The notes beneath the pieces are model-generated. The model was not told where the DNA came from. It did not search any database and saw nothing but the letters and a program-made list of their open reading frames with translations. From the NCBI GenBank assembly GCA_036496425.1, contig DASXLG010000015.1:1-39185 (forward strand): a stretch of DNA of 39,185 nucleotides, given 5' to 3'. This stretch comes from Terriglobia bacterium (GTDB lineage: Bacteria; Acidobacteriota; Terriglobia; 20CM-2-55-15). Positions 1 to 39,185 of this stretch are shown in pieces (position 1 is the first letter of the stretch; every line of letters starts with the position of its first letter). A program made the position numbers and the translations under genes.

Positions 1-53
1 AAATTGGAAGTTTGAAATTGGAAATCCGAGATCCAATTTCCAACTTCCAATTT
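1..53. repeat. AT-rich inverted repeat (long hairpin) at window edge
   Basis: Positions 1-22 and 32-53 are complementary over 22 bp with a single mismatch and a 9-nt loop. The arms begin AAATTGGAAGTT and end AACTTCCAATTT. It lies just downstream of the stop codon of the minus-strand ABC-F gene, so it may end that transcript, but there is no clear poly-U run. A scattered intergenic repeat is equally possible. The left flank is outside the window. Confidence 0.5.
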
Positions 54-73
54 CGAATTTCCAACGCGCTTAT

Positions 74-1711
74 TTAATGGTGCACACCAGGCGCTTCGTG
101 TCCGGTGCGGACAACGTATTCGGCGTAGGACCCCGGATAAATGTGAGGCTCGGCATCCGTTCCGGACTCGCCGCCTAATTCGAGCACGCGGTTGCTCAGG
201 CCGCGCAGAAACGTGCGGTCATGGGAAACAAACAGCATGGTCCCGTCGAAGTCCTGGAGCGCATCGATCAACATTTCCTTTGTTGCAACGTCCAGGTGAT
301 TGGTCGGTTCGTCCAGCACCAGAAAATTCGGGGGATTCAACAGCATCCGCGCCATCACGAGGCGCGTTTTTTCACCGCCGGAAAGCGCCCGGATTTTCTT
401 ATCGATGTCTTCGCCGGAAAACTGAAAGGCGCCGGCGAGACCTCGCAGCGATCCAATGGACTCGTGCGGGAAATCCCGCTGCAGTTGTTGTTCGATCGTC
501 AACTCCGGATCGAGCAGATCCAGCGCCTGCTGCGCAAAATATCCCATCGTCAGGCTGGCGCCGAGGCGAACGGAGCCGGAGTCGGGAGCGATGGCTCCGG
601 CCACCATTTTCAGCAAAGTCGATTTTCCCGCCCCGTTTTTACCCATCACGCACCAGCGCTCGCCGCGCCGGATATTCAGATTGAAACCGTTATAGATGGC
701 GCGGCTGCCGTAGGTCTTGGCGATGTTTTCAAGCGTCGCCACCTGATCGCCGGACCGTGACGGCTGCCGGAAATCGAATTTGACCACGCGGCGCTTTTTC
801 GGCAACTCGATCTTTTCGATCTTGTCGAGCGCCTTGACGCGGCTCTGCACCTGCGCCGCCTTTGCGGCGTGCGCGGCAAATCGTTCGATGAAGCGCTGCT
901 CCTTGGCGAGCATGGCCTGCTGGCGCGCGTATGCCGCCTCGCGGTTGGTTTCGCGGATCTGGCGCTCTCGCGCATAAAAATCATAATTCCCCGAGTAGAC
1001 TGTGATCTCTCCGCCGTCGATTTCCGCGATCCTGCTGACCACTCGATTCATAAACTCGCGATCGTGAGACGTCATCAGCAGCGCGCCCGGAAGGGACTTG
1101 ATGAAGGCTTCCAGCCAGACGATCGATTCGATATCGAGGTGGTTCGTCGGCTCGTCCATCAACAACACATCCGGCCGGCCGAGGAGCACCCGTGCCATCG
1201 CCACGCGCATCTTCCAGCCGCCGGACAGTTCGCCCACATCGCCGTCGATGCGTTCATTATCGAAGCCGAGCCCGAGAAGCACTTCCCGCGCCTGGCTTTC
1301 GAGCGAATAGCCTCCGAGGTGGTCGTATTCCTCCTGAACCTCGCCGAACCGTTCGAGAATTTTGTCCATCTTCGCGGCCTGTTCGGGATCCGCCATCGCG
1401 TGTTGAAGCGCCTCGAGTTCGTGGTGCAAATCGCCGATGCGGCCGCTTCCGGCAATGGCCTCGTCCAGGACGGATCGCCCCGACATCTCTTCCACGTCCT
1501 GGCGGAAATAGCCGATTGTCAACTGCCTGGGAACCGTAACGTCGCCTTCATCCGGCGACTCTTCACCGGTAATCAGCCGGAAAAGAGTTGTTTTGCCTGC
1601 GCCATTGGGCCCGACCAATCCAACCTTCTCGCCGGGATTCAACTGAAACGACGCATCAACGAAAAGAATCTGGCGGCCATACTGTTTGCCGATGTGGGAG
1701 AGTGAAATCAT
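74..1711 (-). CDS. ABC-F family ATPase (ribosome-associated, Uup/YbiT/EttA type)
   Basis: A 545-residue soluble protein with two ABC ATPase domains and no membrane segments, the hallmark of the ABC-F family, which acts on the ribosome (translation factors or antibiotic protection). Domain 1 has Walker A GPNGAGKT (34-41), signature LSGGW (162-166) and Walker B MDEPTNHLD (185-193). A charged helical linker spans about 243-310. Domain 2 has Walker A GKNGAGKS (357-364), LSGGE (443-447) and LDEPTNHLD (466-474). The C-terminus is short, without the long Uup coiled coil. The ATG overlaps the stop of the upstream pseudouridine synthase gene (ATGA), so the two are probably translationally coupled. The family is certain; the subfamily and any resistance role cannot be told by eye. 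Confidence 0.95.
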   Translation of the reverse strand: MISLSHIGKQYGRQILFVDASFQLNPGEKVGLVGPNGAGKTTLFRLITGEESPDEGDVTVPRQLTIGYFRQDVEEMSGRSVLDEAIAGSGRIGDLHHELEALQHAMADPEQAAKMDKILERFGEVQEEYDHLGGYSLESQAREVLLGLGFDNERIDGDVGELSGGWKMRVAMARVLLGRPDVLLMDEPTNHLDIESIVWLEAFIKSLPGALLMTSHDREFMNRVVSRIAEIDGGEITVYSGNYDFYARERQIRETNREAAYARQQAMLAKEQRFIERFAAHAAKAAQVQSRVKALDKIEKIELPKKRRVVKFDFRQPSRSGDQVATLENIAKTYGSRAIYNGFNLNIRRGERWCVMGKNGAGKSTLLKMVAGAIAPDSGSVRLGASLTMGYFAQQALDLLDPELTIEQQLQRDFPHESIGSLRGLAGAFQFSGEDIDKKIRALSGGEKTRLVMARMLLNPPNFLVLDEPTNHLDVATKEMLIDALQDFDGTMLFVSHDRTFLRGLSNRVLELGGESGTDAEPHIYPGSYAEYVVRTGHEAPGVHH

Positions 1712-2586
1712 GGAAGCTCTGAAAGTGCCCTCGTAGAAATAAAATCGCGCGCTGCGCCGGTCAACGGATCGATGAAGCCAAGGCGCCTCGCCAGAAGCTG
1801 CAGCGGCGGCTCGCCTCCGCTTTTAGATCTGATGACTGGATAAAAAGGATCGCCGAGAATCGGAAATCCGATAGATGCCATATGGATCCGCAATTGATGC
1901 TTCTTTCCGCTCTTCGGAAACAGCCGGAACCGTCCGATCCCGGTCCGGCACTGTTCCAGTTGAATGTCCGTGGTCGCATTGACCGGTCCGCCGTCCACGA
2001 TCCGCTGCCTGTACCAGGGATCTCCCGCCTCTATTCTGTTTTCAATGTGCCAATTCCGCTCATCCAAAGGATTTTGAATTTGCGACTGCGCAAGATACTC
2101 CCGTTCCACGCGCCCGCCAGCGAACAACCCATGGTACTGCGCGCGCGACTGCGGCCGGATTGCGAATAAAAGCACACCCGCCGTGTCACGATCGAGCCGG
2201 TGAATGGGATCGAGATCCCGCAATCCGGTGATTCTCTGAAGACGAATCAGCAGCGAACGCTCGACGTGTTCGCCGGACGGTGTGACCGGCATGCCATGCG
2301 GCTTGTCGGCCACCAGAATCTCGTCGTCGCGATAGATCACCACCGGATCCTCGAGCGGAGCCGGTTCCGACGGGACTTCCTTCCGATAGAAAACCGTGAT
2401 CCCGTGCCGATAAGGTGAACACTCCTCGAGCGCCTGGCCGTCAGCCAACGTAACCAGCCCGCGCGAAACGCGATCCCGCCAGGTATCGGGGCTGACTTGC
2501 GGGAACCGCGCCAGCAGGTACTCGAAAATCGTTTCCGGTGCACTGTCGAATTTCGGAAGGTACACGCGGGACGGGCGGGTTTGCAT
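1708..2586 (-). CDS. RluA-family RNA pseudouridine synthase
   Basis: A 292-residue enzyme that isomerises uridine to pseudouridine in rRNA or tRNA. The catalytic motif HRLDRDTAG is at 129-137, with the nucleophilic aspartate at 132. The later motif around GKKHQLRIH matches the RluA-family substrate-binding region. The N-terminal roughly 75 residues resemble the S4-like RNA-binding portion seen in RluC/RluD but are not well conserved. It is first in a two-gene minus-strand unit with the ABC-F ATPase, whose start codon overlaps its stop. Both products act on the ribosome, so the pairing is functionally sensible. The exact target position (RluA, RluC, RluD or TruC type) is not assignable from sequence by eye. 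Confidence 0.92.
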   Translation of the reverse strand: MQTRPSRVYLPKFDSAPETIFEYLLARFPQVSPDTWRDRVSRGLVTLADGQALEECSPYRHGITVFYRKEVPSEPAPLEDPVVIYRDDEILVADKPHGMPVTPSGEHVERSLLIRLQRITGLRDLDPIHRLDRDTAGVLLFAIRPQSRAQYHGLFAGGRVEREYLAQSQIQNPLDERNWHIENRIEAGDPWYRQRIVDGGPVNATTDIQLEQCRTGIGRFRLFPKSGKKHQLRIHMASIGFPILGDPFYPVIRSKSGGEPPLQLLARRLGFIDPLTGAARDFISTRALSELP

Positions 2587-2656
2587 GCGGCACTATTATC
2601 GCATTTTTTAACACGGCGAGGGCGCCGCAGCTTGACCCTGATAACAATGAAGACCT

Positions 2657-3526
2657 ATGCTTCGTGAATATATGTTTTTCAAAGAATGGGAAGTGCTCCT
2701 GGTCGACGACGAGCCCGATATCATCCAGGTTTCCCGCCTTGCCATGCGGCGTTTCGAGGTCTACGGCCTGCCGCTCAGGCTGCATTCGGCAAAGAGCAAG
2801 TCCGAGGCGATGCAGATCTTCAAGAATTCTCCTTCCCTGCAGCCTGCGATTGCAGTGGCCTTCATCGACGTCGTGATGGAAACCGACACGGCGGGGCTGG
2901 ATCTGTGCCAGTCCCTGCGCGAAGAACATGGCAACCGCGTGACCCAATTGTTCGTTCGCACCGGACAACCCGGGAGCGCTCCGGAACGAACGGTACTCGA
3001 CCGCTACGATATCAACGGATACTTCACCAAAGTCGAGGCGACAGAAGACAAGCTCTATTCGCTCGTCAAGAGCGGTGTGCGCCAATATCTCTGGAACACC
3101 GCAGCCCTCGGAACCTCTCAGATTCTAAGCAGCGCAATCGCCGCCGGCGATTCGCGGACCGCCCTTATCGAAGCCGCGCGGCAGACGTTCCTTGGCTTTC
3201 ACTTCATCGGCGAGGCGCCTGCCGAATCGAGAGCGATCCAAACCGGACTCTTTGTCGGCAATGAACTCCTCGGTATGCGTGGACTCGAACAAGGCGAAGC
3301 ACAAGCCCTGCTGAAACGACTCAACGCGCGGGAGGGCAAGAAGATCGGAGCGGACGGCGACAGCTATGTGCAGGATGGAAACACCCTCATGATCAAGGTC
3401 CAGATCGGGCCGCCGGGCGGCCTCACCTTCGTGGCGCATTCAACGTTCGCGCCGCCGGAACCGGTCGTTCTTCTGTACCATCGCGCCTTGAGAGGCATCG
3501 CCATGATTCTTCAGCGGGCAAAGTGA
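2657..3526 (+). CDS. response regulator, REC plus DUF3369-like C-terminal domain
   Basis: A 289-residue protein with an N-terminal receiver domain: acidic pocket VDDEPD near 16-21, a phosphoacceptor Asp within FIDVVMETD, and the conserved Lys in YFTKVEA. The receiver resembles those that precede DUF3369 in HD-GYP regulators, but no HD-GYP domain follows; the protein ends after a roughly 160-residue sensor-like region. It therefore has no recognisable DNA-binding or enzymatic output. The stop overlaps the GTG start of the following histidine kinase (GTGA), so the two form a co-translated pair. Two starts are possible, ATG 2657 or ATG 2672, and neither has a strong ribosome site; 2657 is kept. 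The DUF3369 assignment is tentative. Confidence 0.85.
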   Translation: MLREYMFFKEWEVLLVDDEPDIIQVSRLAMRRFEVYGLPLRLHSAKSKSEAMQIFKNSPSLQPAIAVAFIDVVMETDTAGLDLCQSLREEHGNRVTQLFVRTGQPGSAPERTVLDRYDINGYFTKVEATEDKLYSLVKSGVRQYLWNTAALGTSQILSSAIAAGDSRTALIEAARQTFLGFHFIGEAPAESRAIQTGLFVGNELLGMRGLEQGEAQALLKRLNAREGKKIGADGDSYVQDGNTLMIKVQIGPPGGLTFVAHSTFAPPEPVVLLYHRALRGIAMILQRAK

Positions 3527-4734
3527 AGGCGGATTTAAGAAAAGTCCCATTTCTCCAGCCGTTGACGGACGTTCAGGCGGCGCAACTCGCCGACAGGGGA
3601 AGACAGGTTCCGGCGCGCGCCGGCGAGGTGTTGTTCAACAAGGGCGACAGCGGAGATTGCATGTACGCCATCCTTGCAGGGAGTGTGCAGATCTATCTCG
3701 ACGATCGCGAAGGACACAAGGCCGTGCTCGGTGTTCTCGAAGCCGGCGATTTCTTCGGTGAAATGGCTCTCCTCGACGGCGATTCCCGATCCGCCAGCGC
3801 AGCCGCTATCACCGATTGCGAACTGTTCCGCCTCGATCGTGACGCTTTTCTGGATCTTCTCGCCACCTCGCCGGCACTGCGCTCCCAGCTGCTGATCGAT
3901 CTCGCGCAACGGATTCGCGTAACGGATGAGCGATATCTTCAGGAAGAAATCGCCAGACAAACACTGCGGGCCGATATCGAGCGGGAACGCCACCGGGCGC
4001 TGGCACAGATGGTTGCAGGGGTGGCGCATGAAGTGAATACACCGTTGGGCATCATCAATACCGCCGCAAGCATCATGAAGCGGGAGCTCACTTCAGACAC
4101 TGCCGTAACGCTTGCTGCGGCGCCCAAAGCAAAAGCGCTGTTCGAGGATCTGCTCGAAACTACAGATTTGATGCAAAGAAACATCACCCGCGCGCACGGC
4201 CTCATCCAGAGTTTCAAAACTCTTTCGATCAGCGAAGTTGCCGATACCAAAGAAACACTGGCGTTGCCGGAAGTAATCAACGAGATTCTCGCGCTGTTTT
4301 CGATTCAGGCACGCCAGGCAGGCCTGGAGGTGGAATTCAAAAACGATTTGCCTCCCGATCAGCAAAGCTGGGTTGGTTTTCGGGGAGTTCTTTCGCGGGT
4401 GCTGCTCAATCTGCTTACGAACGTCGAACGATATGCATACCCCGCCGGAACAGGCGGTAACGTTACAGTTGGACTGACGCTTCAGGAAAGGCTCCCGGCG
4501 CCATCTTTTGCGCTGACTGTACGCGACTGGGGCGCGGGCATTTCCGCCGAACATCTGCCCCGCATTTTCGAGCCTTTTTTCACGACCGGCCGCGGCAGAG
4601 GCGGCGCCGGTCTGGGCCTGGCCATGGTGTACAATCTCGTCACTGCGGCGTTGCACGGAACTATCGAAGCCACGTCCGTACCCGGCGAGGGCACGACCAT
4701 CACGGTGACCTTCCCGCAGGTCGTTCCCGCCTGA
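3523..4734 (+). CDS. hybrid-input histidine kinase with N-terminal cyclic-nucleotide-binding domain
   Basis: A 403-residue cytoplasmic sensor kinase starting at GTG. Residues about 8-125 form a cNMP-binding (CRP-like) domain with phosphate-binding cassette FGEMALLDGDSRSASA (78-93), including the Arg (89) that normally contacts the cyclic phosphate. A short helical linker leads to the H-box AGVAHEVNTPLG with His169 as predicted phosphoacceptor. The ATPase part shows an N-box (LLNLLTNVE), G1 (DWGAGIS), F-box (FEPFFTTG) and G2 (GGAGLGLAM). There are no transmembrane segments. The partner is the response regulator encoded immediately upstream with a GTGA overlap. Intact ligand residues suggest that kinase activity is tuned by cAMP or cGMP; this is inference. 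Confidence 0.93.
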   Translation: MKADLRKVPFLQPLTDVQAAQLADRGRQVPARAGEVLFNKGDSGDCMYAILAGSVQIYLDDREGHKAVLGVLEAGDFFGEMALLDGDSRSASAAAITDCELFRLDRDAFLDLLATSPALRSQLLIDLAQRIRVTDERYLQEEIARQTLRADIERERHRALAQMVAGVAHEVNTPLGIINTAASIMKRELTSDTAVTLAAAPKAKALFEDLLETTDLMQRNITRAHGLIQSFKTLSISEVADTKETLALPEVINEILALFSIQARQAGLEVEFKNDLPPDQQSWVGFRGVLSRVLLNLLTNVERYAYPAGTGGNVTVGLTLQERLPAPSFALTVRDWGAGISAEHLPRIFEPFFTTGRGRGGAGLGLAMVYNLVTAALHGTIEATSVPGEGTTITVTFPQVVPA

Positions 4735-4737
4735 AAC

Positions 4738-5265
4738 ATGCAGGAAAAAGGAATAGCCGTGTGGTTTACGGGTTTGTCGGGGTCGGGTAAGACAACCTTG
4801 TCCCGCGCGCTCGGAGAACGGATGCGCGAAGCAGGGCTCAAAGTCGAAGTGCTCGACGGCGACGAAGCGCGAAAACGGCTTTCCAAAGAGCTGGGGTTCA
4901 GCAAAGAAGACCGGGATATCCATATAAGACGGCTCGGCTATCTTGCAGCGCTGCTCTCCCGGCATGGAATCGTGGTAATCGTTGCCGCAATCAGCCCCTA
5001 CCGTGAAGCCCGCGAAATGAACCGGCAGGAGATCGGAACCTTTGTAGAGGTCTACTGCAAATGTCCCTTGGATGTGGCGGAATCGCGCGACATCAAAGGC
5101 CTGTATAAGAGGGCGCGGGCCGGACAAATCAAGTCATTCACCGGAATCGACGATCCGTATGAAGAACCGCTGAATCCCGATGTCCTCGTCAACACCGATA
5201 CCGAGACCGTCGCGCAATCTCTGGAAAAAATCTATTCCAGCTTGCGCGAACGCGGCTATCTATAG
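4738..5265 (+). CDS. cysC: adenylylsulfate (APS) kinase
   Basis: A 175-residue P-loop kinase that phosphorylates APS to PAPS using ATP. Walker A GLSGSGKT is at 12-19, followed by the LDGDEAR motif (39-45) and AAISPYREAR (83-92), whose serine corresponds to the residue in the ISPY signature. The length matches stand-alone CysC. The start lies 3 nt after the histidine-kinase stop, so it is probably the third gene of that signalling operon. No ATP sulfurylase (cysN/cysD or sat) or PAPS reductase is visible nearby. It could therefore supply PAPS for sulfation rather than assimilation, but that cannot be decided here. Confidence 0.95.
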   Translation: MQEKGIAVWFTGLSGSGKTTLSRALGERMREAGLKVEVLDGDEARKRLSKELGFSKEDRDIHIRRLGYLAALLSRHGIVVIVAAISPYREAREMNRQEIGTFVEVYCKCPLDVAESRDIKGLYKRARAGQIKSFTGIDDPYEEPLNPDVLVNTDTETVAQSLEKIYSSLRERGYL

Positions 5266-5278
5266 CCAAGCCGGCCGA

Positions 5279-6520
5279 TTAACTCCGATACGCCTGCCGG
5301 CCGATCCCCTGAACCGGAATATTCTGGGCCGCCAGCACTTCATGTTGAAGCGCATACATGCAGGCCGCGGCCTGGTCGATGCGGCGGGTGAATGCAATCG
5401 ATCCCTGGAGGATCGGCTTCAGCCGCTCACGATCCTGTATCCGCGCCCGCGGGTACTCGTGTTCGACGATCAGGTATGTCTCCGCGGGGTCCAGCGGCAA
5501 CAGTTCACGCGCCGCAAGCTGATGATCCAGCCAGTCGACCGTGCGATTCTGAAGGTACGCGAGAGGATCATGCCGAGCGGTCCCCGGCAGTTCGTGCTCG
5601 CAGAGGACGACTTGTTTTTTCCACGCGTTCACCTGGTCCGCCGGATTCTCCGACGGCTTGCCGCCAGCCCAGTCACCGCGTTCCAATGTCTGCCCGCCAT
5701 AACCCCAGGCCGAAACTCCCTTCGCATCGACGACCTGGCCCTTTACATGAAACCCGCTGATCAGAAAACCATAGCCCTCGTCCTTTAAATATTGAAAGAG
5801 CGACCGCGTATCCTGCCCCATCAAAATGGCGTGCGATGGATCGTAGTGAATCCGAAATTGGTCGCCGACACCGTGTTTCTCGCAAATTCGGTGCAGGGCA
5901 ATCCACGCGCCCGGGGTATATCCGATGTTGTTGTGGAAATTGTCGGAGATCGTCCACCCGGGCATCGGGCACTGCTCGACGCGGAAGATCAGACCGCGCT
6001 CTTTGGCTGCCTTCAGCAGCGGAACGAAGTGTTCCTCGAAATCGATGAGATTCTGATCCATGCTGCGCTGCTGGTTTCTGCCGACGAAACCGCATACGGC
6101 ACTTGCGCCCAGCAGCGCCGCCGCATCGAATGTCCGTATCATGAAGTCGTGTTTCTTTTTTCGCAGGGCGGGATCGTGATGCAGCATGTTGTCGAAATAT
6201 GCCAGGTCTGAGAAGCGCACACCGGCCGCTTTGACCGCGGCTTCAATGCGCTTCGCGCGGTTCTTTTCGAAAGGTTTCCGCAGATCGAGCGTATTCGCCA
6301 CCGGATCGAGCATCGCCTCGGGCGGAACGTCGGCTTCCGACGGGTGTAGCGCCGCCGAAAGCTGGATGCAATCGACTTCCAGTTCACGCGCAAAGTCGAG
6401 CCACTCTTCGATCGCACGGTCGGGGTCCTGGTCGCGAACCTCCCGGGGCGTCAGTTCCTGAAGCGCCGCCGTCAGGACGCCAATCTTCATGAATTTCGGT
6501 TCGAATTTACGCGTCGCCAT
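5279..6520 (-). CDS. xylose-isomerase-like TIM-barrel protein (sugar isomerase/epimerase family)
   Basis: A 413-residue protein of the AP-endonuclease-2 / xylose isomerase-like fold. Supporting stretches are the N-terminal [10 protein letters not shown] strand, the VEQCPMPGW segment, [11 protein letters not shown] (a typical metal-binding Asp/His strand) and [10 protein letters not shown]. The start at 6520 is chosen because GAAAGGAG sits about 7 nt upstream; a longer in-frame extension to 6640 has no such site and no family similarity. It is a single gene, convergent with cysC (13 nt between stops) and divergent from the GAF/HD-GYP gene. The substrate is unknown. Members of this family commonly act on inositols or rare sugars alongside Gfo/Idh/MocA oxidoreductases, one of which is present at 19.7-20.8 kb. 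Confidence 0.85.
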
Positions 6521-6628
6521 GAATCTCCTTTCGCATGAAAATAAGCGAAAACTCTGTTCGCTGCAAATTGGTCTAAACAACCGGGCCTGTCCTGCCGATA
6601 TCAGTCGCGTGGAACGCGTGGTAGGACC

Positions 6629-8326
6629 ATGAGCAGACATACTCTAAAAATCCCGGAAGTGACCGTGGCTCCTTTGTGTTTCTCTGATTCTGCAAATCTT
6701 CTGGATCTGGAGAGGATCGACCACCTCAATCAGATCGGGATCGCGCTATCGCGGGAAACGGATATCACCCGGCTTCTGGAAGCCATTCTCGTCACCGCAA
6801 AAGGGATAACGAGTGCCGACGGAGGGACAATTTATCGCGTCCGGGACGACCGAACCCTTCAATTTGAAATCCTGCATACGGATTCGCTCGGCCTGGCGTT
6901 CGGCGGTACGACCGGAATCAAGATTCCCTTCAATCCCATTCCTCTCTATGACCAGCAGGGAGAGCCGGTTCTGTCCAACGTCGTGACATACACCTATCAC
7001 AGCGGCGCCTCGCTGAACATCGCCGATGCGTACACGGAACGCGGCTTCGATTTCTCGGGTACGCGCCTGGTTGACCAGCGGATCGGATACCGCTCGAGAT
7101 CTTTTCTGACAGTGCCGATGAAAAATCATGAAAATGAAATCATCGGCGTACTGCAACTCCTGAATGCCGTCGACTCTGTAACTGGAAACGTCAGAGAGTT
7201 TTCAATCGAGGACCAGAGGCTGGCGGAATCTCTGGCATCCCAGGCGGCAATTGCGCTGACGAACCGTCTGTTGATTCATCATATGGAGAATCTGTTCGAG
7301 TCCTTCATCCAGGTGATCAACCGCGTCATCGGCGACAAGTCACCGCATACCGGTGAACATTGCGACCGCGTGCCGGAGCTGACGTTAATGCTTGCGGACG
7401 CTGTCAACGCCTGTCGTGTCGGCCCCCTCCGCGAATTCACGATGACGGAAAAGGACCGCTATCAGCTGAAAATTGCCGGTTTGCTGCATGACTGTGGAAA
7501 GATCGCAACGCCCGTTCATGTCGTCGAAAAGGCGACCAAGCTTGAAACCATTCACGATCGCATGCACGCTGTCGCCGAGCGGTTTGAAATCCTCAAACGC
7601 GACGCGGAAATCGCACGTCTTCGAGATGAACTGCAAGCCTTGCGTCAGGGCGACGTCAGTATCGCTGAACAGGCAAAACTCCGGTGCGAGCGGCAACTCG
7701 AGCAGATCAGGAAAGACCGGGAGTTCCTCCGCTGCTGCAATATCGGCGCCGAGAATATGACTGCAGAGGATGCGGACCGGGTACGGCAGATTTCCTCATC
7801 GAATTCCTGGTGTGACATGGACGGCAATCAAACCGATTTCCTGACCCCTGACGAGATCGAAAACCTGACGATTCAGAGAGGCACTCTGACGGCAGCCGAG
7901 CGCGCCGTGATCAATCGTCACATCGACATCACGGTCCAGATGCTGGAATCCTTACCCTGGCCGCTGCACCTCCGGAACGTTCCCGAATATGCAGGCGGCC
8001 ATCACGAACGCATGGACGGAAAAGGTTATCCCCGCGGCCTGACACGCGAACAGATGTCGGTTCAAGCAAGGTGCATGGGAATCGCCGATGTCTTCGAAGC
8101 GCTGACTGCAGAAGACAGGCCATACAAAAAAGGCAAAACATTGTCGGAGGCCTTGACGATTCTCGGAAAGTTCAAGCTGAACGGCCAGATCGACCCGGAT
8201 CTGTTCGACGTTTTCGTGTGGCAGGGCGTCTATCGGAAGTACGCGGAACTGTATATGGATCCGGCACTTATCGATACAGTCGAGCTGACAAAGATTCCCG
8301 GCTACTCACCTCCGCCGCCGCGCTGA
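6629..8326 (+). CDS. GAF and HD-GYP domain protein, predicted cyclic-di-GMP phosphodiesterase
   Basis: A 565-residue cytoplasmic protein. A GAF sensor domain spans about 38-210. The HD-GYP domain begins near 225 and shows HDCGK (287-291) and [14 protein letters not shown] (458-471), the signature that gives the family its name; such enzymes hydrolyse c-di-GMP. Between the HD and GYP motifs lies a charged, partly coiled insertion (about 306-430) longer than in typical HD-GYP proteins. It contains a Cys pair (369-370) and a serine-rich turn. The ATG is preceded by GGTAGGACC. It is divergent from the TIM-barrel gene. No response-regulator domain is fused, so the signal probably enters through GAF. 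Confidence 0.93.
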
Positions 8327-8496
8327 ACGAATCCCCGCAAAATTAAGTTGGGCTGGTAATGGGGGCACGGATTCGTCGTCTAAATAGAGAAACGGTTCGT
8401 TGAAAATGTGTCAGACCATACTTTTGCCATCCCGGCAATGCACTTAATTAAACGATTCCAAGCCCCTTGGGCAGGATCCGGCAGGTGATCCGCAAA

Positions 8497-8727
8497 ATGG
8501 CCAGACAGGGAGATTCTCTTACGGAAGAGGAAATAAAGCGTATCGTCACGCTACTCGCCGACACAGACATGGCGATTTTCGATATTTCGCAGCGGATGGG
8601 GCGCAGCCGCAGTGCGATCATTGCTGTCAACCGCAGGTTTCAAGTACGGAAATACGACGGCCAAAGAACCGCTTGGACCATGGAAACCATGCAGGAAGCA
8701 GAGGCCCGTGGGAAATACCCTATTTGA
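8497..8727 (+). CDS. small helix-turn-helix protein, function unknown
   Basis: A 76-residue protein beginning MARQGDSLTEEEIKRIV. The segment from about 8 to 45 (TEEEIKRIVTLL, then IFDISQRMGRSRSAI) looks like a resolvase- or sigma-like helix-turn-helix, ending with a basic tail. The start is the ATG at 8497 with AGGTGA about 8 nt upstream; longer readings from TTG or GTG are less likely. It has no partner gene in the same orientation, and its last 8 bases overlap the convergent YdeI-like gene. It may be a small DNA-binding regulator; no target is evident. Confidence 0.6.
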   Translation: MARQGDSLTEEEIKRIVTLLADTDMAIFDISQRMGRSRSAIIAVNRRFQVRKYDGQRTAWTMETMQEAEARGKYPI

Positions 8728-9286
8728 GCCCCAGAGGCCGGCCCGCTGAAAGCATCCGGATCGCTTCTTCCAGACGGCGAGTCCTTGTTGCTTCCTGTTT
8801 GGCCGAATCGATCCAGAGAACATATCGTTTGCGGTGGGACGGAGCGAGATTTTCAAAGTAGCTTGCCGCCTTTGGATTCTGCCGGAGAGCCGTTTGGATG
8901 TATGACGGAACTTTGGACGGAACTACCGGTTTTGCGCCGTACGTCCGTTCTGTGGGAGGACGGTTTATGCCGGGCGGCGCCAGTCTTCCCGCCTCCTTCA
9001 GTAGCGTATACCGTTTGCGGTTGATTTCCGACCAGCGGCTGCCGGGTTTCCGTGGTGTAAATTTACGCGCATACCGCTGATCGTCGAGACGCTTGATAAG
9101 GCTGTCGATCCAACCGAAACAGAGTGCCTCGTCGAGTGCGTCCAGATAAGCAATCGATGTCTTCCCGCTCTGCGGCTTGTAAAAGACCAGCCACACTTCG
9201 GATTCGGTGTCGTGATGGCCCATCAACCATTCGCGCCACTGCGCCGTCGTCGGCCCATCGAGCGTCTCTAAGTTTTTAGAAGGCAT
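8720..9286 (-). CDS. YdeI/OmpD-associated family protein
   Basis: A 188-residue soluble protein. Features matching the YdeI/OmdA family are the N-terminal WREWLMGHHDTESEVWLVFY segment, the LDEALCFGWIDS motif, the ARKFTPRKPGSRWSEINR motif, and a C-terminal helical part with YVLWIDSAKQEATRTRR. The family has been linked to resistance against peptides and bacteriocins in enterics, but its biochemical role is not settled. The start at 9286 is chosen because residues upstream in the long open frame have no family similarity and GAGGCGC precedes this ATG. It is convergent with the small HTH gene and divergent from the cytochrome gene. Confidence 0.88.
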   Translation of the reverse strand: MPSKNLETLDGPTTAQWREWLMGHHDTESEVWLVFYKPQSGKTSIAYLDALDEALCFGWIDSLIKRLDDQRYARKFTPRKPGSRWSEINRKRYTLLKEAGRLAPPGINRPPTERTYGAKPVVPSKVPSYIQTALRQNPKAASYFENLAPSHRKRYVLWIDSAKQEATRTRRLEEAIRMLSAGRPLGLK

Positions 9287-9371
9287 GCGCCTCAGCCTAA
9301 CAGATCCTCGTTCCAGCGCTAAAAACCGATCGCGTATTCGGCGACAACGCGGCTTGAAAGGCAGCTGGAAC

Positions 9372-9389
9372 GTTTGGGATTGCCCAAAC
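9372..9389. promoter_or_regulatory. short perfect palindrome upstream of cytochrome gene
   Basis: GTTTGGG-ATTG-CCCAAAC, a 7-bp perfect inverted repeat with a 4-nt centre, lies 45 bp before the cytochrome c start and 86 bp before the divergent YdeI-like start. It could be an operator for either gene or a small hairpin in the leader. No -10/-35 pair is clear enough to report. Confidence 0.3.
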
Positions 9390-9433
9390 AGTCTCCGATT
9401 CGTAATACTTGTCCAACTTCGAGGAGGGCAATC

Positions 9434-9931
9434 GTGAAAAACTATCTGGCAACTATTATCGGAGCGGGTTTGCTGCTCGCTTTCGCGCATCAGGGTGCGA
9501 ACGGACAAGCCGGCAAACAAGGCGGGCCTAATGCGCAGCAGATCGAACGTGGCAGGTATGTGGTCATGATCGGCGGGTGCAATGATTGTCATACCTCGGG
9601 CTATGCGGATGCCGGAGGAAAAGCGCCGGAAAGCGAGAGGCTCAAGGGCGACACACTTGGGTACCGGGGGCCATGGGGCACAAGCTACCCGACCAATCTG
9701 CGGCTCTCCATCACCAAACTGACTGAAGACGAATGGGTCAAACGCGGCAAGAGTCTCATGACGCGCCCGCCCATGCCCTGGTTTAACGTGCAGGCAATGT
9801 CGGATGCGGATCTGCGCGCCCTGTATCAATATGTGAAATCCCTCGGCCCTTCGGGAACGCCTTCACCCGCATTCGTACCGCCGGACAAACAGCCGAAGCC
9901 GCCCTTTGTTCTATGGCCCGGCGTAAAATAA
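9434..9931 (+). CDS. secreted monohaem c-type cytochrome
   Basis: A 165-residue protein starting at GTG, 6 nt after GAGGAGGGC. Residues 1-25 form a signal peptide (Lys, then a hydrophobic stretch LATIIGAGLLLAFA). One haem-binding CNDCH motif is at 49-53. The segment LMTRPPMPWFNVQAMSDADL provides methionines as candidate axial ligands, and the C-terminus is proline-rich. The length and the ERGRYVVMIGGCNDCHT context fit a periplasmic diheme-like or cytochrome c family electron carrier, but only one CxxCH is present. It stands alone; the next genes (the toxin-antitoxin pair) are convergent. The redox partner is unknown. Confidence 0.88.
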   Translation: MKNYLATIIGAGLLLAFAHQGANGQAGKQGGPNAQQIERGRYVVMIGGCNDCHTSGYADAGGKAPESERLKGDTLGYRGPWGTSYPTNLRLSITKLTEDEWVKRGKSLMTRPPMPWFNVQAMSDADLRALYQYVKSLGPSGTPSPAFVPPDKQPKPPFVLWPGVK

Positions 9932-9960
9932 GGCGACACCGGCGGCGGACGTTATTTGAA

Positions 9961-10425
9961 TCAAGCGTGCGTGGAAATGACCTTGAAGAATTCGCCGCAC
10001 GCAACGGGCACGGATGAGGCGGCCCTCTGGGCGGCATCAACCAGCGAAAGCAGCTTTTCCTTCTTGAGGATCAGGTCGTAAGCGTGCCGGACGACATGAC
10101 GAAAGGACCGTAACTCCTGCAAGTCGGAGATCAATTCGCCGGAAAAGAGCGGCGGTCTTACGCCTGGGATCTCGATGCTCAGACGCCGAACGAGTTCCAT
10201 ATGCCAGCCATGTTCGTCATCTATATTGTTTTCGAAGGCCTTGGCAATCCGCAATGCCAACTGTTCAACGACATTATAAAATCGCGAAATCTGAAACGCG
10301 GATGCTTCGAGTTCTGGATCAGAGCCGCTGCCGAAGCGCTCCCGGGCAAGGGAGGCGGCATTACGCAGCACGCGGCAGTCTTCAGCGACTTCGGCTTTCA
10401 GGACGGCTACGGTCAGGTCGTCCAT
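9961..10425 (-). CDS. hepT: HepT-like HEPN RNase toxin
   Basis: A 154-residue all-helical protein. The motif RHVVRHAY at 109-116 fits the HEPN ribonuclease signature RX4HXY exactly (Arg109, His114, Tyr116). In the studied HepT/MntA system this tyrosine is AMPylated by the partner antitoxin. The gene lies directly downstream of a minimal nucleotidyltransferase gene and overlaps it by 13 nt, the classical MntA-HepT arrangement. The product length fits the longer HepT-like subgroup. Predicted activity is RNA cleavage, neutralised by the partner. Its stop is 29 nt from the convergent cytochrome stop. Confidence 0.85.
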   Translation of the reverse strand: MDDLTVAVLKAEVAEDCRVLRNAASLARERFGSGSDPELEASAFQISRFYNVVEQLALRIAKAFENNIDDEHGWHMELVRRLSIEIPGVRPPLFSGELISDLQELRSFRHVVRHAYDLILKKEKLLSLVDAAQRAASSVPVACGEFFKVISTHA

Positions 10426-10739
10426 GCTTCCCCTTCGCGCTCAATCTTCTCGCGAAAACGGCATTCGGCCAATACCACGACATCTACAGAGTGATGGATG
10501 AACTCTTCGAGCTTGGCCTGAAGCAGATATCGAGACTGTTTCGGTTCCTCGACAAAGGCGATATCAATGTCGGAACGCTCATGGAAGCCGTACGGGCGGA
10601 TCACGGACCCGAACAACAGAACCTTTTGCCCGGGAACAAGCTCATGTAAGGCATCTTTCAGCTTGTTCCGCGCCTGCCGGCGGAGTTGTTCCCGCCGCTC
10701 CCGTCTTTGCGCTTCCTTTCTCTTCAGAAGATCCCACAT
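10413..10739 (-). CDS. mntA: MntA-like minimal nucleotidyltransferase antitoxin
   Basis: A 108-residue polymerase-beta-like nucleotidyltransferase. The active site shows Gly44-Ser45, then Asp57-x-Asp59, and a third carboxylate in SVDVVVL (Asp86). Spacing between GS and DxD is 11 residues, one more than the common GSX10DXD. A basic N-terminal helix (10-30, rich in Arg) precedes the fold. The start is taken at the ATG at 10739; a longer reading to 10823 runs into a repeated sequence and lacks family similarity. The gene overlaps hepT by 13 nt, so the pair is co-translated. Expected role: AMPylation of the HepT tyrosine to silence the toxin. Confidence 0.85.
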   Translation of the reverse strand: MWDLLKRKEAQRRERREQLRRQARNKLKDALHELVPGQKVLLFGSVIRPYGFHERSDIDIAFVEEPKQSRYLLQAKLEEFIHHSVDVVVLAECRFREKIEREGEAWTT

Positions 10740-10796
10740 TGGTCCCAGTATAGCGAACCTTGGCATTTGCGCGGTGACGTGCGCAGAAATCCGGGA

Positions 10797-10841
10797 CGAG
10801 GCTGGACTCCAGAACAACATCAACTTCGCGTGACAAAAAAA
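10797..10841. repeat. 45-bp direct repeat, copy 1
   Basis: It begins CGAGGCTGGACTCCAGAACA and ends with a run of seven A. It is identical to positions 11750-11794. It contains the small palindrome CTGGACTCCAG. It lies about 60 bp upstream of the mntA start, so it may belong to the promoter region of the toxin-antitoxin pair. Confidence 0.9.
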
Positions 10842-10915
10842 GAGGGAGGAGATTGTCCGGCGTCTTCCGCATGAATCATCCGTTCAATCGTGAGAGCTGG
10901 CGAAAGCAAGTTCGC

Positions 10916-11272
10916 TTAAAGCCGCATCGGCATGGGCCGGAGTTCCCGCTTGAAAGGATCGAGGACGAAGCCGAATGCTTCAAGGGTCGTGATGCCCATT
11001 AGCGCAGCGTCGCCTTCCTCGCCGAAGATGATTCGGGCGTGCGCAACCTCGCCGAGATACTCGAATCCGGCGTTTCCCATCTTTCGCTCGATGGCATCGC
11101 CGTTGGCAAGAAAGAACCGCTTTGTCGTATCGGGTTGAATCCCGAGTTCCTCAAGAACCGTCGCCGGAACCAGTGAATAATTTGCGCCGGAGTCCACAGT
11201 GAATTGCAGCTCGGCAATGCGTGAACGATCGGCAGGATTGAAAACTCGCGCGTCGATTGTTGTGATGCCCAT
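10916..11272 (-). CDS. retropepsin-like (clan AA) aspartic protease domain protein
   Basis: A 118-residue protein with the catalytic-type motif FTVDSGANYSLVP (DSGA at 27-30) and a later LMGITTLEAFGFVLDP, matching the second conserved strand (usually LLGxxxLexxG) of single-domain retroviral-type aspartyl proteases. Such proteins are expected to dimerise to form the active site. There is no signal peptide or membrane anchor. Two starts are possible, 11272 or 11278; GGAGAGGA lies 6 nt before the 11272 ATG, which is preferred. It stands between the two copies of a 45-bp repeat. Substrate and role are unknown. Some small stand-alone members are linked to toxin-antitoxin neighbourhoods, but that is only association. 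Confidence 0.82.
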   Translation of the reverse strand: MGITTIDARVFNPADRSRIAELQFTVDSGANYSLVPATVLEELGIQPDTTKRFFLANGDAIERKMGNAGFEYLGEVAHARIIFGEEGDAALMGITTLEAFGFVLDPFKRELRPMPMRL

Positions 11273-11375
11273 GAACATTCCTCTCCGTTGGGCCGGAGGT
11301 GAGCCCACTATACCACGCGGCCTCATGCAGCATTAGCCCTCGTCGTCACGCAGCAAATGCCTTCAGTACGTTGTC

Positions 11376-11558
11376 TTGGCACGAATAACCGAATTACCAC
11401 CGAGCGGCGCCACGCAACAAAGTTCCAAACTCGAAGGAAGGCTAAGACTGAAAGTGCATCATGAGACGCGCACTGTGCAGCACTATGTGCTGGTCGTTGC
11501 CAGAAAGGACGCAGCGTTGGGCCTGTTAGCTTTCCAGGAATGCTGGAGAAAACAATAA
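11376..11558 (+). pseudogene. remnant of a Soli_TIGR03435 family gene
   Basis: The frame encodes about 60 residues. The part from roughly 11420 to 11510 (SKLEGRLRLKVHHETRTVQHY and following VLVVAR) matches the typical TIGR03435 core 'LL-x-x-RF-K-L-x-V-H-x-E-T-R-x-x-x-x-Y-x-L-V-V-A'. The rest of the domain is missing on both sides, and neither a start nor a ribosome site is convincing. It is therefore read as a decayed fragment. A full two-domain relative lies at 13954-15639. Confidence 0.6.
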
Positions 11559-11568
11559 GTGCCCTGGT

Positions 11569-11606
11569 GGGGTAGTGTCCTAATTCCCAAATTAGGACAC
11601 TACCCC
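11569..11606. repeat. perfect 17-bp hairpin flanked by 11-bp direct repeats
   Basis: Arm 11569-11585 (GGGGTAGTGTCCTAATT) is exactly complementary to 11590-11606, with a 4-nt loop. The sequence CCCTGGTGGGG occurs at 11562-11572 and again at 11603-11613, bracketing the hairpin. It may be a mobile-element end or MITE-like remnant. It sits just after the TIGR03435 remnant. There is no U tract, so it is not a standard terminator. Confidence 0.7.
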
Positions 11607-11749
11607 TGGTGGGGACACTTTGGGAGTTTCAATCACTTACCGTAAGCGCCTGACCCAGCAGAGCGTCTGCAATTGATATAGAGTCTTTCATCGCTTGCGG
11701 CTCTTCACGTTCATTATCTTTTTAGTACCGTGGTTGAAACACTCCGGGG

Positions 11750-11794
11750 CGAGGCTGGACTCCAGAACAACATCAACTTCGCGTGACAAAAAAA
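11750..11794. repeat. 45-bp direct repeat, copy 2
   Basis: Identical to 10797-10841, in the same orientation. It is followed directly by the poly-A run and terminator hairpin of the fibronectin-III gene. Read on the minus strand, both copies continue in an open frame (SREVDVVLESSL, then diverging), so the repeats may be shared ends of duplicated segments rather than a free-standing element. Confidence 0.9.
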
Positions 11795-11795
11795 A

Positions 11796-11829
11796 GCCGC
11801 AGATGATGCGGATCCTCATCATCTGCAGC
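11796..11829 (-). terminator. rho-independent terminator of the fibronectin-III gene
   Basis: Stem 11796-11808 pairs with 11817-11829 (CATCATCTGCAGC against GCCGCAGATGATG, one mismatch) around an 8-nt loop. It lies 10 nt beyond the stop of the minus-strand gene and is followed on that strand by eight T. A T6 run on the other side makes it potentially bidirectional. Confidence 0.9.
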
Positions 11830-11839
11830 TTTTTTCAGA

Positions 11840-12481
11840 CTAGATCACCATACGCTGGACCGGCGAGCTCCAGTCGGTGAAACCCGGCTTGCCGAAGGCA
11901 CGGACGTGGAACATATACGTCGTGCCCGGGGTCAGGTTTTCGACCGCTACCGGCTCTCGCGCGGAAGCGACCGTGATCTTCGTCCACACCGGCGCTGTCC
12001 CGTTCGTGCTTACCGGCGCGTACTCGACTTCATAGATACGCGCATTCGGCACAAACGAGATCGTCGCCAGCAGCTCGCCCCCCTTGCCCTGATTGAGGTT
12101 TTCAATCACGGCTTGGATCAGCGACGCATGCGGAACGCGGTTCGTCGATCGGATCTCGAACCCGCTGGATGTAAACGTAACGGGATCGTCATTCGAAGCG
12201 GCTTCCACGTAATGGCCCAGTTGCTCGGCCATTTTCACCAGCACTTCGCGCTGTTTGTTCTTGATCGCTTTCGCCTGTTTGGAACCATCAAGCGTAGCGA
12301 CCACATCAGCCGCGAAGGTGGTGATGGCCGCAAGGAACGCGGCCAGATCCACCGGCGAGTTCGGAAACGCCGTATTGCCGAGCATCTTGTCGTGTATCGA
12401 CGTCAGACGCGATACAAAACTGTCGTCCGGCAAACGCAGAAAATCGAACAACGCCTTCAACTTCTTCATTATTGTTGCCAT
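11840..12481 (-). CDS. fibronectin type III domain protein with helical N-terminal region
   Basis: A 213-residue protein. Residues about 1-125 are predicted helical (KKLKALFDFLRLPDD, then an Ala-rich stretch, then KNKQREVLVKMAEQLGHYVEAA). Residues about 128-212 form one FN3 module, shown by strands ISFVPNARIYEVEYAPV, the motif ENLTPGTTYMFHVRAFG and terminal WSSPVQRMVI. There is no signal peptide or transmembrane segment, unusual for FN3 proteins, which are mostly extracellular. An almost ideal Shine-Dalgarno (AAAGGAGGTGA) lies 6 nt before the ATG and a strong terminator follows, so it is probably a well-expressed single-gene unit. Its function is not recognised. It may be exported by a non-Sec route or act inside the cell. 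Confidence 0.75.
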   Translation of the reverse strand: MATIMKKLKALFDFLRLPDDSFVSRLTSIHDKMLGNTAFPNSPVDLAAFLAAITTFAADVVATLDGSKQAKAIKNKQREVLVKMAEQLGHYVEAASNDDPVTFTSSGFEIRSTNRVPHASLIQAVIENLNQGKGGELLATISFVPNARIYEVEYAPVSTNGTAPVWTKITVASAREPVAVENLTPGTTYMFHVRAFGKPGFTDWSSPVQRMVI

Positions 12482-13000
12482 AGCTCTTCACCTCCTTTCC
12501 TGGCGAATTTATTTGCGATTGCACCAGTCATCAGAAATCTAGACCGATACAATTTCAAATGTCTTACTGAGGCGCTTATTTCCCCCTCATTAGGTACAAC
12601 GGTTCGGACCCCCCTGTTTGTCACAGCACCTCAAAATATTTCTTCCTGCTTCAATTTCCGCCCTCACTCGTATAACTCCGGAAACCATCGGAACCTGACA
12701 CGCTACCGAAAAACTTTTTGGATTTTCTCGTGTTGATGGACGGCAACATAGCCACTCCTGAAAAATTGACAATCAAATTACCCATCAAGCCGGTGAACCG
12801 CCGTGCCACGCATGACAAATGTCGGCATCGGACATCGCTCGCTGTTCTCTAGCGATTCGATCTTCGGGAACTTTCATTTTCTGGCGCCTGGGTTGTGATT
12901 TGGAACCCGGTTTCGGGCGCCATACTTATATACAACGATGGGACCCTCAAAAAGCTCTCATCGATACTGCACGATCTCCGGGCAGGAAGTCGAAATGGGA
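12482..13000. other. non-coding stretch without recognised gene
   Basis: About 520 bp between the FN3 gene start and the first REP-like repeat. It is more AT-rich than its surroundings and short open frames show no family similarity. It must hold the promoter of the FN3 gene on the minus strand. An imperfect inverted repeat spans 12882-12922 (TGGCGCC-tGGGTT against AACCC and GGCGCCA). Nothing else is supported. Confidence 0.5.
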
Positions 13001-13021
13001 GGGGGCGCACACCTGAATTCC
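13001..13021 (+). repeat. REP-like repeat, copy 1
   Basis: The copy begins GGGGGCGCACACCTGAATTC and is a perfect 21-bp inverted match to 13819-13839. It is preceded by GGAG, a tetranucleotide of the kind found next to REP hairpins. It is followed by an imperfect palindrome TGAATTC-CG-GATTTCA (13014-13029). Confidence 0.85.
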
Positions 13022-13135
13022 GGATTTCAGCGATTAGGAATTCATTTTGTTTCGCGATGTCTCGCGACTATTCTGATTATCGCCCTGCCTTCTGACGGAG
13101 ACGCCCACCGCCAGAGAAGCCAATTCACAATACAA

Positions 13136-13813
13136 ATGCCACATCGCAAAAGAGTTGTCGTATCCGGCATTCCCGTGCATATCATGCAACGCGGAGTCCG
13201 GCGATCGAACATTTTTCGGGATAAGGAAGACCGGTGCATCTATTTACGGCTGTTCGCGGAAGCCTCGCGCCGCTTTGACCTGCGTATTTACGCCTACTGT
13301 CTGATGACAAACCATACGCACTTTGTTGCCGTACCGAACCGGCTGGATTCGATCTGGCGAACATTTCATCGGGTCCACTCGATCTATGGATCCATCTTCA
13401 ATGCGAAATACGGGTTGTACGGGCGCCTCTGGGAGGAAAGGCCACGTTCAACTCCAACAGATGAGACTCACTTCCTGGCGGCAGTCCGATACGTGGAACT
13501 GAATCCGGTGCGAGCCGGCATGATTCAGCGTGCGGAAGAATACCCTTGGTCCAGCGCCCGCTTCCACTGCGGTCTCGTTGCCACCGACCTGCTGCTCGAC
13601 GCTACCTGGCCGGATGCTGGAACTTTTGGACGTTGGTCGGAATGGCTCACCGGTGATTGTGATCCTGCAATGGAAGATCTTCTGCGCCAACATACCTTAT
13701 CAGGGCAACCATGTGGCGACCCCGCGTTCATCAGACAATTGGAGGAACGGACCGGTCAGACGATTCGGCCCCGAAAGCCGGGGCGGAGGCCACGGAATCT
13801 CGCGCCATTTTGA
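13136..13813 (+). CDS. REP-associated tyrosine transposase (RAYT, Y1/HUH superfamily)
   Basis: A 225-residue single-strand DNA transposase of the TnpA_REP type. The metal-binding HUH-type motif is NHTHF (His60, His62). The catalytic tyrosine is predicted in AAVRYVELNPVRAG (Tyr119), whose NPVRAG tail is characteristic of the family. The N-terminal start RKRVVVSGIPVHIMQRG is also typical. Perfect inverted REP-like repeats flank the gene (13001-13021 and 13819-13839), the usual RAYT arrangement. The ATG at 13136 fits the family N-terminus; an upstream in-frame extension does not. The reading frame is intact, so it may be active. RAYTs are usually single-copy, domesticated relatives of IS200/IS605 transposases that spread REP sequences. 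Confidence 0.92.
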   Translation: MPHRKRVVVSGIPVHIMQRGVRRSNIFRDKEDRCIYLRLFAEASRRFDLRIYAYCLMTNHTHFVAVPNRLDSIWRTFHRVHSIYGSIFNAKYGLYGRLWEERPRSTPTDETHFLAAVRYVELNPVRAGMIQRAEEYPWSSARFHCGLVATDLLLDATWPDAGTFGRWSEWLTGDCDPAMEDLLRQHTLSGQPCGDPAFIRQLEERTGQTIRPRKPGRRPRNLAPF

Positions 13814-13818
13814 ATTCG

Positions 13819-13839
13819 GGAATTCAGGTGTGCGCCCCC
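13819..13839 (-). repeat. REP-like repeat, copy 2
   Basis: Exact reverse complement of copy 1 at 13001-13021. It overlaps a perfect palindrome TGAATTC-GG-GAATTCA (13811-13826), giving a hairpin. It lies 5 bp after the RAYT stop codon. Confidence 0.9.
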
Positions 13840-13953
13840 TAGCCACCAGTTTAGGGTAACGGTAAGATCAAGTAAATCAAAGCTAAACTGAACCACCGAG
13901 AAGGGTGCGGTGTCATTTGTAGGTATCGAGATATCTTCTCGCCAGGAGGATAC

Positions 13954-15639
13954 ATGCGAGCACTCTGGAAGTCGTCGGTTGTCGCATTCAATTCGCCATC
14001 TGGTACCTATCAAGACGTTTGGACTACCACCGCTTGGTTCAAACGCCTGGCCTATGCCACTTGGATGTTGGTTATCGTCGTGTCAACACGTCAGATCGGC
14101 ACTGCCGCTGAAACACGCAGCCTGATCGAACCACAGTCTGCATCTGCGCCGATTCGGACAAACTTTGAAGCAGTAGATGTCCACGTCAGTTCGCCTGAGG
14201 AAACGCGTCGAGTTTTGCACGCGGACGCAGCTGCGTTTAGTGCCGGTCGGTACGAAATCCGCAATGCGACCATGTTGGATCTGATCACGACGGCATATAG
14301 CGTAGAGGAGGCGGCTGTCTTCGGCGGACCGAGTTGGCTGGCTTTGGATCGCTTTGACGTGATCGCTAACCCCCCCGCAAAGACCACGATCGCAGCAGCC
14401 AATGTAATGCTTCAGTCCGTACTTGCAGATCGGTTCAAACTCGCTGTTCGCAAGGACACGAAACCTTTGCCAGCCTGGGTGCTGTCAGCAGGAGCGGGTA
14501 AACCTAAGTTGAAGCCCGCCGATAACGCAGCCGAATCCGCTTGCCGGGTCGTGGACGGTAACCAGCGTCTGACATGTACCAACGTGACTATGGATGCATT
14601 CGCCACGTGGCTACGTTCGGGACGAGTGACAACACTGCCGGTCGTGAATTCTACGATGATTGAGGGCTCTTGGGATTTCGACCTGCACTATACCGTGGCA
14701 GGAGGCATGTTCGGTGTCTCGGAAAACAATCCGATTATTGACGCGCTCGAAAAAGAAGGCGGCCTGAAGCTTGAGGTTCAGACTGTTCCTCAGGCGGTAC
14801 TCATTGTTGAGGGGGTCAACAGAAACCCGACGGCCAATGCCCCTGACTTAGAGAAAAGTCTGTCCCAGGTGCCTAAGGAGTTCGAGGCGGCATCAATCAA
14901 GCCATGCAAGGCATTTGAACCTGGCCAACCGGCTCGTGGGCAGGTGAATATGGGATGCTCGCCACTGAGCAATTTTGTGACGCTCGCATGGAACCTATTC
15001 ACCCAGGTTCAGCTGGCGCCGAACATGTTCATAAAGTTGGGGGACGCCGATATTGCAGGTGCACCGAAGTGGATGAATTCGAGATTCTTCAATATTGTCG
15101 CGAAAGCTCCGCCTGGGGTTGACTTCCTGACTCCAAACGGCGCCGAAGCGTCCGCCGATTTTCGCGCAATGCTGCGCAACCTCCTGGTGGATCGTTTCAA
15201 GATGGTTACACACTACGAAGACCGACTTGTGGATGTGTATACATTGGCGGCGGCGAAGCCCAAGCTGAAAAAAGCCGACCCGTCGAGTCGAACAGGCTGT
15301 AGATCGAACGGCATAACTCCTGGAGTTCCCACGGTTGTTAAATGCCAGAACGTAACCATGGCCCAGTTTGCGGAGGAGCTCAATCACCAACAGCCCATCG
15401 TGGCGAGTCGCCGCCGCGTCGTGGATTCCACTTCCATTGAGGGAAGCTGGGACCTCACACTCTCTTATCGCATTATGCCGCCCAGGAATGCTGCTCCCGG
15501 AGAAGCAGCAGATCCAGCGGGAGGTGTGTCCCTCTTTGACGCCATTGAACAGCAGTTGGGGCTGAAACTGGAAGGAGCCAAGCGAAGCATGCCCGTTTTT
15601 GTGATCGACAAGATTGAGGAGACGCCGACCGAAAATTGA
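13954..15639 (+). CDS. Soli_TIGR03435 family protein with two tandem domains
   Basis: A 561-residue exported protein preceded by AGGAGG 6 nt before the ATG. A hydrophobic N-terminal segment (about 28-50) may act as a signal anchor. Domain 1 (about 68-285) has FEAVDVHVSSPEETRR, LQSVLADRFKLAVRKDTK, an 'NVTMDAFATWL' stretch, VVNSTMIEGSWDFDLHY and GLKLE. Domain 2 (about 305-555) repeats the pattern: FEAASIKPC, LRNLLVDRFKMVTHYEDR, NVTMAQFAEEL, VVDSTSIEGSWDLTLSY and GLKLEGAKRSMPVFVIDKIE. The family is abundant in Solibacter-like acidobacteria, is usually single-domain, and has no established function. The gene lies between REP-like copies 2 and 3, so it may have been moved or duplicated with them. 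Confidence 0.88.
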   Translation: MRALWKSSVVAFNSPSGTYQDVWTTTAWFKRLAYATWMLVIVVSTRQIGTAAETRSLIEPQSASAPIRTNFEAVDVHVSSPEETRRVLHADAAAFSAGRYEIRNATMLDLITTAYSVEEAAVFGGPSWLALDRFDVIANPPAKTTIAAANVMLQSVLADRFKLAVRKDTKPLPAWVLSAGAGKPKLKPADNAAESACRVVDGNQRLTCTNVTMDAFATWLRSGRVTTLPVVNSTMIEGSWDFDLHYTVAGGMFGVSENNPIIDALEKEGGLKLEVQTVPQAVLIVEGVNRNPTANAPDLEKSLSQVPKEFEAASIKPCKAFEPGQPARGQVNMGCSPLSNFVTLAWNLFTQVQLAPNMFIKLGDADIAGAPKWMNSRFFNIVAKAPPGVDFLTPNGAEASADFRAMLRNLLVDRFKMVTHYEDRLVDVYTLAAAKPKLKKADPSSRTGCRSNGITPGVPTVVKCQNVTMAQFAEELNHQQPIVASRRRVVDSTSIEGSWDLTLSYRIMPPRNAAPGEAADPAGGVSLFDAIEQQLGLKLEGAKRSMPVFVIDKIEETPTEN

Positions 15640-15662
15640 GCGTGGACCGACCCAGACCCTCG

Positions 15663-15683
15663 GGAATTCAGGTGTGCGCCCCC
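15663..15683 (-). repeat. REP-like repeat, copy 3
   Basis: Identical to copy 2 (same orientation) over 21 bp. On the reverse strand it is again preceded by GGAG. It lacks the second palindromic arm seen at copy 2. It lies 23 bp after the TIGR03435 stop and directly before the 41-bp tandem array. Confidence 0.88.
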
Positions 15684-15699
15684 TCCTTTCATTTCCTGG

Positions 15700-16063
15700 C
15701 CACCAAATGGATTTTCGCGGCGCGAACATCCGTTTCATCTCCACCAAATGGATTTTCGCGGCACGAACATCCGTTTCGTCGCCACCAAACGGATTTTCAC
15801 GGCGCGAACATCCGTTTCATCTCCACCAAACGGATTTTCACGGCACGAACATCCGTTTCATCTCCGCCAAACGGATTTTCGCGGCGCGAACATCCGTTTC
15901 GTCGCCACCAAACGGATTTTCATGGCGCGAACATCCGTTTCGTCGCCACCAAACGGATTTTCACGGCGCGAACATCCGTTTCGTCGCCACCAAACGGATT
16001 TTCGCGGCGCGAACATCCGTTTCATCTCCACCAAACGGATTTTCACAGCGCGGACATCCGTTT
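15700..16063. repeat. tandem array of nine 41-bp units, each with a nested palindrome
   Basis: Units start at 15709, 15750, 15791, 15832, 15873, 15914, 15955, 15996 and 16037 (the last is 27 nt long), preceded by a 9-nt partial unit. Each unit pairs AAACGGAT with ATCCGTTT around an inner TTCGCG-G-CGCGAA palindrome, giving a 31-nt near-perfect inverted repeat joined by a 10-nt linker. The linker has two forms, CATCTCCACC and CGTCGCCACC, in order A B A A(variant) B B B A. There are no unique spacers, so it is not CRISPR. Forward frames are open only because the period is 41. Confidence 0.95.
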
Positions 16064-16187
16064 GGCGCTGACCTCCGGCGCTACTCCATTGATATGAAGG
16101 ATTTTACGATCTTCGGCGGGTGATGTATTTCTGATTTCTGCGACATTATTATATGCATTCGTTAGATAAACTGTGTAAGGTCCACCT

Positions 16188-16979
16188 ATGAATCTCCTAT
16201 TTTGGATTGCCGCCTTGCTGATCATGCAGCAGAGCCCTGCGTCGCAGGCGCCTCCCAAGACGGTGACGCCGCAATCGTATCCGCGTGAAGCCGTGCTGAC
16301 CGGCCAGGCACGGTTTGTGGAGGGATGTTCGTTCTGTCACGGCCAGGACGCGGCTGGAAGCGATACCGGCCCGGATCTGACGCGCTCCATTCTCGTTGCC
16401 CAGGATCTGAAGGGCGACAAAATCATCCCGGTCGTCCGCCAGGGTCGCGTGGATAAGGGCATGCCGGCATTCGATTTGTCCGACGCGGATCTGAATGCGA
16501 TCGTCGCCTATATTCATGACCAGAAAACCAAGGCGGAATCCGAGGGTGGAGGACGCCGTTCCGTCGATGTCACCGATATCGCAACAGGAAATGCCGAAGC
16601 AGGTGCGCGCTATTTCAACGGCGCAGGAAAGTGTTCAACCTGCCATTCGCCCACCGGCGATCTTGCCGGCATCGGAGCCCGGTACCGCGGACTTCCGTTG
16701 CTCCAGCGCATGCTTTATCCCCAAGGTTCAAGGCCCGCTCCGGCTCCGGCAAAGGTGACGGTGACGCTCGCTTCGGGGGAAGTCGTCACAGGCACACTGG
16801 CTTCCCGCGATGAATTTACGCTTTCAATAAAGGATGCATCGGGAGCCGCGCGTTCGTGGCCCGTGGGTGACGTGAAATTCAGCATCGATGATCCGCTGGC
16901 CGCCCATTTCGATCAACTCGGCAAATATTCCGACGAGGACATGCACAACGTTTATGCGTATCTTCAAACTCTGCGCTAG
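16188..16979 (+). CDS. secreted dihaem cytochrome c
   Basis: A 263-residue exported electron carrier. Residues 1-20 form a signal peptide. The first cytochrome domain has CSFCH (47-51) and a downstream GMPAF methionine (Met92). The second has CSTCH (149-153) in a shorter domain. After it comes a roughly 70-residue beta-rich module (VTLASGEVVTGTLASRDEF, then LSIKDASGAARSWPV) often fused to such cytochromes. The ATG is preceded by AAGGT. Its 3' end overlaps the quinoprotein start by 26 nt, so it very likely accepts electrons from that enzyme. It begins about 125 bp after the tandem array, which may therefore lie in its upstream region. Confidence 0.92.
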   Translation: MNLLFWIAALLIMQQSPASQAPPKTVTPQSYPREAVLTGQARFVEGCSFCHGQDAAGSDTGPDLTRSILVAQDLKGDKIIPVVRQGRVDKGMPAFDLSDADLNAIVAYIHDQKTKAESEGGGRRSVDVTDIATGNAEAGARYFNGAGKCSTCHSPTGDLAGIGARYRGLPLLQRMLYPQGSRPAPAPAKVTVTLASGEVVTGTLASRDEFTLSIKDASGAARSWPVGDVKFSIDDPLAAHFDQLGKYSDEDMHNVYAYLQTLR

Positions 16980-18474
16980 CGCCGTTGCGCTTTCGTGCCT
17001 TTGTATCGGCTTGCTCGCACAGGGGCCGCCAACTGACAGCTGGCCGACCTACCACGGAGACTACACGGGCAGGCGCCATAGCGCGCTGAGCGGAATCACT
17101 CCGGAAAATGTCGGCGGACTCACAAAGGTGTGGACGTTTCAGACCGGCCAGAATCAGCAGATTAAGGCAACGCCGATACTGGTCCATGGCGTGATCTACA
17201 TCAGCCTACCGGACAACCTGTGGGCCGTCGACGCGCACAACGGGAAACAGCTCTGGCACTACACGGCGCCCGAGAATAACGCGTTCCATATCGGCCACCG
17301 CGGCGTGGCTATATATAAGGACACCGTCTACCTTACAACTCCGGATGCGCACCTGATTGCTCTGAACACCGCCGACGGCAAAGTCCGCTGGAATGTCGTC
17401 ATTGCGGATTCAAAGCGGGGTTACTGGTCGACGAATGCGCCGTTGATCGTCGGGAATCATGTGATGGTCGGGGTGTCCGGCGACTTCGACAATGTCCCCG
17501 GCCAGCTGAAATCCATCGACGCGGATACCGGCAAGACGCAGTGGATTTTCTACAGCACGCCGCCCCCGGGTCTGTCCGATCCTCCAAGCGGTGGAGCGAC
17601 CGGCGGACAGATGTGGATGACGGGAACATACGATCCCGAATTGAACCTCGTATTTGTCGGCACGGGAAACCCGACACCTGTCCTGAACGGAACTGTCCGG
17701 CCGGGCGATAATCCGTGGACCTGCAGCATCGTCGCGATCCATCCGGATACCGGCAAGCTCGCGTGGGGATTTCAGGCTTCGCCCCACGATACGCATGACT
17801 GGGATGCCGCCGAAGTCCCCGTGCTCGTCGACGGCGATTTCAATGGCGCGCCTCGAAAAATGCTGATGCAGGCCTCCCGCAATGGCTATTTCTTCGTTCT
17901 CGATCGGACCACTGGGAAAAACCTGGTCACAGCCCCATTCGCGGCGGTGAACTGGGCGAAAGGCATCGACAAAGACGGACGACCGATTCCCGATCCGGAG
18001 AAGGAACCCGCCCGCGACGGCCGACTGGTGGCTCCGAATGAGAACGGCGCGACAAACTATCGTTCGCCGAGCTTCGATCCACAGAGCGGCCTGTTCCTGG
18101 TGAGCGCTCAAGACAGCTATGGCATCTATTTCTTCAAGCCGGAGCACGGCGAATACGGCTGGGCCGGAGCGGACTACAACCTGGCGGGAAAGGCATTTCT
18201 GCGGGCCATCGACTATCAAACTGGCAAGATACAGTGGAGCCATCCGCTCGGCGACGGTCCCGCCGCGGCTGGTGTTTTGACGACGGATACAGGGATCGCC
18301 TTCACGGGCGATGTGCCGGGAAACGCGATCGCGGTTCGAACCTCTGACGGCACGACGCTCTGGCACGCCTCGATTGGTAGAATGGGAAACGCCCCGATAA
18401 CCTATATGCTCGACGGCAAGCAGATTATGCTCTTTGGAGGCGGCAGTTCGCTGCACGCCTTTGCCCTCCCCTAG
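16954..18474 (+). CDS. PQQ-binding quinoprotein (alcohol/sugar dehydrogenase-like beta-propeller)
   Basis: A 506-residue periplasmic enzyme with a signal peptide (1-23, MRIFKLCASAVALSCLCIGL). Repeated tryptophan-docking blades such as AVDAHNGKQLWHY, AIHPDTGKLAWGF and AIDYQTGKIQWSH show the eight-bladed propeller of PQQ dehydrogenases. GTGNPTP (Asn239) and HDTHDWDAAE (278-287) match the calcium and catalytic-aspartate regions of methanol/ethanol dehydrogenases. The adjacent-cysteine disulfide typical of alcohol dehydrogenases is not seen. The start at 16954 is inside the cytochrome gene; an upstream in-frame ATG has no signal sequence after it. Electrons would go to the adjacent dihaem cytochrome. 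The substrate is unknown. Confidence 0.88.
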   Translation: MRIFKLCASAVALSCLCIGLLAQGPPTDSWPTYHGDYTGRRHSALSGITPENVGGLTKVWTFQTGQNQQIKATPILVHGVIYISLPDNLWAVDAHNGKQLWHYTAPENNAFHIGHRGVAIYKDTVYLTTPDAHLIALNTADGKVRWNVVIADSKRGYWSTNAPLIVGNHVMVGVSGDFDNVPGQLKSIDADTGKTQWIFYSTPPPGLSDPPSGGATGGQMWMTGTYDPELNLVFVGTGNPTPVLNGTVRPGDNPWTCSIVAIHPDTGKLAWGFQASPHDTHDWDAAEVPVLVDGDFNGAPRKMLMQASRNGYFFVLDRTTGKNLVTAPFAAVNWAKGIDKDGRPIPDPEKEPARDGRLVAPNENGATNYRSPSFDPQSGLFLVSAQDSYGIYFFKPEHGEYGWAGADYNLAGKAFLRAIDYQTGKIQWSHPLGDGPAAAGVLTTDTGIAFTGDVPGNAIAVRTSDGTTLWHASIGRMGNAPITYMLDGKQIMLFGGGSSLHAFALP

Positions 18475-18484
18475 AGGAGAAGCC

Positions 18485-19438
18485 ATGAGAAAAGCCCTGA
18501 AGATTATCCTGATGCTGCTGGTCGGCGCCGCCGTGTTCGCCGCGATCCTCTTGCGCTCCGCCACTCCGATTCGCGTCATGATTCTTGACGGTGAGAGCGG
18601 CGGGCCCTATCACCAGTGGCAGATCGTCACGCCGGTGCTGAAGAAGGAGCTCGAGGAGACGGGGCTCTTTCAGGTCGACGTCGACACGGCCCCGCCCGCC
18701 GGCGGGAATTTCGCCGCCTTCCATCCGGACTTTGAAAAGTACCAGGTCATCGTATGGAATTACGATGTGCCGGATGATCGATGGCCCGTGGACCTCAAAG
18801 CATCCTTCGAGAAATACGTGGCGGCGGGCGGTGGATTCGTCAGCGTTCACGCCGCCGACAATGCGTTTCCAGGTTGGACGGCATTCAATGAAATGATCGG
18901 CGTGGGCGGATGGCGCAATCGCGCGGATAAGGCGGGACCGTTTTGGTATTTCAAAGACGGCAAGCTGGTTTCCGATCCGGGTTCCGGGCCGGCGGGAAGT
19001 CACGGACGGCGCACGCCGTTTCAGATGACGGTCCGCACCAATCATCCGATCACGACCGGACTTCCGAAAGCCTGGATGCATCAGGGTGACGAGTTGTACG
19101 CCAGGCTGCGTGGCCCCGGCAAAAACATGACGGTTCTCGCAACCGCATATTCCGATCCCGCCAATTCAGGCACAGGCCATGACGAGCCGATGCTGATGGT
19201 GCTGAATTACGGAAAGGGCCGCGTCTTCCACACGACCCTCGGGCATGATGTCAACGCGCTGAGTTCGGTGGATTTCGTTGTCACGTTTCAGCGGGGGACG
19301 GAATGGGCCGCTACCGGGAGCGTTACGCTGAAAGTGCCGGCCGATTTTCCAACAGCGAATGTCGTCAGTTACCGCGCGGATATTGCAGCGATGGATCCGC
19401 GGTACAAGAATGGACTGGATCCGCTGGATGCAAGATAG
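18485..19438 (+). CDS. ThuA-like domain protein, membrane-anchored
   Basis: A 317-residue protein with an N-terminal hydrophobic anchor or signal (about 5-25, KALKIILMLLVGAAVFAAIL). The following domain has the ThuA (glutamine-amidotransferase-like) features: VMILDGESGGPYHQW, FEKYVAAGGGFVSVHAADNAF, NHPITTGLP, HQGDELYARL and GKGRVFHTTLGHD. The family is named after a trehalose-utilisation gene, but its enzymatic role is unresolved. In acidobacteria and planctomycetes it often sits with c-type cytochromes and sugar enzymes. GAGGAG lies 5 nt before the ATG and the gap to the quinoprotein is 10 bp, so it is in the same operon. Confidence 0.88.
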   Translation: MRKALKIILMLLVGAAVFAAILLRSATPIRVMILDGESGGPYHQWQIVTPVLKKELEETGLFQVDVDTAPPAGGNFAAFHPDFEKYQVIVWNYDVPDDRWPVDLKASFEKYVAAGGGFVSVHAADNAFPGWTAFNEMIGVGGWRNRADKAGPFWYFKDGKLVSDPGSGPAGSHGRRTPFQMTVRTNHPITTGLPKAWMHQGDELYARLRGPGKNMTVLATAYSDPANSGTGHDEPMLMVLNYGKGRVFHTTLGHDVNALSSVDFVVTFQRGTEWAATGSVTLKVPADFPTANVVSYRADIAAMDPRYKNGLDPLDAR

Positions 19439-19464
19439 AGGATTTGCGAGGGAAGTCGAATCGA

Positions 19465-19664
19465 GCGACATTCCCCGCCTTTCAAAGGCGGGGTGGCTGC
19501 GCCATTCATAAAATGTCTCCGTTCCTTAGCGGCGCAGACGGGGCGGTTAGCAATTTCCAACAAGATAAGGTGCGCTTCGCGGTTCGTAACGAACCACCCC
19601 GTCCTCGCGTTCTAACTGTTTGATCGCTCGGCCACCCATCCTTGAAAACGGAGGGGAATGTCGC
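19465..19664. mobile_element. 200-bp MITE-like element with imperfect terminal inverted repeats
   Basis: The left end (19465-19497) begins GCGACATTCCCC and ends GGGTGGC. The right end (19631-19664) is its imperfect reverse complement, beginning GCCACCC and ending GGGGAATGTCGC. The left end also carries a 21-nt palindrome of 10-bp arms (19473-19493). Inside are a second inverted pair (GACGGGGCGGTT at 19537 and AACCACCCCGTC at 19592) and a perfect GGTTCGT-A-ACGAACC palindrome (19581-19595). No gene and no clear target-site duplication are visible. Confidence 0.55.
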
Positions 19665-19682
19665 TTTCAATTAAACTTAAAC

Positions 19683-20840
19683 CTACACCTTCACCCAGCG
19701 GCTTTCTTTCGAGCTCTCGATAATCGCTTCCACGATCCGGTTGATCCGCGCTGCTTCTTCGAAACTCGCGAACAGCTGCGGCTGGCCGGACTCCGGGCGC
19801 TTTCCTGCGGCGATGAATCCGTAAATATCCCGCATCAGGTTACAGAACGCATCCGCCCAGGCTTCCTGATGCCCGCCGGGAAGGCGCGCATATCCCCGCA
19901 CTTCCTCGTCGATCAGCGACGGATCCTTCTGAAGCACTTCATTGGCTTTGTCCCGCCGGCCGATCCACAGCTCATTTTGATGTTCCTGGCGCCAGAGCAT
20001 CGAGGACTTCAAGCCGCAGACCTCCAGCACGAGGTCATTCTTGTGACCGGCGCAGACCTGGCCTGCGGTAAAGCACCCTTTGGCGCCATTATCGAAGCGG
20101 ACGAGTACCGATGCCAGATCCTCTACAGCGACATCCACCGTTTCCAGGTCCGCTGCACCGGCAGCAGTCTGAAAGGCCTCGCGCGAAACGCGCGGCTTCT
20201 TACGCTTAGGCATGACGGTCGTGATATCGCCAAGGACATGCGTAATACGAAGCCCCGTCATATGCTGTGCCAGATCGCACCAGTGCGAGCCGATGTCGCC
20301 TAATGCCGACGAGCCGCCGCCTTTATCCGGATCGAGCCGCCAGGAATAATCCGTGTCCTTGATCAGCCAGTCCTGCAGATAGTATCCGTGCAGAAAGGTG
20401 GGCCGCCCGATTTCGCCTTTGGCGATCGCATGCCGCGCCTGCTGGACGAGCGGATTGCCGCGATAGTTGAAGGTGACAGCGGTCACGACGTTCGCGCGCT
20501 TCGCCTGCTCCGCGAGTTGCGCGGCTTCGGCTGCTGTAGACGCAAGCGGCTTGTCGGAAACCACGTGCTTTCCTTTTGCAAGAGCCGCCGAGATCACTGG
20601 ATAGTGCAGATGATTCGGTGTCGCCACATGCACGACCTGCACAGCCGGATCGGCAATCAGCGCGTGATAGTCGCCGTATGCTTTACCGGCTCCGATCTGT
20701 TCGGCTTTCCGGCGCGCCGATTCTTCGTTGCTTGCCGCAACCGCCACGATATCCACAAATCCAAGACGCCTCAGGGCATCGACATGGTGCGGGCCAACGA
20801 ACCCTGCGCCAACGATTCCCATACCTACTCTTTGCTGCAT
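19683..20840 (-). CDS. Gfo/Idh/MocA family NAD(P)-dependent oxidoreductase
   Basis: A 385-residue oxidoreductase with a Rossmann motif GIVGAGFVGPHH at 8-19, the family motif VSDKPLASTAAEAAQLAE (EKP-type, here DKP) near 94, and GDIGSHWCDLAQHMTGL near 180, where Asp/His residues bind substrate. There is no twin-arginine signal, so it is probably cytoplasmic. It is the last gene of a minus-strand unit, 8 bp after the amidohydrolase stop, with GAGAG before the ATG. Such enzymes oxidise or epimerise sugars and inositols; the substrate is unknown. Sugar-linked neighbours in the window include ThuA and an isomerase-like protein. Confidence 0.92.
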   Translation of the reverse strand: MQQRVGMGIVGAGFVGPHHVDALRRLGFVDIVAVAASNEESARRKAEQIGAGKAYGDYHALIADPAVQVVHVATPNHLHYPVISAALAKGKHVVSDKPLASTAAEAAQLAEQAKRANVVTAVTFNYRGNPLVQQARHAIAKGEIGRPTFLHGYYLQDWLIKDTDYSWRLDPDKGGGSSALGDIGSHWCDLAQHMTGLRITHVLGDITTVMPKRKKPRVSREAFQTAAGAADLETVDVAVEDLASVLVRFDNGAKGCFTAGQVCAGHKNDLVLEVCGLKSSMLWRQEHQNELWIGRRDKANEVLQKDPSLIDEEVRGYARLPGGHQEAWADAFCNLMRDIYGFIAAGKRPESGQPQLFASFEEAARINRIVEAIIESSKESRWVKV

Positions 20841-20848
20841 ACGGTCTC

Positions 20849-22102
20849 TCAGTTCTTCTTTTCGAACACGACCTGACCGCCCTTGATTGTGGTGACGACA
20901 TGCAGCAACGCGTCGCTATCGCGCAGCGGATCGCCGTCGACAATCACGATGTCGGCGGCCTTGCCGGGTTCGAGGGTACCGATTTCGGCGCTGTGGAGCG
21001 TCGAGTTTGCGGCGTTCTTCGTGATGATCTTGACGATATCCTGCGGCGAAAACACAACCCGGAGAGCGCGAAGCTCGTCGGCGAGGGTTTCTTTCGGCGG
21101 CCATTGCGTGTCTGTGCCGTAGCCGTAGCTGACGATCCCCGCTTCCCAGAGCAGCCGCGCGTTGACCGGGCCCTGTCCCGCACTCGAAAGCGTGTCCCAC
21201 GGAAACGGTTCGCGGTCCCGGAACAGCGCCGTGCCTTTCGCGTCGAAGTGCGGCACGAACACGGCGAGCGTCGAGGTCATCGGGATCTTCGCCTCGACGA
21301 TCTTCCGGACTGCAGCAGGGTCGTCACCGAGGTTGCCGATGTGCGGCGTGTGCACCAGCACATCGGGCCGGGCTTCGATAGCGGCGAGCGTGTCACGCAC
21401 GCTCACGGCGTGAACGATCGTCGGCATGTTGCGCTTCTTGCCTTCGGAGACGATCAATTTCAGCGTGTCGACTTCAGGGCCGTTCTGAGTAATGTTGAGC
21501 ACGACCTTCAGATAGTCGTAGCCGGCCTGCTTCGCGCTATCGACGGCCTTGATCGTCGCGTCGTGCGGAATTGCGGGAGCGGCCGGCGGTAACGGGCCGC
21601 GGGCGGGATCGGTGCGGGCGGGATCGCCTTTGGGTGGCGGACCGGTCGGGCCGGCGACGGGCAGGAACGCGCCGACATAGAGCCGCGGGCCTTTCATCTG
21701 GCCCGCTTCAATCCTTTTGCGCGCCTCGACCGCCTGCGGCGGATCGATCGCGCACAACACGGTCGTGAATCCCGCGTCGAGAAACTCCTGGAATTGCGCC
21801 GCCGCCCGCTGTGCCAGCCATTGTGCGGGATCGCCCGTGACGATGTGCCGGTGCGCATCGATAAAACCCGGCATCACAGTCTTGCCGCCCGCGTTGATCG
21901 TGCGGCCGGCATTGGCCGGCACCATGGCTGAGACCGATACGATCTTGCCGTCGCGCACAACGATCGCGCCGCGATCGATCACCCGGCCGGTGCCATCGAG
22001 AATCCGCGCATTCGTGATCGTCAGATTTTGCGCATTTGCGCTGTACGCAGTGGCGAGCACCATCGCCGCGGCGATCCATCCCAGGTAAGCTCTTGATTTC
22101 AT
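20849..22102 (-). CDS. secreted metal-dependent amidohydrolase
   Basis: A 417-residue protein with a signal peptide (MKSRAYLGWIAAAMVLATAYSANA). The amidohydrolase fold is shown by the N-terminal composite strands (LTITNARILDGTGRVIDRGA), the metal-binding HxH in GFIDAHRHIVTG, a carboxylated-lysine candidate in YDYLKVVLN, a His in MPTIVHAVS, and the C-terminal GTLEPGKAADIVIVDGDPL. The start at 22102 is chosen because the preceding in-frame codons lie within the poly-G ribosome site. It is related to imidazolonepropionase-like and prolidase-type hydrolases; a proline-rich insertion lies around residues 155-185. It lies between the NfeD-type protease and the oxidoreductase gene. Confidence 0.88.
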   Translation of the reverse strand: MKSRAYLGWIAAAMVLATAYSANAQNLTITNARILDGTGRVIDRGAIVVRDGKIVSVSAMVPANAGRTINAGGKTVMPGFIDAHRHIVTGDPAQWLAQRAAAQFQEFLDAGFTTVLCAIDPPQAVEARKRIEAGQMKGPRLYVGAFLPVAGPTGPPPKGDPARTDPARGPLPPAAPAIPHDATIKAVDSAKQAGYDYLKVVLNITQNGPEVDTLKLIVSEGKKRNMPTIVHAVSVRDTLAAIEARPDVLVHTPHIGNLGDDPAAVRKIVEAKIPMTSTLAVFVPHFDAKGTALFRDREPFPWDTLSSAGQGPVNARLLWEAGIVSYGYGTDTQWPPKETLADELRALRVVFSPQDIVKIITKNAANSTLHSAEIGTLEPGKAADIVIVDGDPLRDSDALLHVVTTIKGGQVVFEKKN

Positions 22103-22154
22103 TTGCCCCCCAAAAGGCAATTAGTATACGACCGGCCGCCGCGGATTGAGCTTC

Positions 22155-23480
22155 CTACATCTGCTCCACTTCGACTTTCAGGCCTTCGACTTTGGTTACG
22201 CGGACGCGGGAGCCGGCAGGGATCGGCCGGCCGGAGGAGGCGTTCCAGTATTCGCCGTGAAGGAACACTTTGCCCTCGTTGTAAATGTCTGTTTTGGCAA
22301 CCCCGGATTCGCCGAGCATGCCTTCTTCGCCGGTGACAGACTTCCTTTTCGCGGACAGATAAACCAGCCGCACGAGAAATACCGTGATGAGTGCGATCGG
22401 TAAGGTCACGGCAAGGGCCGTCGAAAAACGGACGCGGAGTTGAGGAATCGGACCCTCCACCAGCATGACACCGCCCGCGATCATCGCGACGATGCCGCCG
22501 AGTGCCAGAATTCCATGGCTGGTGACGGTCGCTTCCATGACGAACAGGACAATAGCGAGCAGGATCAGCGCCGCGCCCGCCCAGTTCACGGGAAGCATGT
22601 TGAACGCGAACAGCGCGAGGATCAGGCTGATCGAGCCGAACACTCCCGGCAGAATGAATCCGGGATGCGTGACTTCAAGATAAATACCGAGCAGGCCCGC
22701 TAGAGCGAGAATCAGGGCCAGGTTGGGATCCAGCACGCGCGATAGAATTCTCTGGCGCGCGGTCATTTCGAAATTTTCGACCGTCGCGCCTTTCAGGTGC
22801 AGCGTCACGGTGCGGTCGTCGATCCGGCGGATCTCTTTGCCGTCGTAGCGATCGATGATCCCCGGCACGTCCGAGATAACGGCGTCGATGAGGTTGTCTT
22901 TCAGCGCTTCTTCCGCCGTGAACGACTGGCTTTCGGTCACGGCCAGTTCCGCCATTTGCGCATTGCGCCCGCGCTTCGTGGTGTAGCTGCGGATGTAGGC
23001 GGTGGCATCGCTGACGATCTTCTTATCCATCGTGCTTTCGATGTTCTGCCCCGTCGAGGACACCGGATGGGCCGCGCCCGTATTCGTACCGGGCGCCATC
23101 ACGGCAACGTCGCCGGCCAGCAGAATGAAAAATCCGGCGGATGCCGCGCGAGTGCCGTTGGGCCCGACCCAGGTGATTACCGGCACAGGTGACGAGAGGA
23201 TCATCTCGACGATGTCGCGCATCGAATCCATGAGGCCGCCCGGTGTGTTCAGCCGAAGGATGACGGCGCTGGCGCCGATGGTCTTCGCGTGATTGATGCC
23301 GTCCCGAATGTAGTCCGCGCTGACGGGATGGACGACGTCGTCGAGATTGATCTGGACGATGGTACGGGACGGAGGCGTCTCGCTGCCTTCAGCGGGGGAA
23401 ATCAGCCACAAAAGGCACAAAAGGAACACAAAGAAAACTACAGGTCCTTTTTGTGCCTTTTGTGGCAGATTTCCCCTCAT
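22155..23480 (-). CDS. NfeD/SppA-type membrane serine protease (long NfeD)
   Basis: A 441-residue membrane protein. The N-terminal ClpP/crotonase-like protease domain (about 40-230) has LRLNTPGGLMDSM and a catalytic Ser114 in TRAASAGFF, with Lys153 or 154 (MDKKIVSDA) at the expected spacing for a Ser-Lys dyad. Four to five transmembrane helices follow (about 245-385), then an NfeD OB-fold (about 390-440) ending VTKVEGLKVEVEQM. Relatives in archaea cleave stomatin, but no stomatin gene is next to it here. The ATG overlaps the upstream TPR stop (ATGA), which fixes the start. The signal-peptide codons lie inside an inverted repeat. Confidence 0.9.
   Translation of the reverse strand: MRGNLPQKAQKGPVVFFVFLLCLLWLISPAEGSETPPSRTIVQINLDDVVHPVSADYIRDGINHAKTIGASAVILRLNTPGGLMDSMRDIVEMILSSPVPVITWVGPNGTRAASAGFFILLAGDVAVMAPGTNTGAAHPVSSTGQNIESTMDKKIVSDATAYIRSYTTKRGRNAQMAELAVTESQSFTAEEALKDNLIDAVISDVPGIIDRYDGKEIRRIDDRTVTLHLKGATVENFEMTARQRILSRVLDPNLALILALAGLLGIYLEVTHPGFILPGVFGSISLILALFAFNMLPVNWAGAALILLAIVLFVMEATVTSHGILALGGIVAMIAGGVMLVEGPIPQLRVRFSTALAVTLPIALITVFLVRLVYLSAKRKSVTGEEGMLGESGVAKTDIYNEGKVFLHGEYWNASSGRPIPAGSRVRVTKVEGLKVEVEQM
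23405..23466. repeat. inverted repeat inside the 5' end of the NfeD-type gene
   Basis: GCCACAAAAGGCACAAAAGG (23405-23424, then A) is complementary to 23445-23466 apart from one extra T, with a 19-nt loop. It covers the codons for residues about 6-26, including the signal peptide. In mRNA it would form a strong hairpin just after the start codon. Confidence 0.85.
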
Positions 23481-24865
23481 TTCAAATTTCGCTGCCGGTC
23501 CACCTCTTCGAGGAGCGAACGCGCCTCCGGGGAATCAGGATAGACCCGCATTACGTCGTGAAGTTCGCGCAGCGCGTCACCGAACAGATGTGAATCGAGG
23601 TCGCTCTGGACCACCTCCAGCCATGCGCTCAAACCAAGCCCCTTCCCGCGCAGGGCGAGGCGCCGGTCGTTCCACTGGTCTGCATGGCTGCGGAATGTCG
23701 TCGCGGTCGAAAACCGCTCCAGCTTGGGCAATGGCTGGGTCAGCCAGCGTTCGACGCGCTGCGACAGCCGGCTCGCCTGCGTCACCAGTTTCTGAGACTC
23801 TTCCATCCGGCCCATCTTTTCGTAGGTGCGCCCGAGCAGAAAAAGCGCTTCGCTGTCGCGGCCGCGCAGCTTCAGCGAATCGCTGAGATTCTTTTCCGTC
23901 GCTTCGAAGTCGCCTTTCAGAAAGCTCGCGTAGCCCATATCGAAAAACGAATCGCTATTGAGAGGATCAAGCGCAGCGGCGCGCTTCCAGGTGGACATAG
24001 CCCCGGCCGAATCGCCTTTCTGCGAGAAAGCCGCGCCCAGATTCAGCAACACATCGTATCCCTGCGGCAGCTGCTGGAATGCTGCAATTGCATGTGGATA
24101 ATCGGCGAGATAGAAGTAATTCAAGCCGATCAAGAACTGAACCTGAAGCCGGTCGGGAGTGTTGTCTGGCAGCTTCTGCAGCCATTGATTCGACATCCGG
24201 AACTCCCGCTGCAGGTGATACGCGCGGCCGAGCTGGAAGAGCGCGGCCGCATACTGAGGATAGAGTCGAACGGCGGTCTGGAGCAGCTCGATGCGCTTCT
24301 GTAAGTCCTGATTCAGAATTCCGCGAACGTAATTCTCGAATGCGCTGCGGGGCGTCGGGGGACGCGCCGTGTAGTCGGTTTCGGGAGATGCGGTTCCGGG
24401 CACGATCTTCTTCAAGAGTTGCAGCGACAGGGTCATCGTCAGGGGAATCACATCTTCCAGCCTGCCGTCGACGTGCATGACAGAGGCCGAGCCCTGTTCC
24501 ATATCAACGAGACGCGCCTCGATATGAAATTTCTCCGCTGTGCCGGAAAAGGTGCCCGTAATCGTCTCATCGGCGCCCGCGTCCCAACCGACTTTCAGAG
24601 CCGTTGCGCGGCTGAGGCCCGCCGTTTCCGGAATGCCAAGCTTGTCGTACATCGCGATGCGTTCTTCACGCGAAAAAATGTAGACGCCGGGCTCGGGCTG
24701 GAGACGCTGATTGATGAGTTCGGAGATGCCTTCGCCGATCCAGTCCAGCGTGCGATCATTCGACTGGTTTTCGAAAGGGTAAACCAGGACTGTGCTGGAG
24801 TCCGCGCGCGCTATGCCCGTGGCGCCGAGCACCAGAGCCATATATATGAGGATGCGCCTCAGCAC
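23477..24865 (-). CDS. secreted TPR-repeat protein
   Basis: A 462-residue protein starting at GTG with a signal peptide (MLRRILIYMALVLGATGIARA). Residues about 22-150 resemble the FlgO/TolB-like N-terminal domain (VLVYPFENQSNDRTLDWIGEGISELI). Several tetratricopeptide repeats follow (about 190-360), for example YAAALFQLGRAYHLQREFRM, then DVLLNLGAAFSQKGDSAGAM and SEALFLLGRTYEKMGRMEESQ. The alternative ATG at 24841 would remove the charged n-region. A TATAAT-like sequence lies just upstream at 24872-24877. The stop overlaps the NfeD-type start, so it leads that operon. Role: probably a periplasmic scaffold; partner unknown. Confidence 0.85.
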   Translation of the reverse strand: MLRRILIYMALVLGATGIARADSSTVLVYPFENQSNDRTLDWIGEGISELINQRLQPEPGVYIFSREERIAMYDKLGIPETAGLSRATALKVGWDAGADETITGTFSGTAEKFHIEARLVDMEQGSASVMHVDGRLEDVIPLTMTLSLQLLKKIVPGTASPETDYTARPPTPRSAFENYVRGILNQDLQKRIELLQTAVRLYPQYAAALFQLGRAYHLQREFRMSNQWLQKLPDNTPDRLQVQFLIGLNYFYLADYPHAIAAFQQLPQGYDVLLNLGAAFSQKGDSAGAMSTWKRAAALDPLNSDSFFDMGYASFLKGDFEATEKNLSDSLKLRGRDSEALFLLGRTYEKMGRMEESQKLVTQASRLSQRVERWLTQPLPKLERFSTATTFRSHADQWNDRRLALRGKGLGLSAWLEVVQSDLDSHLFGDALRELHDVMRVYPDSPEARSLLEEVDRQRNLK

Positions 24866-24897
24866 ACACCGATTATACTGGACTTGCCGTCGATCCC

Positions 24898-26049
24898 ATG
24901 CGCATTGCCATTGACATCCGTAAAATCAACGAGTTCGGGGTGGGTACGTACATCTGGAATCTGGTGCGGAATCTGGCCGCAATCGACAGCGGAACCGACT
25001 ACCTTTTGATCGGATCCCACAGAAACTTTCACGAGCTGGGACCCTTGCCGGAAAACTTCCGGCAACTTTACCAGCCGGAAGGCCAGCGGGCCTGGCGCAA
25101 CCATGTCACCATTCCATTTGCCTTGCGGCGTGAGGACGTCGACGTCTTTCATGTACCGCATCACGAGGCGCCGCTTTTCAACTGGCCCAGACTGGTCGTG
25201 ACGGTGCACGACTGCGTTCACCTGCTGTTTCCGCAGGAAGACTCCTCGCGATTTCAGACTTACCGGAGTTACCTGAGGACCAAGAAGGTTGTTGAGGGAG
25301 CCCGGCACGTCTTCGCGGTATCCCGCTCGACGAAGCAGGACCTGCTGAACATCTATAACCTGCCGGAATCGAAGATTTCGGTTGTGCACAACGCGCTCGA
25401 CGAGCGCTTCGCGTTCCATCACACTCCGGAAGAACGGAAGCATGTGCTCGAGAGGTATCAGCTGAAGGACCCGTTTATTCTCTATTCCGGAAAGATCCGG
25501 CCGCACAAGAACCTTCACCGTCTGATCGAGGCGTTCGCTGTTCTGAAGAGCGAACTGGCGGACGACAGCCGGTATCGCAATCTGAAGTTGATCATCATCG
25601 GCGACGAGCTCAGCAAACACCAATATCTGCGGCTGACTGTCGTTCGCAGCGGGGCCCAGCATGATGTGCGGTTTTTCGGATTCGTTCCCTATCCGATTCT
25701 GCGGGTGTTCTACCAATGCGCTTCGCTGTTCGCGTTCCCGTCGCTATACGAAGGCTTCGGGCTGCCGCCGTTGGAAGCGATGGCGAATCGTACCCCGGTG
25801 ATCGCCTCCAACACTTCGTCGCTGCCTGAAGTGCTGGACGACGCCGCCATCCTCATCAACCCTGAAAATGTTTTCGACATCGCCCGGGGAATGAAACTCA
25901 TTCTGCTCGACGACGTTCTCCGCCAGAAGCTGATTCAAAAAGGCATCGACCAGGTCGCGAAATTCTCGTGGAAGCTGGCTGCGCGGAAGGTCGTTGAAAC
26001 GTATCACTCGGCGGCTGAGGGACGGAGGACGGCCGCGGCCGCTATTTAA
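24898..26049 (+). CDS. glycosyltransferase family 4 (GT-B) protein
   Basis: A 383-residue cytoplasmic glycosyltransferase using a nucleotide-sugar donor. The N-terminal half contains [14 protein letters not shown], which binds acceptor. The C-terminal half has the donor-site motif [19 protein letters not shown] and the EX7E motif EGFGLPPLE. The family covers mannosyl-, glucosyl- and rhamnosyltransferases of polysaccharide and lipopolysaccharide synthesis. It is the only gene of its kind in the window, divergent from the TPR gene (32 bp between starts) and ending with an 8-bp overlap onto the convergent hypothetical gene. The acceptor sugar cannot be told. Confidence 0.93.
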
Positions 26050-26635
26050 GGGGCGTTCCCGCTTCCGCTTCCTCGAACTTGAAGTTGGAAACGTCCGCGA
26101 TACGCGTGCCGGGAGTATCGATACGAGTCGTCGAAGTGCCGCGGGTGATGATCAACATCTGACCGACGATGCTGAGCGACTGCGGGCCCGGACGAATGTC
26201 CAGCGTAATGGTTTTTCGCGACAGCGGTGTCACGTATCGGTCGATCTCGGCGGTACTCGTCTTGTCGATCGCCTCGTCGAATTTCTGGCCCGGCATGATG
26301 GTGTCCACGATTGTAAATACACCTGTGCTGGTGGAGCCGCCGCTCAGCACTTCGACAACGGTCGTTACCTCCGCGGGCAATCCGAAATCATTGGTCATTG
26401 CCACCCGGTGATGGAGATCGAACGAAAACTTTCCACCCTTCTTCGTATAAGGCAGCTTGATCACCACGCCCGCAGTGGACTGGCGTGTGATGACAACGTC
26501 GTAGTAGGGACGGCCCGTGGTCACGCCGTGCCCCATCAGAAGGCTTTCCTTGGCCCGAATGTCGAATGGAATGTCCTTGGCCTGCTGCGCGAACGGAGTC
26601 CACGCAAGCAGCAGCGACATGAGAAACAGGATCAT
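26042..26635 (-). CDS. secreted hypothetical protein
   Basis: A 197-residue protein with a short signal peptide (MILFLMSLLLAWTPFAQQ). The mature part is predicted mainly beta-stranded, with a central TTVVEVLSGGSTSTGVFTIVDTIM stretch and the C-terminal SLSIVGQMLIITRG. No known family motif was recognised. It follows the JAMM metallopeptidase gene by 6 bp and is the last gene of the SDR-JAMM unit. It may be a periplasmic partner or an unrelated passenger. Its stop overlaps the convergent GT4 stop by 8 bp. Confidence 0.65.
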   Translation of the reverse strand: MILFLMSLLLAWTPFAQQAKDIPFDIRAKESLLMGHGVTTGRPYYDVVITRQSTAGVVIKLPYTKKGGKFSFDLHHRVAMTNDFGLPAEVTTVVEVLSGGSTSTGVFTIVDTIMPGQKFDEAIDKTSTAEIDRYVTPLSRKTITLDIRPGPQSLSIVGQMLIITRGTSTTRIDTPGTRIADVSNFKFEEAEAGTPLK

Positions 26636-26641
26636 AGAGAC

Positions 26642-27052
26642 CTAAACTATAACATGAAGTTCGATCTGACGGATTGCGCCACCGGTAATGCGGAAAGCCA
26701 TTGCCTGAGGGTGTTCCGGATCGGCCAGCGAGACAACCACCTGGGCGGCCTCGGGATAATACGCCTGCTCGACGTCCTTGTCCGACAGACCGGCCGGACC
26801 GTGCGGGTGAGAATGATAGATGGCCAGGAGCTGCTCGCCCGAATTCCGCAGTTCGCGAAGGACATGGATCAGCTCGGCTGGATCCATCTCGTATTCTGCC
26901 GAAGAACCGGAAACATTTCTCATCGCGATAAAGCGGCCGGCCACGTCGCGGCCGGCCAGGAGCCCGCAGCCCTCGACGGGATAGGCAACTTTCGCGTGCT
27001 GGATCAGCTGTTCGAGAATGCCGGGGCCTAAGACGAGATCCATTGAAGCCAT
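26642..27052 (-). CDS. M67 (JAMM/MPN+) metallopeptidase
   Basis: A 136-residue zinc-dependent isopeptidase-like protein. The JAMM residues are all present: Glu27 (YPVEGCGLL), His80 and His82 (IYHSHPHG) and Asp93 in the motif ending SDKD. Bacterial members remove ubiquitin-like sulfur carriers (ThiS/MoaD type) or act in cysteine synthesis as Mec-like proteins. No sulfur-carrier or cysM-like gene lies beside it, so its substrate is open. GAAGGTG lies 6 nt before the ATG. It is 12 bp after the SDR stop and 6 bp before the hypothetical gene, so it is in the same operon. Confidence 0.93.
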   Translation of the reverse strand: MASMDLVLGPGILEQLIQHAKVAYPVEGCGLLAGRDVAGRFIAMRNVSGSSAEYEMDPAELIHVLRELRNSGEQLLAIYHSHPHGPAGLSDKDVEQAYYPEAAQVVVSLADPEHPQAMAFRITGGAIRQIELHVIV

Positions 27053-27064
27053 CGTCGCACCTTC

Positions 27065-27901
27065 TTACGTAGCCGCGATTCTCTTCGATTCTTCCCACAG
27101 CCGCCGCGCCGCCTGATCATCCTGAGCTTCCGAAGTCGGCGTCTTTGTCCGGCACCGATAAAAATACTCACCGGTAACGTTGTCCACTTCTTTCGAAGAG
27201 GCAAGAAAGACGATAGTTTCCGCGCCTTTCTCGGGGGAGATGGCAAAATTCTTCGCAACCGAAAAGAGATAACGCAGAGATCCTTTGGTTTCACCGCCAA
27301 ATCGGGTATTCACAAATCCGGGATGCAGAGAGTTGGCTGTAACGCCGGTTCCGGCAAAGTTCCGAGCGAGTTCCCTCGTGAACAGGATGTTGCAGAGTTT
27401 CGAGCGGCGATAGGCGGCCAGTCCCGCGAAGCCGCGGTTGAATTGCAGATCGTCGAAATCGATTTTCACGCCACGGTGCGCTTCCGAAGAGGTGTTAATC
27501 ACGCGCGCAGGGGCGGAGGCAATCAAACGCTCACGCAGCGCCTCCGTAAGGACAAAGTAGGACATATGATTCGTCGCGAATGTCAGTTCCAGGTCTTCGT
27601 CCGTCACTTCGCGCTTCCCGAACAGAGCGCCGGCGTTATTGATCAGGACATCGATACGCGGTTCCGCGGCCGCAATTTCAGCAGCGGCTCTTTTCGTGGC
27701 GGAAACTCTGGATAAGTCCGCGTAATAAACGCTGTGGCGGACACCGGGAGCGATCCGGCGAAACCGGGCGAGCGCCGCCTCACCGCGCTCGCGGCTGCGG
27801 GCAATGGCGACAATACGGGCTCCCATGGCGGCGAGTTTGTCTGCTGCGATTCCGCCGATGCCGGAGGTGGCACCGGTTATGACGATGATCTTTCCCTGCA
27901 C
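27065..27901 (-). CDS. short-chain dehydrogenase/reductase (SDR)
   Basis: A 278-residue NAD(P)-dependent oxidoreductase. The cofactor motif TGATSGIG is at 9-16, the NNAG motif in LINNAGALFG, the catalytic Ser in NTSSEAH and Tyr-x3-Lys in AYRRSKLCN. The sequence resembles retinol-dehydrogenase / WWOX-type SDRs. The start is taken as GTG 27901, 9 bp after the cyclase stop, with AGGGG upstream. The open frame continues further upstream, but that portion is arginine-rich nonsense over the cyclase gene. Substrate unknown. Confidence 0.9.
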   Translation of the reverse strand: MQGKIIVITGATSGIGGIAADKLAAMGARIVAIARSRERGEAALARFRRIAPGVRHSVYYADLSRVSATKRAAAEIAAAEPRIDVLINNAGALFGKREVTDEDLELTFATNHMSYFVLTEALRERLIASAPARVINTSSEAHRGVKIDFDDLQFNRGFAGLAAYRRSKLCNILFTRELARNFAGTGVTANSLHPGFVNTRFGGETKGSLRYLFSVAKNFAISPEKGAETIVFLASSKEVDNVTGEYFYRCRTKTPTSEAQDDQAARRLWEESKRIAAT

Positions 27902-27909
27902 GGAAACCC

Positions 27910-28932
27910 CTACGGCCGGCTCAGTGTATAAACAGTGACCGTTTCTTTGATTCCGCGAATCGGCACGTGCCGCTCGGAATGGAATTTCAGGCGCGAATCG
28001 CCGGCAACACCTTCGCGGACGGCTTTGGAAACCACGACGGACATCGCCTGGGCCTGGCCGCACAATCGCGCCGCAAGGTTGACTGCGCTTCCGATCGCCG
28101 AGTAGTCGAGATGCTCGGGCGAACCGATATTTCCGATCACGGCGCGGCCCGCATGAATACCGATCCCGAAACCGTGCGTCTGCACGGTCACACCGATATC
28201 TCTCAAACGCGCACTCTCGAGAATTCGCAGGGCGCACAGACAGCTTTGAACAACCATGTCCGGCCCTTCGAAAATTGCCATGACGCCATCGCCGCCGAAT
28301 TTATCGACGTATCCGCCGAATTCATGAATGATCTGAACCTGATCGGCCAGCAGCTCGCTCACCAGCGCGAACAAGCGCGTGGGCTCCATGTCTTCCGCGA
28401 ACGCCGTAAAGCCGCGCATATCCGTGAAACAAATCGCAAGATCCTGTTCCTGCGGCGGCGGCAGCGTGCCTGTTGCCGCCGCGTTCTCGACGACATCGAG
28501 CGTGCGCCGGGAAACATATCGCTTGAGGACGCTGCGGAGCCACTCGAGACGCTGGGAATATTCCGAGCGCTGCAAATGCGACTTCAGCCGCGCGCGAACA
28601 GCCGCCGCGCTGCTGGGTTTGGCGATGAAATCGTCACCGCCGGCCGAAAAAGCCTTGTCGATGGTGTCGTCGGTATCGCTGCCGGTTAGAAAAATGATGG
28701 GAGTGCTGCGGTGCCGTTCGATCTGGCGGATCGCGCGGCACAGGGTGATCCCGCTCATTCCCGGCATCTCGACATCTAGGATAAAAGCGGCTGGTTGCAG
28801 AGCCTGAGTGACAGCGAGCGCCTGCTCACCGGATTCCGCCTGGATGACGTCGTACCCTTCTCCTTCCAAAATCGCGTGCAGGAAGTTTCGGACGCTCGGG
28901 TCGTCATCGGCAATGAGGATTGTACGCTTCAT
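27910..28932 (-). CDS. response regulator fused to a class III adenylate cyclase
   Basis: A 340-residue protein. The receiver domain has Asp53 as phosphoacceptor (ILDVEMPGMSG), DDD near 10 and a conserved Lys105. A short linker leads to a class III cyclase catalytic domain. Metal-binding aspartates are predicted at 171 (CFTDMRGFT) and 215 (KFGGDGV), and the transition-state residues Asn285 and Arg289 are present. Lys211 and Asp276 (LDYSAIGSAVN) fit the adenine-selecting pair, so it should make cAMP rather than cGMP. The start at ATG 28932 is preferred over a TTG at 28950; no clear ribosome site is visible for either. It follows ftsZ by 51 bp in the same direction. The cognate kinase is not evident. 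Confidence 0.9.
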   Translation of the reverse strand: MKRTILIADDDPSVRNFLHAILEGEGYDVIQAESGEQALAVTQALQPAAFILDVEMPGMSGITLCRAIRQIERHRSTPIIFLTGSDTDDTIDKAFSAGGDDFIAKPSSAAAVRARLKSHLQRSEYSQRLEWLRSVLKRYVSRRTLDVVENAAATGTLPPPQEQDLAICFTDMRGFTAFAEDMEPTRLFALVSELLADQVQIIHEFGGYVDKFGGDGVMAIFEGPDMVVQSCLCALRILESARLRDIGVTVQTHGFGIGIHAGRAVIGNIGSPEHLDYSAIGSAVNLAARLCGQAQAMSVVVSKAVREGVAGDSRLKFHSERHVPIRGIKETVTVYTLSRP

Positions 28933-28937
28933 TGTTA

Positions 28938-28953
28938 GGATTGCCGGCAATCC
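28938..28953. promoter_or_regulatory. 16-bp perfect palindrome at cyclase gene leader
   Basis: GGATTGCCGGCAATCC, without a central gap, lies 5 bp upstream of the ATG of the REC-cyclase gene and after the ftsZ stop. It may be an operator or a short hairpin; there is no T run, so it is not a standard terminator. Confidence 0.35.
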
Positions 28954-28983
28954 GGGCTTTTGCCGAATCGCCGACAGCCTAGT

Positions 28984-30081
28984 CTACTTCTGTGCCCGCC
29001 GAAGGAAGGCAGGAATTTCGAGGTCCGGACCGGAAATGGACGGTTTGCTGTTCATTATCGAGGCAGCGGGTCCGGCGGCGACAGTCTCAGTTCGTCTCTC
29101 GAAGCCGGTGGCGATGACCGTAATCTTCACTTCATCTTTCATTCGATCATCGAGGACCGCGCCGAAGATGATATTGGCCTCGGGATCGGCGGCGTCATGG
29201 ATGATGCTTGAAGCTTCACTGACTTCATGCAGCAGAAGGTCGTGGCCGCCCGTAATGTTGATCAGCACGCCACGCGCGCCCTGAATGGAGCCGTCTTCGA
29301 GCAGCCGGCTGGAGATGGCTTTCTTTGCCGCTTCGACGGCGCGATTGTCGCCTGTCGCGTTTCCTGTGCCCATCAGCGCCATTCCCATGCCGGACATGAC
29401 GGTTTTGACGTCCGCAAAGTCGAGGTTGATGAGACCGGGCACGATGATCAGATCCGAAATACCCTGGACGGCCTGGCGCAGGATATCGTCGGCGATCCGG
29501 AATGCGTCGAACAGGCTGGTGCCGCGTTCCAGCGTCGCCAGCAGGCGTTCGTTGGGAATGGTGATAACGGTATCGACGCAGTCCTTCAAGTCGGTCAGGC
29601 CGCGTTCCGACTGCAAGAGGCGCTTCTTCCCTTCGAAGGCAAACGGCTTCGTGACGACGGCCACCGTCAATGCGCCCAGTTCCGCTGCCAGACTGGCGAC
29701 GATCGGCGCGGCCCCTGTGCCGGTGCCGCCGCCGAGGCCGGTGGTGACGAAGACCATGTCCGCGCCTTCGAGCGCCTCGATCACTTTATCCGTATCTTCG
29801 AGAGCCGCCTGGCGGCCAACATCGGGGTTCGCGCCGGCGCCCAGACCCTTCGTCAATTTCGCGCCGATCTGAAGCTTCACCGGCGCTTTCGATTGCTTCA
29901 GCGCCTGGACATCGGTATTGGCAACGAGGAAATCCACTCCATCCAGACCCGCGTCGATCATCCTGTTGACGGCGTTCGAACCGCCTCCGCCGACGCCGAC
30001 CACCTTGATCGTTGCGCCAAGGCGCACGCCTTCATCGAACAGGAATTTGATGGAAGTATCCACTGGCACATTTACCGTCAT
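28984..30081 (-). CDS. ftsZ: cell division protein FtsZ
   Basis: A 365-residue tubulin-like GTPase that assembles the cytokinetic ring. It shows the [13 protein letters not shown] start of the nucleotide site (29-41), the tubulin signature [10 protein letters not shown] (117-126), the T7-loop NLDFADVK and a conserved C-terminal peptide [11 protein letters not shown] that binds FtsA and other partners. The ATG overlaps the ftsA stop (ATGA) and is preceded by AGGAG. It is the last of the dcw genes; a REC-cyclase gene follows 51 bp later. Confidence 0.98.
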
Positions 30082-31310
30082 AAAAAGCTCCTGAATTTCG
30101 CTAGAAATTTTTTAAAACCTGAATTGGAGTTCTCGTGAAAATCGTGCGTCTTTCGCCGCCGGTTGCCGTACAGTACCAGGCCTGTGACGGTAGCGAATTC
30201 CGGGCCCATCAGCTGCGGCAGCTTTTCCAGCAGCGATTCGGAAAACCCGGAGCAGGTTCCGATGCGGACGGGCAGGTCGAGGATGTCTTCGGCCAGTTCA
30301 ACCAAGCCGCGCAACATCGCGCCGCCACCGACGATCACAACGCCGGCGCCGGCCATGCGTTCATAGCCCGAATTGCGGATTTCATTGCGGACGAGGTGCG
30401 CGATCTCTTCTGCACGCGGCTGGATGATGTCGCTCAATACCGTCTGGGCGATGGCGCGGGGCTGGCGGGTGCCCATTCCGGAAACCTCAAATACTTCGTC
30501 CGTCTGCGCCATCGACGATAATGCGCAGCCCTGTTCGCGCTTCAGCCGCTCCGCTTCGGGAATCGAGGTGCGCAGCCCGACGGCAATGTCGTTGGTGAAG
30601 AGCTCGCCGCCAAGCGGCACCACGACACTGTGCCTTACCGCACCACGGTGATAAATGGCAAGATTCGTTTTGCCGCCGCCGATATCGACCAGCACGCAAC
30701 CCAATTCCTTTTCGTCTTCGCTGAGAATGGCTTCACCGACGGCAATGGGTTCGAGAACCGTATCGCCGACCAGAAGGCCGCTCCGATTGACGGCAGTGAT
30801 GATGTTCTGGGCCGCGGTGGTGGAACTCGTGACGATGTGGACATTGACCTCAAGCCGCGTGCCGATCATACCCAGCGGATCACCGATGCCGGTCTGGTCG
30901 TCGACGGTGAATTCCTGCGGCAGGATGTGAATGATCTCGCGGTCCGGCGAGAGGGCAACCGCCCGCGCCGTCTCGATCACCCGGCGGACATCGTCGCTGT
31001 TGATCTCGCGAGATCGCGTCGGAATCGAAGTGACACCGCGGCTGTTGAAACTTTTGACGTGGGGACCGGCGAGGCCCGCATATACCGTTTCGACTTCGCA
31101 GCTTGCCATCGCCTCGGCCTCACCAACACTCTTCTTGATCGATTCGACAGCCGCTTCGAGATTGACGACAGCGCCCTTCTTGAGGCCTTTCGACTCGGAC
31201 ACGCCGATGCCGATCGGCGCCATGCCCGATTCACGCGCCTCCGCGATCAACGTGCAGACCTTCGTCGACCCGATGTCGAGACCTACAATGTATTTTTCTT
31301 TACGCCCCAT
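30078..31310 (-). CDS. ftsA: cell division protein FtsA
   Basis: A 410-residue actin-like ATPase that tethers FtsZ to the membrane. The ATP-binding GLDIGSTK motif is at 10-17; [16 protein letters not shown] and [13 protein letters not shown] are later actin-fold phosphate and adenosine motifs. The C-terminus ends in an amphipathic helix ([12 protein letters not shown]), the usual membrane-targeting sequence. The gene start overlaps the end of ftsQ by 28 bp and its stop overlaps ftsZ, so the ftsQ-ftsA-ftsZ unit is tightly coupled. Confidence 0.97.
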
Positions 31311-32053
31311 ACAATCTTTTCGCCGGAATCGTCATCCTTCATCTTGACGATGACTTGATTCTTGAATCGCAGGTCAACGCGGACAGCCTGTGGATATTGC
31401 TGCTGAATCTGCGGCTTGAGCTGCAGGTATTTGATCCAGCGGATTCGAAAATCCATGGTGCCCAGATTCACAAGCAGCGGATCGCTCGCCGAAACGACCG
31501 TCACGTCCTGCGCATCCGAGATGTGCACCTCCGAAAGCGCCGGCTGCCCAAGGTCTTCGACAACGCGGCGGTAGACATCGACTTTTCCGGCGTTCCCCTT
31601 CGGATCGTCGATCCGTAGTCCGTCGAGAATCGGGAAGCTGGTTCCGCCGACTGGATCGGGTTCGAGGATCTTGGCATCGCTATCGAACTGATACACCTCG
31701 CCGTTAATTCGCGCCAGGCCGATCGGTTCACGTTCGACGATTTTGATGATGATTTTGTCCGGCAGAACCCGCTCGACCATCGCGTAGCGAACCCAGGGAA
31801 GCTGTTCGACGCGGTCCCGGATTTTGTCGAGCTTCACACGAAAAACGTTCGTCCCTGTTTCAAAACCTGCTTTCGCAAGCACCTGATTCTCTTCGACGCG
31901 TTTCAAACCGGAGACGGACAATTTTCGAACTTCGAATCGCGAATCCGTCGTCAGATAGACGATCGCCGAATATGCAGCCCACCCGGCCGGAATCAGACAA
32001 ATCGCGAAAAGCAGCGATGCGGCGACAACCAGTGCTTTACCCTTAAGTTTCAT
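31283..32053 (-). CDS. ftsQ: cell division protein FtsQ (DivIB)
   Basis: A 256-residue bitopic membrane protein. One transmembrane helix is at about 7-32 (LVVAASLLFAICLIPAGW). A POTRA domain follows (about 38-108, FEVRKLSVSGLKRVEENQVL and PWVRYAMVERVLPDKIIIKI), then the beta domain. FtsQ recruits FtsL, FtsB and FtsI to the divisome. The start at 32053 overlaps the murC stop (ATGA); the much longer open frame upstream runs over murC and is not used. In many bacteria murB and ddl lie between murC and ftsQ; here neither is present. Confidence 0.94.
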   Translation of the reverse strand: MKLKGKALVVAASLLFAICLIPAGWAAYSAIVYLTTDSRFEVRKLSVSGLKRVEENQVLAKAGFETGTNVFRVKLDKIRDRVEQLPWVRYAMVERVLPDKIIIKIVEREPIGLARINGEVYQFDSDAKILEPDPVGGTSFPILDGLRIDDPKGNAGKVDVYRRVVEDLGQPALSEVHISDAQDVTVVSASDPLLVNLGTMDFRIRWIKYLQLKPQIQQQYPQAVRVDLRFKNQVIVKMKDDDSGEKIVWGVKKNTL

Positions 32054-33423
32054 GCCGTCCTCGAAAACCGCTGCGAGAGCGTGTCGGAAAGTTTCGTTAC
32101 ACTGCCGGCTCCCATGACCACGATCGCGTCGCCCGGCTCTGCATTGGCGATGATGTAGGACTCGATGGCAGCGAAATCCGGCGCATAGATGGCGTGCTTG
32201 TGCCCGAAGCTTTTGATTTTTTCGATGAGCGCCGGCGTTGTAATGCCTTCCATGGGCGCTTCGCCGGCCGGATAGATGTCGAGAATCAGGACGACATCCG
32301 CCAGATTGAAGGCACGGGCAAAATCGTCGAAAAAGTGGAACGTCCGTGTGAAGCGATGCGGCTGGAACACGGCGAAGATCCGCTGGAAGTTGCAACCCTT
32401 TGCGGCGCTGAGCGTGGCGGAAATCTCCGTCGGATGATGTGCGTAGTCGTCGATCACAGTAACGCCGTCGCGCGACTTGATCTGGAAGCGCCGGTCGACA
32501 CCTTTGAAACCCGCAAGTCCTGCGGCGATAACCTGCGGCTCGACGCCCATATCGCGGGCGGCGGCAAAGGCGGCTGCGGCATTCAGGACATTGTGCATGC
32601 CCGGAACATCGAGTCTGAATTCATGAGTCGAGCCGCCGTTGAACCGAACGGTGAAGGTGGATCCAAATCCGTTCAGGTTCACGTCGGTGATGCAGACATC
32701 GGCGGTCGCCGCCGTACCATAGGTGACGATCCTTCGTTTGACCTGCGGAATCAACGACTGCAGCGCAGGAGAATCGATACACAGAACAGCCGCTCCGTAA
32801 AATGGAACCTTATTGATAAAGGACAGAAACGCCGATTGAATATCCTCCAGATCGCGGTAGTTATCCAGATGATCGGCTTCAACATTGGTCACGACGGCAA
32901 TCGTCGGTGAGAGCAGCAGAAACGACCGGTCGCTTTCATCGGCTTCGAGCACGATGAAATCGCCTTTCCCCAGCCTGGCGTTGCTGCCGATCGTGTTAAG
33001 GAGGCCGCCGACAACGACGGTCGGATCGAGCCCCGCGCGATCCAGAATCGTTGCGATCATGGATGTCGTCGTGGTTTTCCCGTGAGTGCCGGCGACAGCG
33101 ATGCCGTACTTCAGGCGGGCAAGCTCCGCCAGCATCTCGGCGCGCGCGATCACCGGAATCTTGAGGCGCTGGGCTTCCGTGATCTCGGGATTGTCGGGCC
33201 GCACGGCGGATGAAGTGACGACGACGTGAGCGCTCTTGACATTTTCGGCCGCATGGCGCGGATACACAACGGCACCGCACTGCTCCAGATGGTCTGTAAT
33301 GGACGTCGCCCGCAGATCGGAGCCGGTCACTTTGTAACCGAGATTCAGCAGCACTTCGGCGATACCGCTCATGCCGATGCCGCCGATCCCCACGAAGTGT
33401 ACGTGTTTGATGCGCTTAAACAC
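32050..33423 (-). CDS. murC: UDP-N-acetylmuramate--L-alanine ligase
   Basis: A 457-residue cytoplasmic ligase that adds L-alanine to UDP-MurNAc using ATP. The N-terminal VGIGGIGMSG (11-20) binds the UDP substrate. The ATP P-loop GTHGKTTT is at 112-119, and VLEADESDRSFL and DDYAHHPTEI are later Mur-ligase motifs. The start is GTG at 33423, overlapping the murG stop by 8 bp (GTGTTTAA) with GAGAGGG upstream; a longer extension has no MurC similarity. It is the first of the four amino-acid ligations; the next ligase, MurD, is not encoded nearby. Confidence 0.97.
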   Translation of the reverse strand: MFKRIKHVHFVGIGGIGMSGIAEVLLNLGYKVTGSDLRATSITDHLEQCGAVVYPRHAAENVKSAHVVVTSSAVRPDNPEITEAQRLKIPVIARAEMLAELARLKYGIAVAGTHGKTTTTSMIATILDRAGLDPTVVVGGLLNTIGSNARLGKGDFIVLEADESDRSFLLLSPTIAVVTNVEADHLDNYRDLEDIQSAFLSFINKVPFYGAAVLCIDSPALQSLIPQVKRRIVTYGTAATADVCITDVNLNGFGSTFTVRFNGGSTHEFRLDVPGMHNVLNAAAAFAAARDMGVEPQVIAAGLAGFKGVDRRFQIKSRDGVTVIDDYAHHPTEISATLSAAKGCNFQRIFAVFQPHRFTRTFHFFDDFARAFNLADVVLILDIYPAGEAPMEGITTPALIEKIKSFGHKHAIYAPDFAAIESYIIANAEPGDAIVVMGAGSVTKLSDTLSQRFSRTA

Positions 33424-34486
33424 GGGCCGCCCTCTCGACGAGATCCACGATCCTCGCCTCGGCGTCCAGAATGGCGGCGCGGCGGGCATTGTTTTCTATT
33501 TCGCCGAGGCGCTTCGGATCGCCGATCAGGTCGCGAATCGCGCTGGAAAGGCTCGTGCCGTTTAATTCGGAGTTGCTGATCACGACGGCGGCATTTTCCT
33601 CGGCCATTGCCCGTGCGTTCTTCATCTGATGATCATCGGTCGCGAACGGAAACGGAACGAGGATCGCGGCACGCCCCGCGGCTTTGATCTCGGCGACAGT
33701 GGTCGCTCCGGAGCGCGAAACGATCAGATCGGCAGCCGCATACCGCTCGTGAAAATTGTTGAAGAAGGCGCGCACGTCGGCGGTGAATCCCTTCGCAGCA
33801 TAGGCCATCCTTACCTCCTCCACTTGTTTCTCACCGGTCTGGTGAACGAACCGGAGCCTGTCCTTCCAATCGGCCAGGCTGTCCAGCGCCTCAAGGACGG
33901 CGCGATTGATCGCCTGCGCGCCCTGGCTTCCACCGAAAATCAAAATCGTGTATGGAACGGCATGGGATTTTGCGGGGATCGATTTGAATTCCGGACGGAT
34001 CGGATTGCCGGTTACAACCGCACGCCGGCCGAAATACGATTGGGTGCGAGGATCGGTAACGGCGGCGAAGTTGACCCACTTGCCGACAACCCGGTTGGCG
34101 AGTCCTGGGATGGCGTTCTGTTCCATGATCACGCGCGGGTAGCCGCCTAGCGTCGCGGCGCTCAACATTGGAAACGATGCGTATCCGCCGACGCCGACCA
34201 CGACATCGGGCCGGAAATCACGCAGAATCTGCCGCGCCTTGAAGACGCCGCTCAACATGCCGATCAGATTGCGAATCTGGCGAGCCACACCTAAGCCCTT
34301 GATTCCCCCTACCGGCAATGTTCGCAACTCGAAACCTTCCTTCGGGACGATGCGCGTTTCAATTCCCTGTTCGGCCCCCACAAACAAAATCTTCGATCCG
34401 GGCTGCCGCCGCTGGATCTCGCGAGCGACGGCGATACCGGGAAACAAATGTCCCCCTGTGCCCCCGCCTGCAATGATGACGTTCAT
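33416..34486 (-). CDS. murG: UDP-GlcNAc:lipid I N-acetylglucosaminyltransferase
   Basis: A 356-residue GT-B glycosyltransferase that converts lipid I to lipid II on the inner face of the membrane. GGGTGGHLFPG (7-17) is the MurG hallmark, with His13 near the acceptor. FGGSQGAQAIN and the donor-site VPFPFATDDHQ are also diagnostic. ATG 34486 is chosen over the TTG at 34495. The ribosome site is weak (GGGAC). It lies between ftsW and murC. Confidence 0.97.
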   Translation of the reverse strand: MNVIIAGGGTGGHLFPGIAVAREIQRRQPGSKILFVGAEQGIETRIVPKEGFELRTLPVGGIKGLGVARQIRNLIGMLSGVFKARQILRDFRPDVVVGVGGYASFPMLSAATLGGYPRVIMEQNAIPGLANRVVGKWVNFAAVTDPRTQSYFGRRAVVTGNPIRPEFKSIPAKSHAVPYTILIFGGSQGAQAINRAVLEALDSLADWKDRLRFVHQTGEKQVEEVRMAYAAKGFTADVRAFFNNFHERYAAADLIVSRSGATTVAEIKAAGRAAILVPFPFATDDHQMKNARAMAEENAAVVISNSELNGTSLSSAIRDLIGDPKRLGEIENNARRAAILDAEARIVDLVERAARV

Positions 34487-34507
34487 GCGTCCCAACTCAG
34501 GACCAAA

Positions 34508-35596
34508 TCAACTCGATTGCTGCGAAACATTTAGAAGAATTCCGACGGCCGCCAGCATCACCACGAACGAACTGCCGCCGTAGCTCAAAAACGGCAGCGG
34601 AATCCCTTTTGTCGGAAGCAGACCGAGAACCATGCTCATATTGATAAAAGCCTGCACACACACCATCGTGGTGATGCCCAGCGCCAGATAGAAGCCAAAG
34701 GGATCGGGCGCCCGCATCGAAGTGCGGAGGCCACGCCAGAAGAAGATCGAGAACAGGCAAAGCAGAGCGCAGGTTCCGATCAAACCCAATTCCTCGCCGA
34801 CAACCGCAAAAATGAAGTCCGTGTGCGCCTCGGGCAAATAGAAAAGCTTCTGTTTTCCCTCCATGTATCCGAGCCCCGTGATCCCTCCGGAGGCAACCGA
34901 TAAGAGAGACTGGATGATCTGGAAGCCTCTTCCAAGGGGCTGAGCCCACGGATCGAGGAAAGCCAGAATACGCGCGCGCCGGTATTCAACCCGGAACACG
35001 AGCAGGTAAAAAGTCGGAAGCACAAAGATGATCGAGGCCGCAATCCAACGCAAGTCCAACCCGGCGACAAACAGAAGAACGCCGCTGATCATGAACAGGG
35101 AAACGGCGGTTCCGAGATCCTCAATCGCAACCAGGCCCGCGAGAAGCGCCACAATGACGGCAACCGGGATCAGCGTGAACGCCAGGTCGTTGATTTGCCC
35201 TTTTCTCTTTTCGAGAAAGTAGGCGAGGAAACATATCAAGGCGAGCTTCGACAACTCGGACGGCTGAACTGAAAAACCGGCCAGCTGAATCCAGCGATGT
35301 GTGTTCGCCGTCGCCGGCAGGAAAAACACGACGACGAGCAACGCCACCACAATGGCCAGCGCTGAGAACACGACGGCCGGATGCCGATACCGGTGATAGT
35401 CCACCTTCATCACCACGAACATCACCGCCAGACCAAGCGTCGCAAAGATCAATTGCTTGAAGGAAAAGTAATTCGGATCGCCGAATTTCTCTTTGGCGAC
35501 GATCGCCGACGAACTGAACACCATTGCGATGCCGAACCCGATCAGCAACAGCGTTACAAGGAACAGGATGCGGTCTGGTTTTAGTTTCTTAGCCAT
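34508..35596 (-). CDS. ftsW: SEDS glycosyltransferase FtsW
   Basis: A 362-residue polytopic membrane protein (about 10 predicted helices) of the SEDS family, which polymerises lipid II together with a class B penicillin-binding protein. It shows SVQPSELSKLALICFLAYFL, then the conserved segment GYMEGKQKLFYLPEAHTDFI and the C-terminal PFLSYGGSSFVVMLAAVG. Placement inside the dcw cluster supports FtsW rather than RodA. It begins 1 bp after the mraY stop, exactly where murD normally lies. Confidence 0.96.
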   Translation of the reverse strand: MAKKLKPDRILFLVTLLLIGFGIAMVFSSSAIVAKEKFGDPNYFSFKQLIFATLGLAVMFVVMKVDYHRYRHPAVVFSALAIVVALLVVVFFLPATANTHRWIQLAGFSVQPSELSKLALICFLAYFLEKRKGQINDLAFTLIPVAVIVALLAGLVAIEDLGTAVSLFMISGVLLFVAGLDLRWIAASIIFVLPTFYLLVFRVEYRRARILAFLDPWAQPLGRGFQIIQSLLSVASGGITGLGYMEGKQKLFYLPEAHTDFIFAVVGEELGLIGTCALLCLFSIFFWRGLRTSMRAPDPFGFYLALGITTMVCVQAFINMSMVLGLLPTKGIPLPFLSYGGSSFVVMLAAVGILLNVSQQSS

Positions 35597-35597
35597 G

Positions 35598-36749
35598 TTA
35601 CCTGAGTTTCAATGTCGAAAGACTGAAGAGCGCCAGAATCAACGATGCAATCCAGAAACGGATGATCACCTTCGACTCGCTCCATCCCTGCAATTCGAAG
35701 TGATGGTGCAGCGGAGCCATCCTGAACACACGCTTGCCCCGCGTCTTGAATGAAATAACCTGAATCATTACCGAGAGCGCTTCCGCCACGAAAACGCCGC
35801 CAATGAAAATGAGCAACAACTCCTGCTTGATAATGACGGCAATCGTGCCGATCGCCCCACCGAGCGCAAGCGACCCGACATCGCCCATGAATACTTCGGC
35901 CGGATGCGCGTTGTACCACAGGAAACCGAGGCTGGCCCCCACCATGGAGCCGCAGAAAATCGTCAGTTCGCCGGCCTGCCGGATAAATGAAATATCGAGA
36001 TAGTCCGAAAGGACGGCGTGGCCGGTAATATACGTCAATGCGGTCAACGCGGCCGACGCGATCAGCGTGCAGCCGATGGCAAGCCCGTCGAGGCCGTCGG
36101 TTAAATTCACCGCGTTCGAGGAACCGACAATCACGATCGACACAAAAATCAGAAAAGGCACATATCCGAAAAACGAGAACCAGCGCGTCGCGAACAAGCG
36201 CTCGATCAAGAGCGTCGGCGCAAAGGACTTGAAAAACGGCACGTTCAACTTGGTGTCGTAGAGATGGATGTTCATCAGGTACAGAAGATATATACCCACA
36301 GCGAGGCTGATCAGAACCTGGAAGCCGATTTTCTCGCGCGGAGTGAGACCGAGCGAACGCTTGCGGACAATCTTGATGTAATCGTCGGCGAATCCGACCG
36401 AGGCATATGCCAGCGTGCTCAAAACGGCAACCCAGACGTAACGGTTTCGGAGATTCGCCCACAGCATGGTGGGCAGAAGGATCGATACAACGATAAGTAC
36501 GCCGCCCATCGTCGGCGTTCCCGCTTTCTTCTGGTGCGACTTGGGGCCTTCTTCACGAATCTGCTGGCCGATCTGAAAGTCGCGCAAACGGGTGATGAGC
36601 CAGGGTCCCAGAAAAAGGCTGATGAGCAGCGCAGTGATGCTCGCATATGCGGTACGGAATGTAATGTACTGAAATACATTCAACACCCTCAACGGCGCCC
36701 AGTACCGGTTCAGCGGATACAGAAATTCGTAAAGGATGTGATAGAGCAT
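35598..36749 (-). CDS. mraY: phospho-N-acetylmuramoyl-pentapeptide transferase
   Basis: A 383-residue integral membrane enzyme with about 10 helices that forms lipid I from UDP-MurNAc-pentapeptide and undecaprenyl phosphate. The magnesium-binding ADDYIKI motif is at 121-127, and [15 protein letters not shown] and the C-terminal [14 protein letters not shown] are diagnostic. It starts 17 bp after the murF stop, with GGGAAGC upstream. It is followed directly by ftsW. Confidence 0.98.
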
Positions 36750-36766
36750 CTATTTGTGCTTCCCGC

Positions 36767-38167
36767 TCATGGTTCCATGCTCGAAAATGCCGCACGCAGC
36801 GCGTTGAGCGCCTGCTCGAGTTTCACTCCACGCGAACCTTTAATGAGAATGACGTCGTCTTTCCCGGCCATGCGCCTGAGCAGGTCTCCTGCTTCGAGCG
36901 AGTCCTGGGCGAACCTCAACTGCGAACGGTCCATGCCCGCTTCGAGAGCGCCCGCGAGAATTTCCTTCGCTGTTCCCTGAACGGCGATGATCGTATGGAG
37001 CCCGGCCTTCGCCGCTTCCCTGCCGCAGTTGCGGTGCATCTCGGGCCCCTCCGGCCCAAGCTCAAGCATTTCCCCTGCCACCAGTATCTTTCGCTGATAG
37101 CCCTGAAGCTTGCCGATGAACCGGATCATTTCAGTCAATGCCCGCGGGTTGGAGTTGTACGAGTCATCGATGACTGCGAAGCCTTCGCCGAACTTGACCA
37201 CCTGCCCACGCATCTTCTCCGGCCTCATTTCCGAGAGCGCCTCGGAAATCTGCTTCCAGGGAACGTTGTGCGTGGCGCCAACCGCAATCGCGGCGACCGC
37301 ATTCGCCACGTTGTGCTGTCCGAGTAATGGAAGAACGAATTTCAGGTCGCGCCCGCCGTGGTGCATGGTGAAGGCCGTGCCATCGAGGCCCAGATCCTGA
37401 AGTTCCTGCGCTTTGAAGGCAGCAACGGATTCGACTCCGTAGCTAATGGTCTTCCCGGAAAACTTCCCAGCCATCGCCCGGACGCGTGAATCGTCGTTAT
37501 TGAGATAGCCGACTTTCGGATCGTGCAAACCTTCGAGCAATTCGGCCTTTGCTTCGGCGATCTCGTCCACCGACTTGAAAAACTCAAGGTGGACAGGATT
37601 CACATTCGTCACGACCCCTTCGTTCGGCTCGGCAATCAAGGCGAGTTTCCGTATTTCACCCTTCGCCGACATCCCCATTTCAAGCACACCCATGTTCTGC
37701 TGCGGCTCGACCCGCAACAGACAGAGAGGCAGGCCGAACTCATTGTTGAAGTTTCCGACGGATCGCAAAACCGTGAACTTTTTTCCCAGAACGGCGGCGA
37801 TCATCTCTTTCGTCGTTGTCTTCCCCGCGCTGCCCGTAACGCCGATGATGGTGTTGCCCCAACGCCGCCGCGCCGTGCGCGCCAGCGTCTGCAACGCATC
37901 GACGGTCGAGCCAACCCGGATTATCGGGCCCGCATACCCGGCCGGGGCCTTGAGCCCAGGTTCTTCGACGACGGCGCCGGCAGCATTCTTCTGAAGCGCC
38001 TGCTCGACAAACTCGTGACCGTCGAATCTCGGACCCTTGACGGCGAAAAAAAGATCGCCAGCGTGCAGTGTCCGGCTGTCGATCGAGTAGCCGGTCACGT
38101 TCCGGTTACCGGTGCCCTCGAGGGTGCCGCCAACGGCCTGGTTAATTTCTTCCAGCGAGAAGTTCAT
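36767..38167 (-). CDS. murF: UDP-MurNAc-tripeptide--D-Ala-D-Ala ligase
   Basis: A 466-residue Mur ligase that adds the D-Ala-D-Ala dipeptide. The substrate-binding N-domain (about 1-95) has VTGYSIDSRTLHAGDLFFA. The P-loop GSAGKTTT is at 112-119. LLGQHNVANAVAA and VIDDSYNSNPRAL are conserved MurF features. Its start overlaps the murE end by 26 bp. A ddl gene supplying the dipeptide is not in this window. Confidence 0.97.
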   Translation of the reverse strand: MNFSLEEINQAVGGTLEGTGNRNVTGYSIDSRTLHAGDLFFAVKGPRFDGHEFVEQALQKNAAGAVVEEPGLKAPAGYAGPIIRVGSTVDALQTLARTARRRWGNTIIGVTGSAGKTTTKEMIAAVLGKKFTVLRSVGNFNNEFGLPLCLLRVEPQQNMGVLEMGMSAKGEIRKLALIAEPNEGVVTNVNPVHLEFFKSVDEIAEAKAELLEGLHDPKVGYLNNDDSRVRAMAGKFSGKTISYGVESVAAFKAQELQDLGLDGTAFTMHHGGRDLKFVLPLLGQHNVANAVAAIAVGATHNVPWKQISEALSEMRPEKMRGQVVKFGEGFAVIDDSYNSNPRALTEMIRFIGKLQGYQRKILVAGEMLELGPEGPEMHRNCGREAAKAGLHTIIAVQGTAKEILAGALEAGMDRSQLRFAQDSLEAGDLLRRMAGKDDVILIKGSRGVKLEQALNALRAAFSSMEP

Positions 38168-39185
38168 TGAGCAATTCTTTTGCTACCAGCCGATCGTCGA
38201 ACGCATGCGATTCGGCGCCGATCGTCTGATATGTTTCGTGGCCTTTTCCCGCAATCAGGACAGTGTCCGTATCCGTGGCGCGCGAAAGGGCGGCGCGAAT
38301 CGCCTCCCTCCGGTCTACGATCACCGAGTAATTCGCTCCGGACATGCCTTGTTCGATTTCCCGGATGATCGCCAGCGGATCTTCGCCCCGCGGGTTATCG
38401 GAAGTCACAATCGCGTAATCGCTCTCTCGTCCGGCGATAGCGCCCATCGCCGGACGCTTCGTGCGATCGCGCTCACCACCGCAGCCGAATACGACAATCA
38501 CCTGCCCCGGCGTGATTTCCCTGGTGGATCGGAGGACTTTTTCGAGTGCATCGTCGGTATGAGCGTAATCGACGATGACGCGGAACCGTTGGCCGGCAAG
38601 AACAGGTTCGAAGCGACCCGGTACATTGCGTAGGTCCCGGATGCCACGTGCGATGGCATCCGGTGGCACGCCGAGAGCGATAGCGACGCCGATTCCCGCG
38701 CTGATGTTCATGAGGTTCGGCTTGCCCATCAGAGATGTACGGACTTCCAGGTCGCCTATCGGCGTCTTGTACATCGCATCCGTGCCTTCCCAGCCAAATC
38801 GATACCGCGAAGGACAGATATCGGCAGCAACTTGCATTCCATAGCTGACCACGCTTGATGGATTGATGGAGCGCAGCTCACCGTATCGGGCATCGTCCAT
38901 GTTCAAGACCATGACTCGTGGTTGAAGTCCGTTGAGTCCTTCAAACATTTTCTTCTTTACGCGAAAATACGTTTCCATATCGCCATGGAAATCGAGATGG
39001 TCGCGGCTGAGGTTCGTAAAAACGGCAACCTCAACATTGAGTCCTGCGACACGTTTCATCTCGATCGCATGCGACGAAATCTCCATCACGGCATATTGCC
39101 ACCCGGCATCGACAACCTGGCGGAACAGCTTTTCCAGGTCCGGCGCTTCCGGAGTCGTCCGTTCTGCAGCGAAATCGAAACCAGG
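38142..39185 (-). CDS. murE: UDP-MurNAc-tripeptide synthetase MurE (5' end outside window)
   Basis: The reading frame is open to the right edge of the window, so the N-terminal part (UDP and ATP sites) is missing. The visible part starts PGFDFAAERTTPEAPDL and continues into VMEISSHAIEMKRV, a core MurE motif; the apparent ATG there is internal. Later motifs are FTNLSRDHLDFHGDME, YAHTDDALEK and the amino-acid selector SDNPRGEDP. The DNPR form points to meso-diaminopimelate as the added residue. It overlaps murF by 26 bp. About 347 residues are seen. Confidence 0.97.
   Translation of the reverse strand, partial: PGFDFAAERTTPEAPDLEKLFRQVVDAGWQYAVMEISSHAIEMKRVAGLNVEVAVFTNLSRDHLDFHGDMETYFRVKKKMFEGLNGLQPRVMVLNMDDARYGELRSINPSSVVSYGMQVAADICPSRYRFGWEGTDAMYKTPIGDLEVRTSLMGKPNLMNISAGIGVAIALGVPPDAIARGIRDLRNVPGRFEPVLAGQRFRVIVDYAHTDDALEKVLRSTREITPGQVIVVFGCGGERDRTKRPAMGAIAGRESDYAIVTSDNPRGEDPLAIIREIEQGMSGANYSVIVDRREAIRAALSRATDTDTVLIAGKGHETYQTIGAESHAFDDRLVAKELLNELLAGRN

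Follow-up and report, generated by a model that had tools for sequence, protein, structure and literature searches.

A 41-bp palindromic array is one of dozens of short, mirror-symmetric intergenic arrays in one genus of soil acidobacteria

Introduction

Bacterial intergenic repeats are usually defined by conserved sequence, and the clustered upstream activator (enhancer) sites of sigma-54 activators are usually far fewer than the sites in the arrays considered here. One of these arrays, with nine units, lies in the window, as the whole 39,185-nt stretch of DNA analyzed is called below. The nearest known layout is that of F-plasmid parS (sopC-like), with twelve 43-bp repeats and ten 16-bp inverted repeats (PMC6238139); like the window array, it consists of some ten intergenic tandem units near four helical turns in length, with one main inverted repeat per unit. 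REP/BIME sequences and their REP-associated tyrosine transposases (RAYTs; PMC8266576, PMC2817692, PMC3733652) also resemble these arrays, as intergenic dispersed palindromes with tandem copies, and at the window there is the further similarity that a RAYT gene and REPs are close by.

No description of such arrays in acidobacteria was found by full-text searches of open-access papers, which is weak evidence of novelty; the Solibacter genome paper includes tandem-repeat searches in its methods, and no such array class appears in the passages retrieved. The window array is one of dozens of short mirror-symmetric intergenic arrays in a single soil acidobacterial genus, a class that is dispersed and diverse in sequence and keeps its dyad symmetry and step.

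Results and discussion

The window array and its surroundings

The window contains a single tandem array by TRF (15692-16063; period 41, 9.1 copies, 91% match, score 590). It is intergenic, with a DUF3738/TIGR03435 gene on its left and a cytochrome c gene on its right:

11840..12481, minus strand: small fibronectin-III (FN3) gene, of an array-associated family expanded in the genus
12938-13813, plus strand: ORF of the RAYT (Y1_Tnp), conserved part about 13137..13813
12980..13029, minus strand: inverted REP copy, an imperfect inverted repeat of about 45 nt with 15656-15699
13812..13840, plus strand: REP copy at the 3' end of the RAYT gene
13954..15639, plus strand: DUF3738/TIGR03435 (Soli_TIGR03435) gene
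15656..15697, plus strand: REP copy (TCGGGAATTCAGGTGTGCGCCCCCTCCTTTCATTTCC) abutting the left end of the array
15705..16063, no strand: array of nine 31-nt palindromes (AAAYGGATTTTCRYGGCRCGAACATCCGTTT) in 41-bp steps
16064..16187, plus strand: leader from the array to the cytochrome c gene
16188..16979, plus strand: cytochrome c (CBB3-type) gene
16888..18474, plus strand: acido-empty-quinoprotein group A gene

An earlier note on this DNA had described nine 41-bp units, each an inverted repeat of 31 nt plus a 10-nt linker, and this is borne out: palindromes start at 15705, 15746 and so on to 16033, one per 41 bp. The linkers are of two near-identical types (CATCTCCACC and CGTCGCCACC), with none of the unique spacers of a CRISPR; they follow the order A B A A B B B A that had been read from the sequence, and two linker positions (A/G and T/G) covary. 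Each palindrome has 11-14 Watson-Crick pairs of a possible 15, with a constant T.C mismatch at pair 9-23. Palindromy over the whole unit is 30/41, compared with 18.7 in shuffles, and exceeds that of all 500 of 500 shuffled versions. The inner arms show five substitution types, four of them CpG to CpA or TpG and one other, as the note had it. GTAG and CTAC are absent from all nine units.

The note's placement of the array between a REP-like repeat and the start of a cytochrome c operon also holds. The downstream genes encode cytochrome c and an acido-empty-quinoprotein of group A, whose named relatives are in acidobacterial MAGs, and the repeat is a genuine dispersed one, adjoining a RAYT gene. 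The RAYT and DUF3738 genes are enclosed by the imperfect ~45-nt inverted repeat (arms 12980-13029 and 15656-15699), and the segment 12980-15700 resembles the TIR-flanked RAYT elements of PMC3733652. REPs of this family (GGGAATTCAGGTGTGCGCCCCC) have tens of matches in the window's genome, frequently in inverted doublets and at the ends of contigs, and two congeners have them as well. Two other repeats lie to the left: 52-nt direct repeats, 98% identical and 953 bp apart (10790-10841 and 11743-11794), bracket a clan AA aspartic protease gene, and a 17-nt perfect inverted repeat with a 4-nt loop (GGGGTAGTGTCCTAATT) is at 11569-11606.

Occurrence of the window unit

By pattern, blastn, and covariance-model searches, the window unit is found at two loci only, both in the window's genome (G000). 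Two diverged units, one of them complete and the other partial, make up the second (contig C279:17858); they keep the 41-bp register and have 81% identity to the window array over 73 bp. This locus lies upstream of another TIGR03435 gene, and its right flank (CCTMCGGMGCTAYNCCATTGAYATG) is similar to part of the window leader (16071-16106). In its full unit, palindrome position 8 has gone from T-A to A-T, changed on both arms.

Exact-pattern scans for the palindrome in genome and viral collections gave nothing, nor did blastn of the array against phages; the one blastn match among plasmids is in a urtB gene and was put down to chance. A covariance model of the unit, run over 299 genomes of the class, gave true matches in the window's genome only, those in other genomes (E = 0.003-1 region) looking like chance or other hairpins. 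A congener has a cytochrome c ortholog (72% identical) with different upstream genes and no array at the locus; for the gene neighboring the C279 copy, the search for an ortholog gave no good match. The unit sequence is thus nearly private to its genome. The note had named random positions and the lack of a palindrome conserved across genomes as marks of a neutral satellite: the palindrome sequence is indeed unconserved, whereas array positions are not random, the arrays lying between genes and with an excess upstream of a single gene family (see below).

A census of arrays

A census of arrays of at least 80 bp with periods of 25-120, in 1.30 Mb of the window's genome (a sample that is not strictly random, because some contigs were picked through search matches), gave 17 arrays, 11 of them with periods of 40-42 bp; an autocorrelation scan, independent of TRF, agrees. 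Ten of the 11 are significantly palindromic (p ≤ 0.016), with p = 0.074 for the eleventh. The other six (periods 30, 45, 45, 45, 48, and 87, all divisible by three) show no palindromy. One of the period-40-42 arrays has just two copies, within an ORF; a coding-potential scan places every array of more than two copies between genes, and the surrounding genes share no orientation. Several arrays run to contig ends (L166 1-382, L173 6817-7198, L333 1-434, and the end of L179), so that their true number and length are probably underestimated in the assembly.

Four arrays (41, 42, 80, and 82 bp) came from 276 kb of one congener and a single 41-bp array from 105 kb of another; by the whole-unit measure palindromy is not significant in three of these five. 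A third congener also carries arrays of the class. The 399 kb sampled from the family's other genera contain no such array. Of the two in-range arrays from other acidobacterial loci (1,253 kb), one is a coding repeat and the other has three units of 42 bp. The latter is a palindromic repeat (GACCCTGAAAGGGTC, L253 17302-17422) in an acidobacterial MAG labeled gp6, and is possibly a relative of the class from outside the genus. Repeats of other kinds were also seen. Several genomes of the genus have a GC-rich one (GGCTTCGCCCT...GGCTCGCGCTTCGCG) whose 36/45-bp copies form short tandems (L225 3484-3580 and 16714-16807; L202 10224-10331; L208 3818-3889), and one genome of the same family has a CRISPR-like repeat (GTCTATCCCCGCACGGGCGGGGGAACCG) with a period of 61 bp (L252 39-193).

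The largest unit family (GGTAAGSCAGAG) is spread over nine contigs of the window's genome, where its steps are always exactly 41 bp, and five congeners lack it; further families recur at two to four loci each. Units are more similar within an array than between loci, as in concerted evolution. Three GGTAAG arrays share no flanking sequence, and thus give no sign of a larger mobile unit. The families sharing the 40-42-bp palindromic plan are either unrelated or very diverged; several have weak mutual similarity, and many or all may possibly have a common ancestor.

A 20-bp step and an orthologous locus

Periods of 20-21, 40, 60, and 80 bp are seen in several arrays: the basic step of the class is about 20-20.5 bp, with one dyad each, usually paired into 40-42-bp units. 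In three congeners (G002, G003, and G004), an 80-bp (4 x 20) array lies between a gene for an FHA-GAF-Sigma54 activator and a small FN3 gene, with flanks 85-92% and arrays 76-87% identical and with differing copy numbers (4.2, 5.0, and 5.5). In the window's genome the same two genes (activator 64% identical) enclose a 40-bp-period array, so that all four species have an array at this position.

These arrays were compared by 20-bp modules (TGC[4]GnnC[9]GCA), indels defeating a rigid 80-bp registration. The pair at positions 4 and 9 is A-T in 9/14 modules of the window's genome, and T-A in 20/22, 12/17, and 9/20 modules of the three congeners. This switch is one compensatory change that has come to fill an entire array, through either selection or palindrome-correcting copying. 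Small FN3 genes are beside FHA-GAF-sigma-54 activator genes at several loci (C304, C248, C288, and C307 in the window's genome; C489 in G004), which suggests a regulated module.

The fibronectin-III family

The small FN3 proteins (about 215 aa) have a helical N-terminal part followed by the FN3 domain; nothing in the structure indicates DNA binding. There are about 50 matches to the family in the window's genome, 25, 8, 7, 3, and 0 in congeners, and fragments in one genome of the class's other genera: the family has expanded within this genus, and the other genera of the class have almost none of it. Among the 11 members that had not been fetched because of an array, five have one (of 20-, 40-, 41-, or 80-bp type) within 700 bp upstream, against 9/816 control ORFs (Fisher p = 3e-7). 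Most arrays are not beside an FN3 gene, including all nine loci of the largest unit family.

A strong sigma-54-like -24/-12 site (scoring at least 17 of 19.5, with a random 95th percentile of 16.5, on a weight matrix) was found at 4 of 13 FN3 genes, two of the four being orthologs. At the conserved locus, the dyad array lies between the divergent sigma-54 activator gene and the sigma-54-like FN3 promoter. The window itself has neither a sigma-54 activator nor a sigma-54-like promoter near its array.

If the RAYT/DUF3738 segment were taken out, the window array would lie some 0.5 kb upstream of the FN3 gene (11840-12481), comparable to other FN3-linked arrays (30-780 bp from the gene), and it may be the upstream array of this gene, split off by that segment. 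The segment would then be an insertion, for which no empty site was found.

Substitutions and indels

The note had remarked that most inner-arm changes would be G-U pairs if the minus strand were transcribed. This holds when copies in the inner arms are counted (8 minus-strand cells against 2 plus-strand ones), but independent changes are about even, and over ten arrays there is no strand bias (28 plus, 22 minus G-U-preserving), so that minus-strand transcription is not supported. CpG decay, the note's main alternative, fits the window array (7/8 transitions) but is weak as a general cause of the class (43/103, with 34.6 expected). Paired columns are less variable than unpaired ones in ten arrays (CMH chi-square 18.3, p = 2e-5), with some bias possible since the pairs were assigned on the same consensus. 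The ratio of substitutions to indels is no higher in arrays (12.3) than in an intergenic control (14.3), and thus gives no sign that phasing is specially protected from indels.

Possible functions

The arrays may be clusters of binding sites for dimeric proteins, spaced by whole helical turns, a reading to which a probability of about 0.45 is given. Each dyad would be the site of one dimer; the step, two helical turns per ~20 bp, would put all dimers on one face of the helix, for cooperative binding; and array sequences would turn over together with their proteins. This reading is favored because dyad and step are conserved and arrays are concentrated before a gene family, and the conserved FN3 locus, with its activator gene on one side of the array and a sigma-54-like promoter on the other, looks like an enhancer array. 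The note's proposal of palindromes in helical phase, as for putative cooperative protein binding, is indirectly supported by the recurrence of dyads and of steps of 40-42 (or 20, 60, 80-82) bp in many arrays of other sequence, and by the compensatory change at one locus. Against the dimeric-site reading, several unit families per genome would require several specificities, indels are not depleted, most arrays are away from FN3 genes, the window lacks the sigma-54 elements, and if the families have one ancestor, their common period may be a legacy of it and not a product of selection.

It is nearly as likely that the arrays are selfish or neutral satellite DNA, with replication hairpins driving both slippage, by which the arrays would grow, and template-switch correction, by which arms would stay complementary. 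Arrays would then spread and be homogenized, with a 20/41-bp step inherited from one ancestral array, and would be intergenic because insertions within genes are lost. This would account for the expansion, the species-specific families, and the compensatory arms without any function, and it agrees with unit families that are specific to lineage and species and in several cases weakly similar, whole arrays changing in concert, copy number varying between species at one locus, undepleted indels, and inconsistent gene orientation. It does less well with an array kept between the same genes in four species, where a flanking protein is as little as 64% identical, with the strong enrichment upstream of one gene family, and with the narrow 40-42-bp range across families that have no detectable similarity.

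Three narrower explanations fare poorly. A transcribed hairpin array, as a structured RNA or processing signal, is improbable: either strand of the window unit folds better than shuffles, but equally well (-14.5 kcal/mol, z about -3.3), the G-U-preserving changes lack strand bias, the window has no Rfam match, and no terminator-like site was found. The array's position 125 bp upstream of the cytochrome c gene could suggest an operator cluster serving that operon alone, which the arrayless congener ortholog with its other upstream genes and the second copy of the unit before an unrelated TIGR03435 gene make hard to credit. It is equally doubtful that the neighboring RAYT made the array as a BIME: it is 2 kb off and a REP abuts the array, but the repeat flanking the RAYT is genome-dispersed and differs from the window unit, the units lack GTAG, and another congener has arrays and almost no such REPs.

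Extended to the chromosome, the dimeric-site reading would make these phased dyad arrays, with their many co-evolving families, a cooperative nucleoprotein platform controlling the FN3 family and other loci. This is less likely than not; if true, it would be a bacterial regulatory satellite that keeps spacing and symmetry while sequence varies.

Comparison with known systems

F-plasmid parS is a single plasmid locus beside parAB, while the window class occupies many chromosomal loci and has several unit families. No parA or parB gene adjoins the window array, whose neighbors are the DUF3738, cytochrome c, quinoprotein, RAYT, and FN3 genes, and because of this and of the many loci it is not filed as parS, though judging by layout it could function like it. 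Unlike REP/BIME sequences, the arrays have no GTAG tag, a fixed step, diverse unit sequences, and very few copies of each (two loci for the window unit, nine for the largest family), and the RAYT here is tied to another repeat: membership fails on tag, cognate transposase, and copy number. Sigma-54 enhancers are matched at the conserved FN3 locus by whole-turn dyads, a divergent activator gene, and a sigma-54-like promoter, a layout absent at the window array and most others. As in minisatellites (VNTRs), repeats are head to tail and vary in copy number between species, but minisatellites do not share a 40-42-bp period and palindromy over unrelated or very diverged sequences, or a link to a gene family.

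What is conserved here is an architecture, of period and symmetry, across several unit families in four species, tied to an expanded gene family. Without a function, the arrays would be a rare bacterial example of satellite-like DNA evolving in concert; with one, they would represent a new way of laying out multi-site regulation or nucleoid organization.
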